Positions 1 through 64,000 of a stretch of 64,000 bases of DNA are shown here, one piece after another. Every line of letters begins with the position of its first letter. Position 1 is the first letter of the stretch. The notes below the pieces were generated by a model. It did not search any database and had not been told where the DNA came from. It worked only from the letters and a program-made list of their open reading frames with translations. Position numbers and translations under genes: made by a program. The DNA is from Acidobacteriota bacterium (GTDB lineage: Bacteria > Acidobacteriota > Terriglobia > Terriglobales > Acidobacteriaceae): positions 186,001 to 250,000 of the forward strand of contig JAJZVX010000003.1 of assembly GCA_021846985.1 (NCBI GenBank), given 5' to 3'.

Positions 1-468
1 GCCTTCAACCACGCGTCCACAGCGTTCGGGGACGTAGCCTGGGCCGGGCAAAGCACGCGCCATGTCCGCGCCGGCTTCGAACAGGCCGGCCTCACCCAGG
101 ACCGACTTCGCGAGTTGTGGTCTGCGATCAGCCCGTGCAGCTACTATCCCAAGATCGCCAGCCCCGCAGTAGACGGTCCCCGGAAGAAAGTCCTGATGAT
201 CTATGCCGACTACGATCTGACCTTTCCCCGCGAATACTCGCTGGAGGTCGTTCGAGCCTTCAAGCGCATCGGGCTGAACTTCGAGGTGCGCGTGCTGCCC
301 TGCGGCCACTACACTACGGGCGAAACGCCCTACAAATTCATCGACGGCTGGTACATGGGCTCCTTTGTCTATCGTGCCTTCAAGGCGCTGCGCGAGGAGA
401 AGGCCACCAGCGTGGAGAGCCTGCCGGCGCGTGTGCTGGAAGCAGAGGAAGAAAGCATCTCCCGCTAA
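1..468 (+). CDS. alpha/beta hydrolase, C-terminal part (5' end outside window)
   Basis: The frame is open from base 1 to the stop at 466-468, giving 155 visible residues. The visible part looks like the end of an alpha/beta-hydrolase fold: a late-strand segment LMIYADYDLTF places a candidate acid (Asp) at about visible residue 68-71, and PCGHYTTGETPY carries the candidate catalytic His at about residue 102. The nucleophile elbow (GxSxG) lies upstream of the window. The WAGQSTRHVRAGFE stretch before it resembles a poorly characterised subgroup of acidobacterial and proteobacterial hydrolases. Substrate cannot be inferred. About 200 bases with no clear gene separate it from the convergent aminotransferase gene. 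Confidence 0.75.
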   Translation, partial: AFNHASTAFGDVAWAGQSTRHVRAGFEQAGLTQDRLRELWSAISPCSYYPKIASPAVDGPRKKVLMIYADYDLTFPREYSLEVVRAFKRIGLNFEVRVLPCGHYTTGETPYKFIDGWYMGSFVYRAFKALREEKATSVESLPARVLEAEEESISR

Positions 469-669
469 GGGAAAATCGGTCCCCGCAAGGCGCGGAGCTT
501 CCCTTGCCATCGATCCGGAGCAGAGGGCGACGCCGCGCGGCCATTCATCGCGATCCATCAAGCCGCGATGGGTACACCCTCCATCCTTCCCAAGGAATCA
601 AGACTACCGCGGAGGGCATAAGCGCGCCACCGGCGCGCAGGGTGGACAACCGGTCCCCAGCCTGCGATG

Positions 670-1857
670 TCAGGCAGGGACGAGGCCTTTGGCAAACATC
701 TGCCGGATGCCGCGGAGAGCCTGGCGGGTGCGCTCCTCGTTTTCAATGAGGGAGAAGCGGACGTGGCGGTCGCCGTGGTCGCCGAAGCCGATGCCGGGGC
801 TGACGGCGGTTTTGGCCTCGGCAAGCATACGCTTGGAGAACTCGAGGGAGCCAAGGGACTGGTACGCCTCGGGGATTTTTGCCCAGACGAACATGGTGGC
901 CTTGGGTGAGGGGACCGACCAGCCCAGCTTGTTGAGTCCCTCGATGAGGACATTGCGGCGGCGCTGATAGGTTTCGCAAATCTCGCGGACGCAGTCTTGG
1001 GGGCCTTCGAGAGCGGTGATGGCAGCGACCTGGATGGGGGTGAAGGTTCCGTAGTCGAAGTAGCTCTTGAGCTTGGCCAGAGCGGCGACGAGGCGGGGGT
1101 TGCCGACCATGAAGCCAACGCGCCAGCCTGGCATGTTGTAACTCTTGGAGAGGGTGAAGAACTCGACGGCGACCTCTTTGGCGCCGGGAACCTGGAGGAC
1201 GCTGGGCGGCTTGTAGCCGTCGAAGGCAATGTCGGCGTAGGCCAGATCGTGGATGAGGTGGAAGCCGTATTGGTGGGCGAGTTCGACGAGCCGGGCGAGG
1301 AAAGGCAATTCCACGCACTCAGTGGTGGGGTTGGAGGGAAAGTTGACGATGAGGGCCTTGGGGCGCGGGGTCATGCGCGGGATGAGGTCCTCAAGCTGGG
1401 CGAGGAATTCTTCCTGGTCGTGGACGGGCACGCTGACCACGTGAGCACCGGCGATGACGGGGCCATAGATGTGGATGGGGTAGGAGGGGTTGGGGACGAG
1501 GACCGTGTCGCGCGAGTCGAGGATGGCGAGACAGAGGTGGGCGATGCCCTCCTTGGAGCCAATGGTGACAATGGCTTCGGACTCGGGGTCGAGATCAACG
1601 TCGTAGCGGGACTTGTACCAGTTGCAGATGGCGCGGCGCAGACGCGGGATGCCGCGGGAGACCGAGTAGCGGTGGGTGGCGGGCTTGAGGGCCGCTTCCA
1701 CCAGCTTCTCGACGATGTGGCGGGGGGTGGCGCCATCGGGATTGCCCATGCCGAAGTCGATGATGTCTTCGCCGCGCTGGCGGGCATCGCGCTTGAGGGC
1801 GTCGGTGATGGAGAAAACGTATTGAGGGAGGCGCTGGATGCGGCTGAACTCTTCCAT
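670..1857 (-). CDS. PLP-dependent aminotransferase (AlaC / LL-diaminopimelate aminotransferase type)
   Basis: A 395-residue fold-type I aminotransferase, full length for the class. It begins with FSRIQRLPQYVFSITD, typical of the AlaC (YfdZ) / DapL-like branch, has the substrate-arm motif DFGMGNPDGATP near residue 36, and the PLP-binding Lys in FFTLSKSYNMPGWRVGF near residue 236. Members make alanine from pyruvate and glutamate, or LL-diaminopimelate from tetrahydrodipicolinate; sequence alone does not decide. A dapF-like gene lies at the other end of the window, so a lysine or peptidoglycan role is possible. The start is supported by GGAG five bases before the ATG. It is transcribed divergently from tyrS. 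Confidence 0.88.
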   Translation of the reverse strand: MEEFSRIQRLPQYVFSITDALKRDARQRGEDIIDFGMGNPDGATPRHIVEKLVEAALKPATHRYSVSRGIPRLRRAICNWYKSRYDVDLDPESEAIVTIGSKEGIAHLCLAILDSRDTVLVPNPSYPIHIYGPVIAGAHVVSVPVHDQEEFLAQLEDLIPRMTPRPKALIVNFPSNPTTECVELPFLARLVELAHQYGFHLIHDLAYADIAFDGYKPPSVLQVPGAKEVAVEFFTLSKSYNMPGWRVGFMVGNPRLVAALAKLKSYFDYGTFTPIQVAAITALEGPQDCVREICETYQRRRNVLIEGLNKLGWSVPSPKATMFVWAKIPEAYQSLGSLEFSKRMLAEAKTAVSPGIGFGDHGDRHVRFSLIENEERTRQALRGIRQMFAKGLVPA

Positions 1858-2113
1858 GATGACTCCAGTGTAAAGGCAATGGTTCAGGGATTAGGGACCG
1901 AGGGAACAAGAGAACAAGAAAGCCCGATGCTCTCTGATTTGTGGATGTTGGGTTGTGGATGAGATGAAACGAGTTTAGGCGGCCAAAGCCGCCGCAGCCG
2001 CGGCACGGGCCGCGCCGGCGCAGAGGATGCGCGCGAAGAAAAAGGCGCGAAAACGGTCGGCGGACTGCATAAAGTCGATTATAGCGTGCGAAGCAAGGGG
2101 CCAGAGCGGACTT

Positions 2114-2119
2114 TATACT
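2114..2119 (+). promoter_or_regulatory. -10 box of tyrS (TATACT)
   Basis: TATACT ends five bases before the ATG at 2125 and eleven before an in-frame ATG at 2131. No good -35 hexamer is visible 17 bases upstream. The position implies a leaderless or nearly leaderless tyrS transcript and argues against the upstream in-frame GTG at 2086 as the start. Confidence 0.6.
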
Positions 2120-2124
2120 CGAAG

Positions 2125-3372
2125 ATGACTATGAGCACATTTTTGCCTGTAGAGGAACAGATGGATTTGCTGGAGAAGGGCGCGGCGGAGATCATCCGCA
2201 CCAGCGACCTGCGCGAGCGCCTGGAAGAGAGCCGCAAGACGGGTCGTCCGCTGCGCGTGAAGGCGGGCTTTGATCCCACCGCTCCCGACCTGCACCTGGG
2301 CCATACCGTGCTGATGCGCAAGCTGCGGCACTTTCAGCAGCTCGGCCATCAGGTCATCTTCCTGGTGGGCGACTTTACCTCGCTGATCGGCGACCCGACG
2401 GGACGGAACGTAACGCGCAAGCCGCTTACGCGAGAACAGATCGACAAAAACGCCGAAACCTATAAAGAGCAGGTCTTCAAGATTCTCGACCCCGGGCAGA
2501 CTGAGGTTCGTTACAACTCCGAGTGGCTGGGAAAGCTGGACTACGAGCAGACGATCCGGCTGACCGCGCACTTTACGGTGAGCCAGATGCTGGAGCGCGA
2601 TGAGTTTCACAAGCGCTTCCAGGCCGAGCAGCCGATCAGCCTGCACGAGCTGCTCTATCCGGTGATGCAGGGGTACGACTCGGTGTGCCTGGAGTGCGAC
2701 GTGGAGCTGGGCGGGACCGACCAGAAGTTCAACCTGATGTGCGGGCGCGAGCTACAGCGGCACTACGGCCAGAAGCCGCAGATTGTGCTGATGACGCCGA
2801 TCCTGGAAGGACTCGACGGCGTGCAGAAGATGTCAAAGTCGCTGGGCAACGCCGTCGGGATTAATGAGCCGCCGGGCGAGATGTACGGCAAGCTGATGTC
2901 GATCTCCGACGAGCTGATGTGGAAGTATTTCGTCTTCCTGACGGATTTGAAGATCTCGGAGATCGAAGCGCTGAAGGCGGGCGTGGCGGCAGGAAGCGAG
3001 CATCCCATGGCCGTGAAGAAGCGGCTGGCGCGGACGGTTACGGGCGGATTTCATGGCGAGGCCGCGGCGGACGAGGCTGACAAGAACTGGGCGCGGATGT
3101 TCCAGCAGAAGGAGACGGCCGAGAACCTGGACGAGGTGAAGGTGTCCTGGGCCGAGGTAGCCGGGGCAGAAGCAGGCCAGGTCAAGCTGCCGAAGCTGCT
3201 GGTGGCCGTGGGGCTGGCGGCCAGCGGCGCCGAGGCCAACCGCAAGATCGCCGAGAAGGCCGTCAAACTGGATGGAGAGAGCGCCGCGAGCCCCTCTTTC
3301 TCTGTCGGTCCCCTGCCCGCCAGGATCGTGGTACGGCTGGGCAAGCGGGCCAGGGTGGCGGTGATCAGTTAG
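2125..3372 (+). CDS. tyrS: tyrosine--tRNA ligase
   Basis: Charges tRNA-Tyr with tyrosine in the cytoplasm. The 415-residue product has the class I signatures: PDLHLGH (the HIGH box) near residue 55 and KMSKS near residue 235, with [10 protein letters not shown] and [14 protein letters not shown] as expected for the bacterial TyrZ-like branch. The C-terminal ~70 residues ([28 protein letters not shown]) form an S4-like RNA-binding domain. An in-frame GTG 39 bases upstream extends the frame, but a -10 box lies between it and the ATG at 2125, so the ATG (or the next one at 2131) is preferred. It is convergent with the secreted-protein gene downstream. Confidence 0.95.
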
Positions 3373-3443
3373 GCTTCAGCTTTCGTGTCCGTCCCGGTCC
3401 AGAGTCGGCTGATTTGCGGCACGATGAAGGAGCGGTTGGCGGC

Positions 3444-4175
3444 TCAGGAGCCCGCGACCCGGAGCAGCAAGCCGCTGCCGCCATCGAGGGCCAGCTTGCC
3501 GCGCTTTGCCTCCAGCACGATCCTGCCTTGCGGGGTGGTGCGTCCGGCGTGGACGATGCGGAGGTTGCTGTAGCCGTAAACACCACAAGCGTCCGTGGAA
3601 AACAGCCAGAAGGCCTGAGGCTTGCTGTTGTTGCCGTCCACGCCGCGGCAGGACTGGCCGCGCTGCGCGCGGGGCAGGGCGCGCACACCGTAGGGGGTGG
3701 GCTCGCCAACGATTTGCACCCCCGATTCGACATGGCCGCCGCCCCGGTAGACCATCTCGCCGCCGATCTGCTGGGTGGTGGCGTTTTCGGGATTGATGCC
3801 GCGGGAGGCCTCTTCTTCGGGAATCTGCGCCTGCGCAACCTCAAGATAGGAGGCCACGGCGCGCAGGTGGGCGTGGAGGGGAATGCTGCGGCCGTGGTCC
3901 TCGATGCTGTCGAAGACGATATCGAGACGCGAGGGGCCGTTCTTCTGGCTGGTCACCGCGACAATGTGCCCCAGCACGCGCGCGCCGCGATGGATCGAGG
4001 TTCCGGGAATGTTCTGCATCACCCGGGCCTGAATGAGCTGGCCGTTGCGGGCTTTGGCGGCATTGATTGCCCGATGGAGGCTGACGGGGAGAATGGTTCC
4101 CGCAGGCAGCGCGCTTTGCGCCGCCATCGACACAGGCAACAGGGCCATTGCGGCCCAGATCCATGCGGACTTCAT
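3444..4175 (-). CDS. secreted protein of unknown function
   Basis: A 243-residue protein starting with a Sec signal peptide (MKSAWIWAAMALLPVSMAAQ, cleavage near residue 20). The frame extends 51 codons further upstream, but only the ATG at 4175 has a strong ribosome-binding site (AAAGGAG about six bases before it). The mature part opens with LPAGTILPVSLHRAINAAKARNGQ and continues with alternating hydrophobic segments, suggesting a beta-rich exported domain. It resembles acidobacterial exported proteins that begin 'GT-[IL]-PV-x-L', for which I know no function. The C-terminal half has three cysteines that could form a disulfide. It is probably monocistronic. Confidence 0.7.
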   Translation of the reverse strand: MKSAWIWAAMALLPVSMAAQSALPAGTILPVSLHRAINAAKARNGQLIQARVMQNIPGTSIHRGARVLGHIVAVTSQKNGPSRLDIVFDSIEDHGRSIPLHAHLRAVASYLEVAQAQIPEEEASRGINPENATTQQIGGEMVYRGGGHVESGVQIVGEPTPYGVRALPRAQRGQSCRGVDGNNSKPQAFWLFSTDACGVYGYSNLRIVHAGRTTPQGRIVLEAKRGKLALDGGSGLLLRVAGS

Positions 4176-4487
4176 CGCAGACTCCTTTGCACCGCCGCGC
4201 CGCCCCTGCGCGGATGGCGACAGGCCGGCGCGGCGGATGGGCGCATACGCCACGCGGGAGTATCCGCGGGAGGGGCGGGCAGCGGCGCAGAGACGATCGA
4301 GAGTGTCTCCGTTCGCATTGGACTCCACAAGCGGACGTGGGGATGTTTTTTACGAATCAATTATTTTAATGAGAGAGAAGACCGGAGCCTGGCAGGCGCA
4401 GGCGCGAAAACCGGGAGCGCGGGTTCCTGGGCCGGCGGAGGCGCAGAGAAGCACGCGGGCCGGCCGCGCGCTTTGCCAAGGGATTGG
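4176..4487. other. 312-base intergenic region with one AT-rich patch
   Basis: No coding potential is evident. Bases 4343-4372 are conspicuously AT-rich (TTTTTTACGAATCAATTATT) against GC-rich flanks. The region should contain the promoter of the secreted-protein gene on the minus strand, and possibly the termination region of the glycosidase gene. I find no convincing -35/-10 pair in it. Confidence 0.4.
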
Positions 4488-6968
4488 CTAGGCCTGCCTG
4501 AAGGGATCGTGGACTTCCATGAGCAGCTCCCAGATGGCGCGGACGCGAGGGTACATGAGGGCGCGCCAGACGGCCGGGTTTTCCAGGCGCCAGGCCTCGG
4601 GTGTCGAGAACCAGTAGCCGTTCTTTTCCATCTCCCAGGACTGGCGGTAGACGCCCCAGCCGATGCGCAGGCCGTCAAGCTGCATAGCCCCGTCGCCGAT
4701 GCGCTTGCCCCAGTGGACGAGGTTGGCGGCGGCGGCGTAGCTGACGCCGGTCCAGACCTCAAAGTGGTGGTTGAACTCGCTGGCGGCGGTCCCGGGGGTG
4801 GAGTCGGGGTTCAGGGCATTGGCGGCGCCGATCTCGCCCACGCCGTCGCCGTTGGTGTCCATCAGCGGCAGAACGTTGCGCTTGAATATCTGGTGATAAT
4901 GCGAAGTCATGCGCTCAGGCGTGAGGACCGCCGGCAGGCCGGTAACGTCAACGAAGCGCTGGCCGAGGAAGGCGTCGGTCATCAGGATGTCGCTGTGCTC
5001 GTTGTACTGGTAGTAGCCCAGATCCTGCCGCCAGAACTCACGCTCGGCGCTGGAGCGGGCCGTGTCCAGTTCGGCCTGGACTTCGGCGGCGAAGGCGGAG
5101 TCGCGGCGGAACTCGGCCATCTCCTTGAGCATTTCCAGAGCGCCGATCCATAGAGTGGCGTTGAAGAGCTTGTTGGCCTTATACTCGTCGCTCTTCATCT
5201 CCGTGAGGCCGTCGCCGTCGGTATCGGTTGTGAGTTGATAGCGGTAGGTGCGCTGCACGGCCGGCCAGATCGCGTCGATGAAGTGGTCGTCGCCGGTCTT
5301 GCGCCAGTAGGCAAAGCACTGCTGGAGGTACTTGGGCGTAAACTCGCCCCAGGGGACGGTGCGGCGGCCCTTGATGCCGTAGTGGGCGTTGTAGAAGGGC
5401 GCGTAACAGTCGTAGTTGAAGTAGGGATCGAGATCGGGCGAGCCGATGTTGTGGGGAGCGCTGCCGTCCGGCGTGTCGAGGATGATGTCCGCAAAGCAGA
5501 GCAGGATGTCACGCTCGATCTGCGGCCAGAGGTCGCGGTTGGTGCGGCAGTAGTGGTGGCGAACGTCGAGGGCCTCGGCGTCGCGGTACTCCAGGCTCTC
5601 CATCACCCACTCAAGATGCTGGCCGGGCCGGGCGCCGTACTTCTTGGGCTTGGTGATGCAGCCGTTTTCCCAGAAGGAACCGAAGACACTGTAGTAGAGC
5701 TCGTTGAGGCCAGCCTGCTTCAGCCAATCCGGATAAGCCTGGTTGTCGGCGATCTGGCCGGTCCAATCGAGTACAGCGTCGCGCCACGCGTCGCGGTGGG
5801 CGAGGGCTTCGACCGCAATGGCCAGCGCCTGGCCATCTTTCTTGGGGAAGTACTCGGTATAGCGGCGGAGCCAGCGCGTTCCCTGTCCGAATTGGACCTC
5901 GGGGAAGTACCAGGAGAGAACGAAGGGAATGGCGGTTTCCGCGCCGGGAGCCAGCTCCGCTTCGACGGCAAGGGCGCCGGAGGGGAGGTCGCTGTGGGGG
6001 CTGAGCGTGGCGTTGGGCAGCGCTCCGTGGGCGGCGAAGGGCGTCCAGACGTCGGCGCCGTCGCCGTCGCCGTCCCATGCGGTGACGTACGTGGCTCTGC
6101 GATCGGTGGCGATGCACCAGGCGGAGTTTTCCGTGCCAGGGGGGTTGGCCGGATGGTTGGCCTCCATCACAATCGCGGTGACGGGGGCAGCGGCGAGGTG
6201 GTTCGAAAGGCCCTTGCGGTCTTCGCGGGTCGAGGGTGGATGGGGACCGGAGAGGCCAGTGAACTCGACGTCGCGGCGGCCCATGGGCCCGGTATAGGGA
6301 GCGTTGGGAAAGGTGAACAGGACGGAGAGCTTGACGGGGACCTTGAGCGGATTGCGCGCGCGAACGGTGAAGAAAGCGACGGGGAGCGAGGTTTCGCGGT
6401 AGTTGCCTTTGATGATGGGGCTGAAGAACTCCAGTGAGACTTCGGTGGCGAAGACGCTGGGCACGATCCAGCCGCGCGGAAAGAGCGCGTGGTAGACGGC
6501 TTCGTCTTGGCCGAGGCGCGGCCACGCGGGCAGCACGTCGTCGGTGGCGAGGGTGCGGGCCACGGCCGGCTTGCCCTGGATCTCTTCGCGGATGTGGAAG
6601 GCGGCTTGCGAAAGGAATCGCTCTTCGTAGCGGCCGGGCTTCATCATCCAGGGTCCGAAGGAGCCCGTGACGTTGAGCATGAAGTTGCCGGCGCCGATGC
6701 CGCCGAGAGGCACGCCTTTCTTGGTCCGCGTCGGCACGTCGAGCCAGCTGTTGTAGTCCTTCATGGGCGCGGCAATGTGAAGGTCAGGAGCATCGCCGAG
6801 GGCATGCTTCCAGGCGCAGGCGGGAAGGGCGCCGGACGGTCGCGCGTCTGCCCCGCGCCCCTGCCGGGCGTGGGGAACGGGCGTGGCAAGGGCATCGGCT
6901 CCCGCGGTTTTGAGCGCCCCGATGCCGAGTCCGACACCCGCGATAAATTTGCGGCGATTGATGGTCAT
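4488..6968 (-). CDS. Tat-exported GH116-like glycosidase (GBA2-type)
   Basis: An 826-residue protein with the layout of glycoside hydrolase family 116 (bacterial beta-glucosidases and the GBA2 glucosylceramidase family). It has a beta-rich N-terminal domain beginning near VPLGGIGAGNFMLNVTGSFG, then an (alpha/alpha)6 domain. SLEYRDAEALDVR fits the nucleophile-Glu region; the region expected to hold the acid/base Asp (DTDGDGLTEMKSDEY) diverges from well-studied members, so activity and substrate are uncertain. The start at 6968 has GGGAG upstream and gives a Tat signal (NRRKFIAGVGLGIGALKTAG), so the enzyme acts outside the cytoplasm. A TATACT box on the minus strand at 7028-7033 may be its -10. 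Divergent from the glucan phosphorylase gene. Confidence 0.8.
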   Translation of the reverse strand: MTINRRKFIAGVGLGIGALKTAGADALATPVPHARQGRGADARPSGALPACAWKHALGDAPDLHIAAPMKDYNSWLDVPTRTKKGVPLGGIGAGNFMLNVTGSFGPWMMKPGRYEERFLSQAAFHIREEIQGKPAVARTLATDDVLPAWPRLGQDEAVYHALFPRGWIVPSVFATEVSLEFFSPIIKGNYRETSLPVAFFTVRARNPLKVPVKLSVLFTFPNAPYTGPMGRRDVEFTGLSGPHPPSTREDRKGLSNHLAAAPVTAIVMEANHPANPPGTENSAWCIATDRRATYVTAWDGDGDGADVWTPFAAHGALPNATLSPHSDLPSGALAVEAELAPGAETAIPFVLSWYFPEVQFGQGTRWLRRYTEYFPKKDGQALAIAVEALAHRDAWRDAVLDWTGQIADNQAYPDWLKQAGLNELYYSVFGSFWENGCITKPKKYGARPGQHLEWVMESLEYRDAEALDVRHHYCRTNRDLWPQIERDILLCFADIILDTPDGSAPHNIGSPDLDPYFNYDCYAPFYNAHYGIKGRRTVPWGEFTPKYLQQCFAYWRKTGDDHFIDAIWPAVQRTYRYQLTTDTDGDGLTEMKSDEYKANKLFNATLWIGALEMLKEMAEFRRDSAFAAEVQAELDTARSSAEREFWRQDLGYYQYNEHSDILMTDAFLGQRFVDVTGLPAVLTPERMTSHYHQIFKRNVLPLMDTNGDGVGEIGAANALNPDSTPGTAASEFNHHFEVWTGVSYAAAANLVHWGKRIGDGAMQLDGLRIGWGVYRQSWEMEKNGYWFSTPEAWRLENPAVWRALMYPRVRAIWELLMEVHDPFRQA

Positions 6969-7175
6969 GGCAAGACTCCCCGGTTGCATTTCATGCGGGT
7001 TTCTGCGCGTTTTTTAAATTCCGCGGCAGTATACACCCGGATTTCTTCGGGAGAATCCTGATTCATATCAGTCATAGTGCGAAGTTATGGCCTTTCTTTT
7101 CTGGGTAGGCGGCGTCCAAGAACCTGAAGAAATCGTGCTTTGCGTATTTCAGTGGAAAAGAGGGAGCCCCGAACG

Positions 7176-9686
7176 ATGCCGGAATCTGCCCAGACGCCTT
7201 CAGTGCGAGATGCCTTGACCGAGATTGCCTTGAACCTGCGCTGGTCTTGGAACCATGCCGCGGACGACTTGTGGAGCCAGCTCGATCCTGAGTTATGGGA
7301 ACTCACCCGCAATCCGTGGGCCATGCTGCAAACCGTCTCGCAGCAGAAACTGGATGCGATGGCGGCCAATCCGCAGTTTATGGAAAGGATTGCGGAGATC
7401 CTGGAGCGCAAAAAACGGCGCGAGGAGACGACGAGCTGGTTTGAGCGCACTCATGCCGAGAGCGCGCTGACGCGCGTGGCCTACTTCAGCATGGAATACA
7501 TGCTGAGCGACGCCCTCCCGATCTACTCCGGCGGGCTGGGCAATGTGGCCGGCGATCAACTGAAGGCGGCCAGCGATCTGGGGATTCCGGTCACCGCCGT
7601 GGGCCTGCTCTACCAGGTGGGCTATTTCCGGCAGCGCATTGACGCCGAGGGGCGGCAGCAGGCGCTGTATCCCTTTAACGATCCGGGGCAACTGCCCATC
7701 CAGCCGGTGCGCCAGGCAAACGGCGAGTGGCTGCGTCTGGCGCTGGATCTGCCCGAGTGCCGTCTGTGGCTGCGCGCCTGGCAAGTGGATGTCGGCCGGG
7801 CAAGACTTTACCTGCTGGATACGAACGACCCGGCCAACCTGCCGGAGTATCGCGGCATCTGCGGAGAACTGTACGGGGGCGGACCGGAACTGCGCATCCT
7901 GCAGGAACAGGTGCTGGGGATCGGCGGCTGGCGGCTGCTCTGCGCCCTGGGCATCCGGCCGGAGGTCTGCCACCTGAATGAGGGCCACGCGGCCTTTGCG
8001 GTGCTGGAGCGGGCGCGGGATTACATGGAGCGGCACGCGGTGTCGTTCGAGGCGGCGCTCGCCATTACCCGCGCCGGCAATCTCTTTACCACGCACACGC
8101 CCGTGGAGGCGGGTTTTGACCGCTTTGCCCCGCAACTGATGGACCGCAGCATGCGCCGCTACGCGCAGCAGGCGCTGCACATCTCCATGGATGCGCTGTT
8201 CAGTCTGGGCCGCATCAATCCCGGCGACCCATCCGAACCGTTCAGCATGGCGCTGCTGGCCATGCGCGGCAGCGGAGCCGTGAACGGCGTCAGCCGCCTG
8301 CACGGTAAGGTCAGCCGGCAGCTCTTCCAGAATGCCTTCCCGCGCTGGCCACAGGCGGAGGTGCCCATCGGCGAGGTGACCAACGGTGTGCATGTGCCGA
8401 TCTGGGATTCGGCCGCTGCCGATCAACTCTGGCACGAGGCCTGCGGACAAGAACGATGGGAGGTTGACGAAGCGGAGATCGAGGCCAAGATCCGGCGTGT
8501 GCCGGATGCGCATCTGTGGCAGATGCGCTGTTCTTCGCGCGCGGCCCTGGTGCAGTTTATCCGGACCCGGTTGTGCCGGCAGATTGCCGGCCAGGGCGCA
8601 ACGGAGGGCGAGGTTGACGTGGTCGAGCAGATCTTCGACCCGGGCGTGCTGACCCTCGGTTTTGCGCGCCGCTTTGCCACCTACAAGCGGCCCAACCTCC
8701 TGCTGCACGACCGCGAGCGGCTGCTGCGCATCCTTACCAACCAGCAGCGGCCGGTGCAACTGGTGATTGCCGGCAAAGCGCATCCCCAGGACGCGCAGGG
8801 GCAGGCCATGATCCGGGAATGGATCGAATTTATCCGGCATACTCCGGCGCGCGCGCATGTGGTCTTCCTTGCCGACTACGACATGCGCCTTACCGAGAAC
8901 CTGGTGCAGGGCGTGGATGTTTGGCTGAACACCCCCCGGCGGCCCTGGGAGGCATGCGGCACCAGCGGCATGAAGGTGCTGGTGAACGGCGGCCTGAACC
9001 TTTCCGAGCTGGATGGCTGGTGGGCCGAGGCCTATACGCCCCAGGTGGGCTGGGCGCTGGGCGACGGCTGCGAGCATGGCGACGATGTGGCCTGGGACGC
9101 GGCGGAGGCCGCGCATCTCTACAACCTCCTCGAGCAGGAGGTGATTCCAGAGTTCTACAACCGCAACGAAGAGGGGTTGCCGGCGGCGTGGATCGAACGG
9201 ATGCGCGAGAGCATGGCGCTGCTGACCCCCGCCTTTTCCGCGACGCGCTGCGTGCGCGAGTACACCGGCAAATACTACCTGCCGCTGGCGCAGGCTTACC
9301 GGCAGCGCGAGCAGGGCGGAGGCGCGGAGGCCGAGCGCTTGCTCGAATGGCGCCGCCAGCTCGATCTCCATTGGTCCAGGCTGCGTTTGGGCCCGCTCCA
9401 GGTGGAGAGCGGCGACCAAGAGCTGCGCTTCCGCGTGCAGGTGTATCTGGATGAGCTGAACCCCGAAGCGGTGCGGGTGGAGCTCTATGCCGATGCGCCG
9501 GACGGGGAAAAACCGCTCTGCATTCCCATGCAACAAGGCGAGCTGCTGGCGGGCAAGGATGCCTGGTGCTATACGGCAACGGTGCGTACCAGCCGCCCCG
9601 CCAGCGACTTTACGCCGCGGATGGTTCCTTCTTTCCACGGCGCACAGGTTCCGCTCGAGGCCGCGCATATCCTCTGGTACAGTTGA
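7176..9686 (+). CDS. glgP: alpha-glucan phosphorylase
   Basis: Releases glucose 1-phosphate from alpha-1,4-glucans such as glycogen or maltodextrin, using phosphate and PLP, in the cytoplasm. The 836 residues match the 'alpha-glucan family' phosphorylases (GT35) that start with a DUF3417-like domain (LRWSWNHAADDLWSQLD). The PLP lysine lies in EACGTSGMKVLVNGG near residues 591-605, the glucose-site residues in GFARRFATYKRPNLL, and EYMLSDALPIYSGGLGNVAGD near residue 110 is the glycogen-synthase-like loop. A TTG 36 bases upstream is in frame, but the ATG at 7176 has AGAGGGAG eight to nine bases before it. No other glycogen gene is next to it; panB follows 85 bases later. Confidence 0.92.
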   Translation: MPESAQTPSVRDALTEIALNLRWSWNHAADDLWSQLDPELWELTRNPWAMLQTVSQQKLDAMAANPQFMERIAEILERKKRREETTSWFERTHAESALTRVAYFSMEYMLSDALPIYSGGLGNVAGDQLKAASDLGIPVTAVGLLYQVGYFRQRIDAEGRQQALYPFNDPGQLPIQPVRQANGEWLRLALDLPECRLWLRAWQVDVGRARLYLLDTNDPANLPEYRGICGELYGGGPELRILQEQVLGIGGWRLLCALGIRPEVCHLNEGHAAFAVLERARDYMERHAVSFEAALAITRAGNLFTTHTPVEAGFDRFAPQLMDRSMRRYAQQALHISMDALFSLGRINPGDPSEPFSMALLAMRGSGAVNGVSRLHGKVSRQLFQNAFPRWPQAEVPIGEVTNGVHVPIWDSAAADQLWHEACGQERWEVDEAEIEAKIRRVPDAHLWQMRCSSRAALVQFIRTRLCRQIAGQGATEGEVDVVEQIFDPGVLTLGFARRFATYKRPNLLLHDRERLLRILTNQQRPVQLVIAGKAHPQDAQGQAMIREWIEFIRHTPARAHVVFLADYDMRLTENLVQGVDVWLNTPRRPWEACGTSGMKVLVNGGLNLSELDGWWAEAYTPQVGWALGDGCEHGDDVAWDAAEAAHLYNLLEQEVIPEFYNRNEEGLPAAWIERMRESMALLTPAFSATRCVREYTGKYYLPLAQAYRQREQGGGAEAERLLEWRRQLDLHWSRLRLGPLQVESGDQELRFRVQVYLDELNPEAVRVELYADAPDGEKPLCIPMQQGELLAGKDAWCYTATVRTSRPASDFTPRMVPSFHGAQVPLEAAHILWYS

Positions 9687-9771
9687 TGCGCCAGCCGCGC
9701 CGGGAGGCGGCGGGCGTACACTGGGGTTGTTCGGGCTGCATCCGGGGCAACGGAGCGGCACTGGAGACGAT

Positions 9772-10680
9772 ATGAGCCTCACCAATTCTCCCGGCGGCGC
9801 CTCCCCGGCTGCCGCCATCGCCACAACCAAAGTGACCATGCCCGCGCTCCTGGAAATGAAGCGGCAGGGCAAGCCCATCAGTGCGCTCACAGCCTACGAC
9901 TACGCCACGGCGCGGCTGGTGGATGAGGCCGGGATCGAGATGATCCTGGTGGGCGACTCGCTGGCGCAGGTGGTGCTGGGGCACGATAACACGCTGGCCG
10001 TGACCGTGGACGAGATGCTGCACCACACGCGCGCTGTGCGCCGCGCCGTGCGCCGTGCGCTGCTGGTGGCCGATATGCCCTTCGGCAGCTATCACGGCGA
10101 GGTGCGCGATGGGCTGGCCAACGCGGTGCGTTTTGTGAAAGAGGCGGGCGCGGAGGCGGTGAAGATCGAGGGGCCGCGCGTGGAGCTGGTGCGGGCGCTG
10201 ACCGAGGCGGAGATTCCTGTCGTGGGGCACCTTGGTTTGACGCCGCAGAGCGTGCACCGCATGGGCGGCTATCGCGTACAGGGCAAGACCGCCGAAGCGG
10301 TGACGGCGCTCAAGGCCAGCGCGCGCGCGCTGGCCGAGGCGGGTGCGGGCGCGGTGGTGCTGGAAGGCGTGCCGCGCGAGGTGGCCGCGGCGATTACAGC
10401 GGATCTGCCCGTGCCCACCATCGGCATTGGCGCGGGGCCTGATTGCGACGGGCAGATCCTGGTGCTGCATGACCTGGTGGGCATGACCTTTGCCCCGGCA
10501 GCGAAGTTTGTGCGGCGGTACGCGGACGCGGGCGCGCTGATTCGCGGCGCCGTGGAGCGGTATCGCGAAGACGTGGAGCGGGGAGCGTTTCCGAGCGACG
10601 AGGAGAGCTACCACCTGCCGCAGGCAGCGCAGAGGGCGCTAAAGACAGGACACAAGCAGGAGGCGCTGCGGAAGGCCTGA
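9772..10680 (+). CDS. panB: 3-methyl-2-oxobutanoate hydroxymethyltransferase
   Basis: First committed step of pantothenate (CoA precursor) synthesis: ketoisovalerate plus methylene-tetrahydrofolate gives ketopantoate. The 302-residue product has the metal-site motif GDSLAQVVLGHDNT near residue 60, DMPFGSYHG near residue 100, KIEGPRVELVRAL, and VVGHLGLTPQSVHRMGGYRVQGKT, all characteristic of PanB. The open frame continues far upstream into the phosphorylase gene, but the ATG at 9772 has GGAG five bases before it and gives the usual N-terminal length. The TGA overlaps the ATG of panC by one base, so the two are translationally coupled. Confidence 0.96.
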   Translation: MSLTNSPGGASPAAAIATTKVTMPALLEMKRQGKPISALTAYDYATARLVDEAGIEMILVGDSLAQVVLGHDNTLAVTVDEMLHHTRAVRRAVRRALLVADMPFGSYHGEVRDGLANAVRFVKEAGAEAVKIEGPRVELVRALTEAEIPVVGHLGLTPQSVHRMGGYRVQGKTAEAVTALKASARALAEAGAGAVVLEGVPREVAAAITADLPVPTIGIGAGPDCDGQILVLHDLVGMTFAPAAKFVRRYADAGALIRGAVERYREDVERGAFPSDEESYHLPQAAQRALKTGHKQEALRKA

Positions 10681-11522
10681 TGAAGATTCTGCGCACGGTC
10701 GAGGAGCTGCGGCAGTGGTCGCGCACGGCCCGTGCTGCGGGCAGGAGCGTGGGCCTGGTTCCCACCATGGGCGCGCTGCACGCGGGGCATGCCTCGCTGA
10801 TGCGCGCCGCGGCGGCGCAGTGCGCTGCGGTGGCAGTCAGTGTCTTTGTGAATCCCACGCAGTTCGGGCCCAACGAGGATTTTGCGCAGTATCCGCGGAG
10901 CTTCGATGCCGATTGCGCTCTGGCTGAGCGCACGGGCGCGGAGGCGGTGTTTGCGCCGCCGGTCGAGGAGATCTATCCGGCGGGCGCATCGACCTATGTC
11001 GACGTGGAGGGCCTGAGCGGCAGGCTGGACGGGGCGAGCCGCCCGGGGCACTTTCGCGGCGTGGCAACAGTCGTGACCAAGCTGATGATTGCCGCCGAGG
11101 CGGACCGCGCCTACTTCGGGCAGAAGGATGCGGCGCAGGTGGCCGTGCTGCGGCGGATGGTCAAGGATCTGCGTCTCGCGACAGAGGTTGTGGTGTGCCC
11201 CATTGTGCGCGAGGCGGACGGGCTGGCGCTGAGCTCGCGGAATGTCTATTTGAGCCCCGCCGAACGGACGCAAGCGCTGGTGCTGAATCGGGCCGTGCGC
11301 ACGGTGGAGAAGCTGTTTGCAGCGGGAGAGCGCGAGGCGCGGGTGTTGATCGAGGCCGCGCGCGCGGTCTTTGCCGCGGAGCCGGCGGCGCGCGTGGACT
11401 ACATCGAGCTGGTGGACTGGACGACGCTGGAGCCGGTGGAGCGCGCCGCGGCGGGAAGCCTGTTTGCGGTGGCGGCGTGGGTGGGAACGACGCGGCTGAT
11501 CGACAATGCGGTGCTTCTGTAG
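10680..11522 (+). CDS. panC: pantothenate synthetase (pantoate--beta-alanine ligase)
   Basis: Joins pantoate and beta-alanine with ATP to make pantothenate. The 280-residue protein has GLVPTMGALHAGHASLM near residue 24 (HAGH being the HIGH-like ATP motif), FVNPTQFGPNEDF near residue 58, the pantoate-site segment RPGHFRGVATVVTKL, FGQKDAAQ, and the KMSKS-equivalent LSSRNVYLSPAER near residue 182. It starts on the last base of the panB stop codon. The organism thus carries at least these two dedicated steps side by side; panD is not in the window. Confidence 0.96.
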   Translation: MKILRTVEELRQWSRTARAAGRSVGLVPTMGALHAGHASLMRAAAAQCAAVAVSVFVNPTQFGPNEDFAQYPRSFDADCALAERTGAEAVFAPPVEEIYPAGASTYVDVEGLSGRLDGASRPGHFRGVATVVTKLMIAAEADRAYFGQKDAAQVAVLRRMVKDLRLATEVVVCPIVREADGLALSSRNVYLSPAERTQALVLNRAVRTVEKLFAAGEREARVLIEAARAVFAAEPAARVDYIELVDWTTLEPVERAAAGSLFAVAAWVGTTRLIDNAVLL

Positions 11523-11626
11523 AAGCTGGTGCGGCGCTACACGCTTCCGGCTTCGAAATCTGTGTCTCGCCAAAGGAATCAACAGAACGATTGCGGAATC
11601 TTCTCTTCCGGAGCAAGCTGATAGCC

Positions 11627-12502
11627 ATGCCGGAACTACCGGACATTGCGGCTTACATCACCGCACTGGAGGAGCGGGTGCGGCTGGGGAGCGCGTTTGT
11701 GCTGCGCACTGTGGAGCCGCCGCTGCGCGAGGCGGAGGGGAAGACGGTGCGCCAGATCAGGCGCGTGGGCAAGCGGATTGCGCTGGGCCTGGAAAGTGAT
11801 GTTTGGCTGGTGCTGCACCTGATGATTGCCGGGCGGCTGCACTGGCGGGCGGCGGGGGCGAGGCTCGCCAGGCCGAACGCGCTGCTTGCCTTCGACTTTG
11901 CGGATGGAAGCCTGGTTCTGACCGAGGCGGGATCGAAGCGGCGGGCCAGCCTGTACGTGGTGCGTGGTGAGGAGGGGCTGCGCGCACTGGACCCAGGGGG
12001 TGTGGAGGTTTTTGGGTCGGATTTGGACGGGTTTCGCGCCGCGCTGAGTGAAGAAAACCATACCCTGAAGCGGGCGCTGACCGATCCGCGGATGATCAGC
12101 GGGGTGGGCAACGCCTACTCGGACGAGATTTTGCACGCGGCCCAGCTCTCGCCGCTGGCGCGGACGCAGAAGCTGACGGAAGCGGAGTGGGAGCGGCTGT
12201 TTGCGGCGGCGCGCATGACGCTGATGGTGTGGGTGGCGCGGCTTTCCGCCGAGGCGGCGGAGCGGTTTCCGGAGAAGGTCACGGCCTTCCGTCCGGAGAT
12301 GGCGGTGCACGGGAAGTTCGGTCAGCCGTGCCCGCGATGCGGCGAGAAGGTGCAGAAGATCCGGTACGCGGATAACGAGACGAACTACTGCGCGCGCTGC
12401 CAGACGGGCGGCAAGCTGCTGGCGGACCGAGGCCTGTCGCGGTTGCTGGGGAAGGATTGGCCACGGACGCTGGAGGAGTTGGAGGGATTGAAGAGAAAGT
12501 GA
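11627..12502 (+). CDS. Fpg/Nei-family DNA glycosylase
   Basis: A base-excision-repair DNA glycosylase/AP lyase of 291 residues. The N-terminus MPELPDI supplies the catalytic Pro2 and Glu3 of the family; the helix-two-turn-helix segment HTLKRALTDPRMISGVGNAYSDE lies near residue 145; and a four-cysteine zinc finger (CPRCGEKVQKI...YCARCQTGGK) is near residues 238-265. The 'PELPDI' opening and the sequence around the DNA-binding loops differ from E. coli MutM, so whether it removes 8-oxoguanine or oxidised pyrimidines (Nei-like) is open. The frame extends 432 bases upstream inside panC in another frame; the ATG at 11627 is fixed by the required Pro2. Confidence 0.9.
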   Translation: MPELPDIAAYITALEERVRLGSAFVLRTVEPPLREAEGKTVRQIRRVGKRIALGLESDVWLVLHLMIAGRLHWRAAGARLARPNALLAFDFADGSLVLTEAGSKRRASLYVVRGEEGLRALDPGGVEVFGSDLDGFRAALSEENHTLKRALTDPRMISGVGNAYSDEILHAAQLSPLARTQKLTEAEWERLFAAARMTLMVWVARLSAEAAERFPEKVTAFRPEMAVHGKFGQPCPRCGEKVQKIRYADNETNYCARCQTGGKLLADRGLSRLLGKDWPRTLEELEGLKRK

Positions 12503-12571
12503 GCGATTGGCCGGCTCTCAGGCGCCTGGTGCCGGGCATGCGAAGCGTGCGTGAGAACGGACAGGCTCGTG

Positions 12572-12577
12572 TATGCT
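12572..12577 (+). promoter_or_regulatory. -10 box of the S9 peptidase gene (TATGCT)
   Basis: TATGCT ends six bases before the ATG at 12584, so transcription should begin at or next to the start codon (leaderless mRNA). No clear -35 box. Confidence 0.6.
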
Positions 12578-12583
12578 GGCGGA

Positions 12584-14800
12584 ATGAATTGCGCCGCTCC
12601 GTTTTCTCTACTGCAATGGGTGGTCATTCTCGTGCTGGCCGCAGGGTCTGTGTTGCAGGCGCAAGTGCCCGTACCTGCTTCGACTTCGAATCTTACACCG
12701 CACTTCCCGACCAATGAAGATCTGCGTCATCTGAAGGCGGTGAGTGAACCGCAATTGTCGCCGGATGGGCGGCAGGTGCTCTTCACCGTGACCGACGCCA
12801 CAGCCGACGGCGCGAGGAGCCACTTGTGGCTGGCGACAGTGGGGCGGACAGGAGCAAAAGCGGAAGAGACGCGGCAGATCACGCTCTCGCCGGCGGCGGA
12901 TAAGCGCGGCGAGTTTGACGGCCAGTGGTCTCCCGACGGCGCGGCGATCTTCTTCCTGGCCAAACGCGGCGAACACACCCAGCTTTTTCGGCTCGACATG
13001 CGCGGTGGCGAGGCCTCGCCCTACGATCTGAAGATTGCGCCGCCGGTAGACGATTCGAAAGGCATAGACGCCATTCCGCCGCGCAAAACGGAAACGGCAA
13101 CGGAGGCGGAAGACAAGGACGCGCTGCTGCCCGTGGACGTGAGCGGCTATGGATTTTCCGCTGACGGCAAGTGGCTGGCGGTGTGGGCGCGCGACCCGGA
13201 GACGCCGGGCGAGAAAAAGCAGAAGGAGGCCAAAGCCGATGCCTCCTGGGTGCATCACGAAACGCATCGCACGCGGCTCTACCTGGCGGCGCTGAAAGCC
13301 GAGGGATGGCTGGACGGCGCGCTGCGGCCGGTCGCCGTAACGCCGAACGTGCAGGCGGCGGCGTGGTCGCCGACGCAGGACCGGCTGGTGGTTGTAACGG
13401 AGGCGCCGGACGGGGCTTCCGATCTGGGGCCGGCGCGCGCGGCCTGGCTGGTGGATGCGGATGCGCCCGGCAAGCCCGTGAAGCTCGAGGGCGTTCCCGC
13501 CACCGTGGGGCGGGCCATTGCGTGGCGGCCGGATGGAAAGGAGATCGTCTTTGGCGCGCAGACGCCGGAAGACGCGCCGCCGGGATATGACGAGCTCTTC
13601 GCCCTGGCCATTGGGGAGGATGGCCGCGCTCCCGGGCCGGCGCGCCGGCTGGCGCCGGGCCTTGCCGGGCAGCTCAACCCGGCCAGCGCCGCCTATGCCG
13701 AGGACGGCCGCCTGATTGCTTTGGCGGGTGTGGGCACGCGCATCGAGCCCTTGCGCATCGACCTTAAGGGCAAGGCTGCGCCTGCCGCGTTCGAACTCGG
13801 AACAGCGGTCGTATCGGGGTTGAACACAAACCGCGGCCGCAGCGGCTGGGTGTGGCTGGACGAAAGCGGCGGCAAGCCGGTGGAGATGTGCTTTGCGCGC
13901 CGGCTGGGCGAAGGCTGCTCGCGCCTGCCGCTGCCCGAACTGGCGCCGGCGGGCCTGCGCTTTGTGGCGCCCAAGCTGATTCACTGGCCTGCGGCAATGG
14001 GCGCTCCCTTCACCATCGACGGCCTGCTCTATCTTCCCGAGGCCGGGCCCGGCGGCGCGCCGGCGAAGATCCCGCTGATTGTGGATGTGCATGGCGGCCC
14101 CTTCGGCGCCTGGGAAGACCGCAACGACGCCTATGCGGCATTCCTCGTGGGGCAGGGCTGGGCGGTGCTGCGGCCCAATCCGCGCGGAAGCTCGAACTAC
14201 GGAGTCCGCTTTGCCGCCGCCAACAAAAACGACCTGGGCGGCGGAGATGCTGCGGACATCATGGCCGGTGTGGACTACGCGCTGGCGCACTACCCGCTGG
14301 ACCCGGCGCGCCTGGCGCTGATGGGCTACAGCTACGGCGGAGAGATGGCCGCCTTTGTCGAAGTGAAGACCGACCGCTTCAAGGCGATTGTGAGCGGGGC
14401 GCCGGTCATCGACCAGTTCAGCGAGTACGGCACGGAGAACGACTCCTGGTATGACCGGTGGTATTTTGGCAAGCCGTGGGAACACCTCGAGGATGCATGG
14501 CGGCAAAGCCCGCTCTCGGGAGCGGCCAAGGCGCGGACGCCCTTGCTGCTGCTCCAGGGGCAGAGCGACATGACCGATCCGCTGGGGCAGGCCGAAGAGA
14601 TGGATCGCGCCCTGCGCCAGATGGGCGTGCCGGTCGAGCTGGTCACCTATCCACGCGAGGATCACGGACCGCTGGCCATGGGCATCTTTGGCAGGCCGGT
14701 GCAGGAGCCCTGGCACAGCTTCGATGCCCGGCAGAGAATGGTCGCGTTCATCGGGAAGGCATTTGGCGAGGCGGGCAGCGCAAAGACTGCCGAGCGTTAA
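12584..14800 (+). CDS. exported S9-family serine peptidase (prolyl oligopeptidase/DPP type)
   Basis: A 738-residue peptidase with a Sec signal peptide (residues 1-27, WVVILVLAAGSVLQAQ), a beta-propeller built from PD40/WD40-like repeats (LSPDGRQVLF, WSPDGAAIFFL, FSADGKWLAV and others, about residues 40-440), and a C-terminal alpha/beta-hydrolase domain. The catalytic triad is visible as Ser in GYSYGGE near residue 583, Asp in GQSDMTDP near residue 663 and His in REDHGPLA near residue 692. It probably trims peptides in the periplasm. The in-frame GTG at 12551 is upstream of the -10 box and is rejected as start. The neighbouring deacetylase and glycosidase genes suggest a polymer-degrading lifestyle. 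Confidence 0.92.
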   Translation: MNCAAPFSLLQWVVILVLAAGSVLQAQVPVPASTSNLTPHFPTNEDLRHLKAVSEPQLSPDGRQVLFTVTDATADGARSHLWLATVGRTGAKAEETRQITLSPAADKRGEFDGQWSPDGAAIFFLAKRGEHTQLFRLDMRGGEASPYDLKIAPPVDDSKGIDAIPPRKTETATEAEDKDALLPVDVSGYGFSADGKWLAVWARDPETPGEKKQKEAKADASWVHHETHRTRLYLAALKAEGWLDGALRPVAVTPNVQAAAWSPTQDRLVVVTEAPDGASDLGPARAAWLVDADAPGKPVKLEGVPATVGRAIAWRPDGKEIVFGAQTPEDAPPGYDELFALAIGEDGRAPGPARRLAPGLAGQLNPASAAYAEDGRLIALAGVGTRIEPLRIDLKGKAAPAAFELGTAVVSGLNTNRGRSGWVWLDESGGKPVEMCFARRLGEGCSRLPLPELAPAGLRFVAPKLIHWPAAMGAPFTIDGLLYLPEAGPGGAPAKIPLIVDVHGGPFGAWEDRNDAYAAFLVGQGWAVLRPNPRGSSNYGVRFAAANKNDLGGGDAADIMAGVDYALAHYPLDPARLALMGYSYGGEMAAFVEVKTDRFKAIVSGAPVIDQFSEYGTENDSWYDRWYFGKPWEHLEDAWRQSPLSGAAKARTPLLLLQGQSDMTDPLGQAEEMDRALRQMGVPVELVTYPREDHGPLAMGIFGRPVQEPWHSFDARQRMVAFIGKAFGEAGSAKTAER

Positions 14801-14906
14801 CCTGCACCGCCTGTCGAACTCCGGCGGCGCCGCGGATTGCCGGCCGCAACGTGCGGGCGACGGAACGCGCCGCAGCGCAGTCAAACAGAACAAAGGGGGA
14901 AGCGGC

Positions 14907-16493
14907 ATGAAATCGGAGTGGACCAGAAGGGAAGTGACGGGGATGCTGTCGCGGGCGGTGGTGGCCGCTCCGGCGCTGGCCTGGACCGAGAGATTTGCGG
15001 GCGCGGCGCCGCTCCAGCAAAGCATGGGAACCGCCGGCGCATCGCAGGGGCCGGTGTACGTCGTCTTGTGGTTCGACACGGAGGATTACATCCTGCCCGC
15101 CAGCGACGATGCGGCCAAGCGGCTGGCGGAGTTCCTGACCGCGCAGGGGCTGCGCGCCACCTTCAAGGTGGTGGGCGAAAAGGCTCGCGTTCTCGAAGCT
15201 CGTCATCGCAACGACGTCATCGCTGCCCTGAAGAAGCACGAGATCGGCTTCCACTCCAACTACCACAGCCGCCAACCAACCCCCGCCGAGTACGAGTCCG
15301 TGCTCGACTGGGAGCAGGGCGCCGAGGAGTTTGACCGGCGCGAACGGCCCGGCTTCGATGCGGTCAGCCGCGTCTTTGACCGCGCCCCGTCCTGCTACGG
15401 CCAGCCGGGCAACAGTTGGGCGCCGCAGTCGTTTCCCACCCTCAAGAAGTGGGGCGTTCCCGTCTATCTCGACGACGGCCTGCATGTGGGATTGGATGGC
15501 AAGCCCTTCTGGTATGGCGGCCTGCTGAACATCTTCAACATCACCGCCGGACGCGGACTGGAACCGAATGACGACTGGTCGAATCTGGCCGCGGCCAAAG
15601 AGGATTTTGCGCGGCTGCACCAGCAGCTCGGCGCACAGCCGCAAGGCGGCCTGGTCAGCTTCATGTTCCATCCGACGCAGTTTGTCTCGCAGCGCTTCTG
15701 GGATGCGGTCAACTTCTCGAATGGAGCCAATCCGCCCCGGTCGCAGTGGATTGAGCAGCCGCAACTGGGCACGGATGCCAGCCGCGCGGCCTTCCAGTAT
15801 TTCGAGGAGCTGATCCGGTATATCCGGACGTTGCCCAACGTGCGCTTCATCACCGCATCCGAGGCGCATGCGCTTTACCGAGACAAGGCGGCGGCGCGCA
15901 GCTTCTCTCCGGCCGAGCTGACGGAGATCGCCGGCGCGGTTTCCGCGCAGGTGAACTTCCAGCTTCGCGGAGAGTATGCGCTCACGGCCAGCGAGGTCTT
16001 CGCGCTGCTCAATGGGGTCGTGGCCCAGTATGGGAAGACCAGGACCGTGGCGCCGGTCACCTTGAAAGACACGCCCTACGGACCGGCATCGACCAGGTAC
16101 GGCTTCGAATGGGTCGAGATGGGAGAAACGCCCTGGAGCCAGTTTGCGGAGACGGTGCGGGATGTGGAGCAGTTTGTCGAGCGCAACCGCCAGGTGCCGA
16201 ATGTGGTGTGGATGGGCAGCGGCGCGGTATCGCCGGAGTCCTACCTGGTGGCGTTGGCCTCGGTGGCGCAGAGGCTGCTTGGCAAGCAATCGGCGCCGGA
16301 GTCGGTGAAGCTGTTGCCGGCCGACCTTACCGCCGCGCAGTGGGTGGCCAAGGATTCGCCGTCGATCTGGAATTGGCCCATCTTTCCGCCGGGCTTCCAT
16401 GCGCCGCATCTGATGGAACTGGCGCGCCTGCAGGCGTGGACCTTGAAGCCGGCGATCCTGCACGGTCGCGAACCGCGGCCGACGCAAGGTTGA
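14907..16493 (+). CDS. exported polysaccharide-deacetylase-like (NodB-fold) protein
   Basis: A 528-residue protein with a Tat-like signal (TRREVTGMLSRAVVAAPALA). The N-terminal half fits the NodB/CE4-like fold: VVLWFDTEDY near residue 54 supplies the metal and base aspartates, and HSNYHS near residue 116 the metal-binding H-x3-H pair; FHPTQFVS is a later conserved strand. The C-terminal ~200 residues have no domain I recognise. Members remove acetyl groups from, or bind, exported glycans; the substrate here is unknown. The ATG at 14907 has a GGGGGA ribosome site. Its 3' end is overlapped for 253 bases by the antisense tail of the DUF429 gene. Confidence 0.75.
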   Translation: MKSEWTRREVTGMLSRAVVAAPALAWTERFAGAAPLQQSMGTAGASQGPVYVVLWFDTEDYILPASDDAAKRLAEFLTAQGLRATFKVVGEKARVLEARHRNDVIAALKKHEIGFHSNYHSRQPTPAEYESVLDWEQGAEEFDRRERPGFDAVSRVFDRAPSCYGQPGNSWAPQSFPTLKKWGVPVYLDDGLHVGLDGKPFWYGGLLNIFNITAGRGLEPNDDWSNLAAAKEDFARLHQQLGAQPQGGLVSFMFHPTQFVSQRFWDAVNFSNGANPPRSQWIEQPQLGTDASRAAFQYFEELIRYIRTLPNVRFITASEAHALYRDKAAARSFSPAELTEIAGAVSAQVNFQLRGEYALTASEVFALLNGVVAQYGKTRTVAPVTLKDTPYGPASTRYGFEWVEMGETPWSQFAETVRDVEQFVERNRQVPNVVWMGSGAVSPESYLVALASVAQRLLGKQSAPESVKLLPADLTAAQWVAKDSPSIWNWPIFPPGFHAPHLMELARLQAWTLKPAILHGREPRPTQG

Positions 16494-17248
16494 GGCGTCA
16501 ATGCAGCCAGCGCAGGCCCGGCGGCGGCGCGCGGCGGCAGCGGGAGCACGATGAAACCCTCGCGCCAGTGGCCCTCCTCGCGGCGCGGGGGCTGGCCCAC
16601 GATGCGCGCTCCGGCGGCGTTGCGTTCTTCAAGGGCGAGACCGGCCAGTCCGCCCACGATGGCCTGCAACTGGTCATGGTTGGGCGGGCGGTTGGTTGTG
16701 AAGGGAATCAAAGCGCGAAGCGCCGCATAAGCCACCGCCAGGTCGCTGACTCTTGTCCGGCGTTTCGACGGCAAAGGCTTTAGTCCGAGAGACTTCCAGC
16801 CCGCGTAGGGGTAGCTTTCCACCAGGATGCGTTCCGGCGGCGCTTCGGGCCGCGAGAGCGTATCGAGACGGCGCCAGCCGCGGCGGCAAAGGCCGTCGTA
16901 CACATCGAGACAGAACTCGGCAAAAGGACGGTAGGTCACTGGCTTGACCATCCCGGGCAGGCCCGTCTTGGCGGCGGTGTTCAATTGGCGCTCGCTCACC
17001 CGGGCGTACGCCAGCCCGTTGCGGCGCGACTTCCACGCCTGGGGACCGTCAAGGAGAATGACACGCACTCCGCGCACGCCGCAGAGATGATTGAGCCGGC
17101 CGGCGAGGATGTTGGGATCGACAGGCCCTGCGCCCTCGTTCCAGGGAAGGATTTCGCAGGCAATAGGGCGGTCCGGGGCTCGCTCGAGCAGCACGATACC
17201 CAGATCGGACCAGCGGCGGAAGGCAAGATCGACAGAGAGAACGGCCAT
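16241..17248 (-). CDS. DUF429 family protein (RNase-H-like fold), tail read into neighbour
   Basis: A 335-residue frame. The first ~245 residues resemble the DUF429 'predicted RNase H-like nuclease' family: LSVDLAFRRWSDLGIVLLE (first strand with acidic residue), VILLDGPQAW near residue 62, and late conserved HDQLQAIVGGLAGLAL and GHWREGFIVLP. A natural protein would end soon after GFIVLPLPP, near base 16500, but no stop occurs there and the frame runs 253 bases further, antisense to the deacetylase gene's 3' end. The Arg/Pro/Cys-rich tail is probably meaningless sequence or the result of a lost stop. The start has TAGTGT six bases upstream, suggesting a leaderless mRNA. Confidence 0.6.
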   Translation of the reverse strand: MAVLSVDLAFRRWSDLGIVLLERAPDRPIACEILPWNEGAGPVDPNILAGRLNHLCGVRGVRVILLDGPQAWKSRRNGLAYARVSERQLNTAAKTGLPGMVKPVTYRPFAEFCLDVYDGLCRRGWRRLDTLSRPEAPPERILVESYPYAGWKSLGLKPLPSKRRTRVSDLAVAYAALRALIPFTTNRPPNHDQLQAIVGGLAGLALEERNAAGARIVGQPPRREEGHWREGFIVLPLPPRAAAGPALAALTPQPCVGRGSRPCRIAGFKVHACRRASSIRCGAWKPGGKMGQFQIDGESLATHCAAVRSAGNSFTDSGADCLPSSLCATEANATR

Positions 17249-17254
17249 CTCCTG

Positions 17255-17260
17255 ACACTA
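17255..17260 (-). promoter_or_regulatory. candidate -10 box of the DUF429 gene (TAGTGT)
   Basis: On the minus strand TAGTGT is followed by six bases (CAGGAG) and the ATG. The GGAG directly abutting the ATG is too close to act as a normal ribosome site, which favours leaderless initiation. Confidence 0.4.
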
Positions 17261-17397
17261 GGGCCGCGGTCGCGGCCGCGGCAAGGCGAGAGGGGCGTAT
17301 GCCGGACGCGCGATTCGCGATTGAAACCGGCCGCCCGAATCGGAACATGACGCGCGGCGCCGCCTGCCCTCGACGCTGTGGTAGACTCCCTGTCGTT

Positions 17398-19047
17398 ATG
17401 CGAATCGCTTCCTGTGTACTGCCTGCCGCACTTCTGCTCGCCGGCTTGCAACCGGCCTTTGCGCAGCCCTCTGTCCCGCCGCACCTGGAGAAACGTGGCG
17501 CCGCCACGCAGTTGATCGTGGACGGCAAGCCCTTTCTGATTCTTGGCGGTGAGCTGCACAATTCCTCCTCGTCAAGTCTGGAGTACATGAAGCCCATCTG
17601 GCCCAGGCTGGCCGCGATGGGGCTGAACACGGTGGTGACTCCGCTGAGCTGGGAGCTGATCGAGCCGCGAGAGGGCGCGTACGATTTCACGCTTGTGGAT
17701 GGTCTGCTGGCCCAGGCGCGCGCCGCGCATGAACACGTCGTCTTCCTGTGGCTGGCCTCGTGGAAGAACGGCATGTCGAGCTATGCGCCGGTCTGGGTGA
17801 AGCGCGACACGCAACGCTTTCCACGCGTGGTCGAGCATGGCAACGAAGTGGAGATCCTCAGCCCCATGGGCGCCGCCACGCAGGAGGCGGACAGCCGCGC
17901 CTTTGCCGCCCTGATGCAGCACATCGGGCAGGTGGACGGCGCGCAGCACACCGTGCTGATGATGCAGATCGAAAACGAGGTGGGCGTGCTGGGCGACTCG
18001 CGCGACCGCTCCGCGGCAGCAAACCAGGCTTTTGCCGGCGAGGTTCCGGGCGCGCTCACTGCTTATCTCCAGGCGCACCACCACACGCTCGATCCCGAAC
18101 TGCGCGCGCTTTGGGATGAGCACGGCGACCAGACCGCCGGAACATGGGCCGAGGTCTTTGGAGATACGGAGCGCGCCGACGAGATCTTCATGGCCTGGCA
18201 CTACGCGCGCTTCATCCAGGCGGTTACGGCGCGGGGCAAGGCCGCCTACAACATTCCCATGTATGTGAATACCTGGCTGATGGGGGAGGACACGCCGCCG
18301 GGCGAGTATCCCAGCGGTTGCCCGGAGCCGCGCGTCATCGATATTTGGCGCGCCGCCGGCCAGGCCATCGACTTTTACGCTCCCGATCTCTATGCATCCA
18401 ATTTCGAGGAGTGGTGCAAGCGCTACCACCGCGACGGGAATCCGCTCTTTATGCCGGAGGCGAGGGGCGGCGCGCTCGGAGCAGCCAATGTGTTTTATGC
18501 GCTGGGCCAGGAGGCCGGCTTCGGGTTCTCGCCTTTCGGTATCGAAGACGAAGACGTCAAGGGACCGTTATCGGCGAGCTATTCGGTGCTATCTTCCTTG
18601 ATGCCGCTGCTGATCGACCGCCAGAGCGCGGACGCCGTGCATGGCTTTGTGCTGGACCCGTCTCATCCCATGGTGGACTTCGTCATGAATGGCTATCGGC
18701 TTCATGTGACCCTCGACGAGATCTTTGGCCGCCGCAGCGAAAGAGGTTTCGGCCTCATTATGGCGACCGGTCCCGACGAGTTTATTGGTGTGGGCAAAGG
18801 ATTTCGCGTTACCTTCGCGCCGCGGCAAGCAGGCAGCCCGCAAGTGGGCATAGCCGCCGTGGACGAGGGCTGGTTCGAGAACGGCAAGTGGATGCCCGTC
18901 CGCCGCTTGAACGGCGACGAAGACGATCAGGGGAAGGCGTGGGAGTTCGACACGCTCATTCTCGAAGAGAAAGATCAAGGAAATGCCTGGTACTCCGACA
19001 ACCTTCCGGCGCGTGTCGAAAAGGTGACCCTGTACCGGTTTGAATGA
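17398..19047 (+). CDS. exported beta-galactosidase-like glycosidase (GH35/GH42 clan, DUF5597 tail)
   Basis: A 549-residue clan-A glycosidase with a Sec signal peptide (ASCVLPAALLLAGLQPAFAQ). The TIM barrel begins at FLILGGELHNSSSSS; the acid/base Glu is in MMQIENEVG near residue 192 and the nucleophile Glu in FMPEARGG near residue 354. The C-terminal ~170 residues match the DUF5597-type beta domain found in bacterial GanA-like beta-galactosidases. It would cleave terminal beta-galactosides outside the cytoplasm. A TAGACT box ends ten bases before the ATG, and an in-frame start 99 bases upstream would lie before that promoter. Convergent with the GH94-like gene across a hairpin. Confidence 0.85.
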   Translation: MRIASCVLPAALLLAGLQPAFAQPSVPPHLEKRGAATQLIVDGKPFLILGGELHNSSSSSLEYMKPIWPRLAAMGLNTVVTPLSWELIEPREGAYDFTLVDGLLAQARAAHEHVVFLWLASWKNGMSSYAPVWVKRDTQRFPRVVEHGNEVEILSPMGAATQEADSRAFAALMQHIGQVDGAQHTVLMMQIENEVGVLGDSRDRSAAANQAFAGEVPGALTAYLQAHHHTLDPELRALWDEHGDQTAGTWAEVFGDTERADEIFMAWHYARFIQAVTARGKAAYNIPMYVNTWLMGEDTPPGEYPSGCPEPRVIDIWRAAGQAIDFYAPDLYASNFEEWCKRYHRDGNPLFMPEARGGALGAANVFYALGQEAGFGFSPFGIEDEDVKGPLSASYSVLSSLMPLLIDRQSADAVHGFVLDPSHPMVDFVMNGYRLHVTLDEIFGRRSERGFGLIMATGPDEFIGVGKGFRVTFAPRQAGSPQVGIAAVDEGWFENGKWMPVRRLNGDEDDQGKAWEFDTLILEEKDQGNAWYSDNLPARVEKVTLYRFE

Positions 19048-19058
19048 GAGAAAGACGT

Positions 19059-19084
19059 GCCGGCGAGTGTGCATCCTCACCGGC
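19059..19084. terminator. hairpin between convergent glycosidase genes
   Basis: GCCGGCGAG pairs with CTCACCGGC (nine pairs, one mismatch) around an eight-base loop, between the stops at 19047 and 19090. There is no T-run, so it may be a bidirectional barrier rather than a classical intrinsic terminator. Confidence 0.5.
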
Positions 19085-19089
19085 GCGCA

Positions 19090-21888
19090 CTATCCGATCG
19101 ACCAGCGCAACGGCTGGTGCTGAGCGCTGGCCCCAGTGATTTCGATCGCTCCATCTTTGATTTTCTTTGCCTGCGTCGCGCCGTTGACTTCAATCTGCGC
19201 GATGCCTGCGGCTACCTGTTCCGGCAGCGCGATGCGGAGAGTCCACGTTCCCGCCTGCGATGGCGCATACCAGCCCTCGTAGCGGCCCGATGCGTGCTTG
19301 ACCACGCCCAGCAGGGGCGAATCGAAGCGGTAAGAGGCGGCGGGAATCTCCGGCGCCAGCGTGACTCCTTCGGGCGTGAACTCTACCCCCAGCAGCTTGG
19401 CCGCGGAATAGAGCGAGCAGGCATGCGCGTGGGGATTGAAGACCGGAAAGGCGATGCCGCTGTAGCCCGGATCGTTGGAGTTCTTGCCGGGCTCGCTGCT
19501 CAGGAATGAGTTGTAGCTGTCGGTGCCGCTCCACACGCCGTACCAGACATCGGGGTAGGACTGGGCGTGGCAGGCGAGGGTGTTCTTCTTCCACTCGTCC
19601 CAGGCCATGGCAGGATCGACCTGCGCCAGCGCCCACACCAGCGTCTGGTTCAGCGACGGCCACACGCCGCCGCAGATGCAGTCGCCGGGATGGAATGCGT
19701 TGGTCTTGCGCATGTCCGGGCCATCGCTCATCTGCGCCGCGCCGATGGGGCCGCGGCGCAGCAGACGGTTCATGTTGGCCACCAGCGCGCGGCTCTGCTC
19801 CGGTGTTGTAACGCCGCTCACAATGGCCCACGGCTGGGGCTCGATCCATAGCGTATCTTCGCCCAGCCAGCCCAGTTTTTCGCCCAGCCAGGCCCGCTTG
19901 AACCACTGGCCAGTCCACTGGGTGCGCGCGGCGTGGCGCATGGTTTCCGCGCTTCCAGCGGCGTGCGCGGCCAGACCCGTGGTATCGCCCACATAACGCA
20001 GCATGTGGCTGTAAAAGTCAAAAACCCATGCCGACATGGTTGTGTTGACCACGCTCTCGCCCTGCTTGACACACTCGTCGAAATCCGACGAGGCCCAGGT
20101 GGCCACAAGCCCATCGTTCCAGTCGTCGTTCAACATGCGGACGATGCCGTGCCGGCCCACGCCCACCTGTTCCACCTGATGGCGGTAACAGCGCGCGAGC
20201 AGGTTGCGCACGGTGTCGGTCCGGCCAGGCCGGTCGGAATAGCGCGCTTCGATCTCCTCGTCCAGGAAGGCCGCGTCGCGCGTGGCCAGCACGTATTCGC
20301 TGGCGGTCCAGAGCAGCCACAGGGGAAGCTCGCTGGCGTTGTCCGTCACGATGGGCGCAATCACTCCGTGTCCGACAATGCCGTAAGGAACAGAGCCGTC
20401 GTCGCGCACCTCTTCCAGCGTGTAGCGCAGGATGCTGCGGACAATTTCGGGATCACTGAAGAGAAAAGGAAGACAGTGCTGCAGCGGGTCGCGCGCCGCG
20501 CCCTGGAAGCCCATGACGTATTGGTAATAGCCGTTCTGATTGAGAATGTGCGCATCGAAGAAGTCGTCGTAAGTAAGGTTGCTGCGCACGTAGTAGTGGT
20601 TCCAGGCGCTTTCGCGTTCGATCCATGGCTCGGCCGGGACCGCGAACCGCATACCGTGGCGCTTCCATTCGTCGCTGGAGCGCCGGAGACCGGTTTCCGC
20701 GGTGGCCTGGTATTTGGCGGCCAGCGCATCGAGAGTGAAACCGGCGGGAAGATACCCATAGAGGAAGCTGAGCGTCCGGGACTGGTTGGGCGCGAGATGG
20801 AGCGCGCGCACCACGAAAAGTCCGGCGTGTTGCGGGTCCGCAGCCAGGCTGCCGTTGATGGCGCTCTGCAATCCGCCGGGATGGGCGGCGCCGCCCGCGC
20901 CGAAGAATGCTGCCGCATCGTTGCCCAGGGCATCGGCTGGAGCGTCGAGCGAAATCAGGAAGGTCTGGGGCAAGTCTCCGGTGTCGAGCCAGGCGCTGGG
21001 CCTGGCATCGTGAATGGGAGCGAGAAACTCGGTGGGAACGGTCTCGAGATGAATCTTGATCCGTTGCCAGACATGTTCTTCTTCAAGAGCGCGGCCGAGG
21101 AAGTGTTTTTGATCGAGCAGTCCCTTTTTGTTGTCGATGGGCGAGACCTGATGGGTGAAGCGCCGTCCGAGCGTGCGGCGCAGATCGGTGATTTCGCCCA
21201 GGCCGCTGGCGGATTCAATGAAGTCGCGGAACGAGAGTTGATAGGGCTGGCAGCCCCAGTACTCGACCCAATGGAGCGTGACCGGGGCGGCGCTGCGATT
21301 GGTGATCTTCACCTGGGAAACAAGGACCGGATCGTCGCCGAAGGGCGCCCAGATCACCTGATCGACCGCATAGTTCCGGCTGGCTACGCGCTTGCGGAAG
21401 TAGCCAATGCCGAAGATGCGCTCGAAGCCGGGCTGGCTGCCGTCGTAATAGGTGCTCAGGGTTTCGGCGCCGTCGGTCAGGTAGCCGAGGCCGCCGCCGA
21501 ACTGGTGGGTCTCGGGATCGACGTCGTTGAGAATCTTGGGGCCGCCCTCGTCCTGGCGGACACGCACGTGGCCGTAGTTCGAGGCCAGGGCGGTGATGCG
21601 GTCGTTGCCCACCTGGTGGACGTGCTCGGTGGGTAGCAGGATGCCCGGCTTGATGGGGGTGACGGCCCTGGGGTCGGTGACTTGGTTGCAGTCGTAGGCG
21701 AAGGCGGGCAGGCCAGATTCATCCTCAACCCAGCGGCCAAAGTGGCTGGAACCGTAGGGTGCGTCCGTACCCGCACCGGCTGCTGCGGACGGGTGGAACA
21801 TGCGGCTTGCGCCGGTGGCTGCATCGAGCCTGGCGGCGACCGCCATGCCCATTGTGCCCAGCAGAAACTGTCTGCGATTGGATGCCAT
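19090..21888 (-). CDS. Tat-exported GH94-like (cellobiose-phosphorylase-fold) enzyme
   Basis: A 932-residue protein resembling the GH94/GH36-type phosphorylase-hydrolase group: an N-terminal beta-sandwich (FAYDCNQVTDPRAVTP, LVSQVKITNRSAAPVTLHWVEYWG), an (alpha/alpha)6 barrel (WNHYYVRSNLTYDDFFDAHI, QGAARDPLQHCLPF) and a C-terminal beta domain. The catalytic-acid motif of GH94, DWNDGL, is present near residue 586. Unlike cytoplasmic disaccharide phosphorylases it starts with a twin-arginine signal (NRRQFLLGTMGMAVAARLDA), so it is predicted to be exported, where phosphorolysis would be unusual. Product chemistry and substrate are open. The start has GGAG six bases upstream. Confidence 0.75.
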   Translation of the reverse strand: MASNRRQFLLGTMGMAVAARLDAATGASRMFHPSAAAGAGTDAPYGSSHFGRWVEDESGLPAFAYDCNQVTDPRAVTPIKPGILLPTEHVHQVGNDRITALASNYGHVRVRQDEGGPKILNDVDPETHQFGGGLGYLTDGAETLSTYYDGSQPGFERIFGIGYFRKRVASRNYAVDQVIWAPFGDDPVLVSQVKITNRSAAPVTLHWVEYWGCQPYQLSFRDFIESASGLGEITDLRRTLGRRFTHQVSPIDNKKGLLDQKHFLGRALEEEHVWQRIKIHLETVPTEFLAPIHDARPSAWLDTGDLPQTFLISLDAPADALGNDAAAFFGAGGAAHPGGLQSAINGSLAADPQHAGLFVVRALHLAPNQSRTLSFLYGYLPAGFTLDALAAKYQATAETGLRRSSDEWKRHGMRFAVPAEPWIERESAWNHYYVRSNLTYDDFFDAHILNQNGYYQYVMGFQGAARDPLQHCLPFLFSDPEIVRSILRYTLEEVRDDGSVPYGIVGHGVIAPIVTDNASELPLWLLWTASEYVLATRDAAFLDEEIEARYSDRPGRTDTVRNLLARCYRHQVEQVGVGRHGIVRMLNDDWNDGLVATWASSDFDECVKQGESVVNTTMSAWVFDFYSHMLRYVGDTTGLAAHAAGSAETMRHAARTQWTGQWFKRAWLGEKLGWLGEDTLWIEPQPWAIVSGVTTPEQSRALVANMNRLLRRGPIGAAQMSDGPDMRKTNAFHPGDCICGGVWPSLNQTLVWALAQVDPAMAWDEWKKNTLACHAQSYPDVWYGVWSGTDSYNSFLSSEPGKNSNDPGYSGIAFPVFNPHAHACSLYSAAKLLGVEFTPEGVTLAPEIPAASYRFDSPLLGVVKHASGRYEGWYAPSQAGTWTLRIALPEQVAAGIAQIEVNGATQAKKIKDGAIEITGASAQHQPLRWSIG

Positions 21889-22022
21889 GATTCACTCCGC
21901 CTTTCAGCGTGGAATTTCTAGCATGAACTATTCTATTCCCCGGGCGGGACGTGCGGGGATGTGGTCCGGCCGCCGGGTCAATCCGGCCGCGGGGTGGGCG
22001 AACGGCGCAACCGGAGTTGCGC

Positions 22023-22028
22023 TATACT
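22023..22028 (+). promoter_or_regulatory. -10 box of the rpmI-rplT transcript (TATACT)
   Basis: TATACT about 87 bases before the rpmI ATG. The predicted leader (about 22035-22115) contains a short GGGCC/GGCCC hairpin at 22081-22095 and no strong ribosome-binding site before rpmI. Such leaders can be bound by ribosomal protein L20 in other bacteria, but no known L20-leader fold is recognisable here. Confidence 0.5.
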
Positions 22029-22115
22029 GAATGAAGCCTCATGGAGGCAGCGGATATCCTGTCTCTACGAGTTCAGGTCAGGGCCACTCAGGCCCGTCCG
22101 AAACGAGAAAAAATA

Positions 22116-22313
22116 ATGCCCAAGTTGAAGACCCATACGGGCGCGAAAAAGCGCTTTACGAAGACCGGCACCGGCAAGATCAAGCGGGGCCACACCAAGA
22201 CGCGCCACATTCTGACGTCGAAAGCCCCCAAAACCAAGCGGAAGCTCGGCAAATCCGTGATAGTTTCGGATGGCGATCACGCCAAGGTTGCGCGCATGAT
22301 TCCCTACGCCTGA
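22116..22313 (+). CDS. rpmI: 50S ribosomal protein L35
   Basis: A 65-residue basic protein matching bL35 over its length ([34 protein letters not shown]). It is a component of the large ribosomal subunit. The ATG at 22116 gives the conserved N-terminus; the frame is open 25 codons further upstream but those codons are not L35-like. It is followed by rplT in the usual rpmI-rplT order. infC, which often precedes the pair, is not upstream here. Confidence 0.97.
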
Positions 22314-22511
22314 TCGTCGTGCCGTCGCCCGCCGATGCGGCGACGCGCGCTTCCGGGCCCCGGTCGAAGGGCCCCCGGCCGGCCGAATCGACGGTCTGCC
22401 GAGAGATCAAGGCTTGCAGTTGCGTGTGAAGAGGTTTTGTCCGGCCGCCCCCCGGCCCCGGATCTCCTGCCTCCAGCCGCCTAACCGACACAACAAAAAT
22501 GGAGAAGCAAC

Positions 22512-22883
22512 ATGCCTCGCGTCAAACGTGGTACCAAAAGGGCCGACCGGCGCCGCAAAATCTTAAAGCGCGCCAGTGGCTATTTCCTCACCAAATCGAA
22601 GCTCTATCAGGCTGCCCAGGAGGCCGTGGAACGCGGCCTTAAGTTCGCCTATACGGGCCGCAAGCAGAAAAAACGCCAGTTCCGCTCCCTTTGGATTGTG
22701 CGCATCGCGGCCGCAGCCAAGCTCAACGGCACCAGCTACTCTCAGCTCATCAACGGGCTGAAGAAGGCCGGCGTGGAGCTGGACCGCAAGATCCTCGCCG
22801 AGATCGCGGTCAAGGATCCAGCCGGATTTACCAGGCTCACGGAACAGGCCAAAGCCGCGCTGGCCAAAGAGAAGGCGGCGTAA
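22512..22883 (+). CDS. rplT: 50S ribosomal protein L20
   Basis: A 123-residue bL20: [39 protein letters not shown], and [21 protein letters not shown] are the conserved blocks. It binds 23S rRNA early in 50S assembly. GGAGAAG lies six to twelve bases before the ATG. The 198-base gap after rpmI is GC-rich and contains GGCCCC/GGGGCC-type self-complementary stretches but no open frame. An intrinsic terminator follows at 22925. Confidence 0.97.
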
Positions 22884-22924
22884 ACGCGGCGAGTCGGCAA
22901 GCCCGTCCTCAGCATTCCTCAGCC

Positions 22925-22952
22925 AAGGCCCCGGAGCGATCCGGGGCCTTTT
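22925..22952 (+). terminator. intrinsic terminator after rplT
   Basis: AAGGCCCCGG and CCGGGGCCTT form a ten-base-pair stem around an eight-base-or-shorter loop (AGCGAT), followed by TTTT. It closes the rpmI-rplT transcript. Confidence 0.9.
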
Positions 22953-23071
22953 GCGTTGGCTTTGACGGAGAACCCGGGATGGACGGCGGCTCTGCCGGTT
23001 GTGGAACCGCGCCGGCGCGCGGCGGTTTGCGGGAAGTGGAAGGAAGTCATGCGTTATTCTGAAAATTACGC

Positions 23072-24178
23072 ATGGCGAACGAGACTATTCCACACTTGAC
23101 GGCATTTGACGGGGCCGCGCTCGATGCGGCATTCAGCGCCCTCGAGCAACAGGCGCGAGCCGCGGCGGCAGCGCTGGACGGCGAGGCGGCCATCGAGGCC
23201 TTTCGCCTGGAGTGGCTGGGGCGCAAGCAGGGGCGGCTCAACGACATCTCCAGCCGCTGGCTGAAATCTGCGCCGGCCGAGGCCAAAAAGGCTCTGGGAC
23301 AGCGGTTCAACGGCCTGAAGACCGTGGTGGAAGAACTGCTCGATGCCGCCACCGGCGCCGGGCCCACCGACGCGGCGCTCCAGGCCGAAGCCCTCGACAT
23401 CACGCTGCCCGGAACCGCGCGGCTGACCGGGGCCGAGCACCCGATTACGCGCACCATGAACGAGATTGTGAGCGTCTTTGCCGCGCTGGGTTACTCGGTG
23501 GGCGTCGGACCGGAGGTCGAGACCGACTACTACAACTTCGAAAGCATGAACTTCCCCCCCGGGCACCCGGCCCGCGACACCCAGGACACGCTGGTCATGG
23601 CGGGGCAGGAGCGCCGGCCGCAGCGGGACCGCCTGCTGCTGCGCACCCACACCTCGCCCGTGCAAATGCGAACCATGGAATTGCAGCCGCCGCCCGTGCG
23701 CATCGTGATCCCAGGCAAGGTGCACCGCAACGACGCGCAGGACGCCACCCACTCGCCCATCTTCCATCAGGTCGAGGGCCTGTGCGTGGACACCAACATC
23801 ACCTTCAGCGACCTCAAGGGAACCCTGGACCACGCTATGAAGGCGCTCTTCGGCTCCTCGGTGAAGACGCGCTTCTTCCCCAGCTTCTTCCCCTTTACCG
23901 AGCCGAGCGCGGATGTGCAGATCAGTTGCATCTTCTGCGGGGGCAAGGGCTGCCGGAAGTGCAAGCAGTCGGGATGGATCGAGTTGCTGGGCTGCGGCAT
24001 GGTAGACCCGGCAGTCTTCGCCTTTGCGGCGCAAAAGCAGCCGGCCTACGACGCCAAGAAGATTTCCGGCTTCGCCTTCGGCATGGGCGTCGAGCGCATC
24101 GCCATGATGAAGTACGGCATCAGCGAGATTGGGCAGTTTTTCGCGGGAGACATGCGCTTTTTGGGACAGTTTGTCTAA
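23072..24178 (+). CDS. pheS: phenylalanine--tRNA ligase subunit alpha
   Basis: The 368-residue catalytic subunit of the (alpha-beta)2 PheRS. It has an N-terminal coiled-coil segment (residues 1-100), GAEHPITRTMNEIVSVFAALG, the class II motif 2 region and GVERIAMMKYG (motif 3) near residue 345. A small Cys4 insertion, CIFCGGKGCRKCK near residue 290, sits just before the phenylalanine-pocket strand, as in several bacterial phyla. TATTCT ends eleven bases before the ATG and is the likely -10. pheT follows after 94 bases. Confidence 0.96.
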   Translation: MANETIPHLTAFDGAALDAAFSALEQQARAAAAALDGEAAIEAFRLEWLGRKQGRLNDISSRWLKSAPAEAKKALGQRFNGLKTVVEELLDAATGAGPTDAALQAEALDITLPGTARLTGAEHPITRTMNEIVSVFAALGYSVGVGPEVETDYYNFESMNFPPGHPARDTQDTLVMAGQERRPQRDRLLLRTHTSPVQMRTMELQPPPVRIVIPGKVHRNDAQDATHSPIFHQVEGLCVDTNITFSDLKGTLDHAMKALFGSSVKTRFFPSFFPFTEPSADVQISCIFCGGKGCRKCKQSGWIELLGCGMVDPAVFAFAAQKQPAYDAKKISGFAFGMGVERIAMMKYGISEIGQFFAGDMRFLGQFV

Positions 24179-24272
24179 GCGGATCAGCGGTCTTGGCGGG
24201 TCGCCTGAAGAAGCCTGAATCTCCGGCTGACTCGCCGCCCCACGGGCCGGCTGACTCGCTTGAAGGTGAAAA

Positions 24273-26417
24273 ATGAAGATACTGACGAAATGGCTGCGAG
24301 CTTACCTGCCGGGATTGCCGGTGGACGATGTGCGACTCGCCGAAGACCTGACCCTGCGCGGCATCGCGGTGGACGGGGTTTACCCGCTGGGCGAGGGCAA
24401 CGGTTCGCTCTACGAGATGGACATCACCACCAACCGCGTGGACGCCATGAACCACTACGGGGTGGCGCGGGAGGCGGCGGCCATTTATGGGCTGAAGCTG
24501 CCCGAACTCGCCTACGCCTTGCCCCAGGTCCGGCCGGCCGGCCACCCCTTCCCGGTGGCGATTGAGGCCAAGGACGCCTGCGGGCGCTTCACCGCGAGGG
24601 TGCTGCGCGGTGTGACCATCGGCGCGTCGCGGGACTGGTTTGCCGGCGCTGAGGTGGCGACTTACTTCGAGCTGCTCGAGCAGAAAATGATCTCGAACGC
24701 CGTAGACGCGACCAACTATGCCTGGCTGGCCATGGGCCAGCCCACGCACGCCTTCGATCTCGATAAGATCGAAGGCGGCATCGTGGTGCGCCGCGCGAAG
24801 AAGGGCGAGCGGCTGAAGACGCTGGACGGGGTGGAACGAGCGCTCGATCCCGAAGACCTTGTGGTGGCAGACCACGGCAAAGCGCTGGCGCTGGCCGGCG
24901 TGATGGGCGGCTGGGACTCGATGATTACGCCGGAGACCAAAAACGTTCTGGTCGAGGCGGCGTGGTTTGAGCCCATGGCGGTGCGGCGGACCGCGCGCCG
25001 GCATGGGCTGCACACCGACGCCAGTCACCGCTTCGAGCGTGGCGCGGACTTCAACGCGGCGCCGGTGGCCTCGGCCATGGTGAGCGCGATCCTGCTGGCC
25101 AATGGCGGATGGATCGACGGCGAGCTGGTGGATGTGCGTGTGGAGGATATGGAAGCGCGCACGGCGAAGCGGCCGCCGGTCGAGCTGCAACTCGGCGAGA
25201 TCCAGCGCATCCTGGGCGCGACGGAAGATGCGCAAGGCATCGCCGCGGCTACCGTGGAAGAGGTTCTGCGGGCGCTGGGATGCAAGTTATCGAGCCGGTC
25301 TCCTGCTGCCGGGCAGAACGCGGCCCCGGCTTCGTGGCGCGTCTCTCTCCCGAGTTGGAGGCTCGATGTGGAGCGCGAGATCGACCTGATTGAAGAGGTG
25401 GCGCGCGTGTACGGCTATAACCGGTTCGCCAACACGCTGCCGGCCTTTGGCGCGGGCGTGCGGGCGCTGCCGTGGTACGAAGCGGAGACCTCGATGCGGC
25501 GCACGCTGCTGGCGGCCGGGTTCCACGAGGCAATTGCGAGCACCTTCTGCTCGGCGGCGGAGGCGGAGTTGACCGCGCCGCAGCCGGGCGTAGCGCCGCC
25601 GCTCGGCAATCCGCTCAGCGAAGAGGCGGGCGTGATGCGGCCGTCGCTGGTGCCGGGAATGTTGGCCATGGTGACGGGCAACCTGAACCGCGACGTGAGC
25701 GACGTGCGGCTGTTCGAGCTGGGAACGGTCTTCAGCGGAACGCTGGCGAACGGCTCGGTCGAGAAGGTCGAGGAGCGGCCGGCGCTGGCCTTTGGGGCCG
25801 CGGGCATGCTGCCGGAAGAGAGTGCCCTGCGCGCGGCAAGAGCCATGGACTTCTTTGACGTGAAGGGCATGGTGGAGCAACTGCTCCAGCGCTTCGAGAC
25901 GCGGAGCGTTTACTTTGACCGCTTCGAGGCCGAGGACGGAATGACGCCGCAGTGGCTGCATCCCTACCGGGCGGCGCGGGTGGTGGTGGACGGGTTGACG
26001 GTGGGCTGGCTGGGGCAACTGCATCCCCGCCAAGCCGCGGCGCGCAAAGTGAAAGAGACGGTGTTCCTGGGCGAACTCTACCTGGACCGGCTCTATAAAC
26101 TGCCGGTGCGGCGCCCGGTGGCGCGAGAGATTTCGCGCTTCCAGACGGTCCGCCGCGACTTCTCGCTGGTGCTCGACAAGAAGATTGCGTGGGACACGAT
26201 TGACCGCGCGGTCGCAGGCCTGCGGATGCCCGAACTGGTGGACTGGCGGGTGCGCGAAGTCTTCCACGACGCCAAACTGGGCCGTAACGAGTATGCCCTG
26301 CTGCTCGGCGCCACCTTCCAGGCGGCGGATCGGACTCTGCGCGAGGAAGAGCTGAGAAGCTACCAGGAGCGGGTGGTCGAGGCTGTTGGCAAAGTAGGAG
26401 CGCGGCTGCGAAGTTAG
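24273..26417 (+). CDS. pheT: phenylalanine--tRNA ligase subunit beta, lacking the OB (B2) tRNA-binding domain
   Basis: The 714-residue beta subunit, clearly shorter than the ~800 residues usual in bacteria. The B1 segment MKILTKWLRAYLPGLP...RGIAVDGVYPL passes directly into ITTNRVDAMNHYGVARE, so the ~105-residue EMAP-like OB domain that interrupts B1 in E. coli is absent. B3/B4 editing-domain sequence (DYATNYAWLAMGQPTHAFDLDKI type), B5 (VRVEDMEARTAKRP...) and the pseudo-catalytic domain are present, and the C-terminal ferredoxin-fold anticodon-binding domain (SRFQTVRRDFSLVLDKKI to the end) is intact. Coupled with pheS. Confidence 0.94.
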   Translation: MKILTKWLRAYLPGLPVDDVRLAEDLTLRGIAVDGVYPLGEGNGSLYEMDITTNRVDAMNHYGVAREAAAIYGLKLPELAYALPQVRPAGHPFPVAIEAKDACGRFTARVLRGVTIGASRDWFAGAEVATYFELLEQKMISNAVDATNYAWLAMGQPTHAFDLDKIEGGIVVRRAKKGERLKTLDGVERALDPEDLVVADHGKALALAGVMGGWDSMITPETKNVLVEAAWFEPMAVRRTARRHGLHTDASHRFERGADFNAAPVASAMVSAILLANGGWIDGELVDVRVEDMEARTAKRPPVELQLGEIQRILGATEDAQGIAAATVEEVLRALGCKLSSRSPAAGQNAAPASWRVSLPSWRLDVEREIDLIEEVARVYGYNRFANTLPAFGAGVRALPWYEAETSMRRTLLAAGFHEAIASTFCSAAEAELTAPQPGVAPPLGNPLSEEAGVMRPSLVPGMLAMVTGNLNRDVSDVRLFELGTVFSGTLANGSVEKVEERPALAFGAAGMLPEESALRAARAMDFFDVKGMVEQLLQRFETRSVYFDRFEAEDGMTPQWLHPYRAARVVVDGLTVGWLGQLHPRQAAARKVKETVFLGELYLDRLYKLPVRRPVAREISRFQTVRRDFSLVLDKKIAWDTIDRAVAGLRMPELVDWRVREVFHDAKLGRNEYALLLGATFQAADRTLREEELRSYQERVVEAVGKVGARLRS

Positions 26418-26442
26418 GCGAGACGCGCGCCGCGAAGGGCGC

Positions 26443-26448
26443 TATACT
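26443..26448 (+). promoter_or_regulatory. -10 box before the coiled-coil/zapA genes (TATACT)
   Basis: TATACT 26 bases downstream of the pheT stop and 37 bases before the next ATG at 26486, giving the coiled-coil gene and zapA their own promoter with a short leader. Confidence 0.5.
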
Positions 26449-26485
26449 TGCCCCGATAAGGTGCGTGGGCGCGGAGGTTGAAGCC

Positions 26486-26863
26486 ATGGCGCAATTCTCG
26501 TGGGAGGCGGATGTGATCGAGCCGGTGCAGTTGGAGCCCGAGCCGGAGACCCAGGCCAGGTCCCAGGAGGCGCCGGAAGGTGCGCCGGAGGCCGCGCCGC
26601 CGGTCGAGGCGCTGGCCGTGAGCGCCGACGACTTTTCGGCTCTGGAAGAGCGGATTCTGCGGGCGGTCAACCTGGTGAAGCGGGAGCGGCTGGCCCGCGC
26701 GCAAGCCGAGGAGCGCGCCGGCAAGGCGGAGCGGCTGCTGACCGAGCAGATGTTGCGCATGGAGCAGATGCAATCGGAACTGAACACGCTGCGCAACGAG
26801 CGCGACCATGTGCGCCAACGGGTGGAACGGCTGCTGGCGCAACTCGACGCGCTGGAACTGTGA
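26486..26863 (+). CDS. small acidic coiled-coil protein next to zapA (ZapB-like by position)
   Basis: A 125-residue protein: an acidic, Pro/Glu-rich N-terminal ~55 residues, then a continuous coiled coil (LEERILRAVNLVKRERLARA to the C-terminal LLAQLDALEL) with heptad leucines. No enzymatic motif. Small coiled-coil proteins are encoded directly upstream of zapA in many bacteria and a role in the division ring is plausible, but homology to ZapB itself is not demonstrable by eye. GGAGG eight bases before the ATG at 26486 fixes the start; an in-frame GTG at 26465 has no such site. Seven bases separate it from the zapA start. Confidence 0.7.
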   Translation: MAQFSWEADVIEPVQLEPEPETQARSQEAPEGAPEAAPPVEALAVSADDFSALEERILRAVNLVKRERLARAQAEERAGKAERLLTEQMLRMEQMQSELNTLRNERDHVRQRVERLLAQLDALEL

Positions 26864-26870
26864 GGCTGGA

Positions 26871-27194
26871 TTGGCGGGAGAAAAGGACGGGGACGGAACG
26901 AGCTACGTAACGGTCAACATCTACGACCAGGTGTATCACCTGTCCGGGCAGGATCCCGAGCACATCTGCCGCCTGGCCGAGCGCGTAGACGCCAAGATGC
27001 GCGCCGTCGCGGCGCAGGGCCGGACGGTGGACTCGCTGCGCGTGGCGGTGCTCGCGGCCCTGAACCTGGCCGACGAGCTTTCGCTCACCGTCGAGGCCGC
27101 GGGAGCCGACGCGGGGCAGGGCTACGCGCGCACGGCCAGCCTGCGCGGCCTGCTCGACGAGGTGCTGGAAGCCGAGCGGAAGACAGGCTCCTAG
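26871..27194 (+). CDS. zapA: cell division protein ZapA
   Basis: A 107-residue ZapA: VTVNIYDQVYHLSGQDPEHI is the conserved N-terminal strand pair, and VDAKMRAVAAQGRTVDSLRVAVLAALNLADEL the first helix. ZapA bundles FtsZ filaments at the division site. No ATG is available in the right place; TTG at 26871 has GAGG five bases before it and immediately follows the upstream gene's stop, so the two are probably co-translated. The 6S RNA gene lies just downstream, the same order seen in many bacteria. Confidence 0.9.
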   Translation: MAGEKDGDGTSYVTVNIYDQVYHLSGQDPEHICRLAERVDAKMRAVAAQGRTVDSLRVAVLAALNLADELSLTVEAAGADAGQGYARTASLRGLLDEVLEAERKTGS

Positions 27195-27270
27195 CCGGCG
27201 CCCCGCAACGCCGGCTCCCGAAAAATAGCAGGCGAAAAAACTACCACAGCGCGCTCTGCCTCGACAAGAC

Positions 27271-27299
27271 TTGCAATTCCACGCCAATCCCCCTACTAT
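27271..27299 (+). promoter_or_regulatory. promoter of the 6S RNA gene
   Basis: TTGCAA (27271-27276), 17 bases, TACTAT (27294-27299). Transcription would begin about 27306, exactly where the closing stem of the folded RNA starts. Confidence 0.8.
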
Positions 27300-27306
27300 C
27301 CGCATT

Positions 27307-27500
27307 AGAAGCCGGCCTGCAAAGCAGGTGAAGCGATCAACGCTGGTTGAACCAACATTCAATGAACAGGGGTTCGACTCGACAATCGGTTCTGTGAGCC
27401 GTGTCCGCCAGTCCGGAATGCCTAAGGAACCGCGGAGAGCCCCACCGTCTTAGGACGGGTTCACCAGCGCATTGCTCACGGCCCCGTGGGCCGGATCTCT
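27307..27500 (+). ncRNA. ssrS: 6S RNA
   Basis: Regulates sigma70 RNA polymerase by mimicking an open promoter. About 194 bases fold into one long rod: CCGGCC/GGCCGG (27312-27317 with 27489-27494), GTGA(A)GC/GCTCAC (27328-27334 with 27474-27479), a 12-pair helix CGCTGGT(T)GAACC/GGTTCACCAGCG (27341-27353 with 27458-27469), an open central bubble (27354-27368 opposite 27444-27457), then GGGG/CCCC and CGGTTC/GAACCG (27387-27392 with 27427-27432) towards the tip. The 3' strand of the bubble can form a small CCGTC-TTAG-GACGG hairpin, also seen in known 6S RNAs. Position right after zapA, length and architecture all agree. No primary-sequence match was checked. Confidence 0.85.
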
Positions 27501-27624
27501 CTTCTCTCTCGCGCTGCGGGAGCAAGTAACTCGATGCGCCGCCTTCCTCCCCTCGTGGCTCGCGGCCCTGCACCTTTCTTGCCGTCTGGAAGCGCCGGAC
27601 AGGATCGAGTCCAGCCCGCCCGCC

Positions 27625-27654
27625 TTGACACCTGAAATCGGGCCGGGATATAGA
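27625..27654 (+). promoter_or_regulatory. sigma70-type promoter of the Gly/Pro-rich protein gene
   Basis: TTGACA (27625-27630), 18 bases, TATAGA (27649-27654). This is one of the best -35/-10 pairs in the window; predicted transcription start near 27661 gives a leader of about 42 bases ending in a GGAG site. Confidence 0.75.
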
Positions 27655-27702
27655 AGAAATTGAAGCTTGGCACGCGCATTGCCCGTTGAATCGGAGATTA
27701 AT

Positions 27703-28095
27703 TTGACCAGGAAAACCATACTTCGTTTGGTCGGCGTGCTGGCGCTGGCTGCTGTGGCCCTCGCACCGGTAACTTCCGCCTACGGTATGGATCGCTGGCG
27801 TCACGGAGGCGGCTGGGGTGGCGGACGCGATTGGCACGGCGGAGGCGGCTGGGGTGAAGACGGAGATGGCTGCGGCTTGTGTGGCATTGCCGGTGCCTTG
27901 CTCGGTCTTGGCGTTGGCTCTGCCCTGTATGGCGCGCCGCCACCGGCCTATTATCCGCCGCCACCGGCCTACTATCCGCCCCAGCCAGCCTATCCCCCGC
28001 CAGCTTATGCTCCCCCGCCCGGCGTCTATTACCCTCCGCCGCAGGTAGCCTATCCGCCGCCCCCCGTGTACTATGGCGACGATGACGACGATTGA
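27703..28095 (+). CDS. exported glycine/tryptophan- and proline/tyrosine-rich small protein
   Basis: A 130-residue protein with a Sec signal (ILRLVGVLALAAVALAPVTSAYG), a Gly/Trp/His-rich stretch (GGGWGGGRDWHGGGGWG), a short GCGLCGIAGALLGLGVGSAL hydrophobic segment that could be a glycine-zipper membrane insertion, then repeated PPPAYYPP units and a final run of aspartates. TTG at 27703 is chosen because GGAG lies six bases upstream and the signal peptide follows at once; a TTG 36 bases earlier would add residues ahead of the signal. Likely an envelope or surface protein; function unknown. The Spy-like gene follows after 43 bases. Confidence 0.7.
   Translation: MTRKTILRLVGVLALAAVALAPVTSAYGMDRWRHGGGWGGGRDWHGGGGWGEDGDGCGLCGIAGALLGLGVGSALYGAPPPAYYPPPPAYYPPQPAYPPPAYAPPPGVYYPPPQVAYPPPPVYYGDDDDD
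27937..27978 (+). repeat. tandem repeat of 21 bases inside the Pro/Tyr-rich coding region
   Basis: Two nearly identical copies of CCGCCACCGGCCTATTATCCG (one C/T difference) encode the PPPAYYP units. It reflects protein repeat structure, not a mobile or CRISPR repeat. Confidence 0.7.
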
Positions 28096-28138
28096 TCCTT
28101 CCGCTTCAGCCATGATCCACCCACAAGGAACCCTTAGC

Positions 28139-28579
28139 ATGCGATCCAGATCTTTCTTTATTGTGTCCGCGGCGCTTGCGTTCGCCTTTGTCTTTTCATC
28201 GGCTGCCTGTGCCCAGTCTCCTGCATCCCCTGATCGCCGTCAGGCCAAGGTGGAAGCGCGCATTCGCGATATGTACGCCACGCTGCACATTACCAGGGCA
28301 CAGGAACCCCAATGGGACGCCTTCGCCCAGGTCATGCTGGACAACGCCCAGGCGATGGAGATGGCGGTGAAGCAGTATGGTACCGATCGTGCCACCCTCA
28401 ACGCCGCGCAGATTCTCGACAACTACGCCGCCATCAGCGATCAGCATGCGCGCAACGTCGAGCGGCTTTCCGCCGCGATGGAAGTCCTGTATGCCAGCCT
28501 CTCGCCCCAGCAGAAGCAGATGGCCGACGCGATGTTCCGTAGCTCTCCCCGGCGCAAGGCGGAAGCGAAAACGCGCTGA
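28139..28579 (+). CDS. periplasmic LTXXQ-motif (Spy/CpxP-like) protein
   Basis: A 146-residue protein with a Sec signal (FFIVSAALAFAFVFSSAACAQ). The mature part is all-helical and charged, with one copy of the LTXXQ-like motif (LSPQQKQMAD near residue 125) and a preceding ARIRDMYATLHITRAQEPQWDAF, both typical of Spy/CpxP-like periplasmic chaperones that respond to envelope stress. AAGGA nine bases before the ATG at 28139 supports the start; the longer frame upstream overlaps the preceding gene. It is likely co-transcribed with the Gly/Pro-rich protein. Confidence 0.75.
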   Translation: MRSRSFFIVSAALAFAFVFSSAACAQSPASPDRRQAKVEARIRDMYATLHITRAQEPQWDAFAQVMLDNAQAMEMAVKQYGTDRATLNAAQILDNYAAISDQHARNVERLSAAMEVLYASLSPQQKQMADAMFRSSPRRKAEAKTR

Positions 28580-28866
28580 TCTGCCCTTCGCAGCCCGCGC
28601 CCCTGAAGCGCCGGCGGAGCTTTGCCCGGCATCGCTGGCGGATCAGGCCAATCGTTGCAGGCGCGATCGGATACACCGCCTTCGGACTATTCACCGAGCG
28701 GCCGGGCTTGCCGGGGTTATACAGCACGAGTCCAGCGGCTACGAACTGGTGCATCGTTCTTCCACAGTCTTTTCATGGATGAGTGGGAGACCACGCCCCC
28801 GGCCAGATCGCGGACTGGCTGACAAACACATGTCCGAGTGAACTTTCGAGCGCCTGCGATCCTGCT

Positions 28867-29754
28867 CTAACGAATCTGATCCAAAGGGAGCCGCAGCAGC
28901 CGGGCCGGGTCGAGATAGGCTCCCTGCCAGCGTACGGCCCAGTGCAGGTGGGGTCCGGTGACGCGGCCGGTGGCGCCGCTGAGGCCCAGCCGCTGGCCGG
29001 TGGTTACCCTCTGGCCCTCGCGCACATAGATCCGGCTGAGGTGCATGGAGAGGGTAAAGAGCCCCAGGCCGTGGTCAATGACCACGCAGTTGCCTTCGTA
29101 GTAGAGCGGCCGGGCCAGCACCACCACGCCGCTGTTCGAGGCGCGCACCCGCGTTCCCATGCGGGCGTGAAAATCCATCCCCTCGTGGATGCTGGCCAGT
29201 TGGCCGTTGAAGATGCGGCGCGTGCCAAAGCTGTCAGTAGGCTGGGCATTGACTGGGAGATGAAACGCGCCGCTCCAGAGCCGACGGGTCGCGCTGACGG
29301 CAAAGACGGCATCCTTCAGCTTGCGCTCCGTCTCGATGCGCCTGAGTTGGGCGGGGCCGGGCGAGACAAACCTGGGCGGCACGGAGAGCGTGCTTGCGCG
29401 GTAATGAGCTGGATGAATCTGAATGGCGCGGCTCAGATGATACGTTTCTCCAGCCGAGCGTACCGTGATGTGCAATGTGGACGGACCCGGCTCCTGCTTC
29501 ACATCCACGCCAGCCAGCGCAAGCCATCCATTCCCGCGGCGCGCCGGAAAGAACTCGATCTTGCGTCCCAGCCACTCGCCTTCCACGCTTGCGCCGTCCT
29601 CTGCCTCCACGTGGACGAGCACCGGAGAACCGTTCTCCACCTCCGCGGGCGTGACCGTAACCTCAATCTTTTGCGCACGGCAGACAGAGGCGGCGAGAAA
29701 AACAGCAAGCGCAAGAGCGGCCGTGGTCTGCGCAACAGTTCGTCGCATTCGCAT
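28867..29754 (-). CDS. exported M23-family metallopeptidase (LytM-type)
   Basis: A 295-residue protein with a Sec signal (TAALALAVFLAASVCRAQ), an immunoglobulin-like N-terminal part (VTPAEVENGSPVLVHVEAED), and a C-terminal LytM domain. The zinc ligands are visible as HEGMDFHARMG near residue 193 (H-x3-D) and GPHLHWAV near residue 268 (HxH). It would cut peptidoglycan cross-bridges, or regulate amidases if inactive, though all metal ligands are present. The frame extends 40 codons upstream, but a TATGCT box eight bases before the ATG at 29754 indicates the start. Downstream to 28580 there are 287 bases with no gene I can support. Confidence 0.88.
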   Translation of the reverse strand: MRMRRTVAQTTAALALAVFLAASVCRAQKIEVTVTPAEVENGSPVLVHVEAEDGASVEGEWLGRKIEFFPARRGNGWLALAGVDVKQEPGPSTLHITVRSAGETYHLSRAIQIHPAHYRASTLSVPPRFVSPGPAQLRRIETERKLKDAVFAVSATRRLWSGAFHLPVNAQPTDSFGTRRIFNGQLASIHEGMDFHARMGTRVRASNSGVVVLARPLYYEGNCVVIDHGLGLFTLSMHLSRIYVREGQRVTTGQRLGLSGATGRVTGPHLHWAVRWQGAYLDPARLLRLPLDQIR

Positions 29755-29762
29755 TGACACCC

Positions 29763-29768
29763 AGCATA
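29763..29768 (-). promoter_or_regulatory. -10 box of the M23 peptidase gene (TATGCT)
   Basis: On the minus strand TATGCT is followed by eight bases and the ATG at 29754; a leaderless or one- to two-base-leader transcript is expected. Confidence 0.55.
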
Positions 29769-29886
29769 CAGGTTTGCCCCAGGGAGTCTCGTTCTTGTGG
29801 AAAAGAGTGCAAAAACAGGCTCGTTGGCGCATGTGCAGAGGTCTCCCATGTCGAATTCTGCCCTGTGAATGCACTCGAATTAACGC

Positions 29887-29892
29887 TAGAAT
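29887..29892 (+). promoter_or_regulatory. -10 box of glyA (TAGAAT)
   Basis: TAGAAT ends six bases before the glyA ATG at 29899, and there is no Shine-Dalgarno sequence, so glyA appears to be leaderless. Confidence 0.65.
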
Positions 29893-29898
29893 TTAACT

Positions 29899-31179
29899 AT
29901 GACCGAGCGCATGTCTCTTTCCCTCGCCCAGGCCGACCCCGACGTAGCCGCCGCACTCGAGCAGGAAACCCTCCGCCAGCACGAGGGGCTGGAGATGATC
30001 GCCAGTGAAAACTTTGTCTCCGAGGCCGTGCTGGAGGCAGCCGGCTCAGTGTTTACCAATAAGTACGCGGAAGGGTATCCGGGGCGGCGCTACTATGGCG
30101 GTTGCGAGTATGCCGACATTGTAGAGAACCTGGCGCGGGACCGCGCCAAGGAACTTTTCGGGGCGGCGCACGCCAATGTGCAGCCACACTCCGGCTCGCA
30201 GGCCAACGCCGCGGCTTACGCCGCCGTTTTGCAGGTCGGCGACACGATTCTGGGCCTCGACCTGGCGCACGGCGGGCACCTGACGCACGGCCACAAGCTG
30301 AGTTTCAGCGGCAAGCTCTATCGCACCACGTTCTATCACGTCCGCCGCGACACCGAGACCATCGATTACGACGAGATGGAGGCCACGGCGCTGCGCGAGC
30401 GGCCCCGGGTGATCGTGGGCGGCGCCAGCGCTTACCCGCGCCTGTGGGACTTCGAGCGCATGCGGCACATTGCCGACAAGGTGGGTGCCACGTTCATCTT
30501 CGACATGGCGCATATTGCCGGTCTGGTAGCCGGGGGTGCGCATCCCTCGCCCGTGCCGTACGCTCACATCACCACCACTACGACGCACAAGACGCTGCGC
30601 GGGCCGCGCTCCGGGCTGATTCTCTGCGGGGCCGATCTGGCCGCGGCGGTCGACAAGGCGGTCTTTCCCGGCCAACAAGGCGGTCCCCTGGTTCATGTGG
30701 TGGCGGCCAAGGCGGTGGCGCTAGGAGAGGCTCTCCGCTCCGAATTCAAAGCCTATGCGGCGCAGGTTGTGGCCAACGCGCAGGTGCTGGCGGCGGCACT
30801 TCAGGAGTTGGGCTTCCGCATCATCTCCGGCGGCACGGACAATCACCTGATACTGGTGGATGTTTTCGAGAAGGGGATTCTCGGCTCCGAGGCGGAACAG
30901 GCTTTGGGCAAGGCCGGCATCACGGTGAACAAGAACGCCATTCCCTACGACACCAATCCGCCGCTGAAGCCCTCGGGCATCCGCATCGGCACGCCAGCCC
31001 TGACCACCCGCGGCATGAGGGAAAAGGAGATGCTGCAGATTGCAGCCTGGATTGCCGATGCGCTGAAGCAGCGGAACGACGATCTGGCTCTGGAGCGAAT
31101 TCGCGGCGAAGTGGCGGAGCTGGCGAACCAGTTTCCGCTTTACGCCTGGCGGCGCGCCCCGGCAGCCGTGGAGGCCTGA
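29899..31179 (+). CDS. glyA: serine hydroxymethyltransferase
   Basis: Interconverts serine and glycine while charging tetrahydrofolate with a one-carbon unit. The 426-residue protein is full length: [35 protein letters not shown] near residue 34, [21 protein letters not shown], the PLP-binding Lys231 in [14 protein letters not shown], and [24 protein letters not shown] are all conserved. The methylene-THF it makes is also the cofactor of PanB. Convergent with mutS2 38 bases downstream. Confidence 0.97.
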
Positions 31180-31217
31180 ACGGAAGAGAAAGAAGCGATG
31201 AGAGCGGGGAGATGGAG

Positions 31218-33692
31218 CTACTGCCGCAGTTCCACCAGCGTTGCTCCCTGACCGCCCTCGTTCTGCGGAGCCTCTTCTATCGCCGCTACGTGCGGATGAC
31301 CTTTCAGAAACTCCCTCACGCCGCGGCGCAGAATGCCCGCGCCATGCCCATGAATCACCCGCACGCGCGGCAGTCCGGCCAAAAACGCGCGGTCCAGATA
31401 CTTTTCCAATTCCTCCGTCGCCTCGTCGACTGTGCGTCCAATCAGGTTGATTTCCATCCGCATGTCGCCGGAGCCGTGGCTGGAGACGGTCACCTGCACG
31501 CCTTTCTGGCGGCGCGCCGCAGCCAGAGGGTCGTACTGCTCCCCGGGCCGTGACTCTCGCACGGCCGTCTGCGCCTCGCAGAGGTCGTCGCGCCGGACGC
31601 GCATCTTGATGGGCCCCAGCGCCACCTCGAAGAGGTCTTTTTCCACCTCGCGCTGCACCGTGGCCACCTTGCCCATGGACTTGAGCAGCACCTTGTCGCC
31701 GGGCGCAACGTGGCGCAGCACATGCGGCTGCGCGTTGGCGTCGCCCTGGTCGGCTCCGGTGCGATGGGCCACGACCGTTTGATTGAAGCTTTCCTGAAAC
31801 TCGCGCCGCAGCCGGTTGATGCGCCGCTCGGCTTCCTTTGACAACTTGGTCTGCGCGGCGCGGTCTTCGATGGCGCGTACGTTCTCGCGCATCTGGAACT
31901 CGAACTCCTTGAGCAGCGAAGCGAGCTTTTTTTCCAGCTCACGGGTGCGGTTGCGCATCTCCACGTCGCCCTCGCGCGCCAGCCGCGCGCGCTCCTGGTT
32001 CAGCGCGTACTGCTCCTGCCGCGCGGCCTTTCGGTCTGCCTCCAATTGCGTGACTTCGTTGTGTAGCCGGTCGAGGAAGCGGGCGATGTCCTTTTGCTGC
32101 GAGCCGAGCCGCTGACGCGCCGTTTCCACGATACGGGGATTCAGCCCAAGACGCGCCGCCGTCTGGATGCCCGCTGAAGCGCCGGGCACGCCCAGCCGCA
32201 GGTGGTAGTTCGGCGCCAGCGTCACCTCATCCACGCCGGCCGCGGCGTTCAGCACACCGGGCGTGTTGGCCGCGAATACCTTCAGCGAGGTGTGGTGTGT
32301 GGAGATGAGCGTCCACGCGCCCGCCGTCAGAAAGTGGCTGGCCACAGCCACAGCCAGCGCCGCGCCTTCTTCCGGATCGGTGGCCGAGCCCAGTTCGTCC
32401 AGCAACACCAGCGAACGCGCGTCCGCGAGCCGCGAAAGCCGATCGAGGTTGACGATGTGCGCGGAAAAGGTGCTCAGCTCTGCTTCGATGGATTGAGCGT
32501 CGCCGATGTCGGCCAGAAACGCGGTGAACACCGGAAAGCGCGCCGCGGCAGCGGGCACGGGCACACCCGCCTGCGCCATCATGGCCAGCAGAGCCGTTGT
32601 CTTCAAGGTGACTGTCTTGCCGCCCGTGTTGGGCCCGCTGACGATCATTTGCCGCGCCTCGGCCGTGAGCTCCAGCGTGAGCGGCACCACGTGGCCGCCT
32701 GTTGCGCGTAGATGCTTTTCGAGCAGCGGATGGCGTGCTTCTTCCAGGCATAACCGATCCGCGCCCAAGCCGGGCGCGACGCAGCCGTAGTCGCGGGCAA
32801 AGCGGGCTCGCGCCTGGAGACTGTCCACCAGGGCCAGCACGCGCGCGCCTTCCACCAGCGCATGGGCATAGCCGCTCACCTGGCGGGTAAGCGCCACAAA
32901 GATGCGGTGAGTCTCCGCCTGCTCTTCTTCGAAAAGCCGCACCAACTCATTGTTCTGCTCGATGGTCTCCAGCGGCTCCACGTAAACGGTCTGGCCGGAA
33001 GAACTGGCGCCATGCACGACGCCGGAAACGCGCCGCTTGAGTTCGCTGCGCACGGGAATGACGAAGCGCTCCCCGCGGATGGTGATCAGGTCTTCTTGCG
33101 TGGAGCCTTCGGCGGCGAGCTTGCGCAGCGCGGCGCGCAGGCTTTCTTCAATCACGCGCTGCTGGCGTTCCTGGTCGCGGCGGATGCGGCGCAGTTCCGG
33201 GGAGGCATCGTCGGCCAGAGAACCGTCGGGCAGGATCTTGCGCTCGATGGATTCAGCCAGAGGACGCAGGCTGGTGGTCAATGCCGCGGAAAGCTGCGCC
33301 AGCCCGTCCAGCTTGCCCGCCAGCCGTGCCGGCGGCTCCCTCAGCAGCGCCTGCCACGAGGCCACGTCGGTGGCAAGACGGGCGACGGACTGGAGCTCGG
33401 CGGCTTCGAGGGCGGCCCCGGCAATCTGCGATTTGGCCGCCAGTTGCGTGGGATCGATCAGTCCACCGACGGGGATGGAGACCTGCTCTTCGAGGAGGAG
33501 CCGAAGCTCGCCCGTAAGCCGGTGCTGGCGGACCATCCACTCCTCATCGGTGGAAGGCTTGAGATCGAGGATCGCCTCGCGCCCCACGGACGAGGTGGCA
33601 AAGCCGGAGACGAGGGCAAGAAGGGGCTCCCACTCGAGGGCGGCATAGTCGGCGTGGGCCGCCGGCGACGGAATGGGATCGATCAAGGGCAT
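31218..33692 (-). CDS. mutS2: endonuclease MutS2
   Basis: An 824-residue MutS2, acting on branched or stalled-ribosome/collided nucleic acid structures depending on species, not in mismatch repair. It has the clamp/lever helices (residues ~20-300), Walker A in SGPNTGGKTVTLK near residue 353, DIGDAQSIEAELSTFSAHI, the Walker B region LVLLDELGSATDPEEG, a long coiled-coil connector rich in Arg/Glu, a KOW-like segment (PGDKVLLKSMGKVATVQ), and a C-terminal Smr nuclease domain (INLIGRTVDEATEEL..VIHGHGAGILRRGV). The ATG at 33692 is preferred; an in-frame start at 33761 would run past a TAAGATAAT-like promoter stretch. Confidence 0.94.
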   Translation of the reverse strand: MPLIDPIPSPAAHADYAALEWEPLLALVSGFATSSVGREAILDLKPSTDEEWMVRQHRLTGELRLLLEEQVSIPVGGLIDPTQLAAKSQIAGAALEAAELQSVARLATDVASWQALLREPPARLAGKLDGLAQLSAALTTSLRPLAESIERKILPDGSLADDASPELRRIRRDQERQQRVIEESLRAALRKLAAEGSTQEDLITIRGERFVIPVRSELKRRVSGVVHGASSSGQTVYVEPLETIEQNNELVRLFEEEQAETHRIFVALTRQVSGYAHALVEGARVLALVDSLQARARFARDYGCVAPGLGADRLCLEEARHPLLEKHLRATGGHVVPLTLELTAEARQMIVSGPNTGGKTVTLKTTALLAMMAQAGVPVPAAAARFPVFTAFLADIGDAQSIEAELSTFSAHIVNLDRLSRLADARSLVLLDELGSATDPEEGAALAVAVASHFLTAGAWTLISTHHTSLKVFAANTPGVLNAAAGVDEVTLAPNYHLRLGVPGASAGIQTAARLGLNPRIVETARQRLGSQQKDIARFLDRLHNEVTQLEADRKAARQEQYALNQERARLAREGDVEMRNRTRELEKKLASLLKEFEFQMRENVRAIEDRAAQTKLSKEAERRINRLRREFQESFNQTVVAHRTGADQGDANAQPHVLRHVAPGDKVLLKSMGKVATVQREVEKDLFEVALGPIKMRVRRDDLCEAQTAVRESRPGEQYDPLAAARRQKGVQVTVSSHGSGDMRMEINLIGRTVDEATEELEKYLDRAFLAGLPRVRVIHGHGAGILRRGVREFLKGHPHVAAIEEAPQNEGGQGATLVELRQ

Positions 33693-33744
33693 GGTTCTTT
33701 GCGCTGAGATTATCTTAGCGGGATTCACGGTTGCCGATACGTGC

Positions 33745-34452
33745 TCAACCCTTTGCGTCATCGCTACTCACTGCCCGCCGTAGCGCTGCCCGTGCCAGCA
33801 GCCGCGTCGAGTCCAGCACGGGCAGCGGAGAGTTGCCATCGTTGAGGATCAGGGGAATCTCGGTGCATCCCAGCACCACCGCATCGCAGCCCTCGTCTTT
33901 CATCCGCCCGATGATGCGTTGAAAGACGGCGACGGATTCCGGCCTGAAGACGCCGTACACCAGCTCGTCCATGATGATGCAGTTGATCTTCTCGCGTTCC
34001 TCCGGGCTGGGCCGCAGAAACTCCAGCCCGCGCGCGGCCAGCTTTTCTGCATACACGGCGCTCTCCACCAGCCAGCGTGTGCCGGTCAGGCCGAGGCGAT
34101 GGAAACCGCACTGGACAGCCTGGCCCGCGACCACTTCCGCGATGTGCAGCCAAGGCAGCGGCGAGCGGGCTTCGACAACGCGAAAGGCCTGGTGAATCGT
34201 GTTGTCAGGGCTGACCAGAAAGTCGGCTCCACAGGCCTTGAGCTTCTCTGACGACGACAGCATCAGCCCTGCCACGCCCTCCCAGTCGCCGCGGTAGATG
34301 CGCTCCATGTAGGCGGCCAGCGGATGGGTGTGCATGGAGATTTCGGGGTGGTTGTGCGGCCCGCACAGCGCCGCTCCCTCGACGCAAATGGTCTGGTAGC
34401 AGAGCGAAGCGCCTTCCGCGGAGCAGGCGACGATACCGATATGGCTGGGCAT
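33745..34452 (-). CDS. aspartate/glutamate racemase family protein
   Basis: A 235-residue amino-acid racemase-like protein (Asp/Glu/hydantoin racemase fold). The second active-site region VVLGCTEIPLIL near residue 195 keeps its Cys. The first, usually CNT or TNT, reads SPDNTIHQ near residue 83, so an Asp stands where a Cys or Thr is expected. Broad-spectrum racemases of the YgeA type carry Thr at this position. It could make D-amino acids for the wall or signalling, but the substitution leaves activity uncertain. TAGAAT six bases before the ATG indicates a leaderless message. It sits between mutS2 and a dicarboxylate/amino-acid symporter. Confidence 0.82.
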   Translation of the reverse strand: MPSHIGIVACSAEGASLCYQTICVEGAALCGPHNHPEISMHTHPLAAYMERIYRGDWEGVAGLMLSSSEKLKACGADFLVSPDNTIHQAFRVVEARSPLPWLHIAEVVAGQAVQCGFHRLGLTGTRWLVESAVYAEKLAARGLEFLRPSPEEREKINCIIMDELVYGVFRPESVAVFQRIIGRMKDEGCDAVVLGCTEIPLILNDGNSPLPVLDSTRLLARAALRRAVSSDDAKG

Positions 34453-34458
34453 GGCCTC

Positions 34459-34464
34459 ATTCTA
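34459..34464 (-). promoter_or_regulatory. -10 box of the racemase gene (TAGAAT)
   Basis: On the minus strand TAGAAT, six bases (GAGGCC), ATG. Same spacing as for glyA, the S9 peptidase and the cysteine-rich small ORF. Confidence 0.6.
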
Positions 34465-34504
34465 CGCACGGCGTCCGCCGGCGCGCCGTGCGCCGCGGCT
34501 CCCT

Positions 34505-35896
34505 CTACGGCGTCGTCCCGGCCGGCGCCGTCAGCGCGCCTTCCCAGCGTGCGACGACCGCTGCGGCCATGCCGTTGCCGATCACGTTCATGCCGGTGCG
34601 GCCCATGTCCATCAGGGTGTCAACGCCCAGCAGCATGAGCACCGCCGAAGCGGGAATATGAAACGAGCCCGCCACCGCCAGCAGCGTGACCAGCGTGGCG
34701 CGCGGCACCCCGGCGATACCTTTGCTGGTGAGCATAAGCGTGGCCAGCAGGTAGATCTGTTCGCCCACGGAAAGATGGAGATTCGCAGCCTGCGCCGCAA
34801 AGAGCGCCGCCATGGCCAGGTAAAGGCTCGATCCGGTGAGGTTGAAGCTGTAGCCAGCCGGCACCACGAAGGAGACGATCCATGCCGGCACGCCGAACTC
34901 TTCCATGCGCTCCATGCAGAGGGGTAGCGCCGCCTCCGACGAGGCGGTGGCGAAGCCAATGGCCGTGGGCTCGGCAATGACCGCGGCGAAGCGGCCCAGC
35001 GGAATGCGCATGGCCACCAGTACCGGGGCCAGCACGACCAGCGCAAAGAGGACGAGCGCCGCGTAGCAGGTAGCGGCCAGCTTGGCCAGCGGCAACAGCG
35101 TGGCCAGTCCCATGCTGCCTACCGTGTAAGCCAGCGCCGCACCCGCGGCCACCGGCGCCATGTACATGACGATCCGGGTGAGGCGAAACATGGTCTCCGT
35201 GAGCGACCGGAGCACAGCCACCATCGGCGCGCGCTTGGGCTCTGGCAGCGTGGCCAGCGCGGTTCCAAACAGCAGCGCAAACACGGCCACCTGCAGGATC
35301 TGATTCTGGGCCACAGCCTGGGCGATGTTTTCCGGAAAGACGTTGAGCAGAATCTGCTGCCAACCGGCGGTCTGCGCGGCGGGCGCCACAGTCTGCGTTC
35401 CAGCAGGCAGGTTTACACCCACTCCCGCTTTGGTGAGATCAATCGCCACTGCGCCGAGCAGCAGCCCGGCCGTAGTGGCCGCCTCAAAGAAGACGAGAGC
35501 CTTGACGGCCACGCGTCCCACGCCCTTCAGTTCGCCGTGACCGGCAATGCCGGTGACGATGCCGCCAAAGATCAGCGGCGCCACAATCATGCGGACGAGG
35601 CGCAGAAAGATATCGCCGAGGAAGTGGGTTTGCGCGGCCACACGGGATGCATCGACACCCAGTTCCGCGCCGGCCAGCATCGCTAGCAGGGTCCACGCCA
35701 GAAGCGACCGGCGGTGGAACGCGAGCGGCAGCAGAAGGAAGAGGCCCGTCCAGCGCAACCAGACGGAGGCGGTCGCGGCGGCTGGCACGCTGCCTGCCAG
35801 AATGCCGGCGGCCAGAAGCACAAACGCCGCGATGGCGCAGAAGCTGGCCAAGCGGCGCACGGTTTGGGAAGAAGGATGGGCTGGATTTGAGGTCAT
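34505..35896 (-). CDS. dicarboxylate/amino acid:cation symporter (DAACS family)
   Basis: A 463-residue inner-membrane transporter of the GltP/DctA type, with about eight transmembrane helices. Conserved landmarks are FLRLVRMIVAPLIFGGIVTGI, the serine-containing hairpin ATASSEAALPLCMERM (TSSSE-like) near residue 320, PAGYSFNLTGSSLYLAMAALF near residue 345 (NMDG in glutamate carriers; here NLTG, the Asp being replaced) and SKGIAGVPRATLVTL. The changed NMDG motif may alter cation coupling or specificity. It lies 52 bases downstream of the racemase gene's stop codon only in the sense that both are on the minus strand with the symporter upstream, so co-transcription with the racemase is possible. 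Confidence 0.88.
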   Translation of the reverse strand: MTSNPAHPSSQTVRRLASFCAIAAFVLLAAGILAGSVPAAATASVWLRWTGLFLLLPLAFHRRSLLAWTLLAMLAGAELGVDASRVAAQTHFLGDIFLRLVRMIVAPLIFGGIVTGIAGHGELKGVGRVAVKALVFFEAATTAGLLLGAVAIDLTKAGVGVNLPAGTQTVAPAAQTAGWQQILLNVFPENIAQAVAQNQILQVAVFALLFGTALATLPEPKRAPMVAVLRSLTETMFRLTRIVMYMAPVAAGAALAYTVGSMGLATLLPLAKLAATCYAALVLFALVVLAPVLVAMRIPLGRFAAVIAEPTAIGFATASSEAALPLCMERMEEFGVPAWIVSFVVPAGYSFNLTGSSLYLAMAALFAAQAANLHLSVGEQIYLLATLMLTSKGIAGVPRATLVTLLAVAGSFHIPASAVLMLLGVDTLMDMGRTGMNVIGNGMAAAVVARWEGALTAPAGTTP

Positions 35897-35981
35897 CGAT
35901 CGGCCTTACCGGTTCAAGATGACCATTATCGTACGGCGGCGGGGGTTAGCGTGCGCCGCTCGCCCCGCGTTTGCAGGCTGC

Positions 35982-36251
35982 TTAGTGGCCGCTGCCCGTG
36001 GCGGCAGCCGCGGCGGGGCAGGTTGGGCATCCGCCGGCGCAGGCCGGGGCGCTTTCCGCTGCCGTCGCGCTCTTGCCCGCATAGTCGTTCACATACCAGC
36101 CCTTGCCTTTGAAGCTGAGGCCCGGCGCGGTCAAAGGCCGCTCCAACTGCCCTTTGCACTTGGGGCACTCCTCCAGCGGCTGGGCCGAAAAACTCTGAAT
36201 TTTCTCAAAACGATGGCCACATTGCGTGCAGCGATAAGCATAGAGAGGCAC
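35982..36251 (-). CDS. FmdB-family zinc-ribbon protein
   Basis: An 89-residue protein starting with the FmdB-type ribbon: MPLYAYRCTQCGHRFE then ECPKCKG, four cysteines in two CxxC pairs, followed by LTAPGLSFKGKGWYVNDY, the usual second conserved block. The Ala-rich C-terminus ends with an additional CAGGCPTCP cluster. The family is small, cytoplasmic and of unknown role. The start codon is GTG at 36251, with AGGAGG about eight bases upstream. Confidence 0.88.
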   Translation of the reverse strand: MPLYAYRCTQCGHRFEKIQSFSAQPLEECPKCKGQLERPLTAPGLSFKGKGWYVNDYAGKSATAAESAPACAGGCPTCPAAAAATGSGH

Positions 36252-36415
36252 TGTATCTAACCCTCCTGTACAGAATCCACCTACATTAACTCCATTTTAA
36301 GCGCAGATTGGGAATTCCGTGCAAACGCCAGCGGTTCTCTGGCGGCAGCGGCCAAAATGAAACCCCGCGGAGGGTGGCTTGTCTGCGGGGCTTCAGTCGA
36401 TGTTCGGGAGCGCGA

Positions 36416-36958
36416 TCAATGCACGGTGAAGCGCACCGTCCCGATGTGGTTCTCCCACGCCAGGCTCAGCGTGCCCCGGTTTCCGCCCGTTGCCTTGAGG
36501 GTGTACTTGAGGTTCTCGACCAGCGAAGCGGGTTTGGTCATGGTCATCCTGACCTGGCCCAGATCCTGCGCTTTGTCGTATTTGAGACCCCATTGGCCTG
36601 TTTGTTTATTGATAATCAGCACCCAGGCGTCGGGGCTGGCAATGTTCACATACAGGGTGTACTTGCCCTTGGGCACCTTGACCGAGCCGATGGTCAGGTC
36701 GCCGGTGGTCTCCAGGGTGGTGGCCGCATTGGCGCCGGCCCGCCATACTGGGTAATTCGGATCGTGGCTGATGAGGCCGCCTTGGGTGAAGAGGTGGCCT
36801 TCGCGTCCCCGCACGCGCGGGGAGCTGTAGGTGATCGTGATCGACTTGCCGGCGACCGTAGCCGTCTCCGTTGCCGCCGGGCTCTTGGGCGGACCATGCT
36901 GGGCGAGCAATGCGGTTGCCGTGACTAAAAGACCTGCGCAGACTAAGAATCGCTTCAT
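36416..36958 (-). CDS. exported DUF2911 family protein
   Basis: A 180-residue protein with a Sec signal (FLVCAGLLVTATALLAQ) followed by a DUF2911-like domain: ITITYSSPRVRGREGHLF, YPVWRAGANAATTLETTGDLTIGSVKVPKGKYTLYV, and ENLKYTLKATGGNRGTLSLAWE. The predicted fold is an all-beta sandwich. Function unknown; common in Bacteroidetes and Acidobacteria. GGAGGAG about eleven bases before the ATG at 36958 marks the start; the 57-codon upstream extension lacks a ribosome site. Confidence 0.85.
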   Translation of the reverse strand: MKRFLVCAGLLVTATALLAQHGPPKSPAATETATVAGKSITITYSSPRVRGREGHLFTQGGLISHDPNYPVWRAGANAATTLETTGDLTIGSVKVPKGKYTLYVNIASPDAWVLIINKQTGQWGLKYDKAQDLGQVRMTMTKPASLVENLKYTLKATGGNRGTLSLAWENHIGTVRFTVH

Positions 36959-37145
36959 CGCTGGTTTCTCCTCCGGGCAGAGCCTTTCCTCAGGAAGGGG
37001 AGAGCTCCGACCCGTCGATTGTCGCACTCCCTGCCCCGGTTCGGGAACTCCTTTGGAGCGCGCAAACGGCATCTTGCCCGCGGAAGCTTCAACGCCCCCG
37101 CGCACTTCTGAGAAATAGAAGCGGCGCAAGGTGCAACCCCTGCGC

Positions 37146-37151
37146 TATACT
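37146..37151 (+). promoter_or_regulatory. -10 box of the small secreted protein gene (TATACT)
   Basis: TATACT 35 bases before the ATG at 37187, which has a full AGGAGGT ribosome site at 37174-37180. This is one of the ordinary, leadered promoters in the window. Confidence 0.55.
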
Positions 37152-37186
37152 CCGGTACGCAGCACATGCATTCAGGAGGTACAGCG

Positions 37187-37705
37187 ATGCGCTTCAAATC
37201 CACGGGAAAGATGGCTGGGGCCCTCTTTGCGGCGGTTGCCCTGCTGGCCCTGCCGGGCACGATCATGGCTCAGAGCGGCAACACGGTGCTCAAGCCGGCC
37301 GACATGCAAAAACTTCTCCCCCAAACCGTCTACTACCACGGCCAGACGGCTACAGTTCAGGTTCGCAACTCCGGCGGCGTGAAGTTTGCCGATGGTTCTT
37401 ACGTTCTGATCGCGATGGCCGATACGAGCGGTTACTCGAGCGACATCGCCTCAAAGTACCAGGCCTACTTCATCGTGGAAGCGCCCATCAGGATCGGCGG
37501 CAAGACCCTGCCCGCCGGCGTCTATGGCGCGGGCTTTGTCGGCTCTGAGTTTGTGGTCACCGATGTCGGCGCTCACAACGTGCTCACCGTACCCCTGCAC
37601 ACCGATGCCGGCATGAAGCGGCCGACACCGCTGCAAGTGCAGGCCGCGTCCGGAGGCGGTTACCGGATCTACGGCGGCCGCAAGTATGTGACTTTCAGCC
37701 GGTAG
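37187..37705 (+). CDS. secreted protein of unknown function
   Basis: A 172-residue protein with a Sec signal (MAGALFAAVALLALPGTIMAQ) and a beta-rich mature domain (ILLPQTVYYHG-like opening, GGVKFADGSYVLIAMADTSGY, KTLPAGVYGAGFVGSEFVVTDVG, GGYRIYGGRKYVTFSR). The alternation of short strands and Gly turns suggests a single beta-sandwich or barrel. I do not recognise a named family; it resembles small exported proteins in acidobacteria. It is monocistronic and convergent with the ABC ATPase gene. Confidence 0.7.
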   Translation: MRFKSTGKMAGALFAAVALLALPGTIMAQSGNTVLKPADMQKLLPQTVYYHGQTATVQVRNSGGVKFADGSYVLIAMADTSGYSSDIASKYQAYFIVEAPIRIGGKTLPAGVYGAGFVGSEFVVTDVGAHNVLTVPLHTDAGMKRPTPLQVQAASGGGYRIYGGRKYVTFSR

Positions 37706-37733
37706 TTCCGTTACTGCTGCTCCGCGCGGCGGG

Positions 37734-38582
37734 TCAGGTCGCACCCGCCGCTGCACCGTTCACGCGCGCCAGGGGCTGGTTTCTGTCGGAGCGCAGGGTG
37801 GGCACGGCGGCCAGCAGACTCTTTGTATAAACGTGTTCCGGGTGGGTCAGCAACTGCTGACTCGCACCCGTCTCCAGAATCTCTCCTCTGCGCATCACGG
37901 CGACGCGGCTGGCCACTTTGCCCACCACGGCCAGATCATGGGAGATAAACAGCATGGCCAGCCCGTGCTGGCGCTGCAAATCCCGCAGCAACTCCAGCAC
38001 CTGCGCCTGCACGGTCACGTCCAGCGCCGTTGTCGGTTCGTCGGCAATGAGCAGGCGGGGCCGGTTGATGAGCGCCATGGCGATAAGAATTCTCTGCCTC
38101 TGGCCGCCGGAGAACTGGTGCGGATAATCGCCGTAGCGCCGCGCCGCATCCGGAATAGCCACCGCTTCGAGCGCGGCAATGGCTTTGCGCTTCGCCTCGC
38201 GGCGCGTCCAGCCGGATGCGTGCGCCTCGGCGCACTCCGCCACCTGCCGCCCAATGGTCATGACTGGATTCAGGGCCGTCATGGGCTCCTGGAAGATCAT
38301 GGTCATTTCGCGTCCGCGCAGCCTGCGAAGGGCGCTGGCCGGCTGTTTGAGCAGGTCTACGCGGGCGCCGTTTGCGCCGGAGCGCCACAGAATCTCTCCG
38401 CCAGTTTGGGCCGTTGGTCCCAGCAGACCCAGAACCGCAAGAGCGGTCACGCTTTTGCCCGAGCCCGACTCGCCCACCAGCCCCAGCACCTCGCCTTCTT
38501 CCAGGCGGAGGCTGATGCCACGCACCGCTTCGATGATTCCAAAGCACACGCGGAGGTTGCGAATCTCGATCAGCGAAGACAT
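37734..38582 (-). CDS. ABC transporter ATP-binding protein, OppD/DppD type (orphan)
   Basis: A 282-residue ATPase of the oligopeptide/nickel importer class: Walker A GESGSGKSVTAL near residue 37, Q-loop FQEPMTALNPVMTIGRQ, signature FSGGQRQRILIAMAL, Walker B LLIADEPTTALD and HDLAVV. The C-terminal oligopeptide (oligo_HPY) extension is short, ending AAVPTLRSDRNQPL. A partner OppF, permeases or binding protein are not adjacent, so it must work with subunits encoded elsewhere, or be a relic. TAGGAT six bases before the ATG suggests leaderless transcription. Confidence 0.88.
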   Translation of the reverse strand: MSSLIEIRNLRVCFGIIEAVRGISLRLEEGEVLGLVGESGSGKSVTALAVLGLLGPTAQTGGEILWRSGANGARVDLLKQPASALRRLRGREMTMIFQEPMTALNPVMTIGRQVAECAEAHASGWTRREAKRKAIAALEAVAIPDAARRYGDYPHQFSGGQRQRILIAMALINRPRLLIADEPTTALDVTVQAQVLELLRDLQRQHGLAMLFISHDLAVVGKVASRVAVMRRGEILETGASQQLLTHPEHVYTKSLLAAVPTLRSDRNQPLARVNGAAAGAT

Positions 38583-38588
38583 GCACCC

Positions 38589-38594
38589 ATCCTA
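38589..38594 (-). promoter_or_regulatory. -10 box of the ABC ATPase gene (TAGGAT)
   Basis: On the minus strand TAGGAT is followed by six bases (GGGTGC) and the ATG at 38582. Confidence 0.5.
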
Positions 38595-38846
38595 GAGCAT
38601 CGGCATGGACGCGCCAGCATGTCCGCGCTGGCCGTGGAGGGACTCGGAATGTACCGCCTGGACATTTATTTGCTACTCTCGACACAGAAATCCGCGATCC
38701 GGAGATTTCCCGGCTGAACCAGAAAGAATCGGGCGGCAAAGGAGAGGCAAGACCTGACGCGGCGTTCCTCAGAGGCTTTGACAGGCGAGCTTACCGACCG
38801 CAACCGGGCAGCCCGTCTCGGGCCGGACGAGGAGAAAGAAGAGACC

Positions 38847-40751
38847 GTGACGCGAGGCGAGTGGGTGATCGGCGCCGATCTTGGCGGCACCAAGATCGAA
38901 ATAGGGCTCATCAGCCCGGAGAACGCGATTGCCGCGCGTGTACGCATGGCCACCAACCCAGGTCTCGGGCCACAAAACGTGGTGGACCGTATCGCGCTCG
39001 AGGTGGAGAAGCTTGCGGCCCATTTGCCGCCGGGCGAGCGGATTGCGGCTCTGGGGCTGTGCAGCCCAGGGCCTGTCGATTACGAGACAGGGACACTGCT
39101 CGATCCGCCGAATCTGGCCGGGCTGCACTACTCGCCGTTGCAGAGGCTGCTCTCGGCGCGGCTGGGCATTCCGGTGCGCATTGACCACGACGCCAAGGCA
39201 GCCTGTCTGGGCGAATACCATTTTGGGGCGGGCCGGGGCGAGCGGAGCGTGACTTATGTGATTGCCGGAACAGGCGTGGGGTCGGCTACGGTGCTGCATG
39301 GCAAACTGCTCCGTGGGTTGCACAACACGGCAGGCGAGATTGGCCACTCGCCGATCGACCGCAACGGGGAGATCTGCTCCTGCGGCTCGCGGGGATGCTT
39401 TGAGACGTTCATCGGGGGCCCCTGGCTGGCGCGGCGCTACCGGAAGAAGAAACAGGAGACCAACGGGAGCGCAGAGTTGACGGCACTGGATGTTGTCAAC
39501 TCTGCATTGGCCGGAGACGAAGCGGCGCGCGAGGTGATGGACGAGGCGGGCCGGGCTCTGGGCGCGGCCGTGGCTACGCTGGCCATGGTGCTCGATGTGG
39601 ATCTGTTTGTGATTGGCGGCAGCATCTTCAAGGCTGGTGATCTTCTGTTAGAGCCGGCGCGGCGCGCCATGCCTTCGCACTGCTACCGCTCCGTGGGCTG
39701 CGGCGTGCGCATTGTGGCCACCGAACTGGGCGACGACGGTCACATTCTGGGTTGTGCGTGGATGGCTCGCGAGGCGCTGGCCGAGGAACGGAGCAGAGAC
39801 ATGGCAGCGGACACGACCGGGAAAGCCGGGTCCGGCTTGTCCGCGCAAACACGGCCCGAACAAGTTGAGGGCGTTCTCTTCAATGTGCAGCGCTTCTCCG
39901 TCCACGACGGGCCAGGGATACGAACCAACGTTTTTGTGAAGGGCTGCCCGTTGCGCTGCGCGTGGTGCTGCAATCCGGAATCGCAGCGCTTTCAGCCGGA
40001 GCTGGTCCTCTCCGCGCCGCAGTGCGTGCGGTGCGGCCAGTTTGAAGATTTTTGCCCGGATATCTGGACGCACGGCGCGGTGACGCAGGCAGAGAAGGAA
40101 AAGTTTGGCATGCGCGCGGAGGCCTGCCCGGCGGGCGCGCTGCGCTGGATGGGCGTTCGCCGCACCGCGGGCGATGTGATCGGCGAGGTGCTGCGCGACC
40201 AGCCTTTTTATGCCGATGGCGGCGGACTGACTCTGACCGGCGGCGAACCGACCGCGCAACCCGATTTTGCCGAGGCCCTGCTGCGGCTGGCCAAGGAGGC
40301 GAGCCTGACGACGGCGATGGAAACCTGCGGCCACACGCGCTGGAAAGTCTTCGAGCGCCTGCTTCCGTATCTCGACCTGGTGCTTTTTGACCTGAAGCAT
40401 CTGGATCCGGAGACGCATCGCCGCGCGACGGGAGTGGATAACGAAGTGATCCTCGCCAATCTGCGCCGCCTGGCGGAGGTGGGCGCGCCGGTGCAGGTAC
40501 GCATCCCGCTGATTCCCGGCGTGAATGCGGACGTTGAAAGCATTGGCGCGCTGGCGCGCTTTGTCGCGGGGCTCGAGGGTTTGCCGAAACAGATAAGCCT
40601 GCTGCCTTATCACACGCTGGGGATGGGCAAGTACGCTTCATTGGGGCGGCCAAACCCGCTGAACGGACGCGCCTCCATCAGCCAGGAACAACTGCGGGAA
40701 TTCAGACGGATCGTGGAAGCACACGCTCTGCAAGTATCGGTAGGCAGCTAA
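38847..40751 (+). CDS. fusion: ROK-family sugar kinase + glycyl-radical-enzyme activase (radical SAM)
   Basis: One uninterrupted frame of 634 codons. Residues ~1-317 are a complete ROK kinase: ATP motif GADLGGTKIEIGL, catalytic Asp in DHDAKAACLGEY, GTGVGSATV, and the zinc motif GEIGHSPIDRNGEICSCGSRGC. Residues ~340-634 are a glycyl-radical activase: FSVHDGPGIRTNVFVKGCPLRCAWC (radical SAM CxxxCxxC from residue 367), one auxiliary cluster CVRCGQFEDFC...EACPAG, and LTLTGGEPTAQ. It should phosphorylate a sugar and install a radical on the downstream enzyme. GTG at 38847 is the probable start, given AGGAG upstream and the early kinase motif. An in-frame ATG at 39801 with GGAG seven bases before it could give the activase alone. 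The stop overlaps the next ATG by one base. Confidence 0.85.
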   Translation: MTRGEWVIGADLGGTKIEIGLISPENAIAARVRMATNPGLGPQNVVDRIALEVEKLAAHLPPGERIAALGLCSPGPVDYETGTLLDPPNLAGLHYSPLQRLLSARLGIPVRIDHDAKAACLGEYHFGAGRGERSVTYVIAGTGVGSATVLHGKLLRGLHNTAGEIGHSPIDRNGEICSCGSRGCFETFIGGPWLARRYRKKKQETNGSAELTALDVVNSALAGDEAAREVMDEAGRALGAAVATLAMVLDVDLFVIGGSIFKAGDLLLEPARRAMPSHCYRSVGCGVRIVATELGDDGHILGCAWMAREALAEERSRDMAADTTGKAGSGLSAQTRPEQVEGVLFNVQRFSVHDGPGIRTNVFVKGCPLRCAWCCNPESQRFQPELVLSAPQCVRCGQFEDFCPDIWTHGAVTQAEKEKFGMRAEACPAGALRWMGVRRTAGDVIGEVLRDQPFYADGGGLTLTGGEPTAQPDFAEALLRLAKEASLTTAMETCGHTRWKVFERLLPYLDLVLFDLKHLDPETHRRATGVDNEVILANLRRLAEVGAPVQVRIPLIPGVNADVESIGALARFVAGLEGLPKQISLLPYHTLGMGKYASLGRPNPLNGRASISQEQLREFRRIVEAHALQVSVGS

Positions 40752-43162
40752 TGAACAGCACTCTCTTCGATTTCAAGTCGCACCCGGCTTCGGTTTTTCC
40801 GCCTGAAGAGTGGAAATCTGCGCGCTCATCAGAGCGGGCACAGCGCATCCGGCATCGCCTGCTGGATAACCAGCGGGAAATCGACATGGTTCGCGCGCGG
40901 CTGACGACGGAGTCGTATCGGCAGACGGAAGGCGAGCCGATGGCAGTGCGGCGGGCCAAGATGCTGTTGCATCTGGCGCGTTTTTCGCCCATCGCCATCC
41001 ACCCGGACGAAATGATCGTGGGCAACCGCACGCTGCTGCCGCGCATGGGCGTGATTGCGCCGGAAGGCGCGGTGGACTGGATCGACCGCGAGCTGGATAC
41101 GCTGTCTATGCGGCCGCAGGATCCCTTCCACATCACCGCGGAGCAAATTCGCGAACTGCGTGAGGAGATTTTTCCGTACTGGCGCGGCAAGACGCTGGAA
41201 GACACGGTGGAGGCGCGGCTGAGCGAAGAGATCAAGACCGCCGTGCGCGGCAAGGCCTTCAGCCTGAACCAGACCGACCACGCACAGGGGCACATTCTGC
41301 CCGACATTCCGGCGTGGCTGAGCCTCGGCGTGCGCGGGATCCGCGAAGAAGCCATCGCCGCGCGGCGGCAGAATCCGCACAGCGATGTTTTCTATGATGC
41401 CGCGCTGATTGCGCTCGATGCCGCAGCGGAGTTCATGACGCGCTATGCCCGCCTGGCCGACGAGCAGTTGCAAGCGGAGCCCGACGTCGCGCGCCGCCGC
41501 GAACTGGGCGAGATCGCGAGCGCTTGCGAATGGCTGGCCGGGCATCCCGCACGCAACTTCCGCGAGGCTCTGCAAGCCACATGGTTCCTGCTGGTTCTGC
41601 TGCAGATGGAATCGAACGCGAGCAGCTTTTCACTGGGGCGCTTTGACCAGTACATGCTGCCTTACGTGGAGCGCGATCTTGAAACCGGCGCGCTGACGCT
41701 CGGCGCTGCGCAGGAGTTGCTTGAGTACTTCTGGCTGAAGTGCAACGAGATTGTGCTGCTGCGGAGCAGTACGAGCGCACGCTACTTTGCCGGCTTTCCC
41801 ATCGGCTTCAACATCACCACGGGCGGCCAGCTTGCGGACGGCGGCGACGCGACCAACGCCATGAGCTTCATGTGCCTGAGGGCGCAGGCAGCCTTGGGCA
41901 TGACGCAGCCGAATCTCTCCATCCGCATCCATAGGAACAGCCCCCAGGACTTTCTTGAGACAGCCGCATTCGTCATCAGCCGCGGCAGCGGCATGCCGCA
42001 GGTTTTCAACGATGAGGTGATCGTCCCCGGCCAGATGGCGCGAGGCATTGTGCCGGAAGATGCCGTGAATTACGCGGTGGTGGGCTGCGTGGAGCTTTCC
42101 ACGCCGGGCAAAGCGCTGGGGTGGAGCGATGCCGCCATGTTCAACCTGGTGCGGGTTCTGGAACTGACACTGTTTGGCGGGGCCGATCCGCAGAGCGGCG
42201 CGCAGATCGGCCTGGCGCATGCGCCTCTGGGGGGGATGACCAGCTTCGACGTGCTGCAGTCGAGCTACGACGCGCAGATGCAGCACTTCGTCCGGCTGAT
42301 GATCGACGGTTGCGCCGTGGTGGAGCGCACCCATGCCGAGGTGCTGCCCTCACCGTTTTTGTCGCTGGTGGTGGAGGACTGCGTGGCGCGCGGGCTGGAT
42401 GTGACGGCCGGCGGGGCGCACTACAACTTCTCCGGCGTGCAGGGCGTGCAGGTGGCCAACGTGGCTGACAGCCTTGCGGCCGTGGAACACGCCGTCTTTG
42501 GCGAACACTGGATCGGCGGCGAGGAACTGCTCGAGGTTCTGCGCGCCAACTTCGCGGGCTACGAACTGCTGCGCCAGCGGCTGCTGAACGGCATCCCCAA
42601 GTATGGCAACGACGATGACCGCGTGGATCGCTTCGCACAGCAATGGGCGGACCGCTACAGCGAGCTTGTAGGCAGCTACCCCACGCCGCGCGGCGGAACG
42701 TTTCAGCCCGGCTTCTACACGGTTTCAGCGCATGTGCCCATGGGCGCGAATGTGGGCGCGACGCCTGACGGGCGCCGCCGCGGCGAACCGCTGGCCGATG
42801 GCGGCCTTTCGCCCAGCGCGGGCCGCGACCTGAAGGGACCGACCGCAGTGCTGAACTCGGTGAGCAAGGCGAACCTGGCGCTGGCCTCGAACGGAACACT
42901 GCTGAACATGAAGTTTCTGCCCTCGTTCTTCGATGGTGACGAGGCGCTGGCTAAGTTTGTAACGCTGCTGCGCGGCTTCAGCCGGCTGCGCATTCCCCAT
43001 GTGCAGTTCAATGTCGTGTCCGCGCAGACGCTGCGCGCGGCGCAGGACAACCCGGCGAGCTATCGCGGCCTGGTGGTGCGCGTGGCCGGCTACAGCGCGT
43101 ACTTTGTGGAGCTTGATCGCAACTTGCAGGACGAGATCATTCGCAGAACGGAATTTGCATAG
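40751..43162 (+). CDS. glycyl radical enzyme of the PFL/dehydratase family, substrate unassigned
   Basis: An 803-residue glycyl radical enzyme. The radical site is RVAGYSAYF, Gly780, 24 residues from the end; the thiyl Cys446 and the Glu448 typical of dehydratase/lyase members lie in YAVVGCVELSTPGKALGWSDA. Pyruvate formate-lyases have Cys-Cys here, so it is not a formate lyase. Glycerol, propanediol and hydroxyproline dehydratases usually read GCVEP then GWHDA; here Pro is Leu and the His is Ser, so the substrate pocket differs. No shell protein or aldehyde dehydrogenase is nearby, so it is not part of a microcompartment locus. It is translationally coupled to the kinase-activase fusion, which points to a sugar-related or polyol substrate under anoxic conditions. 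Confidence 0.88.
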   Translation: MNSTLFDFKSHPASVFPPEEWKSARSSERAQRIRHRLLDNQREIDMVRARLTTESYRQTEGEPMAVRRAKMLLHLARFSPIAIHPDEMIVGNRTLLPRMGVIAPEGAVDWIDRELDTLSMRPQDPFHITAEQIRELREEIFPYWRGKTLEDTVEARLSEEIKTAVRGKAFSLNQTDHAQGHILPDIPAWLSLGVRGIREEAIAARRQNPHSDVFYDAALIALDAAAEFMTRYARLADEQLQAEPDVARRRELGEIASACEWLAGHPARNFREALQATWFLLVLLQMESNASSFSLGRFDQYMLPYVERDLETGALTLGAAQELLEYFWLKCNEIVLLRSSTSARYFAGFPIGFNITTGGQLADGGDATNAMSFMCLRAQAALGMTQPNLSIRIHRNSPQDFLETAAFVISRGSGMPQVFNDEVIVPGQMARGIVPEDAVNYAVVGCVELSTPGKALGWSDAAMFNLVRVLELTLFGGADPQSGAQIGLAHAPLGGMTSFDVLQSSYDAQMQHFVRLMIDGCAVVERTHAEVLPSPFLSLVVEDCVARGLDVTAGGAHYNFSGVQGVQVANVADSLAAVEHAVFGEHWIGGEELLEVLRANFAGYELLRQRLLNGIPKYGNDDDRVDRFAQQWADRYSELVGSYPTPRGGTFQPGFYTVSAHVPMGANVGATPDGRRRGEPLADGGLSPSAGRDLKGPTAVLNSVSKANLALASNGTLLNMKFLPSFFDGDEALAKFVTLLRGFSRLRIPHVQFNVVSAQTLRAAQDNPASYRGLVVRVAGYSAYFVELDRNLQDEIIRRTEFA

Positions 43163-43199
43163 ACATCTCCGCCGCCGGGAAGCGGCGGAGGAGATGTCT
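43161..43199. terminator. strong hairpin between convergent GRE and htrA genes
   Basis: AGACATC and GATGTCT form the base, TCCGCCGC and GCGGCGGA the upper stem, with a three-base bulge and a six-base loop. It starts at the TAG stop of the glycyl radical enzyme gene. There is no T-run on either strand; it may serve both directions. Confidence 0.6.
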
Positions 43200-43246
43200 G
43201 GAGTGAAGGGCCGCCTCGCGGGCAAGACGGCCCCGGCTGATTGACA

Positions 43247-44764
43247 CTAGCCGTTCTGGTTGTTCAGACCGGGCCGGAGGGTCCGGTAGCTGGCGTTGCC
43301 TTTGGACCAGACGAGCATCAGCAGGTCCTGTCCGCTCTTGTTCTGGCGCACCGCGCTCGCGAACTGGCTGGCAGATTCCACTTGCCTGCGGTTGAGTTCA
43401 ACGATGACATCTCCAGGCTGGATTCCGGCTTCGTCGGCGGGGCTGGCGGGGCGCACATTCTGCACTACGACGCCGTGTAAATGATCGGGGATGTTGTCCT
43501 GCTGGCGCGCCTGGGGCGTCAGATTGCTGACCGCGAGGCCCAGTTTGCCTCCCTCTGCATTGTCGCCGTTGTCGCTGCTGGCCACTTCATTCCCGCCGTG
43601 GTAGCTGCCCACGGTCAGGTCGAACGTCTCCGGCTTGCCGTTCCGCACAATCTCGAGTGAGGCCTTGGTTCCAGGCGCCATTTCGCTCACGGCTACCTGC
43701 AGGTCGTTTCCACTGGAAACCTGCTGGCCGTTGATGCCGGTGATCACGTCACCAGTGAGCAGGCCGGCCCGGCTGGCCGGCGAGTCCGGCGTAACCTGGG
43801 CCACGATGGCGCCAGAGGCGTTCTGCAGGTCGAAGAAATGCGCGTTGGCGGGAGTGACGTCGTTGATGCTGATGCCAAGGTAGCCATGCTCGACCTTGCC
43901 GTGTTGGATGATCTGGTCCGCGCTGGCCTTGACGATCTGCGAGGGGATGGCAAAGCCGGCCCCGGCAAAGGATCCGCCGCTGGAGATGATGAAGGTGTTG
44001 ATGCCCACCAGTTCGCCCCGCGCGTCAACGAGCGGACCGCCGGAATTGCCGGGGTTGATGGCGGCGTCGGTCTGGATGTAGTTGCCCGGCTTGCGCGGAT
44101 CGTCGGAGTAGGGATTGCGGCGATGGACGGCACTGACGATGCCGCGCGTCACGGAGAACTGAAAGTAGCCAAACGGACTTCCAAAAGCGAGTACGGTTTG
44201 GCCGGGCTCGAGCCGGGTGGAGTCGCCCCAGGCGACGGTGGGAAGATTCTTCGCGTCCACCTTGAGAACGGCAAGATCGTTGAGCGTATCCACGCCAACT
44301 ACCTTCGCGTTCAGAATGCGGCGGTCATGCAGTGTGACCTTGATGTCGGTGGCGCCATTCACCACGTGATTGTTGGTCACGATGTAGCCATCAGGCGAGA
44401 TGATGATCCCGCTTCCCACCCCGTGCTCATACTCGGGTTGCTGGGGCTGCTGGAACATGGGACCGAAAAACTGCTGAAAGCCAGGCGGCAGGTTCTGCAT
44501 CTGGTTGCCGGTGGGCACGTCGCTGGTGACTTTGGAAGTGACCGAGACGTTGACAACGGCCGGAGTCACGCGCGCCGCGACCGTTTCCATGGCGTGGTCG
44601 AGTGCGGTAAGGGCGGAAACGCTGTTGTCGCTCAGGGGCGAAGCGGCGTTGACGGTGCCGTGCCCAACAAAGAGCGAAGCTCCGAGAACAAAAGCGCCGG
44701 CAACAGCCGCCGGGACAGAGAACCTGCTGACGGTTGATACTAATTTCTTAGTTGATTGAAGCAT
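43247..44764 (-). CDS. DegP/HtrA-type periplasmic serine protease with two PDZ domains
   Basis: A 505-residue Do-family protease/chaperone for misfolded envelope proteins. It has an N-terminal export signal/anchor (FSVPAAVAGAFVLGASLFVG), the trypsin-like domain with His in NNHVVNG near residue 134, Asp in LNDLAVLKVD near residue 163 and Ser in NPGNSGGPLVD near residue 240, and two PDZ domains (about 290-385 and 405-495, PASPADEAGIQPGDVIVELN). AGGAGGT nine bases before the ATG is an excellent ribosome site. It lies 29 bases downstream of blaR1, and its codons 5-9 contain an inverted repeat almost identical to that upstream of blaI. Confidence 0.93.
   Translation of the reverse strand: MLQSTKKLVSTVSRFSVPAAVAGAFVLGASLFVGHGTVNAASPLSDNSVSALTALDHAMETVAARVTPAVVNVSVTSKVTSDVPTGNQMQNLPPGFQQFFGPMFQQPQQPEYEHGVGSGIIISPDGYIVTNNHVVNGATDIKVTLHDRRILNAKVVGVDTLNDLAVLKVDAKNLPTVAWGDSTRLEPGQTVLAFGSPFGYFQFSVTRGIVSAVHRRNPYSDDPRKPGNYIQTDAAINPGNSGGPLVDARGELVGINTFIISSGGSFAGAGFAIPSQIVKASADQIIQHGKVEHGYLGISINDVTPANAHFFDLQNASGAIVAQVTPDSPASRAGLLTGDVITGINGQQVSSGNDLQVAVSEMAPGTKASLEIVRNGKPETFDLTVGSYHGGNEVASSDNGDNAEGGKLGLAVSNLTPQARQQDNIPDHLHGVVVQNVRPASPADEAGIQPGDVIVELNRRQVESASQFASAVRQNKSGQDLLMLVWSKGNASYRTLRPGLNNQNG
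44739..44752. promoter_or_regulatory. candidate BlaI operator inside the start of htrA
   Basis: On the minus strand ACTAAGAAATTAGT, a perfect ACTAA-N4-TTAGT inverted repeat, beginning twelve bases after the A of the htrA start codon. It matches the repeat upstream of blaI at 13 of 14 positions, so the same repressor probably binds both. Confidence 0.65.
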
Positions 44765-44793
44765 GAATCCATACCTCCTGGTTGAGACTGCGG

Positions 44794-46104
44794 TTAAATC
44801 CTAACGATGAGCCAGCCGTCCGGTGTTTCCACGGCGGCAAACGAAGATCGAGGCTGCTGCACAACAGGGAATATGACCCGTGGCGGCGGCGCCGTGGCCT
44901 GCCATGCGGTCAGCACCACCCACACCTGCGGCGGCGGAACGCGAAGCGGCCGCACGTTGCGCCGGACTTCCCTGGCGCGGAGCGTCTTGGAACGACGCGG
45001 TATGTGAGCCGTCCGCATCGGCAGGACAGCTTTGACCAAATCCGGGGCGCCGCCTGCCAACTGCGGATTTGCCCCTGCGGGTTGAGGGGAGGCCTCTGCG
45101 ACGGCCTGTGGGGCAACTCCGTTGCGGGGAGCGAAGCTGATCAGTTGGGGGGTGCGGGCAAGCGCAATGCTGGCAGCCAGAGCGGCCAGCACAATCCCCA
45201 CCGAGGCGAGCATGGACAAAGGCGCGCCCATGACCCTGACCGGCCGCCACAGAATACGATGCACGCGCCGCGCCAGCTCGGAGTGACGCTCCCATGCGCC
45301 GAGCACAAGTGAGAGCCCACGCGCGACCATGGAATACTCAGCCAGGCGGGTGAGGCATGTGGCGTAAGCCTTGCGGCTGGCTCTGGCGCTCAGGACACGG
45401 TCGTCGCAGGCCATCTCCCGCTCGATGCAGAGCCGCCGCTCCACCCAATAGAGCGCGGGATTGAGGGGAAACAGAGCCAGAGAGAGTTTTTGCAGCAGAT
45501 TGCTCCACAGATCGCCTCGGCGCAGGTGTTCCATTTCATGCTGAAGTACGAGGGCCAGCTCCTGGTCTGAGAGCTGCTTGATCAACTCCGGGGGCGCCAG
45601 AATGCGGGGCCGGAAAAAACCGAAGACGCAGGGTCGCGTTACATCGGCCGACGCATAAAGCCCCGCCGAACAGACGCGGGCCTTCTCATCGGAGGACTGC
45701 AGGAACGCCTGCAATTGCGCGCTAGTGCAGACGGGCACAGCCCGACGCGCTATGCGATGCAGCCGCATGGCGCTCACCACAAGCTGCGCAACCCTCCAGA
45801 GCGAGAGCGCGGCCCAAGCGCCGGTGATGAGGAGACTCCAGCGAAGACCCAGATGAATGGGTGGCGCCTGGCCAAGGTCGGCGTATGTCCGGTGCGCGGC
45901 AAGAGCGGGAACAAAGTGCAGGAGAACCAGCAGGGCAAAGACGTTCAGCCAGACCGCGGCACGCGCGGCGGCGCTGAGGCCAGGCATGAGCCGCAGGCAA
46001 AGAGCCACACACGCCACCAAAACCGTTCCCTGCCAGATGGCACTGAAGAGCACCCCGGCCGCAGTGGCGGAAAAAAGCGAGGCGGCATGGAGAAGCGGGG
46101 TCAT
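44794..46104 (-). CDS. BlaR1-like M56 membrane metallopeptidase (no penicillin-binding sensor domain)
   Basis: A 436-residue protein with four predicted membrane helices (for example FSAIWQGTVLVACVALCL, WLNVFALLVLLHFVPAL, WSLLITGAWAALSLW) and the zinc-protease motif LQHEMEHLRRGD near residue 188. In staphylococcal BlaR1/MecR1 this protease destroys the BlaI/MecI repressor after an extracellular signal. Here the C-terminal beta-lactam-sensing domain is missing; the tail after the last helix is a ~130-residue Pro/Ala-rich periplasmic segment, so the signal is something else. Its ATG overlaps the blaI stop by four bases. Confidence 0.88.
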   Translation of the reverse strand: MTPLLHAASLFSATAAGVLFSAIWQGTVLVACVALCLRLMPGLSAAARAAVWLNVFALLVLLHFVPALAAHRTYADLGQAPPIHLGLRWSLLITGAWAALSLWRVAQLVVSAMRLHRIARRAVPVCTSAQLQAFLQSSDEKARVCSAGLYASADVTRPCVFGFFRPRILAPPELIKQLSDQELALVLQHEMEHLRRGDLWSNLLQKLSLALFPLNPALYWVERRLCIEREMACDDRVLSARASRKAYATCLTRLAEYSMVARGLSLVLGAWERHSELARRVHRILWRPVRVMGAPLSMLASVGIVLAALAASIALARTPQLISFAPRNGVAPQAVAEASPQPAGANPQLAGGAPDLVKAVLPMRTAHIPRRSKTLRAREVRRNVRPLRVPPPQVWVVLTAWQATAPPPRVIFPVVQQPRSSFAAVETPDGWLIVRI

Positions 46105-46514
46105 GGTTCTGCCTCCTCCACGGTCTCTTCGGGCATCTTCGCGATGGCTTCCTTCAGGCGCTTCAGTTCCTCCGGCCCGATCTGATCGTCGCCCAACAGC
46201 GAGAGCAACAGCCGCTCCCTGGAGTTGCCAAAGAAGCGCAGCAACAGATGGCGGACTTCGGACTGACTGGCCTCCATCTCTCCTACCAGGGCGCTGTAAA
46301 GAAAGGCGCGCCCCACCTGCCGATGACGGACGAAGCCCTTGGTTTCAAGAATGCGGATGGTGGTGAGCACCGATGTGTAGGCAAGGGAGACATCGTCTGA
46401 AGTGGCTGCAACCAGATCGGCGACGCTCGACTCTCCGCGGCTCCAGAGAACTTTCATCAGCCGGAGCTCGGCCTGGGTGAGCGTGCTGGATCTGGTTCTT
46501 GGCATGTGCGACAT
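46101..46514 (-). CDS. BlaI/MecI/CopY-family transcriptional repressor
   Basis: A 137-residue winged-helix repressor: LTQAELRLMKVLWSRGESSVADLV and TTIRILETKGFVRHRQVGRAFLY match the BlaI DNA-binding domain, and the C-terminal helices (LLLRFFGNSRERLLLSLL) the dimerisation part. Such repressors are inactivated by proteolysis by the M56 partner encoded next. The start is either the ATG at 46514 (two bases from GGGAG) or the ATG at 46505 (eleven bases). An ACTAA-N4-TTAGT inverted repeat 50 bases upstream is the likely autoregulatory operator. Confidence 0.92.
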   Translation of the reverse strand: MSHMPRTRSSTLTQAELRLMKVLWSRGESSVADLVAATSDDVSLAYTSVLTTIRILETKGFVRHRQVGRAFLYSALVGEMEASQSEVRHLLLRFFGNSRERLLLSLLGDDQIGPEELKRLKEAIAKMPEETVEEAEP

Positions 46515-46564
46515 TTCTCCCTGAATGCTGGCTGGTGTTTCGCCTTTGCTCTTTCAGACGAACA

Positions 46565-46578
46565 ACTAAGAATTTAGT
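46565..46578. promoter_or_regulatory. candidate BlaI operator upstream of blaI
   Basis: ACTAAGAATTTAGT, part of the slightly longer perfect repeat AACTAA-GAAT-TTAGTT at 46564-46579. On the minus strand it falls between a TTGCTA hexamer (46580-46585) and a poor -10 (TCGTCT) 17 bases on, which is where a repressor would block the promoter. Confidence 0.65.
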
Positions 46579-46728
46579 TAGCAAACGGTTCGTGAAGCTT
46601 TACCGCAGAGACACCGCAAGCGATCGCGAGAATGGGGATATGTGAAGGATTGCCAGGAGGTTAGCGCGCTGGCGGCTGCAGATGCGGCGGCTGGCCATCC
46701 CCAGCCGCCGCACTACGTCCCTGGCGGT

Positions 46729-49700
46729 TCAGAAGAGGAACCGAAGAGAGAACTGCGCTTGGCGCGCGGTTCCGTTGCCGATCTGGTTGGTGTCGGCGCC
46801 GGCGATGGTCGCGCTGGATGTGCCGAATCCGACATGATGCGCCGGATCAGGCAGGTTGGGCGTACAAATGGCCGAGGTGGCATTGGGGTAAGCGACGGCG
46901 CTGCAGATGCCGGTGTCGACGTTGGCGAAATTGGGATGATTCAGGACATTGAAGATGTCTGCCCTGAACTGCATTTTGAGGGTGTCTGTCAGCGGGAAGT
47001 TCTTGGTGCCGGAGAGGTCCATCTGGAAATAGGTAGGACCGCGGAGAGAGTTGCGGCCGACGGTGCCAAGGGTGGAAGGATCGCCGTAGACTCCATTGAA
47101 GCCTGGCTCGAGGGCAAAGGCATTGATGTTGTAGCTCGAGTTTGGCCACTGGGCATTAGGCACCATCACCGACACACCCGGAACCACGTTGGGCCGCATG
47201 AAGTTGCCGAAGAAGCCGCTGGTGACCTCGACATTCTGGCCCAGTCCGGAGCGGGTCTGGACGATGGTGGATCCCTGCCATCCCCCGAACGCGGTACGCG
47301 TGAAGCGGTCGTGGCCTCTGAGGAGCGGGAAGGCGTAAATCGCGCTGGCGGTGAGGTTGTGCCGGACGTCCCAGTCGCCGCTGCCGATGTCATAGCGGGG
47401 ATCCATGGGGTCCTCAAACCCGGCGAAGACGTTCACCTCGTCGTCGATTTCATGCGACCAGGTGTAGTTCATCTCCATGGTGAGATTGCCGGTGTTGCGG
47501 CGCAGTTGCACCTGCAAGGCGTTGTACTTGGAGAAGAGAATGCCGGGCATGTAGTTCTCGTTCTGGTAGGGAACGCCCTGTGCCGCCAACGGCCGGTTGA
47601 CATTGGTGTTTGGGTTCTGGGGGTTGAGATTGATGCCCTGATAGGCGACACCGGCCTGGGTGTGCTGCACCTTGTTGCCAGTGTAGTTGACGGTCAGTAC
47701 CGTTCCCGGAGCCAGTTGCTGCTGGACGCCAAACAGCCAGTTGGTCGAATAGGGGTCTCTGGGGTTGGTGGGAAAGATGAACACACTCTGCTCGCTGGCC
47801 ACCAGCACGGGAACATTGGGATAAGCGATGGATGGCACCACGCCGAAAAGCCAGTCGAAGAGGTTGTCGGAGACGGTGGCATTCTGGGGCATGTTGTCGG
47901 CCAGGGTATTGGGAGAGGGTTGCAAAGGCATGAAGAAGAGGCCGCCGTATCCGTGGATCACGGTCTCCCCCTTGCCAAACGGATCCCAGGAGAAACCCAC
48001 GCGCGGCGCAAAGTCCGTTCTTGGCGCGGAATACGCGCTTTGGCCCACCGGGCCAAAGGTCTGGGTGGCGTAAATGAAGTTGCGCTGGTCGCCGTGAGCC
48101 ACGTTCCAGGTGGTGTTGTAGTCGTAGCGGAGGCCAATATTGACGGTCATCCGTGGAGTAACGCGCCAGTCATCCTGGCCATAGAAGTCCCAGTTGGAGC
48201 TGTTGTTGCCGATGGCTCCGGGAGTGCCGCTTTTTTGCGTGACAAAGGGAACGTTGGTTTCCAGGCTTTGGAAGCTGTAGTAATCATAACTCACGATGGG
48301 CCGGAGCCAGGTGTTGAGCCGGTTCAGGCGGAACTGCACGCCGGCCTTGAGCGTATGCTTCCCTGTGGTTTTGGTGATGCTGTCAAACAACTCTGGAAGA
48401 GTATTGGCGTTGGTCTGGTTGAAAGCGATCGCTCCGGGCAGCGAACCGAGATTCACAAAGAAGCTCGCTATCGAGAAGTAAGGCTGGCCGGTGTTGGAAG
48501 AGGTGTAGGAGTAGAAGCGGTTGACGGCCAGGCTGAACTCGTTAACCAGCGTGGGACTGAAGGTATGCGTCTCATCGAACTTAGCTAACTGCGTGCGCAG
48601 CGCTTGGGGAGAGGCTTGGTCCTGGTTGAGTCCATAGGTGTAATTGGTGAGCGAGTCGTTGATGTTATAGCGAAACATCATCTGATCGCCGGAGCCGATG
48701 TGATAATCGATCCGGATGGAGCCTGTATCCTCGCGAATGATGTCGGGTAAGTTGGTGGGGATGAAAACCAGGTCATAGGTGCTTCCGTCGGGATAGCGCG
48801 TGTCGTAGTCGCAGGTGGCGGTGGTGGAACCCAGCCCGCAACCCGCCGGCAAGGGGGCCATCATGGCCTTGATGGGGTTCATGGTGGGATCGAACAAGGA
48901 GCGGACATAGGCGCTGGGCACCTCGTAGCTGGGAGCCGGGTTGGTGAGGTGGGTGCGGTCGCCTTCGTAGTTTGCAAAGAAGAAGAGCTTCCTTTTGACG
49001 AGGGGGCCGCCCAGATTGAATCCGAACTGATTCATTTTGAGGGGCACTTTGGGGCCGGTGACGAAATAGTCTCTTGCATCCAGGGCATCGTTACGGAAGT
49101 ACTCGAAGACCGTGCCGTGGAAATCGTTGGTGCCACCCTTAGTAATGATGTTCATCTGCGGGCCAAGCGAAAAGCCTCCCTCCGCCGTATAGCCACTGTT
49201 GGCAAAGTCGATTTCCTGAATGCTATCGACGCTGGCACGGGTGATGCGCGCCCCTTCCTGGCCTTCGGTCTCGAGGAAACCGTTGACATCGCCGCGGTTG
49301 GCAGACTGGCCGTCGAGCTTGATGTTGAGGCCGGTAAAGATATTGTCGAGCCCGTTGACGCTACCCTGGAAAAAAGAAGTGGAGCCCACCGAACCGGGAG
49401 AGATTTCAAGGAAATCACTGACGTCCCGGCCATTGATGGGCAGATTGGCGACTTGCCGGGTGTCGAGAGTAGTACCAGCGACACTGGTGGACGTGTCAAT
49501 CGTGGCCGCGGTTCCAGTGACCTGCACGATTTCGGTTGCCGCCGCAACCTTGAGAATCAGTTTCACGGTGACCGTCGATCCGACATTCAACTCCATGGGT
49601 TGTGAAGTGGCCTCGCCGAAGTTGGGCGCCGTGGCAGAAACGATGTAGTGCCCATAGGGCATTCCCGAAGCGACAAAAGATCCGCTGCTGTCGGTGGGTA

Positions 49701-49941
49701 GTTTGGTTACGATACCGGTTCCGGTGTTGGTGATGGTGATCATGGCGCCGGGCAGCATGGCGCCTGAGGAGTCAGTAACCGTGCCCGTGATTGTGCCTGT
49801 GTCGAATTGCGCACCGCTTGGCAGAACGAGCAGCAGGAGCGCAGCCATCAGAAGCAGGGCGCGACCTGCGGTTCGAGGAGCGATACCGGCAACCCAGTTC
49901 CGTAACCAATCGAGGCCCCGTACTCTATTTGTCAGGCTCAT
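46729..49941 (-). CDS. TonB-dependent receptor with carboxypeptidase-regulatory N-terminal domain (Oar-like)
   Basis: A 1070-residue outer-membrane receptor of the type that is greatly expanded in Acidobacteria. It has a signal peptide (ALLLMAALLLLVLPSGAQ), a CarboxypepD_reg-like beta-sandwich (GTITGTVTDSSGAMLPGAMITITNTGTG, residues 48-130), a plug domain (LPINGRDVSDFLEISPG, GGTNDFHGTVFEYFRND) and a large beta-barrel rich in aromatic residues that ends ARQAQFSLRFLF, the terminal-Phe signal for outer-membrane insertion. Ligand unknown; glycan oligomers are plausible given the neighbourhood. GGAGG five bases before the ATG. No SusD gene is adjacent. Confidence 0.92.
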   Translation of the reverse strand: MSLTNRVRGLDWLRNWVAGIAPRTAGRALLLMAALLLLVLPSGAQFDTGTITGTVTDSSGAMLPGAMITITNTGTGIVTKLPTDSSGSFVASGMPYGHYIVSATAPNFGEATSQPMELNVGSTVTVKLILKVAAATEIVQVTGTAATIDTSTSVAGTTLDTRQVANLPINGRDVSDFLEISPGSVGSTSFFQGSVNGLDNIFTGLNIKLDGQSANRGDVNGFLETEGQEGARITRASVDSIQEIDFANSGYTAEGGFSLGPQMNIITKGGTNDFHGTVFEYFRNDALDARDYFVTGPKVPLKMNQFGFNLGGPLVKRKLFFFANYEGDRTHLTNPAPSYEVPSAYVRSLFDPTMNPIKAMMAPLPAGCGLGSTTATCDYDTRYPDGSTYDLVFIPTNLPDIIREDTGSIRIDYHIGSGDQMMFRYNINDSLTNYTYGLNQDQASPQALRTQLAKFDETHTFSPTLVNEFSLAVNRFYSYTSSNTGQPYFSIASFFVNLGSLPGAIAFNQTNANTLPELFDSITKTTGKHTLKAGVQFRLNRLNTWLRPIVSYDYYSFQSLETNVPFVTQKSGTPGAIGNNSSNWDFYGQDDWRVTPRMTVNIGLRYDYNTTWNVAHGDQRNFIYATQTFGPVGQSAYSAPRTDFAPRVGFSWDPFGKGETVIHGYGGLFFMPLQPSPNTLADNMPQNATVSDNLFDWLFGVVPSIAYPNVPVLVASEQSVFIFPTNPRDPYSTNWLFGVQQQLAPGTVLTVNYTGNKVQHTQAGVAYQGINLNPQNPNTNVNRPLAAQGVPYQNENYMPGILFSKYNALQVQLRRNTGNLTMEMNYTWSHEIDDEVNVFAGFEDPMDPRYDIGSGDWDVRHNLTASAIYAFPLLRGHDRFTRTAFGGWQGSTIVQTRSGLGQNVEVTSGFFGNFMRPNVVPGVSVMVPNAQWPNSSYNINAFALEPGFNGVYGDPSTLGTVGRNSLRGPTYFQMDLSGTKNFPLTDTLKMQFRADIFNVLNHPNFANVDTGICSAVAYPNATSAICTPNLPDPAHHVGFGTSSATIAGADTNQIGNGTARQAQFSLRFLF

Positions 49942-49963
49942 CTTATCCTCCCCATGAATGCGT

Positions 49964-49977
49964 CAAGATATATCTTG
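49964..49977. promoter_or_regulatory. 14-base perfect palindrome in the receptor gene's leader
   Basis: CAAGATATATCTTG lies between the predicted transcription start (about 49993 on the minus strand) and the ribosome site of the TonB-dependent receptor gene. In GC-rich surroundings such a perfect AT-rich palindrome is a likely operator; the cognate regulator is unknown. Confidence 0.5.
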
Positions 49978-49999
49978 CTCACAAACTCAAACGGCTGGA

Positions 50000-50028
50000 A
50001 TGTTAGCCCCGGCTTCAAACTAAGTCAA
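50000..50028 (-). promoter_or_regulatory. sigma70-type promoter of the TonB-dependent receptor gene
   Basis: On the minus strand TTGACT (50028-50023), 17 bases, TAACAT (50005-50000), with the ATG about 59 bases downstream of the -10. The 348-base intergenic region 49942-50289 holds this promoter, the palindrome and the divergent promoter at 50158. Confidence 0.75.
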
Positions 50029-50157
50029 TGGATTTCTTGCCTTTTTCCGGCACAGTATTCCGCGCCGCAAAGAGGGGATTCGCGAGAGATGAAGTGGGGA
50101 CGCCAGCATGCCTGATGGCCCAATTTGGGTAAGCTCGAGACCGGCCTTGGATCCGGA

Positions 50158-50187
50158 TTGACAGGCGTTGGGAAAGGGGCCTATGTT
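50158..50187 (+). promoter_or_regulatory. sigma70-type promoter of the DUF4185-like gene
   Basis: TTGACA (50158-50163), 18 bases, TATGTT (50182-50187); predicted start near 50194 and a leader of about 96 bases with AAAGGAG before the ATG at 50290. Confidence 0.7.
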
Positions 50188-50289
50188 GCATCTTCGTACA
50201 CAAGCGCGCCGGGCACCGGACGACCTGAAAGGCCACTCCGGTCATTTCGACCATGTCCTGATTTGCTTGTGCGAAAGGAGCAAACCTTG

Positions 50290-51399
50290 ATGCGGCGTGT
50301 CCTATCTTTGCTTGCCGTTGTTATTTTTTTTGGGGCCGCTACTGGAAACGGTTGGGCCGGCACCTGCGTGCCGGTGTTTCCTCTGGAACATGGACAAGCC
50401 CTGAGCTGGCAGGGCGCCGATGACGCCTATTCCGTCCCGCTTCCAGACGGACGCGATGTGTGGATCTTCGGCGACACTCTTTATGGACCGGAACGGTATG
50501 TAAAAGGAAACGACCCGCGCATGACCCACAGCAGCATCGGCATCTCGACGTGCGACACAGCAGGCCAATGGCACTTGAAGTACTATTTCAAGCGCGACAA
50601 AGCGGGCAGGCCCACCAGCTTCTTTGTTCCCAGGGAGCCGAGCCACTGGTACTGGGCGATGGATGGATTTGTAGCGAAGGGCAGCCTGTGGATCACGCTG
50701 TTGTGCATCAAGCCGGCTTCGCACCCGCAGATGCCCGCCATGAACTTTGAGACCTGCGGGACCGATCTGGCCCGCATCTCCAACCCGGAACAAGCTCCTG
50801 ACCGCTGGAAGATTTCCTATTTCCCGCTGGTTGCGGACGGGGTGAAGGCCTATCCCTCAGCGTCCGCAGTGGTGCATGACGGCTATGCTTATATCTTCGC
50901 CTTGTACGAATCGGGCAGCCGTCCCTTGCTGGCCACGCGGATTCCCCTGAACGGGCTGAACGATCCTCACAAGCATCTGGAGTATCTGGCGGCGGACGGG
51001 ACGTGGCAGCCAGGGTTCTTGCCCGAAAAAGCAAAAATCGTCATGGAAAAGGGCACGACGGAACTCTCCATTCGCTATCACCCGGATGAGAAGATGTGGA
51101 TTGCCGTCCTGGCTGGCCCTGATTTTCTGTCGGAAAAGGTGGTGCTGCGTTCGGCGCCCAACCTGACCGGCCCGTGGACGGAGGGCCGGGTCATCTATCG
51201 CATTCCAGAGATGCTGCCGGGTCCGCAGCGCGACAAGAACACGTTCTGCTACGCGGGCAAGGAGCATCCGGAGTTCGAGCATCCGGGCGAGGTGCTTTTT
51301 ACCTATGTGTGCAACACGATGGATGTGCCCAAGCTGGTGAAGGAGACAAATGTCTATTTTCCCAAAGTGGTGACGGTGCCAATGCCGGCTTTGAAGTGA
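50290..51399 (+). CDS. exported DUF4185-like five-bladed-propeller protein
   Basis: A 369-residue protein with a Sec signal (MRRVLSLLAVVIFFGAATGNGWA). The mature part shows propeller-like repeats with the DUF4185 hallmark near its beginning, DGRDVWIFGDTLYGP, followed by TSFFVPREPSHWYWAMDGFV, YPSASAVVHDGYAYIFALYE, TELSIRYHPDEKMWIAVL and GPWTEGRVIY. DUF4185 is related to glycosidase-like propellers (GH43/32-like clans), but I cannot assign activity. GGAG is nine bases before the ATG. The frame is open 55 codons upstream, where the promoter lies. Its stop is seven bases from that of the convergent Crp/Fnr gene. Confidence 0.75.
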   Translation: MRRVLSLLAVVIFFGAATGNGWAGTCVPVFPLEHGQALSWQGADDAYSVPLPDGRDVWIFGDTLYGPERYVKGNDPRMTHSSIGISTCDTAGQWHLKYYFKRDKAGRPTSFFVPREPSHWYWAMDGFVAKGSLWITLLCIKPASHPQMPAMNFETCGTDLARISNPEQAPDRWKISYFPLVADGVKAYPSASAVVHDGYAYIFALYESGSRPLLATRIPLNGLNDPHKHLEYLAADGTWQPGFLPEKAKIVMEKGTTELSIRYHPDEKMWIAVLAGPDFLSEKVVLRSAPNLTGPWTEGRVIYRIPEMLPGPQRDKNTFCYAGKEHPEFEHPGEVLFTYVCNTMDVPKLVKETNVYFPKVVTVPMPALK

Positions 51400-51406
51400 C
51401 GGCGGA

Positions 51407-52111
51407 CTACAGTTCCGCGTCGAGCAGGTCGCTGAGGCCCTTCATATCCCTGGCCACGATCTGGCGTGCCTCGACTTCGATGAGACCCTCGGCCTGCAGG
51501 CGCATGAGGTTGCGCGAGATCAATTCGCGCACGGTGCCCAGCTGATTGGCGAGTTCCTGGTGCGTTCCGGGAAGCAGAAATTCCGTGCCACGGGCGGTTT
51601 TTCTGCCCTGCGTTTGCGCAAGTTTGACCAGAACGGCGATGAGGCGCTGGCGAACGGTGGTGAAGGACAACTCCTCAATGATGTTAACCAGCTGGCGCAG
51701 GCGCGCTCCGACCACGGAGAGAACCTTGAGCGCCACCTCGGGATGATCCAGGCAGAAGGAGTTGAAGTCGTGGCGGGAGATGAAGGCAATCTCGGCATCC
51801 TCGACCGCCAGCGCCGAAGCCGGATAGGGCCCTCCGTCGAAGACCGGCAACTCGGCGACGCTCTCGCCGGGTCCGTTGATGGCCAGCACCTGCTCGCGCC
51901 CGCTCATCGAGGTTTTGAAGATGCGGACCCGGCCGGATGCAATGATGTGGAGGCCGGAACAAGGCTCACCCTCAGAGAAGAGCAACTCGCCGGAAGAGAA
52001 GAGCTTGCGGACGGTTCGCGCGGCAAGCAGTTGCAGCTCGGTGGGAGAAAGCCCCGACAGCAAAGCTGTCTTCTGCAAAACACCGGCGAGATTGGCGCGC
52101 GGAACGGCCAC
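51407..52111 (-). CDS. Crp/Fnr-family transcriptional regulator
   Basis: A 234-residue regulator: cyclic-nucleotide-binding-like beta-barrel (FSSGELLFSEGEPCSGLHIIASGRVRIFK, VAELPVFDGGPYPASALAVED), a dimerisation helix (KVLSVVGARLRQLVNIIEEL), and a C-terminal Crp winged helix (GTHQELANQLGTVRELISRNLMRLQAEGLI). The FNR iron-sulfur cysteines at the N-terminus are absent, and the barrel lacks the RxS cAMP signature, so the effector is unknown. The start is GTG at 52111; TAAAAT ends six bases before it, so the mRNA is probably leaderless. It may control the NapH-like gene immediately upstream. Confidence 0.9.
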   Translation of the reverse strand: MAVPRANLAGVLQKTALLSGLSPTELQLLAARTVRKLFSSGELLFSEGEPCSGLHIIASGRVRIFKTSMSGREQVLAINGPGESVAELPVFDGGPYPASALAVEDAEIAFISRHDFNSFCLDHPEVALKVLSVVGARLRQLVNIIEELSFTTVRQRLIAVLVKLAQTQGRKTARGTEFLLPGTHQELANQLGTVRELISRNLMRLQAEGLIEVEARQIVARDMKGLSDLLDAEL

Positions 52112-52117
52112 GTCCGG

Positions 52118-52123
52118 ATTTTA
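52118..52123 (-). promoter_or_regulatory. -10 box of the Crp/Fnr regulator gene (TAAAAT)
   Basis: On the minus strand TAAAAT, six bases (CCGGAC), GTG start codon. No Shine-Dalgarno sequence is present. Confidence 0.65.
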
Positions 52124-52200
52124 CCAGCACATCGGCGGGAATCTGGAGGAGAGTAGCGCAGGTTGCAGGCGCCGCATGGAGGGAAGGCGCCTGGGCGGGG

Positions 52201-53307
52201 CTAGAAACCGGCGTGTCCGAATTGATTGGCCTCCGGCACGAGGTCCATGTACATGGCGCGCGGCAGGTTGGTATGCCAGTGGCCGGTGATGCGGGCAAAG
52301 AGCACCGTTCCGAGGAAGAGGACGGCGACGATGCCGGCGACCGCCGCAGGGCGAAGGACGCGCCGGGACCAGCGCGAAGACAGATGAGCGGCCGGCCTGG
52401 GCGGCAGGGCAAACTGCAGCGCACCCTGCACCTGGCAGACGGCAACGCACTCCACGCAGCCGGTGCACTCCACCGAGTGGATCTGGACCAGATGGTCTAC
52501 GGGAAGGCTGGCCGGGCAGGCGTTCGCGCACTTGCCGCAGTTGACGCAAGCCTCGGCGTCGCGGCGGATCTTCACGGGGCTGAGCAGCGAAACCAGCCCC
52601 ATCAAACCGCCGTAGGGGCATAGATAGCGGCACCAGAAGTTTTTCACCAGAACGGAGGCGAAAACCAGCACCGCGATGACAATAACCGCTGTGCTGCCGA
52701 TGTAGCGGAAGAAGTTGAGCATCTTGACGTCGGCAAGGAGGCCATAGGGCGTTTGCATAAACGACTTGATGGCTTCCGCGGACATGGTCCCAATGACGAA
52801 AACAAAGAAGCCGAGCAGGATGTACTTCAAGGAGCGCAGGGGAAGATCGACCCAGCGTGGAAGATGGAGGTTGCGCCCCAGAAAGTGGCGTCCCAGTTTC
52901 CAGAGGAACTCCGAAAAGGTGCCGACAGGACAGAGCCAGGAGCAGAAAGCCTTTTTGAGCAGCAGGCTGGTGAGAACGAACGCCAGGAAGAGAAACATGG
53001 CCGCCGGATGAACGGCCGGCACGCGCCCGGTCATCAAGAGATATTTGAAGTTCATGAAACCGGCGATGGGTAGCCAGCCCTCCACCCCTGCTGGACGGGG
53101 CAGATAGAGTCCCGCCCCACCCTGCTCGAAATACCGGACCCAGAGGTAAAACTGGATCGCGATCCAGGCATTCAAAAGCAGGAAGGCCGCCTGAACGCCA
53201 TGCCGCACGCGCTGCCACGGCAGCGCTTTGGCGCGATGAACCAGCTTCCTCGGCTTTCGCGGAAGATCCGCCGTTTGCGATTGAACGACCAACTCAGCCT
53301 GTTCCAT
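52201..53307 (-). CDS. membrane-bound 4Fe-4S protein (NapH/CcoG-like)
   Basis: A 368-residue integral membrane ferredoxin. It has about five helices (GVQAAFLLLNAWIAIQFYLW, AMFLFLAFVLTSLLL, YILLGFFVFVIGTM, VIVIAVLVFASVLV, and a C-terminal one), two CxxxCP loops of the NapH/NosR type (CSWLCPVG near residue 121, CRYLCPYG near residue 226), and two ferredoxin clusters (CVNCGKCANACP and CTGCVECVAVCQ, residues ~256-300). Such proteins pass quinol electrons to periplasmic reductases or help assemble oxidases. No terminal reductase is adjacent, so its partner is elsewhere. A TACGCT box eight bases before the ATG could be the -10. Confidence 0.85.
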   Translation of the reverse strand: MEQAELVVQSQTADLPRKPRKLVHRAKALPWQRVRHGVQAAFLLLNAWIAIQFYLWVRYFEQGGAGLYLPRPAGVEGWLPIAGFMNFKYLLMTGRVPAVHPAAMFLFLAFVLTSLLLKKAFCSWLCPVGTFSEFLWKLGRHFLGRNLHLPRWVDLPLRSLKYILLGFFVFVIGTMSAEAIKSFMQTPYGLLADVKMLNFFRYIGSTAVIVIAVLVFASVLVKNFWCRYLCPYGGLMGLVSLLSPVKIRRDAEACVNCGKCANACPASLPVDHLVQIHSVECTGCVECVAVCQVQGALQFALPPRPAAHLSSRWSRRVLRPAAVAGIVAVLFLGTVLFARITGHWHTNLPRAMYMDLVPEANQFGHAGF

Positions 53308-53315
53308 ACCCCTGC

Positions 53316-53321
53316 AGCGTA
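53316..53321 (-). promoter_or_regulatory. possible -10 box of the NapH-like gene (TACGCT)
   Basis: On the minus strand TACGCT is followed by eight bases (including GGGG) and the ATG. Weaker match than the other leaderless candidates. Confidence 0.35.
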
Positions 53322-53390
53322 GACGAAGAGCGGGTTGGCCTCAGCGACTTTGGTCACAGCGGCCTGCTTCCGGAAGCTGCCGGCCGTTCC

Positions 53391-54479
53391 TCAAAGCGAT
53401 TCAACCAGGCGGCTCATCCTCTCTTCCTGCTGTCCGATGGATTCGACGAGTTTGAACTGGGTGCGGCAGCGGTCGAGGTTGTGGCCCTCGCGATGCACCT
53501 TGAAGTAGGTGTCGCCGGATAGAAAGTCAGTGAGGAAACGGATGCCGATCTCAAAGGTGATGAGTTTCCCGGAAAAGGCAAGGTATTGTTTTTCGGCGGC
53601 GGTGAGGAATCCGCCGGCGGTGGAGAGATATCCGCGCACCAGAGCCTCGAAAAGGGGAAATTGCATGGCGACCCTGGAGAGATCCTGCTCATCTTCCTGG
53701 GTGGGGCTGGTGGCGGTGCGCACCATGTCGCCAAAGTCGTAGAGCACCAATCCCGGCATCACGGTGTCAAGGTCGATTACGCAGATACCTTCGCCGGTAA
53801 CGTCGTCGATCATCACATTGTTGAGCTTGGTGTCGTTGTGGGTAACGCGCTCAGGCAGCCTGGCATCGAGGAGCGTGCTGACCATGTGGCGATGAGCGAG
53901 GGCAAAGTCGATCTCCGGCCCGGCAAGAGCGGCGCGCCCTGCCACGTCGGAAGCGATGGCCTGCTCCAGTGCCGCAAACCGCTGCGGGGTGTGGTGGAAG
54001 CCGGGAATGGTGTCGTGGAGGCGCGGAGGGGGCAACTCGGCAAGTTGCTGCTGGAAACGGCCAAACGCCCGGGCGGCCTGAAAGACCTGCGCGGGGGACT
54101 CGGGGGCATCGTACGTGCGGGCATTGGCGATGAAGAGATAGGCGCGCCAGTAGTTACCCTCGGGGTCAAGGAACCAAGATTGCCGGTCGCGAGTAGAGAT
54201 GAGCGTGAGCGTTCGCCGGCCGCGGTCGGGATCGGTGGTCAACTGCGCGGCAAGATGCTTGGTGACGCGCTCGACGTTTTCCATCAACGCAACTGGATTT
54301 CTGAAGACATGGTGATTGATGCGCTGGAAGATGATGCGAAACAGCGCGCCTGCCTTTTTGAAAGCCGCACAGTAGGTATCGTTGATGTGTCCGCTGCCGT
54401 AACGCTCGGCATGGAGGAATTCGCCGTCGATTTGAAAGTGGCGCGCCACGGCCGCCACATGGTTGTGATGGTAGTTCAT
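53391..54479 (-). CDS. APH-fold kinase, N-acetylhexosamine 1-kinase (NahK)-like
   Basis: A 362-residue aminoglycoside-phosphotransferase-fold kinase. RYGSGHINDTYCA is the Gly-rich ATP loop, RIIFQRINHHVFRNPVALMENV carries the phosphate-anchoring Lys/Arg segment, THNDTKLNNVMID near residue 217 is the catalytic HxDxxxxN loop and VIDLDTVMPG the DxD metal site. These features, especially 'IFQRIN..VF', are typical of the NahK group that phosphorylates GlcNAc/GalNAc or similar sugars at O1. Its ATG overlaps the stop of the nucleotidyltransferase gene by four bases, suggesting that the two make an NDP-sugar by salvage. Confidence 0.85.
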   Translation of the reverse strand: MNYHHNHVAAVARHFQIDGEFLHAERYGSGHINDTYCAAFKKAGALFRIIFQRINHHVFRNPVALMENVERVTKHLAAQLTTDPDRGRRTLTLISTRDRQSWFLDPEGNYWRAYLFIANARTYDAPESPAQVFQAARAFGRFQQQLAELPPPRLHDTIPGFHHTPQRFAALEQAIASDVAGRAALAGPEIDFALAHRHMVSTLLDARLPERVTHNDTKLNNVMIDDVTGEGICVIDLDTVMPGLVLYDFGDMVRTATSPTQEDEQDLSRVAMQFPLFEALVRGYLSTAGGFLTAAEKQYLAFSGKLITFEIGIRFLTDFLSGDTYFKVHREGHNLDRCRTQFKLVESIGQQEERMSRLVESL

Positions 54480-55384
54480 GCCCAGAGTCTTTCGGGATAA
54501 CGGCCTTCGCGAATGAGGGCGCGCATGCTCTCGGCCACGCGGGAGTGGTCCTCGCGATAGGTGACACCAAACCAGGATTCACTGGTGGGCAGCACGCGCA
54601 CCCGGGCACGGCCAGCGGCCATCAGCTCGTCGATTGCGGTGGGGATATAGAACTCCGCCCGCACACTGGAAGCATTGCGTTGGAGGAAGGCGAGGAAGCG
54701 CTCGCGCAGCTGGGCGAAAACCCCGGGCGTAAAGCCCCACATGTTCATCGAGACCTGCTCGTCGCCGGTCAAAGGCGTGACATGGCCGGCATCGTCGGTG
54801 TTGCGGGCATGCTCGCCATCCGGTTCGATTCTGGTCAACTCCTGAATTCCTGCAAGATAGCCGTCATCCGTCACCTGGGTTACGCCGCGGGAGACGGAGC
54901 CAAAGCGGGAAAGCGTGTTGCGCAAAACAAAGCCCACCATGGCGTAATCCGGCGAGCCCGACTGCAAATGGCCGGCGAGGAGGCGAAAGCTCGCGGCGCC
55001 ATAGAAGTCGTCGGCATTGATGACGGCGAAGGGTTCCTGGATTGCCTCGGAGGCGGCGAGAATCGCGTGCGCGGTGCCCCACGGCTTGGTGCGACCGGCC
55101 GGAACCTCATAGCCCGCAGGGAGGTCGCTCTGTTCCTGGAAGACATAGTCAACCGCAAACCGCGTTTCAAAGCGCGCACCAACGGTCTGCCGGAAGGCGT
55201 GCTCGATATCCTTGCGGATGACAAAGACCAGCTTGTCGAATCCGGCGCGGAGGGCATCATAGGCCGAGTAGTCGATGATGGTTTCGCCGCCGGGGCCAAC
55301 GGGATCGATCTGCTTCAAACCGCCGTAGCGATTGCCCATGCCGGCGGCGAGAACAAGGAGAGTGGGAGGGGTCATAGGCTTCAT
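54476..55384 (-). CDS. sugar-phosphate nucleotidyltransferase
   Basis: A 302-residue NTP-transferase fold protein. LLVLAAGMGNRYGGLKQIDPVGPGGETIIDYS is the nucleotide-binding loop (GxGxR variant, Lys24-like), VINADDFYGAASF the metal-binding Asp region, GTAHAILAA and MNMWGFTP the sugar-binding blocks. It would transfer a nucleotide to a sugar 1-phosphate, very likely the product of the overlapping kinase. Nucleotide (UTP, GTP or dTTP) and sugar cannot be read from sequence. TAGAAT about 38 bases upstream on the minus strand may be the -10. Confidence 0.88.
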   Translation of the reverse strand: MKPMTPPTLLVLAAGMGNRYGGLKQIDPVGPGGETIIDYSAYDALRAGFDKLVFVIRKDIEHAFRQTVGARFETRFAVDYVFQEQSDLPAGYEVPAGRTKPWGTAHAILAASEAIQEPFAVINADDFYGAASFRLLAGHLQSGSPDYAMVGFVLRNTLSRFGSVSRGVTQVTDDGYLAGIQELTRIEPDGEHARNTDDAGHVTPLTGDEQVSMNMWGFTPGVFAQLRERFLAFLQRNASSVRAEFYIPTAIDELMAAGRARVRVLPTSESWFGVTYREDHSRVAESMRALIREGRYPERLWA

Positions 55385-55500
55385 GGAGTCGAGTGCGCCT
55401 GGGGGGTGGTAACTGGTTCATTCTACCCTTTGGACGCGCCCGAAATCAGGGATATATGAGGTAACGGGAAGGTCCCGGGCAGAAAATTGTTGGGCGCGGT

Positions 55501-55530
55501 TTGCATATCGGACTCATTTAATCCTAGAAT
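55501..55530 (+). promoter_or_regulatory. promoter of the sulfite/nitrite reductase transcript
   Basis: TTGCAT (55501-55506), 18 bases, TAGAAT (55525-55530). The predicted start, six to seven bases on, coincides with the ATG at 55537 of a short ORF. The 312-base intergenic region 55385-55696 holds this promoter, the short ORF and an attenuator-like terminator. Confidence 0.75.
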
Positions 55531-55536
55531 GAAGAC

Positions 55537-55590
55537 ATGTTTGAGCTGACCTGTTGTCGCTGCCAGATGCCGCTTCGCGCGCACGGGTGA
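55537..55590 (+). CDS. cysteine-rich leader peptide (17 codons)
   Basis: Codes for MFELTCCRCQMPLRAHG, then TGA. Three of four consecutive codons (6, 7 and 9) are Cys, with the first Cys pair adjacent. The ATG lies six bases after the -10 box, so it would be read as a leaderless ORF from the 5' end of the transcript. A strong terminator follows 45 bases later and the sulfite/nitrite reductase gene 107 bases later. The arrangement is that of an amino-acid leader peptide, here sensing cysteine (charged tRNA-Cys), the end product of sulfite reduction. Translation has not been shown. Confidence 0.65.
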   Translation: MFELTCCRCQMPLRAHG

Positions 55591-55634
55591 CCTGGGTCCA
55601 GCCAAGCTTCGAACGAAATCCAAGGTTCCGAATG

Positions 55635-55674
55635 GCCCGCGATGCAGCCCCGACTGCCGCGGGCTTTTCGTTTT
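55635..55674 (+). terminator. intrinsic terminator in the leader of the reductase gene (attenuator candidate)
   Basis: GCCCGCG (55635-55641) pairs with CGCGGGC (55658-55664) around a 16-base loop, followed by TTTTCGTTTT. It lies between the promoter and the start codon at 55697, so it must be bypassed for expression. A clear antiterminator is not obvious; CGGGT at the end of the small ORF (55584-55588) can pair weakly with GCCCG. Confidence 0.75.
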
Positions 55675-55696
55675 CCTGTCCCCAAAGAGGAGAAAC

Positions 55697-57391
55697 ATGA
55701 ATCAGAATGCCGTGACACATGAGACCAAGGCCCAGCGAGCCGAACGGCTGAAGCGCGAAAAGAATCCCTGGGCGGTCTTCGACGAGGTGCGCAGATTTGC
55801 GCGCGAGGGTCGTGCCAGTGTAGTTCCGGAATGGGCCGGGATGTATTTCAAGTGGTGGGGCATCTACACGCAGGGCGACGGCGTGGGCGCCACGGGAGGA
55901 AAAGGAGGCGAAGGACTGGCCTCCGAGTACTTCATGATGCGGATCGGCATGCCCAACGGCATCGTCTCGTCGAGCCAGCTCAGGATCATCGCGGGATTGG
56001 CGCGCAAGCACGCCCGGAACCTGGCCGACATCACCGTCCGCCAGAACATCCAGCTGCATTGGCTTACCATTGAGTCGCTGCCCGAAGTGGTGGACACGCT
56101 GGATGCGGCGGGGCTTTCGCCGAAAGGAGCGTGCGGCGATGTGGTGCGCAACGTGACCGGTTGTCCGCTGGCAGGCATTGCCGCAGATGAGGCACTTGAC
56201 GCATCGCCCGTAGCTCTGGAGATTTCGGAGCTGCTGAAGGGCAATCCTGATTTCTACAATCTGCCGCGGAAGTTCAAGATTTCGGCAACCGGGTGTCCGT
56301 CGTGGTGCACCTATCCGGAGATCAACGACGTTGCGTTAACGCCGGCGCGGCTGAACGGCGAGATGGGCTACTCCATTCGCGTGGGTGGGGGATTGTCGCG
56401 CGAGCCGCACCTTGCCGTTCGCCTCGATGCCTTTATAAGGCCCCATCAGGCTGTCAGCGTGGCGCGCGCCGTGGCGGAGATCTTCCGCGATCAGCAAAAG
56501 CTGCGCGAACGCCGCGAGCAGGCGCGCATGAAGTATCTTTTTTTGAAAGAGGGATGGACGGCCGAGGGTTTTCTGGCAGAGCTGCAATCGCGGCTCGACT
56601 TCACGCTGGCGCGCGGAGGAGAGGAGCGGGTTCCGGGCGACATTCTGCGTGATCATGCCGGCATCCATCCGCAGCGTCAGCCAGGCCTGAGCTATGTGGG
56701 CGCCACCGTGCTGCGCGGGCGCATGACGGGCGATCAACTGGAAGCCGCAGCGGAGTTGGCGGAGCGCTTTGGCAATGGAGAGCTGCGCGCCACGGTGAGC
56801 CAGAACCTGGTGTTTATCCATATTCCCAACCGCAAGACCGCCGAACTGGCGCGCGAGCTGGGCCAGATTGGCCTGCACGTGGATGGGTCGGCCTTCTGGC
56901 GCGGAGCCATCGCCTGCACAGGCACGGAGTTCTGCAAGCTGGCCATTACCGAAACGAAGGGCTTTACCCGCTGGCTTGTGGACGAACTGGAAGAGCGGCT
57001 GCCGCAGTTTGACCAGCAGCTCAAGCTGCATGTAACGGGATGCCCGAACGGCTGCGGCCAGCACTGGATTGCCGACATTGGCCTGGAGGGCAAGAAGGTC
57101 AAGCACGACGGCAAGCTGATCGACGCCTACTCTTTCTGCCTTGGCGGAGCCGTAGGCAAGCATGCGCGGATTTCCCGTCCGGTAGGCTTCCGTTGCCCCG
57201 CAGCACAGACTCCGGAGGCGGTGGAACGCCTGCTGCGGCAGTATCTTGCCGGGCGGCGACCCAACGAAAACTTGCGCGCGTGGTTCGGCCGGTACTCAAA
57301 TGATGAGTTACGCGGTTTTCTGGCCGGTGAATCGGTGGAGTCCGTGGAACGCGACCTGCCTGCCGGCCGCTTGGCGCAGGCCGCGGATTGA
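55697..57391 (+). CDS. siroheme-dependent sulfite/nitrite reductase (ferredoxin type)
   Basis: A 564-residue one-subunit reductase with two pseudo-repeated halves. The 4Fe-4S/siroheme cysteines are CTGTEFC near residue 407 and GCPNGCGQ near residue 449 (C-x5-C and C-x3-C). Siroheme-binding arginines are in SSQLRIIAGLARKH, RQNIQLHWLT and VVRNVTGCPLAGI. It makes six-electron reductions, sulfite to sulfide or nitrite to ammonia. Sequence does not decide, but a Cys-rich leader peptide upstream and an adjacent siroheme synthase favour assimilatory sulfite reduction. GAGGAG lies five bases before the ATG. Confidence 0.9.
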   Translation: MNQNAVTHETKAQRAERLKREKNPWAVFDEVRRFAREGRASVVPEWAGMYFKWWGIYTQGDGVGATGGKGGEGLASEYFMMRIGMPNGIVSSSQLRIIAGLARKHARNLADITVRQNIQLHWLTIESLPEVVDTLDAAGLSPKGACGDVVRNVTGCPLAGIAADEALDASPVALEISELLKGNPDFYNLPRKFKISATGCPSWCTYPEINDVALTPARLNGEMGYSIRVGGGLSREPHLAVRLDAFIRPHQAVSVARAVAEIFRDQQKLRERREQARMKYLFLKEGWTAEGFLAELQSRLDFTLARGGEERVPGDILRDHAGIHPQRQPGLSYVGATVLRGRMTGDQLEAAAELAERFGNGELRATVSQNLVFIHIPNRKTAELARELGQIGLHVDGSAFWRGAIACTGTEFCKLAITETKGFTRWLVDELEERLPQFDQQLKLHVTGCPNGCGQHWIADIGLEGKKVKHDGKLIDAYSFCLGGAVGKHARISRPVGFRCPAAQTPEAVERLLRQYLAGRRPNENLRAWFGRYSNDELRGFLAGESVESVERDLPAGRLAQAAD

Positions 57392-57403
57392 GAGACTGAA
57401 AAG

Positions 57404-58777
57404 ATGAACCTGTTGCCGATTTTCGTGAAGCTTGAGGGGCGACGCTGTCTGCTGGTGGGCGCAGGTCATGTCGCGCTGGATAAGGCCGCCAGTCTGCTGG
57501 GGGCCGGGGCGCAGCTGCGGGTGGTTGCGCCCCGGGCGATTCCTGCGATACAGGAACTTGCCGAATCAGGACAACTGGAATGGATACAACGGGAGTTTGC
57601 GCCCGCCGACCTCGACGGCTATCAGTTGGCGATTGCGGCAACCGATTCCCCCGAGGTGAATGCCGCGGTGCACCGGGAGGCGGCCGCTCGCGACGTTCTT
57701 TCCAACAGCGTGGACGACATCCCCAACTGCGATTTCTTTTTTGGCTCGGTGGTGAAGCGCGGCAGCCTGCATGTAGCGATTTCGACAGGCGGAGAAAGTC
57801 CTACCTTTGCGCAGCGGCTGCGGCGCGAGATGGATGAGGCGCTGCCCGCGGAGTTGGGAACCTGGCTGGAGCAGCAAGGGGAACTACGGCGGCAGGTGCT
57901 GGCGGCGCATCCGCGCAGCGAGGCGCGCCGGGCGCTGTTGCACCGGCTGGCGCAATTGCCGGTTTGCGCGTCGAGCGACTGCCCGGCGCGCCGGCGCGCG
58001 CTGGAGCCGCTGGACCGGAGCGAGAGTGAAGACCAAGGCAAGGTCTATCTTGTGGGCGCGGGTCCGGGCGATCCGGACCTGCTGACGGTCAAAGCCCTGC
58101 GCTTGATTCAAACCGCCGGGGTGCTGCTGCACGACGACCTGGTTCCGGAGACGATTGTGCGGCTGGCGGCGCCCGGGACCGAGGTGGAGAACGTGGGGAA
58201 ACGGTGTGGCGCCAAAACCGTGACCCAGGAACAGATTCACGAGCGGATGATCGACGGTGCGCGGCGCGGGCGCATGGTGGTCCGGCTGAAGAGCGGCGAC
58301 CCGTTGATTTTTGGCCGCGCCAGCGAAGAGATAACCGCCCTGACGGAGGCGGGCGTGCCTTGGGAGATCGTGCCGGGCATTACGGCTGCCTTTGCTGCCT
58401 CTGCTGCGGTTGGCCGGTCGCTGACAGACAGGAACAGCGCCTGCCGGGTGATCTTCTCGACAGGCCATCATGCGCCTGCCCGCAAGCGGCCGAAGGGGCC
58501 AGCCTGGGACGAGGCGACGCGCGTGGTGTACATGCCGGGCCGCGACCTGCGGCCGCTGGCCGCGGAGTGGCTCGAAGAGGGCCTTCCACCGGAGCTGCCT
58601 TGCGCCGTGATCTCGCGCGCCTCCCAGCCGGATGAGCGGGTGCTTTACACCACGCTGGGAGGGCTTGGGCGAACCGAAGCTCCCCTCGCCCCAGGCATCC
58701 TTATCGCCGGATGGGCTGTGGGAGAGCGGAATGTGCCCGATGCGCCCGCCACGGATAACCTCACCTGTCCAGACTAA
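57404..58777 (+). CDS. cysG: siroheme synthase, trifunctional (CysG type)
   Basis: A 457-residue fusion that converts uroporphyrinogen III to siroheme, the cofactor of the reductase encoded just before it. Residues 1-200 are the precorrin-2 dehydrogenase/ferrochelatase part (FVKLEGRRCLLVGAGHVALDKA, AATDSPEVNAAVHREA, FFFGSVVKRGSLHVAISTGGESPTFAQRLR); residues ~215-457 the SAM-dependent methyltransferase (VYLVGAGPGDPDLLTVKAL, LLHDDLV, RLKSGDPLIFGRASEE, EIVPGITAAFAASA). Twelve bases separate it from the reductase stop, so both respond to the same leader. A hairpin follows at 58819. Confidence 0.95.
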   Translation: MNLLPIFVKLEGRRCLLVGAGHVALDKAASLLGAGAQLRVVAPRAIPAIQELAESGQLEWIQREFAPADLDGYQLAIAATDSPEVNAAVHREAAARDVLSNSVDDIPNCDFFFGSVVKRGSLHVAISTGGESPTFAQRLRREMDEALPAELGTWLEQQGELRRQVLAAHPRSEARRALLHRLAQLPVCASSDCPARRRALEPLDRSESEDQGKVYLVGAGPGDPDLLTVKALRLIQTAGVLLHDDLVPETIVRLAAPGTEVENVGKRCGAKTVTQEQIHERMIDGARRGRMVVRLKSGDPLIFGRASEEITALTEAGVPWEIVPGITAAFAASAAVGRSLTDRNSACRVIFSTGHHAPARKRPKGPAWDEATRVVYMPGRDLRPLAAEWLEEGLPPELPCAVISRASQPDERVLYTTLGGLGRTEAPLAPGILIAGWAVGERNVPDAPATDNLTCPD

Positions 58778-58818
58778 AGCGATTCCGGGATTGCCATACT
58801 CCGCATGCAAACCCACGG

Positions 58819-58845
58819 GTCGCTCCGGCTCCGGGCAGGAGCGAC
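58819..58845 (+). terminator. hairpin after cysG
   Basis: GTCGCTCC and GGAGCGAC form an eight-base-pair stem around an eleven-base loop, 42 bases after the cysG stop. There is no T-run, so it may mark rho-dependent termination or stabilise the 3' end. Confidence 0.4.
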
Positions 58846-58909
58846 TTGTCACAGAAGCCGGACAGATACATCTATTCTGGAACCGCCGTAAGAGGCGCGC
58901 CTCGCCCTT

Positions 58910-58915
58910 TATACT
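58910..58915 (+). promoter_or_regulatory. -10 box of the MTA phosphorylase operon (TATACT)
   Basis: TATACT about 59 bases before the TTG start of the phosphorylase gene. No -35 is evident. Confidence 0.45.
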
Positions 58916-58974
58916 TGGGTTGTTTGCCAATTACGGCCAGGCAACCAGAAAAAAGGTGCGGGAAGGAGCGTGTT

Positions 58975-59841
58975 TTGGCCCAGGCGGAGATCGGTATTAT
59001 TGGCGGCAGCGGGCTGTATTCGATGCCCGGTTTCACGAATGTCCACGAGCAGAGCGTGGAGACACCTTTTGGGTCTCCGTCTGATGCTTTTGTGCTGGGT
59101 GAGTTGGAGGGGCGCAAGGTGGCCTTCCTGGCGAGGCATGGACGCGGGCACCGCATCCTGCCATCCGAGTTGAATTTTCGCGCCAACATCTATGCTTTCA
59201 AGAAGCTTGGCGTGGAGCGCATCCTTTCCGTTTCTGCCGTCGGTTCGCTCAAAGAAGAGCACCAGCCGACGGACTTCGTGATTCCCGACCAGTTCATCGA
59301 CCGCACTTTTCACCGCGTTTCCACTTTTTTTGGCGATGGAATTGTGGGTCACGTAGCCTTTGGTGACCCGGTGTGCGCCACCGTGGCCAAGGCGGCGGCA
59401 GAGGGTTGCGCCCAGGCGGGCGTAGTGGGCAAGCTGGGCGGTACCTATGTGTGCATGGAAGGGCCGCAATTCTCCACCAAGGCGGAATCGAACCTCTATC
59501 GCAGTTGGGGCGCTGACGTGATCGGCATGACCAACCTCCAAGAGGCGAAGCTGGCCCGCGAGGCCGAGATCTGTTACTCCACCGTGGCCATGGTCACCGA
59601 CTACGACTGCTGGCGCGAGGGCCACGATGCGGTAACGATTGAAGAGATTGTGGCGGTGCTGCACAAGAATGCCGATAACGCCGCCAGGGTGGTGAAAGCG
59701 GCCGTGGCGTCCATGCCGCGGGAGCGCACTTGCGCCTGCGCCTCGGCCGCCAAGTACGCCGTACTGACGCAACCGGACGCCATACCCACGGCAGCCAGAG
59801 AGCGGCTGAAACTGCTTTTTGGGAAATACATGGGCTGGTAG
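58975..59841 (+). CDS. mtnP: S-methyl-5'-thioadenosine phosphorylase
   Basis: Splits 5'-methylthioadenosine, a by-product of SAM use, into adenine and 5-methylthioribose 1-phosphate. The 288-residue product has GIIGGSGLYSM at its start (phosphate loop), LARHGRGHRILPSELNFRANI, DQFIDRT, the purine-site block YVCMEGPQFSTKAES near residue 160 and TDYDCWREG near residue 207. No ATG fits; TTG at 58975 has GGAAGGAG seven bases upstream and gives the conserved N-terminus. A frame extension to 58846 has no ribosome site. A PfkB kinase gene follows after 104 bases. Confidence 0.93.
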   Translation: MAQAEIGIIGGSGLYSMPGFTNVHEQSVETPFGSPSDAFVLGELEGRKVAFLARHGRGHRILPSELNFRANIYAFKKLGVERILSVSAVGSLKEEHQPTDFVIPDQFIDRTFHRVSTFFGDGIVGHVAFGDPVCATVAKAAAEGCAQAGVVGKLGGTYVCMEGPQFSTKAESNLYRSWGADVIGMTNLQEAKLAREAEICYSTVAMVTDYDCWREGHDAVTIEEIVAVLHKNADNAARVVKAAVASMPRERTCACASAAKYAVLTQPDAIPTAARERLKLLFGKYMGW

Positions 59842-59945
59842 GATCAAGCAGGACTCCCGGTGCCGGATGATCGGCCCGAAAGTTTTGCTCCCTGCTCCGT
59901 TGCTGATCCACTAACCTGCAAAGTTACTTCGAGAGAGACATACGA

Positions 59946-60866
59946 ATGCCCATTACCGTTGTTGGCAGCGTGGCCTTTGATTCCATCGAAACGCCGGCGG
60001 GCAAGCGCGAGCGCTGCCTGGGCGGAGCCGCCACTTACTTTTCGCTGGCGGCTAGTTACTTTACCGATGTGCGCGTCATTGCCGTTGTGGGCGAGGACTT
60101 TGGACCCGCCGAAGAGGCGGTCTTCGCATCGCACCGGATTGACACCCGCGGCATCGAACATGCCGCCGGCAAGAGCTTCTTCTGGGCGGGTTCCTATATG
60201 GAGAACTTGAACGAAGCCAGAACCCGCCAGACCGACCTGAATGTCTTCGCCACTTTCGAGCCCAAGATTCCCGAGGCATATCGCGATTCGGATTTTCTCT
60301 TCCTCGCCAACATCGATCCCGTCTTGCAGCGCCGCGTGCGCGAGTCCATGCCGGGCGTGAAGCTGGTGGCGGGCGACACCATGAACTACTGGATCAACGA
60401 CCATCGCGCGGCACTGCTCGAAATGCTCAAAGGCATCGATATCCTGCTCATCAACGACACCGAAACCCGCGTTCTAGGCGGCAACCGCAATCTGGTTCAG
60501 GCCGCGCGGTCGGTGCGCGGCATGGGCCCGCGGATTCTGGTCGTCAAGCACGGCGAGTATGGAGCCTCTTTGTTCCACGACTCTACTCCCAAAGGTCGAG
60601 GAACGGAGTTCCGGGCACCTGCCATGTTGTTGGAGGAAGTCATCGACCCCACGGGCGCGGGTGACAGCTTTGCCGGCGGGTTCTTCGGCTATCTGGCCGC
60701 GCAGCCCCAGTTGACGCCGTCCGCCTTCCGCCGCGCCATGTTCTACGGCAGCGCCATGGGCTCCTTTGCCTGTGAGCGCTTTGGTACCGAGCGGCTGCAG
60801 CAGCTTGCGCGGCCGGAGATTGAAGACCGCTACAACCACCTGCGCGAGCTGGCACAAATTGACTGA
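59946..60866 (+). CDS. PfkB-family carbohydrate/nucleoside kinase
   Basis: A 306-residue ribokinase-fold kinase: GGAATYFSLAASYF (substrate-side Gly-Gly motif near residue 22), VGEDFG, LLINDTETRVL and the ATP-anion hole DPTGAGDSFAGGFFGYL near residue 237 with the catalytic Asp. The substrate is not evident. The neighbour removes adenine from methylthioadenosine, so phosphorylation of a purine nucleoside or a ribose derivative is a fair guess. AGAGAGA precedes the ATG. Its stop is eight bases before the next ATG, so it is co-transcribed with the glycosyltransferase. Confidence 0.88.
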   Translation: MPITVVGSVAFDSIETPAGKRERCLGGAATYFSLAASYFTDVRVIAVVGEDFGPAEEAVFASHRIDTRGIEHAAGKSFFWAGSYMENLNEARTRQTDLNVFATFEPKIPEAYRDSDFLFLANIDPVLQRRVRESMPGVKLVAGDTMNYWINDHRAALLEMLKGIDILLINDTETRVLGGNRNLVQAARSVRGMGPRILVVKHGEYGASLFHDSTPKGRGTEFRAPAMLLEEVIDPTGAGDSFAGGFFGYLAAQPQLTPSAFRRAMFYGSAMGSFACERFGTERLQQLARPEIEDRYNHLRELAQID

Positions 60867-60873
60867 CAGGCAC

Positions 60874-62538
60874 ATGGCGCGCGGCGAGTGGGCGGCTGTT
60901 CTGGCCGGTTGCGCAGCAGCCTCGGCAGTGGCCATTGCCTGGAGTTGGAGCCACGGCGCCATGCTGAACTACGGCGACGCGGTGGCCCACATGCACATCG
61001 CGCGCCGGGTCTTCGATTCGCATCGCCCCGGTTTTACGCAGCTCGGTTCAGTGTGGCTGCCGCTGCCGCATGTGCTGATGATGCCGTTCGTCGCGGTTTA
61101 CAGTTGGTGGGCTAATGGCATTGCCGGCCTCATACCTTCTGCACTCGCCTATCTGGCTGCCTGCGCCGGCATCTACCGGCTGGCGCGCAACTGGTTGCGG
61201 CCGCCCCCGGCGGCGATTGCGCTGGCGTTTTTCGCCGCCAATCCCAACCTGCTCTATCTGCAGACCACTGCCATGACTGAGCCCCTGTTCCTCTGCGAGA
61301 TGATCTGGGCAGTGGTCTGGCTGGTTGACTGGGTACGCAATCTCAACACGCATCCTGCGCGCGCGCAGCGGCTTCTCGGGCCGATTGCCCTGGTGCTTGT
61401 CGCTGCCGTCTACACGCGATATGACGGCTGGATTCTGACCTTCATTGTCTGGTTGGGCATCGGCGTAACGCTGTTGCGCCACGGCTGGCTGCATTCCCGC
61501 CCGGCGTTGCGGCAGCCCCTCGTGGCGGGTCAGCCGGTCCCGCGCATGGCGCGCGCCTTCTGGCTGGCCAGCGCGGTCGTGGTCGCGGCTCCTCTGGCAT
61601 GGTTCGTCTATAACGCGACGGCCTTTGGCGACTGGCTCTACTTTGCGCGTGGGCCCTACTCGGCCAAGGCTATCGAGATCAGAACCTCCGTGCCAGGGTT
61701 CCCGCCGCATCCCGGATGGCATAATCCGTGGACCGGATTCCTGTTTTACATGAAGGCCGCGGAGATGGACGCCGCCGCAAATGCCTGGGGCGGCTTCATG
61801 CTGACGGTGAGCCTGCTGGGGGCCGTGTGGAGCTGGCTGATGGCGCGGCGTCGCGGCATCTTGTGGGCGCTGCTGCTCTGGTTTCCCGCGCTGTTCTACG
61901 CTTATTCGGTGGCTTACGGGTCTGTGCCCATCTTTCTGCCGGTATGGTGGCCGCACTCGTTCTATAACACGCGCTACGGCATGGAACTGCTGCCGGCGCT
62001 GGCACTGGGCATGGGATTTGCCGCGCATTTCCTCCTGGGTGCCGTGCGCGAGTTCAAACCCGCGTGGACGCGCTCTGCTCTGGGGTTGCTGGCCGCGGCC
62101 GTGGCTCTGAATGTGGCGGAGATGGCACGGGAACGCCCGCTGGTTTACGTGGAAGGAACGAAAAACATCGAAGCGCGCCGGGCCTACGACGAGCAGATTC
62201 CGCCCGTGCTGCGCGCGCTGCTCAGAAAACGGCCGGGCGGGATCGTGCTGATGGTGACCTCCGCCTATCCCGAGATCGTTGCGGATACCGGAATCCCACT
62301 GCGGCAGACCATCAACGAAAGCGACAAGGAGTTCTATCGCGCCGCTCTGGATGCTCCCGCGGCCCATGCCGCGGTCGTGCTGGCCTTTGACGGAGACGAC
62401 GTGTACCGCGCCGTGAAGGCGCATCCCCTCGGCCTGACGCCCGTTCGCCGGTTTACCACCCCCGGCCAGCCTCCGGGGACGATTTACGTCTCCCAGGTTC
62501 CCCAGACGCAGACACCGGCAGGCAAAGCAGCGCGGTGA
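60874..62538 (+). CDS. multi-spanning glycosyltransferase (GT39/ArnT-like fold)
   Basis: A 554-residue integral membrane protein with about eleven to twelve hydrophobic helices and a soluble C-terminal tail. After the first helix comes a periplasmic loop with NYGDAVAHMHIARRVFD and LGSVWLPLPHVLMMP, where GT-C enzymes place their acidic catalytic residue (Asp in GDA). This is the pattern of ArnT/PMT-like transferases that use polyprenyl-phosphate sugars. Acceptor unknown. The start is ATG 60874 or TTG 60859; the latter would overlap the kinase stop by eight bases. Confidence 0.75.
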   Translation: MARGEWAAVLAGCAAASAVAIAWSWSHGAMLNYGDAVAHMHIARRVFDSHRPGFTQLGSVWLPLPHVLMMPFVAVYSWWANGIAGLIPSALAYLAACAGIYRLARNWLRPPPAAIALAFFAANPNLLYLQTTAMTEPLFLCEMIWAVVWLVDWVRNLNTHPARAQRLLGPIALVLVAAVYTRYDGWILTFIVWLGIGVTLLRHGWLHSRPALRQPLVAGQPVPRMARAFWLASAVVVAAPLAWFVYNATAFGDWLYFARGPYSAKAIEIRTSVPGFPPHPGWHNPWTGFLFYMKAAEMDAAANAWGGFMLTVSLLGAVWSWLMARRRGILWALLLWFPALFYAYSVAYGSVPIFLPVWWPHSFYNTRYGMELLPALALGMGFAAHFLLGAVREFKPAWTRSALGLLAAAVALNVAEMARERPLVYVEGTKNIEARRAYDEQIPPVLRALLRKRPGGIVLMVTSAYPEIVADTGIPLRQTINESDKEFYRAALDAPAAHAAVVLAFDGDDVYRAVKAHPLGLTPVRRFTTPGQPPGTIYVSQVPQTQTPAGKAAR

Positions 62539-62657
62539 TAGCATGAGGGCTTGGAAGCCTCGCGCATACGGCTCCAAAGGCCAGACCGGACCGGCACGGC
62601 GGGGGAATCCGGCCATCCACGTGTTTTTTTTGCGCCACTTTAGAAGGGGGAGGAAGA

Positions 62658-63479
62658 TTGGTTCCCTTTACCAAGGTTCACGCCTGCGGAAATGACTTTT
62701 TGATTGTGACGGAAGAGGCGGCCAAGGGTCGCGACTGGGCCGAGCTGACGCGGAAGTTATGCTCGCGCAACACGGGCGTGGGCGCGGACGGGATCGAATT
62801 TTTCGCTTGGACCGGCCCACACTCCGCGCGTATCCGGCTGCACAATGCCGACGGCTCCATGGCCGAAATCAGCGGTAACGGCACGCGGTGCGTGGCGGCC
62901 TGGATGGCCGCGTCCCTGCATGCCACACCAGGCGGCGAGTTGCGCATCGAAACCGACGCCGGGCCGCGTGTGTGCCATGTGAATACGATTGATACTTCCG
63001 CCGGCTACACCGTGGAGGTAACCACGGGCATGGGCGTTCCCATCTATTCTCCGCGTACGGTGACCATGCCTGCCGGCGTGCAGGTCCCCGGCGTCGCGGT
63101 TTCTACGGGCAATCCGCACTTCGTTATTGTGGTGAATAACCCCGCGTTCGCGGTCGATGGACAGGCGTGGCAGAGCGTGGGGCAGCAGATCTGCTCTCTG
63201 CCGGAGTTCCCCTATCAGACGAATGTCGAGTTTCTGCGCATCGTCAGCCCGTCGGCGATCGAGATCCGCATCTTCGAGCGCGGCGTTGGGCCCACGACGT
63301 CGTCGGGCACCGGATCGAGCGCTGCAGCCACTGCCGCGCTGGCGCTGCACGGCTGCCGCTCACCGCTCACGGTCGTCGCTCCAGGCGGCGCGCAAACCGT
63401 GGTATGGGAAGGACCGGAGACCGAGCTGCAGCTCACCGGCCCCGCGACGCTGATCGCTCGCGGAGAGGCATGGGCCTGA
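62658..63479 (+). CDS. dapF: diaminopimelate epimerase (DapF-like, second catalytic Cys replaced by Ser)
   Basis: A 273-residue DapF-fold protein for conversion of LL- to meso-diaminopimelate (peptidoglycan and lysine). The N-terminal half is canonical: FTKVHACGNDFLIV, ADGIEFF, RLHNADGSMAEISGNGTRCVAAW with the first catalytic Cys near residue 78. In the second half the usual G-E-T-x-A-C-G-T-G reads GPTTSSGTGSSAA near residue 212, so the second catalytic Cys is Ser. The start is TTG at 62658 with GGGGGAGGA just upstream. The stop overlaps the next ATG by one base, coupling it to an S66 peptidase. Confidence 0.9.
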   Translation: MVPFTKVHACGNDFLIVTEEAAKGRDWAELTRKLCSRNTGVGADGIEFFAWTGPHSARIRLHNADGSMAEISGNGTRCVAAWMAASLHATPGGELRIETDAGPRVCHVNTIDTSAGYTVEVTTGMGVPIYSPRTVTMPAGVQVPGVAVSTGNPHFVIVVNNPAFAVDGQAWQSVGQQICSLPEFPYQTNVEFLRIVSPSAIEIRIFERGVGPTTSSGTGSSAAATAALALHGCRSPLTVVAPGGAQTVVWEGPETELQLTGPATLIARGEAWA

Positions 63480-64000
63480 TGAGCGCGCTTTTGAAACCGC
63501 CCGCTGTTGCCGCCGACGCCACGGTTGCGGTGGTCTCGCCGGCCTCCACGCCCCGGCAGGAGCGCGTGGAGCGCGGCATGGAGGCGCTTCGTGCGCTAGG
63601 CTACGCGCCGCGGCCGGGTGAGCATCTTTTCACCCGCGGACCGCTCTACTTTGCCGGGACGCCGCAGATGCGCCTCAAGGATCTGCACCATGCCTTTGCC
63701 GGCGACGAGGCGCGCGCCATCTTTACGACGCGCGGTGGCTATGGATCGAACTATTTGCTCGACGGGCTGGACCTGGAACGGATTGCCAACAATCCAAAAC
63801 CGCTGATGGGCTACAGCGACCTGACCGCGCCGCAGCTCTGGCTGCTCGACGAACTGGGCCTTCCCGCATTTCACGGTCCGATGCTCTCGGCGGATTTTGC
63901 GCGCGATGGCGGCGTGCACCTGGCCAGCCTGCAGGCGGCTCTCTCTGGAAAGCCCTACACGGTGGGCGCGGAGGAAGGCCTGCGGACCCTCCATCCCGGT
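63479..64000 (+). CDS. S66-family peptidase (LD-carboxypeptidase/MccF type), N-terminal part
   Basis: The first 174 codons of an S66 serine carboxypeptidase; the rest lies beyond the window. VAVVSPASTPRQERVERGMEAL is the first strand-helix of the family, IFTTRGGYGSNYLLD the Gly-rich oxyanion segment and MGYSDLT near residue 111 the nucleophile Ser; the Glu and His should follow outside. In LdcA this removes D-Ala from murein tetrapeptides (recycling), matching the coupled dapF gene; MccF members instead inactivate microcin-type compounds. ATG at 63470 is an alternative start four bases from GGAG. Confidence 0.88.
   Translation, partial: MSALLKPPAVAADATVAVVSPASTPRQERVERGMEALRALGYAPRPGEHLFTRGPLYFAGTPQMRLKDLHHAFAGDEARAIFTTRGGYGSNYLLDGLDLERIANNPKPLMGYSDLTAPQLWLLDELGLPAFHGPMLSADFARDGGVHLASLQAALSGKPYTVGAEEGLRTLHPG

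Follow-up and report, generated by a model that had tools for sequence, protein, structure and literature searches.

What reaction would call for a sugar kinase and the activase of a glycyl radical enzyme (GRE) in one polypeptide? The question is raised by the window, a stretch of 64,000 nucleotides from an Acidobacteriota bacterium, in which a single open frame joins a ROK-family kinase to a radical-SAM activase and runs directly into a GRE gene (Table 1).

Table 1. Positions in the window of the fusion gene, its parts and the adjoining GRE.
Feature	Position	Strand	Basis
ROK kinase / GRE activase fusion gene	38847..40751	+	open frame; Pfam and NCBIfam domains
ROK sugar kinase domain	38868..39773	+	PF00480; ROK clade tree
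Flexible linker, residues 324-334 of 634-aa form	39816..39848	+	fusion model pLDDT
Radical-SAM glycyl-radical-enzyme activase domain	39879..40721	+	TIGR02494, Cys counts
GRE, 803 aa, PflD-like	40751..43162	+	domains, trees, AF2, PDB comparison
PflD-clade signature NQTDHAQGHI, GRE residues 173-182	41267..41296	+	row counts of motif
PflD-clade signature ESNASSFSLGR, GRE residues 287-297	41609..41641	+	row counts of motif

The fusion comprises 634 residues from a GTG codon at 38847 to the TAA stop at 40749-40751. A TTG codon at 38778 would open a longer frame (38778..40751, 657 codons, 657 aa), but the GTG is the likelier start, because AGGAG lies upstream of it at 38830-38834 and the first residues align with those of relatives. 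In the numbering of the 657-aa form, Pfam analysis reports the ROK domain PF00480 (residues 31-332, E 1.4e-60, 205.7 bits) and Radical_SAM (residues 385-585, E 2e-20), and NCBIfam reports the glycyl-radical activating protein model TIGR02494 (residues 368-648, 321 bits for a cut-off of 174.35). The kinase half has all that its family requires, namely PF00480 over its cut-off, the ATP loop, the catalytic Asp and the zinc motif; DLGGTK, the Asp of HDAK within the catalytic loop I-D-H-D-A-K (39180-39197), GEIGH (39333-39347) and the zinc motif CSCGSRGC (39375-39398) are kept. The activase half combines its TIGR02494 match with the CxxxCxxC motif of GRE activases, here CPLRCAWC (39945-39968, residue 367 of the fusion). 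The sequence-only reading had described one frame with both a ROK kinase and a radical-SAM activase, each complete, and a stop that overlaps the ATG of an 803-residue GRE, and both points hold: domains and motifs are seen directly, and base 40751 is common to stop and start (TAATG, 40749-40753), an overlap of one base. The AF2 model of the fusion (mean pLDDT 90.0, pTM 0.57) consists of two confident domains, whose relative placement it does not predict, connected by a short unordered linker, the only segment of at least 3 residues with pLDDT below 50. The sequence of this linker differs in the fusions of loci L027, L037 and L062. GRE activases usually carry an insert of eight cysteines for two clusters, a usual feature for which there is no curated criterion. 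In the window activase the insert is reduced to 5 Cys, of which one immediately follows the radical-SAM motif; 4-5 are counted in 12/12 activases of its clade and, by the same pattern, 7-9 in 30/39 other activases. The activase resembles PflC, YbiY and other TIGR02494 proteins in its CxxxCxxC and GGEP motifs and in adjoining a GRE gene, and differs in being fused behind a kinase and in having fewer insert cysteines than most activases outside its clade.

Could the join be an assembly or sequencing error, or a decayed remnant? Stand-alone genes in relatives speak for this. The sequence-only reading had named a stop between the domains and separate genes in relatives as what would tell against a true fusion; the stop is really absent from the window's frame, and most relatives do have two genes. 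Nonetheless, a search for full-length matches in 60 genomes, the window's own (G000) included, returned one other positive, G021 of the same genus, with the same fusion at 72% identity over residues 14-657 and no internal stop. In contig and positions, G021 matches the genome from which locus L027 comes, which is metagenome-assembled and labelled Terracidiphilus sp. Nei-Gojobori style counts between the window and L027 give dN/dS values of 0.17 for the ROK half, 0.13 for the activase half and 0.15 for the GRE (dS 0.93-1.3), indicating that both halves of the fusion are under purifying selection. The fusion in G021, the dN/dS values of 0.13-0.17 and the intact motifs rule out an assembly error; two Chloroflexota also have the fusion with the same ROK type, and hardly any credence is left for an artefact or remnant of whatever kind.

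The ROK-activase fusion is real and recurrent. A search across taxa, which the earlier reading had proposed, found it in at least five genomes (G000, G021, G462, G465, G886), that is, in the window's genus and in three Chloroflexota genomes, and with two ROK types; one genome scan scored at most 2 candidates per genome and another at most 3, so that fusions and GREs are undercounted there. At L193 (G886, drawn from the phylum of G465), a YbiW-like GRE is immediately preceded by a fusion of an NDAN-type ROK with an activase whose insert contains eight cysteines, and a separate HDAK ROK, an HbpS-like gene and a GMC-like gene lie alongside. Because its ROK is of another type, this fusion is taken as separate from those of HDAK type. 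A 704-aa open frame at G459:C5 was not counted, ROK and activase being two frames at L192. A single origin of the HDAK-type fusions is not settled: in the GRE tree a common group of the window, L027, L028, L037 and L062 is not rejected (AU p 0.211), L037 and L062 pair in the 23-row tree (81/97) and in the 33-row tree (100/99, starred) and stand apart in the quick 57-row tree, and the unfused L029 and L033 come nearer to the window in the 33-row tree (91/82, unstarred). At L033, ROK and activase are neighbours in different frames, and the stand-alone activases of L029 and L030 start with a leader like the one that follows the linker in L037 and L062. No description of such a fusion was found among the matches listed in open-licence PMC papers, in agreement with the earlier statement that none was known.

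The partner gene encodes a GRE by all marks of the superfamily: the PFL-like domain (PF02901, E 2.8e-210) and the C-terminal Gly_radical domain (PF01228, E 2.6e-28), the active-site Cys446 in GCVE (42086-42088) and Gly780 in RVAGYSAYF (43088-43090). Its AF2 model reaches pLDDT 90.5. Among PDB sequences, phmmer ranks E. coli PflD best (745 bits), followed by 8id0 (672), by glycerol and diol dehydratases (646, 624 and 599) and then by YbiW (498). The entry 8id0 is titled 'PflD bound to 1,5-anhydromannitol-6-phosphate' and the entry 8id7 'YbiW in complex with 1,5-anhydroglucitol-6-phosphate'. Identity is 47.5% to PflD and 38% to YbiW; PflD and YbiW, which have different substrates, are 39% identical to each other. 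The NCBIfam equivalog of PflD, PRK09983, gives 847.9 bits, under its curated cut-off of 1109. Fold comparison does not separate the candidates (Z 49.3 for PflD, 49.1 for CutC, 49.1 for glycerol dehydratase), and a substrate assignment from fold alone was discarded on account of these tied values.

Phylogeny and active-site loops do separate them. The quick tree (57 of 78 GREs, 21 dropped as redundant by eye) places the window in a 16-row group (100, starred) inside a 31-row group with PflD (99, starred), PflD being flagged as a long branch; a further tree included 23 of the 78 rows. In the careful tree of 33 author-chosen rows, made of 27 of the 78 and six others that include propanediol-dehydratase-type GREs and CutC (added were a Kosakonia GRE beside pduB, nearest to 1r8w, a Rahnella GRE and CutC), the window and PflD fall in one 16-row group (100/99, starred), apart from YbiW-like rows, propanediol-dehydratase-type rows and CutC. 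This strongly supported grouping assigns the window GRE to a PflD-like clade. The sister relation of PflD and YbiW in the quick tree was not upheld once propanediol-dehydratase-type GREs were added, since the YbiW-like rows side with these rather than with PflD (85/79, weak). The two signature loops of the clade, NQTDxxQGHI and ESNASS, which presumably line the active site, occur in 16/16 clade rows and 2/2 PflD-type rows, as compared with 0/4 YbiW-like rows, 0/36 others and 0/1 for L040. In the next clade (19 rows), NQTDxxQGHI is found in 2/19, ESNASS in 17/19 and NQxDxxQGHI in 19/19. Both loops are present in 8id0 and neither in the glycerol and diol dehydratases, ESNASS being absent from 1r8w; conversely, the glycerol dehydratase loops GVGHV and ESNGHS are absent from the window GRE. 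The window protein shares its fold (Z 48-49) and catalytic Cys/Gly with the B12-independent glycerol and propanediol dehydratases and with CutC, but differs from them in its active-site loops and lies on the opposite side of the 100/99 branch. Following the active-site Cys, the GLHD of PflD is replaced by GWSD in the clade, which calls for caution over the exact substrate. The earlier reading would have counted a place of the radical enzyme within a characterised substrate clade against itself; this applies in part, as the GRE does fall in the clade of PflD, yet at an identity to PflD that stays low, and its chemistry is probably not new. By clade and signature loops, the GRE is a candidate 1,5-anhydrohexitol-6-phosphate lyase, which would convert AM6P or AG6P to 1-deoxyfructose-6-phosphate.

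The kinase half belongs to a type of its own. In the quick ROK tree, it is one of a group of 11 distinct ROKs, every one from these loci (99, starred); the remaining ROKs of the window's genome fall outside this group. The catalytic loop reads HDAK in 13 of 44 distinct ROK frames, again all of these loci (the 11 tree members and two from L193 and L194, outside the tree), and in none of the 31 others, one of which is gapped there. The nearest solved ROKs are glucokinases, and the ROK glucokinase model TIGR00744 matches with 180.6 bits, under its cut-off of 260.35. With the ROK glucokinases (PF00480, TIGR00744, 2qm1, 3vgk) the domain shares the family, DLGGTK, the catalytic Asp, GEIGH and CxCGxxGC; it differs in HDAK, where most other ROK frames have NDAN or similar, in the score under the TIGR00744 cut-off and in its C-terminal activase domain. 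Another ROK type is found in L032, L035 and L038. A clean pairing of ROK type with GRE type is suggestive only: on L032, a 5.6-kb contig, a PflD-like GRE occurs with the other ROK type, and at L193 a YbiW-like GRE is accompanied by ROKs of both types.

Scanning genome contigs with six short peptides, an approach that misses distant relatives, returned 79 GRE loci, most of them in metagenome-assembled genomes. Seventeen (L027-L039, L062, L077, L092, L093) encode GREs 64-79% identical to that of the window, with titles naming Acidobacteriota for two and Chloroflexota for 14, plus L030. Their fetched stretches contain a ROK in 13/17, an activase in 11/17 and both in a single frame in 3/17 (L027, L037, L062), L032, L039, L077 and L093 being short contigs. 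Within the genus, any GRE match is found in 8/80 genomes and the clade's GRE in 3/80 (G000, G021, G474); across the phylum, 95/396 genomes have a GRE match, the window's own included, and the other full-length GREs are at most 39% identical to it, higher values occurring on fragments only. The activase tree groups the window with Chloroflexota and Acidobacteriota (98, starred), as does the ROK tree (99, starred). Patchy presence together with Chloroflexota neighbours in the tree suggests transfer from Chloroflexota-like donors. Base composition was dropped as a sign of transfer, GC being 0.64-0.65 across 38000-44000 as in the preceding stretch, and a promoter scan found none (0.6 expected by chance).

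In Chloroflexota, the clade GRE sits in cassettes whose make-up varies from locus to locus, the accompanying genes being drawn from those for an ABC sugar importer, oxidoreductases of the GMC and Gfo/Idh kinds, a zinc-type dehydrogenase, a regulator with PF04198 and a protein resembling HbpS. Of the family labels in use, SorC and MDR have Pfam domain backing and Dabb has none. In L035 and L038, two GREs stand in tandem, one PflD-like and the other YbiW-like, along with ROK and activase. The Gfo/Idh protein of L092 is nearest to 6a3f (248 bits), the 1,5-anhydrofructose reductase 2glx being weaker (86 bits); for that of L034 the top score is with the levoglucosan dehydrogenase model (290.8 bits, cut-off 650); and the GMC protein of L029 is nearest to fructose and glucose dehydrogenases. 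A chain from anhydroglucitol via anhydrofructose and anhydromannitol to the 6-phosphate is possible in these cassettes. The cassette dehydrogenase and GMC genes find matches of no more than 34% and 36% in the window's genome; the dehydrogenase match of G474 reaches 53%.

How would the substrate be phosphorylated? In E. coli, the YbiW and PflD reactions and phosphorylation of their substrates by the PTS are covered in section 5.1 of PMC12441222. A search for PTS EIIC (PF02378; positive in 7/14 controls, E. coli among them) gave no match in G000, G021 and G474, and matches in 5/16 other genomes searched; the window's genome thus departs in this respect from the E. coli-type pathway. Since the E. 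coli 6-phosphate comes from the PTS, EIIC was not found in these three genomes and a ROK accompanies the GRE, the simplest reading is that a ROK kinase does the work of the PTS. For the aldolase, Ma et al. 2024 are said to have found that FSA cleaves 1-deoxyfructose-6-phosphate. In E. coli, fsaA adjoins ybiW-ybiY, and fsaB, gldA and the PTS genes (frw) adjoin pflD-pflC. In L027, an FSA-like gene follows the GRE (234.5 bits, cut-off 245.95; best of G021 235.4 bits) and a sugar-binding (PF04198) regulator precedes the fusion; in L061, an FSA gene over the PRK12656 cut-off follows GRE and activase. No FSA was found in G000 with TIGR00875 (positive in 10/14 controls), the best match, at 73.7 bits, being a 368-aa transaldolase-like frame, and the L027 regulator had no match there in a search run without positive control. 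Among the window's open frames no aldolase or regulator lies beside the pair; of the two neighbours checked, one, on the opposite strand, is an ABC-transporter ATPase and the other a DegP-type protease, and nothing was found tying the locus to exported glycan breakdown, a link that the sequence-only reading had drawn. Class III RNR (positive in 6/14 controls) was not found in G000, G021 (65% complete) and G474 (73% complete); strict anaerobiosis is thus not evident for the lineage. The window copy may rely on a different aldolase, represent an incomplete import, or serve a lineage that is only sometimes anoxic.

From the observed fusion with its intact motifs, the selection on it, the clade of the GRE and the repeated linkage and fusion, we infer a substrate, a product, an order of reactions and a reason for the fusion. 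The kinase-activase fusion beside a PflD-like GRE is most likely an ATP-dependent anhydrohexitol-6-phosphate lyase system, and we give somewhat better than even weight to a full 1,5-anhydrohexitol-6-phosphate route in which a kinase replaces the PTS and is fused to the activase. The ROK domain would phosphorylate a free 1,5-anhydrohexitol at C6, most likely 1,5-anhydromannitol and next 1,5-anhydroglucitol. The activase domain, on its flexible linker, would use SAM and a 4Fe-4S cluster to place the glycyl radical on Gly780, and the GRE would open the ring of the 6-phosphate via Cys446 to yield 1-deoxyfructose-6-phosphate, which an FSA-type aldolase would cut into glyceraldehyde-3-phosphate and hydroxyacetone. 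Through fusion and overlap, kinase, activase and GRE would be produced jointly, and the phosphate ester, which leads nowhere if active GRE is lacking, would thus be formed only when usable. Such a route would resemble that of E. coli in the PflD clade and signature loops of its GRE, in the activase beside it, in the FSA gene that adjoins these two genes in L027, the sister genome, and in the predicted ring opening; it would differ in using a ROK and ATP for the PTS, in having kinase and activase in one polypeptide, in the modest identity of the GRE to PflD and YbiW and in that FSA was not found in the window's genome. The earlier suggestion that a sugar or polyol is phosphorylated and then cleaved, or the reverse, is thus partly supported: phosphorylation before cleavage is the best-supported direction, given a clade whose solved relative binds a 6-phosphorylated anhydrohexitol and a ROK in 13 of the 17 close loci.

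The same logic might serve another 6-phosphorylated polyol, cyclic or linear (anhydrogalactitol, a deoxy sugar, a sugar phosphate), opened or dehydrated by the GRE. The distance from PflD, the GWSD loop after Cys446, the HDAK loop that sets the ROK clade apart, the levoglucosan dehydrogenase score of L034 and the GMC, Gfo/Idh, zinc-type dehydrogenase and ABC importer genes of Chloroflexota, absent from the two E. coli loci, all point that way; on the other hand, NQTDxxQGHI and ESNASS match both solved PflDs, YbiW-like GREs stand in tandem in L035 and L038, and FSA lies beside L027 and L061. Such a substrate is a serious but clearly less probable choice. It is improbable that the GRE dehydrates an unphosphorylated polyol while the ROK acts on its product or on an unrelated sugar, the fusion coupling expression only. 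Glycerol and propanediol dehydratases act on free diols; they rank third to fifth by sequence, and the solved ROKs nearest to the window's are glucokinases, but the tree places the GRE with PflD and away from GREs of the propanediol dehydratase type, and the GRE lacks the glycerol dehydratase loops. Still less probable is a ROK domain that acts as a sugar sensor gating the activase, with the GRE on only when ligand is bound and kinase activity secondary or lost. ROK proteins include repressors, and the Mlc and NagC models of NCBIfam match the window ROK under their cut-offs. Moreover, the activase frame of L028 (G474) keeps about ten residues of the ROK start and then continues as activase; most of the kinase has been lost in frame, while the activase and GRE frames remain open, and the ROK is therefore not needed for activation there. 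However, the kinase motifs of the window are kept, its ROK half is under purifying selection, Pfam reports no DNA-binding domain in the fusion, and several relatives keep a separate HDAK ROK, as does G474 elsewhere (L194), beside Gfo/Idh-, dehydrogenase- and epimerase-like genes.

The ATP-dependent anhydrohexitol route would offer an entry to this pathway for bacteria without the PTS of E. coli, and would extend it from gut bacteria to Acidobacteriota and Chloroflexota. The HDAK ROKs form a named set of kinases with a directly testable substrate. The kinase-activase fusion and the second fusion, with another kinase type and another GRE type, are direct evidence that phosphorylation and the radical enzyme act in one pathway, and, if the substrate is confirmed, the fusion would be a compact tool for converting 1,5-anhydrosugars. 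In a bolder and unlikely extension, Chloroflexota and Acidobacteriota would have an anhydrohexitol pathway driven by a kinase and independent of the PTS, the fusion would have arisen repeatedly as a safeguard, and in some Chloroflexota the E1 of L038 and L193 (with the E2 of L193) might take the place of FSA and cut 1-deoxyfructose-6-phosphate to acetyl-CoA and erythrose-4-phosphate; a similar FSA-free route could explain the missing FSA of the window's genome. A TPP-dependent E1 is encoded downstream in L038 and L193, with E2 in L193 too. Chemically, 1-deoxyfructose-6-phosphate is an acetoin analogue.

The auxiliary insert of the activase, the radical-SAM activating enzyme of the glycyl radical enzyme (GRE), carries 4-5 Cys residues in all 12 activases of the window's clade, whereas 7-9 are found in 30 of the 39 activases outside it. 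These counts suggest a single auxiliary cluster in the activases of this clade.

Two Chloroflexota loci encode PflD-like and YbiW-like GREs in tandem (see table). Downstream of the YbiW-like GRE, L038 and L193, the latter encoding another ROK-activase fusion, possess a TPP-dependent E1 gene, accompanied by E2 in L193. Because 1-deoxyfructose-6-phosphate, the product proposed for PflD/YbiW-type ring opening, is an analogue of acetoin, its acyloin-type cleavage by this E1 is conceivable.

Features of the GRE loci
Feature	Coordinates	Remark
Activase auxiliary insert region	window 39945-40238	Cys count
E1, TPP-dependent pyruvate/acetoin-type, alpha and beta in one frame	L193:2852-6297	3' of YbiW-like GRE; E2 present
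E1, same type, alpha and beta in one frame	L038:9646-11124	3' of YbiW-like GRE
PflD-like and YbiW-like GRE in tandem	L035:7950-12936	Chloroflexota
PflD-like and YbiW-like GRE in tandem	L038:3503-8484	Chloroflexota

In the same-genus genome G474, the ROK domain is gone in frame from the fusion (L028:1364-2314), leaving ~10 residues of its start, and the activase and GRE frames are still open; the locus being from a MAG, the deletion could instead be an assembly join. Elsewhere in G474 (C8:4541-4666), 42 residues within a 50-residue frame are 79% identical to the window GRE C-terminus, perhaps a remnant or spare radical domain. The CxCGxxGC zinc motif is lost from two ROKs (L029:6808-7842 and L034:6958-7983) of the HDAK group, which includes the window's ROK domain. 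Divergent ribulose-phosphate 3-epimerase-family genes, at L192:5242-6069 (66 bits) and L194:5393-6184 (74 bits; cut-off 212.6 for both), adjoin the cassettes.

Follow-up and report, generated by a model that had tools for sequence, protein, structure and literature searches.

A ferredoxin-dependent sulfite reductase gene of an Acidobacteriaceae bacterium appears to be controlled by a ribosome-mediated transcription attenuator that would sense charged tRNA-Cys through a leaderless leader peptide. We assign this reading, which rests on comparative sequence analysis and RNA modelling, a probability of roughly 0.87. An earlier note on this DNA had proposed cysteine-responsive attenuation upstream of the gene; conservation in relatives, together with compensatory changes in a mutually exclusive antiterminator, lends support to that proposal. 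The finding is larger than first stated, with an antiterminator and a regulon added to it. Few cases of cysteine-specific transcription attenuation have been proposed; this one has strong computational support in the large number of leaders, an RNA model, a regulon, and compensatory changes in each of the two competing structures. With leaderless initiation the attenuator would be very compact, and it offers a clean system for studying ribosome loading at the 5′ end and its coupling to transcription.

Leader and gene organization in the window

The DNA analysed (the window) is a single stretch of 64 kb. The nearest named relatives of its genome, all Acidobacteriaceae, are Terracidiphilus, Occallatibacter, Acidipila and Edaphobacter. 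A promoter, a mini-ORF and a terminator lie in the intergenic stretch between a nucleotidyltransferase gene and the divergent reductase gene. The features are as follows.

54476-55384, minus strand: nucleotidyltransferase gene, divergent from the reductase gene
55501-55530, plus strand: promoter, read from the sequence (-35 TTGCAT 55501-55506; 18-nt spacer; -10 TAGAAT 55525-55530)
55537-55590, plus strand: leaderless leader-peptide ORF MFELTCCRCQMPLRAHG, read from the sequence and kept in genus and family
55552-55563, plus strand: control codons UGU UGU CGC UGC (Cys Cys Arg Cys), assigned from Cys conservation and UGU bias in relatives
55572-55587, plus strand: region 2, the 5′ strand of the proposed antiterminator, within the ORF (swap test, folding and covariation; weak in the window genome alone)
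55590-55597, plus strand: 5′ arm of the apical antiterminator hairpin, ACCUGGGU, overlapping the stop codon (compensatory changes in relatives)
55618-55626, plus strand: 3′ arm of the apical antiterminator hairpin, AUCCAAGGU (compensatory changes in relatives)
55635-55674, plus strand: intrinsic terminator (arms GCCCGCG 55635-55641 and CGCGGGC 55658-55664; inner GCAG/CUGC; U-rich tract 55665-55674)
55697-57391, plus strand: regulated gene, ferredoxin-dependent sulfite reductase (SirA/NirA type), assigned from domains, structure match and a Tyr/Cys pair
57404-58777, plus strand: siroheme synthase gene cysG, 12 nt after the reductase gene

Direct reading showed that the positions given in the earlier note for the promoter, the 17-codon ORF and the 7-bp GC hairpin were exact. 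The leader ATG at 55537 lies six bases past the end of the -10 element, and the 17 codons of the ORF are followed by a TGA stop. On this spacing, RNA polymerase would start at or adjoining the A of the leader ATG. When both strands of the window were scanned for a leaderless Cys-Cys mini-ORF, the ORF at 55537-55590 was the sole match. The U-rich tract TTTTCGTTTT directly follows the 7-bp GC stem on its 3′ side, and the terminator has a predicted energy of -20.4 kcal/mol. Between it and the reductase ATG at 55697 lie 22 nt, and the Shine-Dalgarno sequence GAGGAG that precedes this ATG lies outside the hairpin. A search of 55380-55760 with Rfam covariance models returned only a chance-level microRNA match (E = 8.5).

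A palindrome, GGACC-N5-GGTCT, lies between the -35 and -10 elements at a sub-group of related loci (L011, L012, L015, L018, L027 and L030) and is degenerate in the window (55507-55524). It could be bound by a repressor of the leader promoter. Control mainly at initiation by such a repressor, with the leader only fine-tuning, is very improbable: the palindrome is absent or degenerate in most relatives as well as in the window; the leader and terminator, by contrast, occur generally. A repressor could nevertheless act at the palindrome in addition to the leader.

Mutually exclusive terminator and proposed antiterminator

The proposed antiterminator is a single long imperfect hairpin that extends from codon 13 across the stop codon and as far as the terminator 5′ arm. 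This arm thus serves also as the antiterminator 3′ strand, and the two structures are mutually exclusive. Pairing and covariation statistics were obtained for both from 46 distinct leaders and 500 shuffles. In the terminator, 94.1% of cells were paired, as against at most 46% when the alignment was slid, and 11 cells were altered on both sides, a result matched in 0 of 500 shuffles. Its outer stem was paired in 97.8% of cells, as anticipated by the earlier note, which had predicted a terminator conserved in orthologues. In the antiterminator, 84.5% of cells were paired (at most 52% when slid), with changes on both sides in 21 cells (0/500 shuffles) and 9 pairs (6/500 shuffles). A first consensus fold made without a structure hypothesis recovered the terminator alone.

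Comparison of own with swapped antiterminator halves favoured the own pair at three levels of redundancy removal (P = 1e-4, n = 51; P = 3.5e-4, n = 36; P = 0.012, n = 27), by statistics that, like those of the shuffles, ignore phylogeny. A control combining the leader up to codon 10 with the 3′ half gave no own advantage (P > 0.8). The core pairing of region 2 with region 3, taken alone, gave P = 0.36 and 0.70 in the swap test once near-duplicates were removed; covariation comes chiefly from the apical hairpin and from the structure as a whole. In the Edaphobacter-type group the swap test reached only P = 0.03-0.12. Another candidate antiterminator, in which the third Cys codon (GCUGUA) would pair with UACAGC of the terminator, was dropped because of the codon-10 control.

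Folding of 54 sequences was modelled for the RNA that exists before the terminator 3′ arm is made. The terminator 5′ arm was paired upstream at a mean of 0.78 with the ribosome placed at codon 7, and of 0.39 with the ribosome placed at the stop codon. The full-length RNA at equilibrium favoured the terminator even with a ribosome modelled as stalled (mean 0.87). Because the terminator wins in most sequences once its 3′ arm is present, the antitermination choice would have to be kinetic. The antiterminator of the window is among the weaker ones (0.60 in the folding model; z = -0.17 against shuffles).

The region thus combines a run of codons for the end-product amino acid (Cys) in a short ORF, an intrinsic terminator with compensatory changes between this ORF and the structural gene and, in silico, an antiterminator that makes use of the terminator 5′ arm and would be masked by a ribosome at the stop codon. 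With transcription starting at the leader ATG, the ribosome would need no Shine-Dalgarno site and would load directly at the 5′ end. When Cys-tRNA is scarce, it would stall at UGU UGU (codons 6-7), leaving codons 12-17 and the stop region free to pair with AUCCAAGGU and the terminator 5′ arm. The antiterminator would keep this arm occupied while the polymerase passes, so that the sulfite reductase and siroheme synthase genes would be transcribed. When cysteine is plentiful, the ribosome would proceed to the stop codon and mask both codons 12-17 and the apical hairpin's 5′ half; the terminator would then form, and transcription would presumably end ahead of the reductase gene. Conservation of leader and terminator before sulfur genes across the Acidobacteriaceae indicates that a shortage of cysteine at the ribosome would turn on sulfur assimilation in these bacteria.

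In mycobacteria, Cys-rich leaders upstream of cysteine operons have no conserved terminator hairpins (Seliverstov 2005, PMC1262725), and polycysteine short ORFs are leaderless (Shell 2015, PMC4633059). PMC13236596, citing Canestrari 2020 (also cited in PMC9094748), describes these ORFs as cysteine-responsive translational attenuators. The acidobacterial leaders resemble them in being short Cys-rich ORFs upstream of cysteine genes, leaderless as judged from promoter-ATG spacing; unlike them, they possess an antiterminator as well as an intrinsic terminator that is conserved. Attenuation at the level of translation, as in mycobacteria, with translation of the short ORF governing access to the reductase ribosome-binding site and the hairpin being incidental, is therefore improbable here, although somewhat less so than control by a repressor. 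The GC-rich hairpin and U-rich tract are conserved with compensatory changes, the hairpin stops short of the Shine-Dalgarno sequence, and the terminator keeps its form across genera and across regulon genes while its sequence changes.

Conservation of the leader in the genus and family

The reductase was found in 39 of 40 sampled genomes of the genus, mostly at 71-81% identity. The genus loci contain a leaderless ORF of the type M....CCR.C, mostly of 17 codons, followed by GTGACCTGGGTCT, AATCCACGGTTTC and the terminator. Among 53 genus-level leaders, Cys occupies codon 6 in 49, codon 7 in 49, codon 10 in 48 and codon 9 in 27, and most leaders hold three or four Cys. Codons 2-5 vary freely. Conserved Cys codons among otherwise variable ones had been predicted for orthologues, and the pattern at codons 6, 7 and 10 and at codons 2-5 agrees with that prediction. 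A covariance model built from 46 leaders had a match in 70 of the 80 genus genomes; among the 42 with ≥90% completeness and ≤5% contamination, it matched 40.

By one fixed criterion, a leaderless Cys-Cys mini-ORF lies no more than 260 nt upstream of the reductase gene at 78 of 111 Acidobacteriaceae loci. Outside that interval, the same 111 loci gave 3 matches in 1.28 Mb, corresponding to 0.0006 expected per 260 nt; at least two of the three (at L080 and L142) are leaders in their own right, with a terminator and a transporter gene downstream. Some loci, among them L005, L021 and L024, have a leader that the criterion missed, with an off-consensus -10 element. No leader was found upstream of the reductase gene in the family members L037, L040 and L043. 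The promoter spacer measures 17-18 nt in 80 of 81 family leaders, and the ATG stands 6-7 nt past the -10 element in 74 of 81, a spacing that bears out the earlier claim of a leaderless leader. The contig PMKA01000277.1 (L080) is labelled Opitutia yet has the acidobacterial locus (78% identity) with both leaders, and is probably mis-binned.

In genera whose reductases are 60-71% identical, the leader peptides are unrelated and have only Cys runs in common (for example, MVSSTQLTSMTCRTCCHNCVRRRLCLSCRLTR, MAIFCASRCCMCCCDSVRLRLCPAS and MQTAKNSCCCPVCCCV). These leaders follow a TTGAC-type promoter that ends 6-7 nt before the ATG, and their terminator sequence is different. Distant NIR_SIR homologues in the phylum (about 40% identity) showed no such leader, nor did the cysD loci of three genomes outside the family, so the attenuator system is so far confined to Acidobacteriaceae.

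Cys codon usage in the leaders (UGU 261, UGC 100) is the reverse of that in the reductase genes (UGU 85, UGC 1040). Control would use a Cys codon that is otherwise avoided in the reductase gene. This bias bears on whether the mini-ORF encodes a functional Cys-rich micropeptide that binds metal or takes part in redox reactions, its presence in one operon with a terminator being coincidental. The genus pattern CCR.C..P.RAHR is indeed fairly conserved. None of the leader peptides scored above cut-off against library families, and one gave a weak metallochaperone match far below it. However, the conserved non-Cys codons coincide with the antiterminator strand, and at L013, L018, L026 and L084 the frame or stop is altered in that region with the Cys codons retained. 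Together with the UGU bias and the loss of all but the Cys runs between genera, these observations make a micropeptide function very unlikely.

Sulfur regulon and identity of the reductase

Other members of the system were sought by three converging routes: PAPS_reduct loci, the promoter-ATG-UGUUGU pattern in other genomes, and second matches of the covariance model. Pattern matches in other genomes without a plausible downstream target were left out of the counts. All 20 retrieved second matches were Cys-rich leaders. Ten of them precede cysD-cysN (e.g. MSLCLTPACCCACCCVPRRIVG) and eight precede a TonB-dependent receptor some 790 residues long; of the remaining two, one stands ahead of a YeiH-family transporter (PF03601) and the other ahead of a Porin_O_P protein. 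The receptor genes (L210-L213, L222, L223, L225 and L226) have their own Cys-rich leader and a GGCCGCG-type terminator. YeiH-family transporter genes with a like attenuator were found at L080 (minus strand), L142 (from 1243), L168 and L207; at L080 this attenuator is divergent from the reductase's own.

We consider it likely that leaderless poly-Cys transcription attenuators form a regulon that governs sulfur assimilation and uptake throughout the family, and that they arose separately from the mycobacterial leaders. If so, the receptor group and the YeiH-family transporter would be parts of cysteine/sulfur metabolism. The TonB-dependent receptor family probably imports a sulfur compound, and the regulon gives the first functional lead for it.

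In the window genome, the cysD operon consists of cysD, cysN, cysH and a gene for a membrane protein that, by eye, looks like a TauE/SafE-type exporter. MARASQARRCCCLSNIFDGCMN lies upstream, and no clear terminator was seen at this cysD leader. YeiH is absent from the window genome. Two more in-frame Cys ORFs of this genome (C34; L155 and L156) were rejected: one proved to be the beginning of a lipoprotein gene, and the second runs antisense to that gene.

The reductase has two NIR_SIR domains and two ferredoxin-like half domains, and among solved structures it is nearest to M. tuberculosis NirA/SirA (1zj8). Its Tyr57 and Cys146 correspond in the alignment to Tyr69 and Cys161 of that protein, the crosslinked pair beside siroheme. 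The Tyr/Cys pair is retained in 110 of 111 family proteins; in the same alignment, plant nitrite reductases lack the Cys. The regulon also includes cysD-cysN, and the NirA-like enzyme would therefore be a sulfite reductase. The leader type shared with cysD-cysN and the Tyr/Cys pair thus support the earlier suggestion of a sulfite rather than a nitrite reductase. With its 12-nt gap, cysG is probably in the same operon.

Known attenuators share parts of this arrangement. The uORFC-8-2 motif of Rhodobacterales cysS is predicted to act by ribosome-mediated attenuation and has tandem Cys codons and an intrinsic terminator (PMC8632094). It differs in occurring only before cysteinyl-tRNA synthetase, in alphaproteobacteria, and in being UGC-dominated, with Cys at codon positions 14-15, within the first stem; it is not described as leaderless. 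In Streptomyces, LeuL2, TrpL1 and IlvL are leaderless leader peptides with a hairpin and then a U-rich stretch downstream (PMC8079986); they share the leaderless and terminator form, but their signals are Leu, Trp and branched-chain amino acids and their hosts are actinobacteria. Classical attenuators (trp, his and ilv; mycobacterial ilvB1, PMC13236596) have in common with the present one the control codons, the mutually exclusive terminator and antiterminator, and an end-product signal. Unlike them, the acidobacterial attenuator would respond to cysteine and have no 5′ UTR, and it places the antiterminator 5′ strand inside the leader ORF and stop codon. In three Acidobacteria genomes, some 10-19% of genes are predicted to be leaderless (PMC3160421), and in a broad survey almost no predicted Acidobacteria attenuator had an associated function (PMC2965389). 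Neither the literature searched nor Rfam yielded a leaderless, terminator-based regulon of Cys attenuators in Acidobacteriota.

In one genome, apparently Terracidiphilus gabretensis (G005, L104), the attenuated sulfite reductase is present and a PAPS_reduct-family gene was not found; sulfite may therefore derive there from a source other than sulfate. Elsewhere in the window, a CRP/FNR-type regulator gene adjoins that of a NapH-like membrane ferredoxin protein on the minus strand (51407-53307). The sirA-cysG pair is followed on the same strand by a methylthioadenosine phosphorylase gene (58846-59841), which belongs to sulfur salvage.
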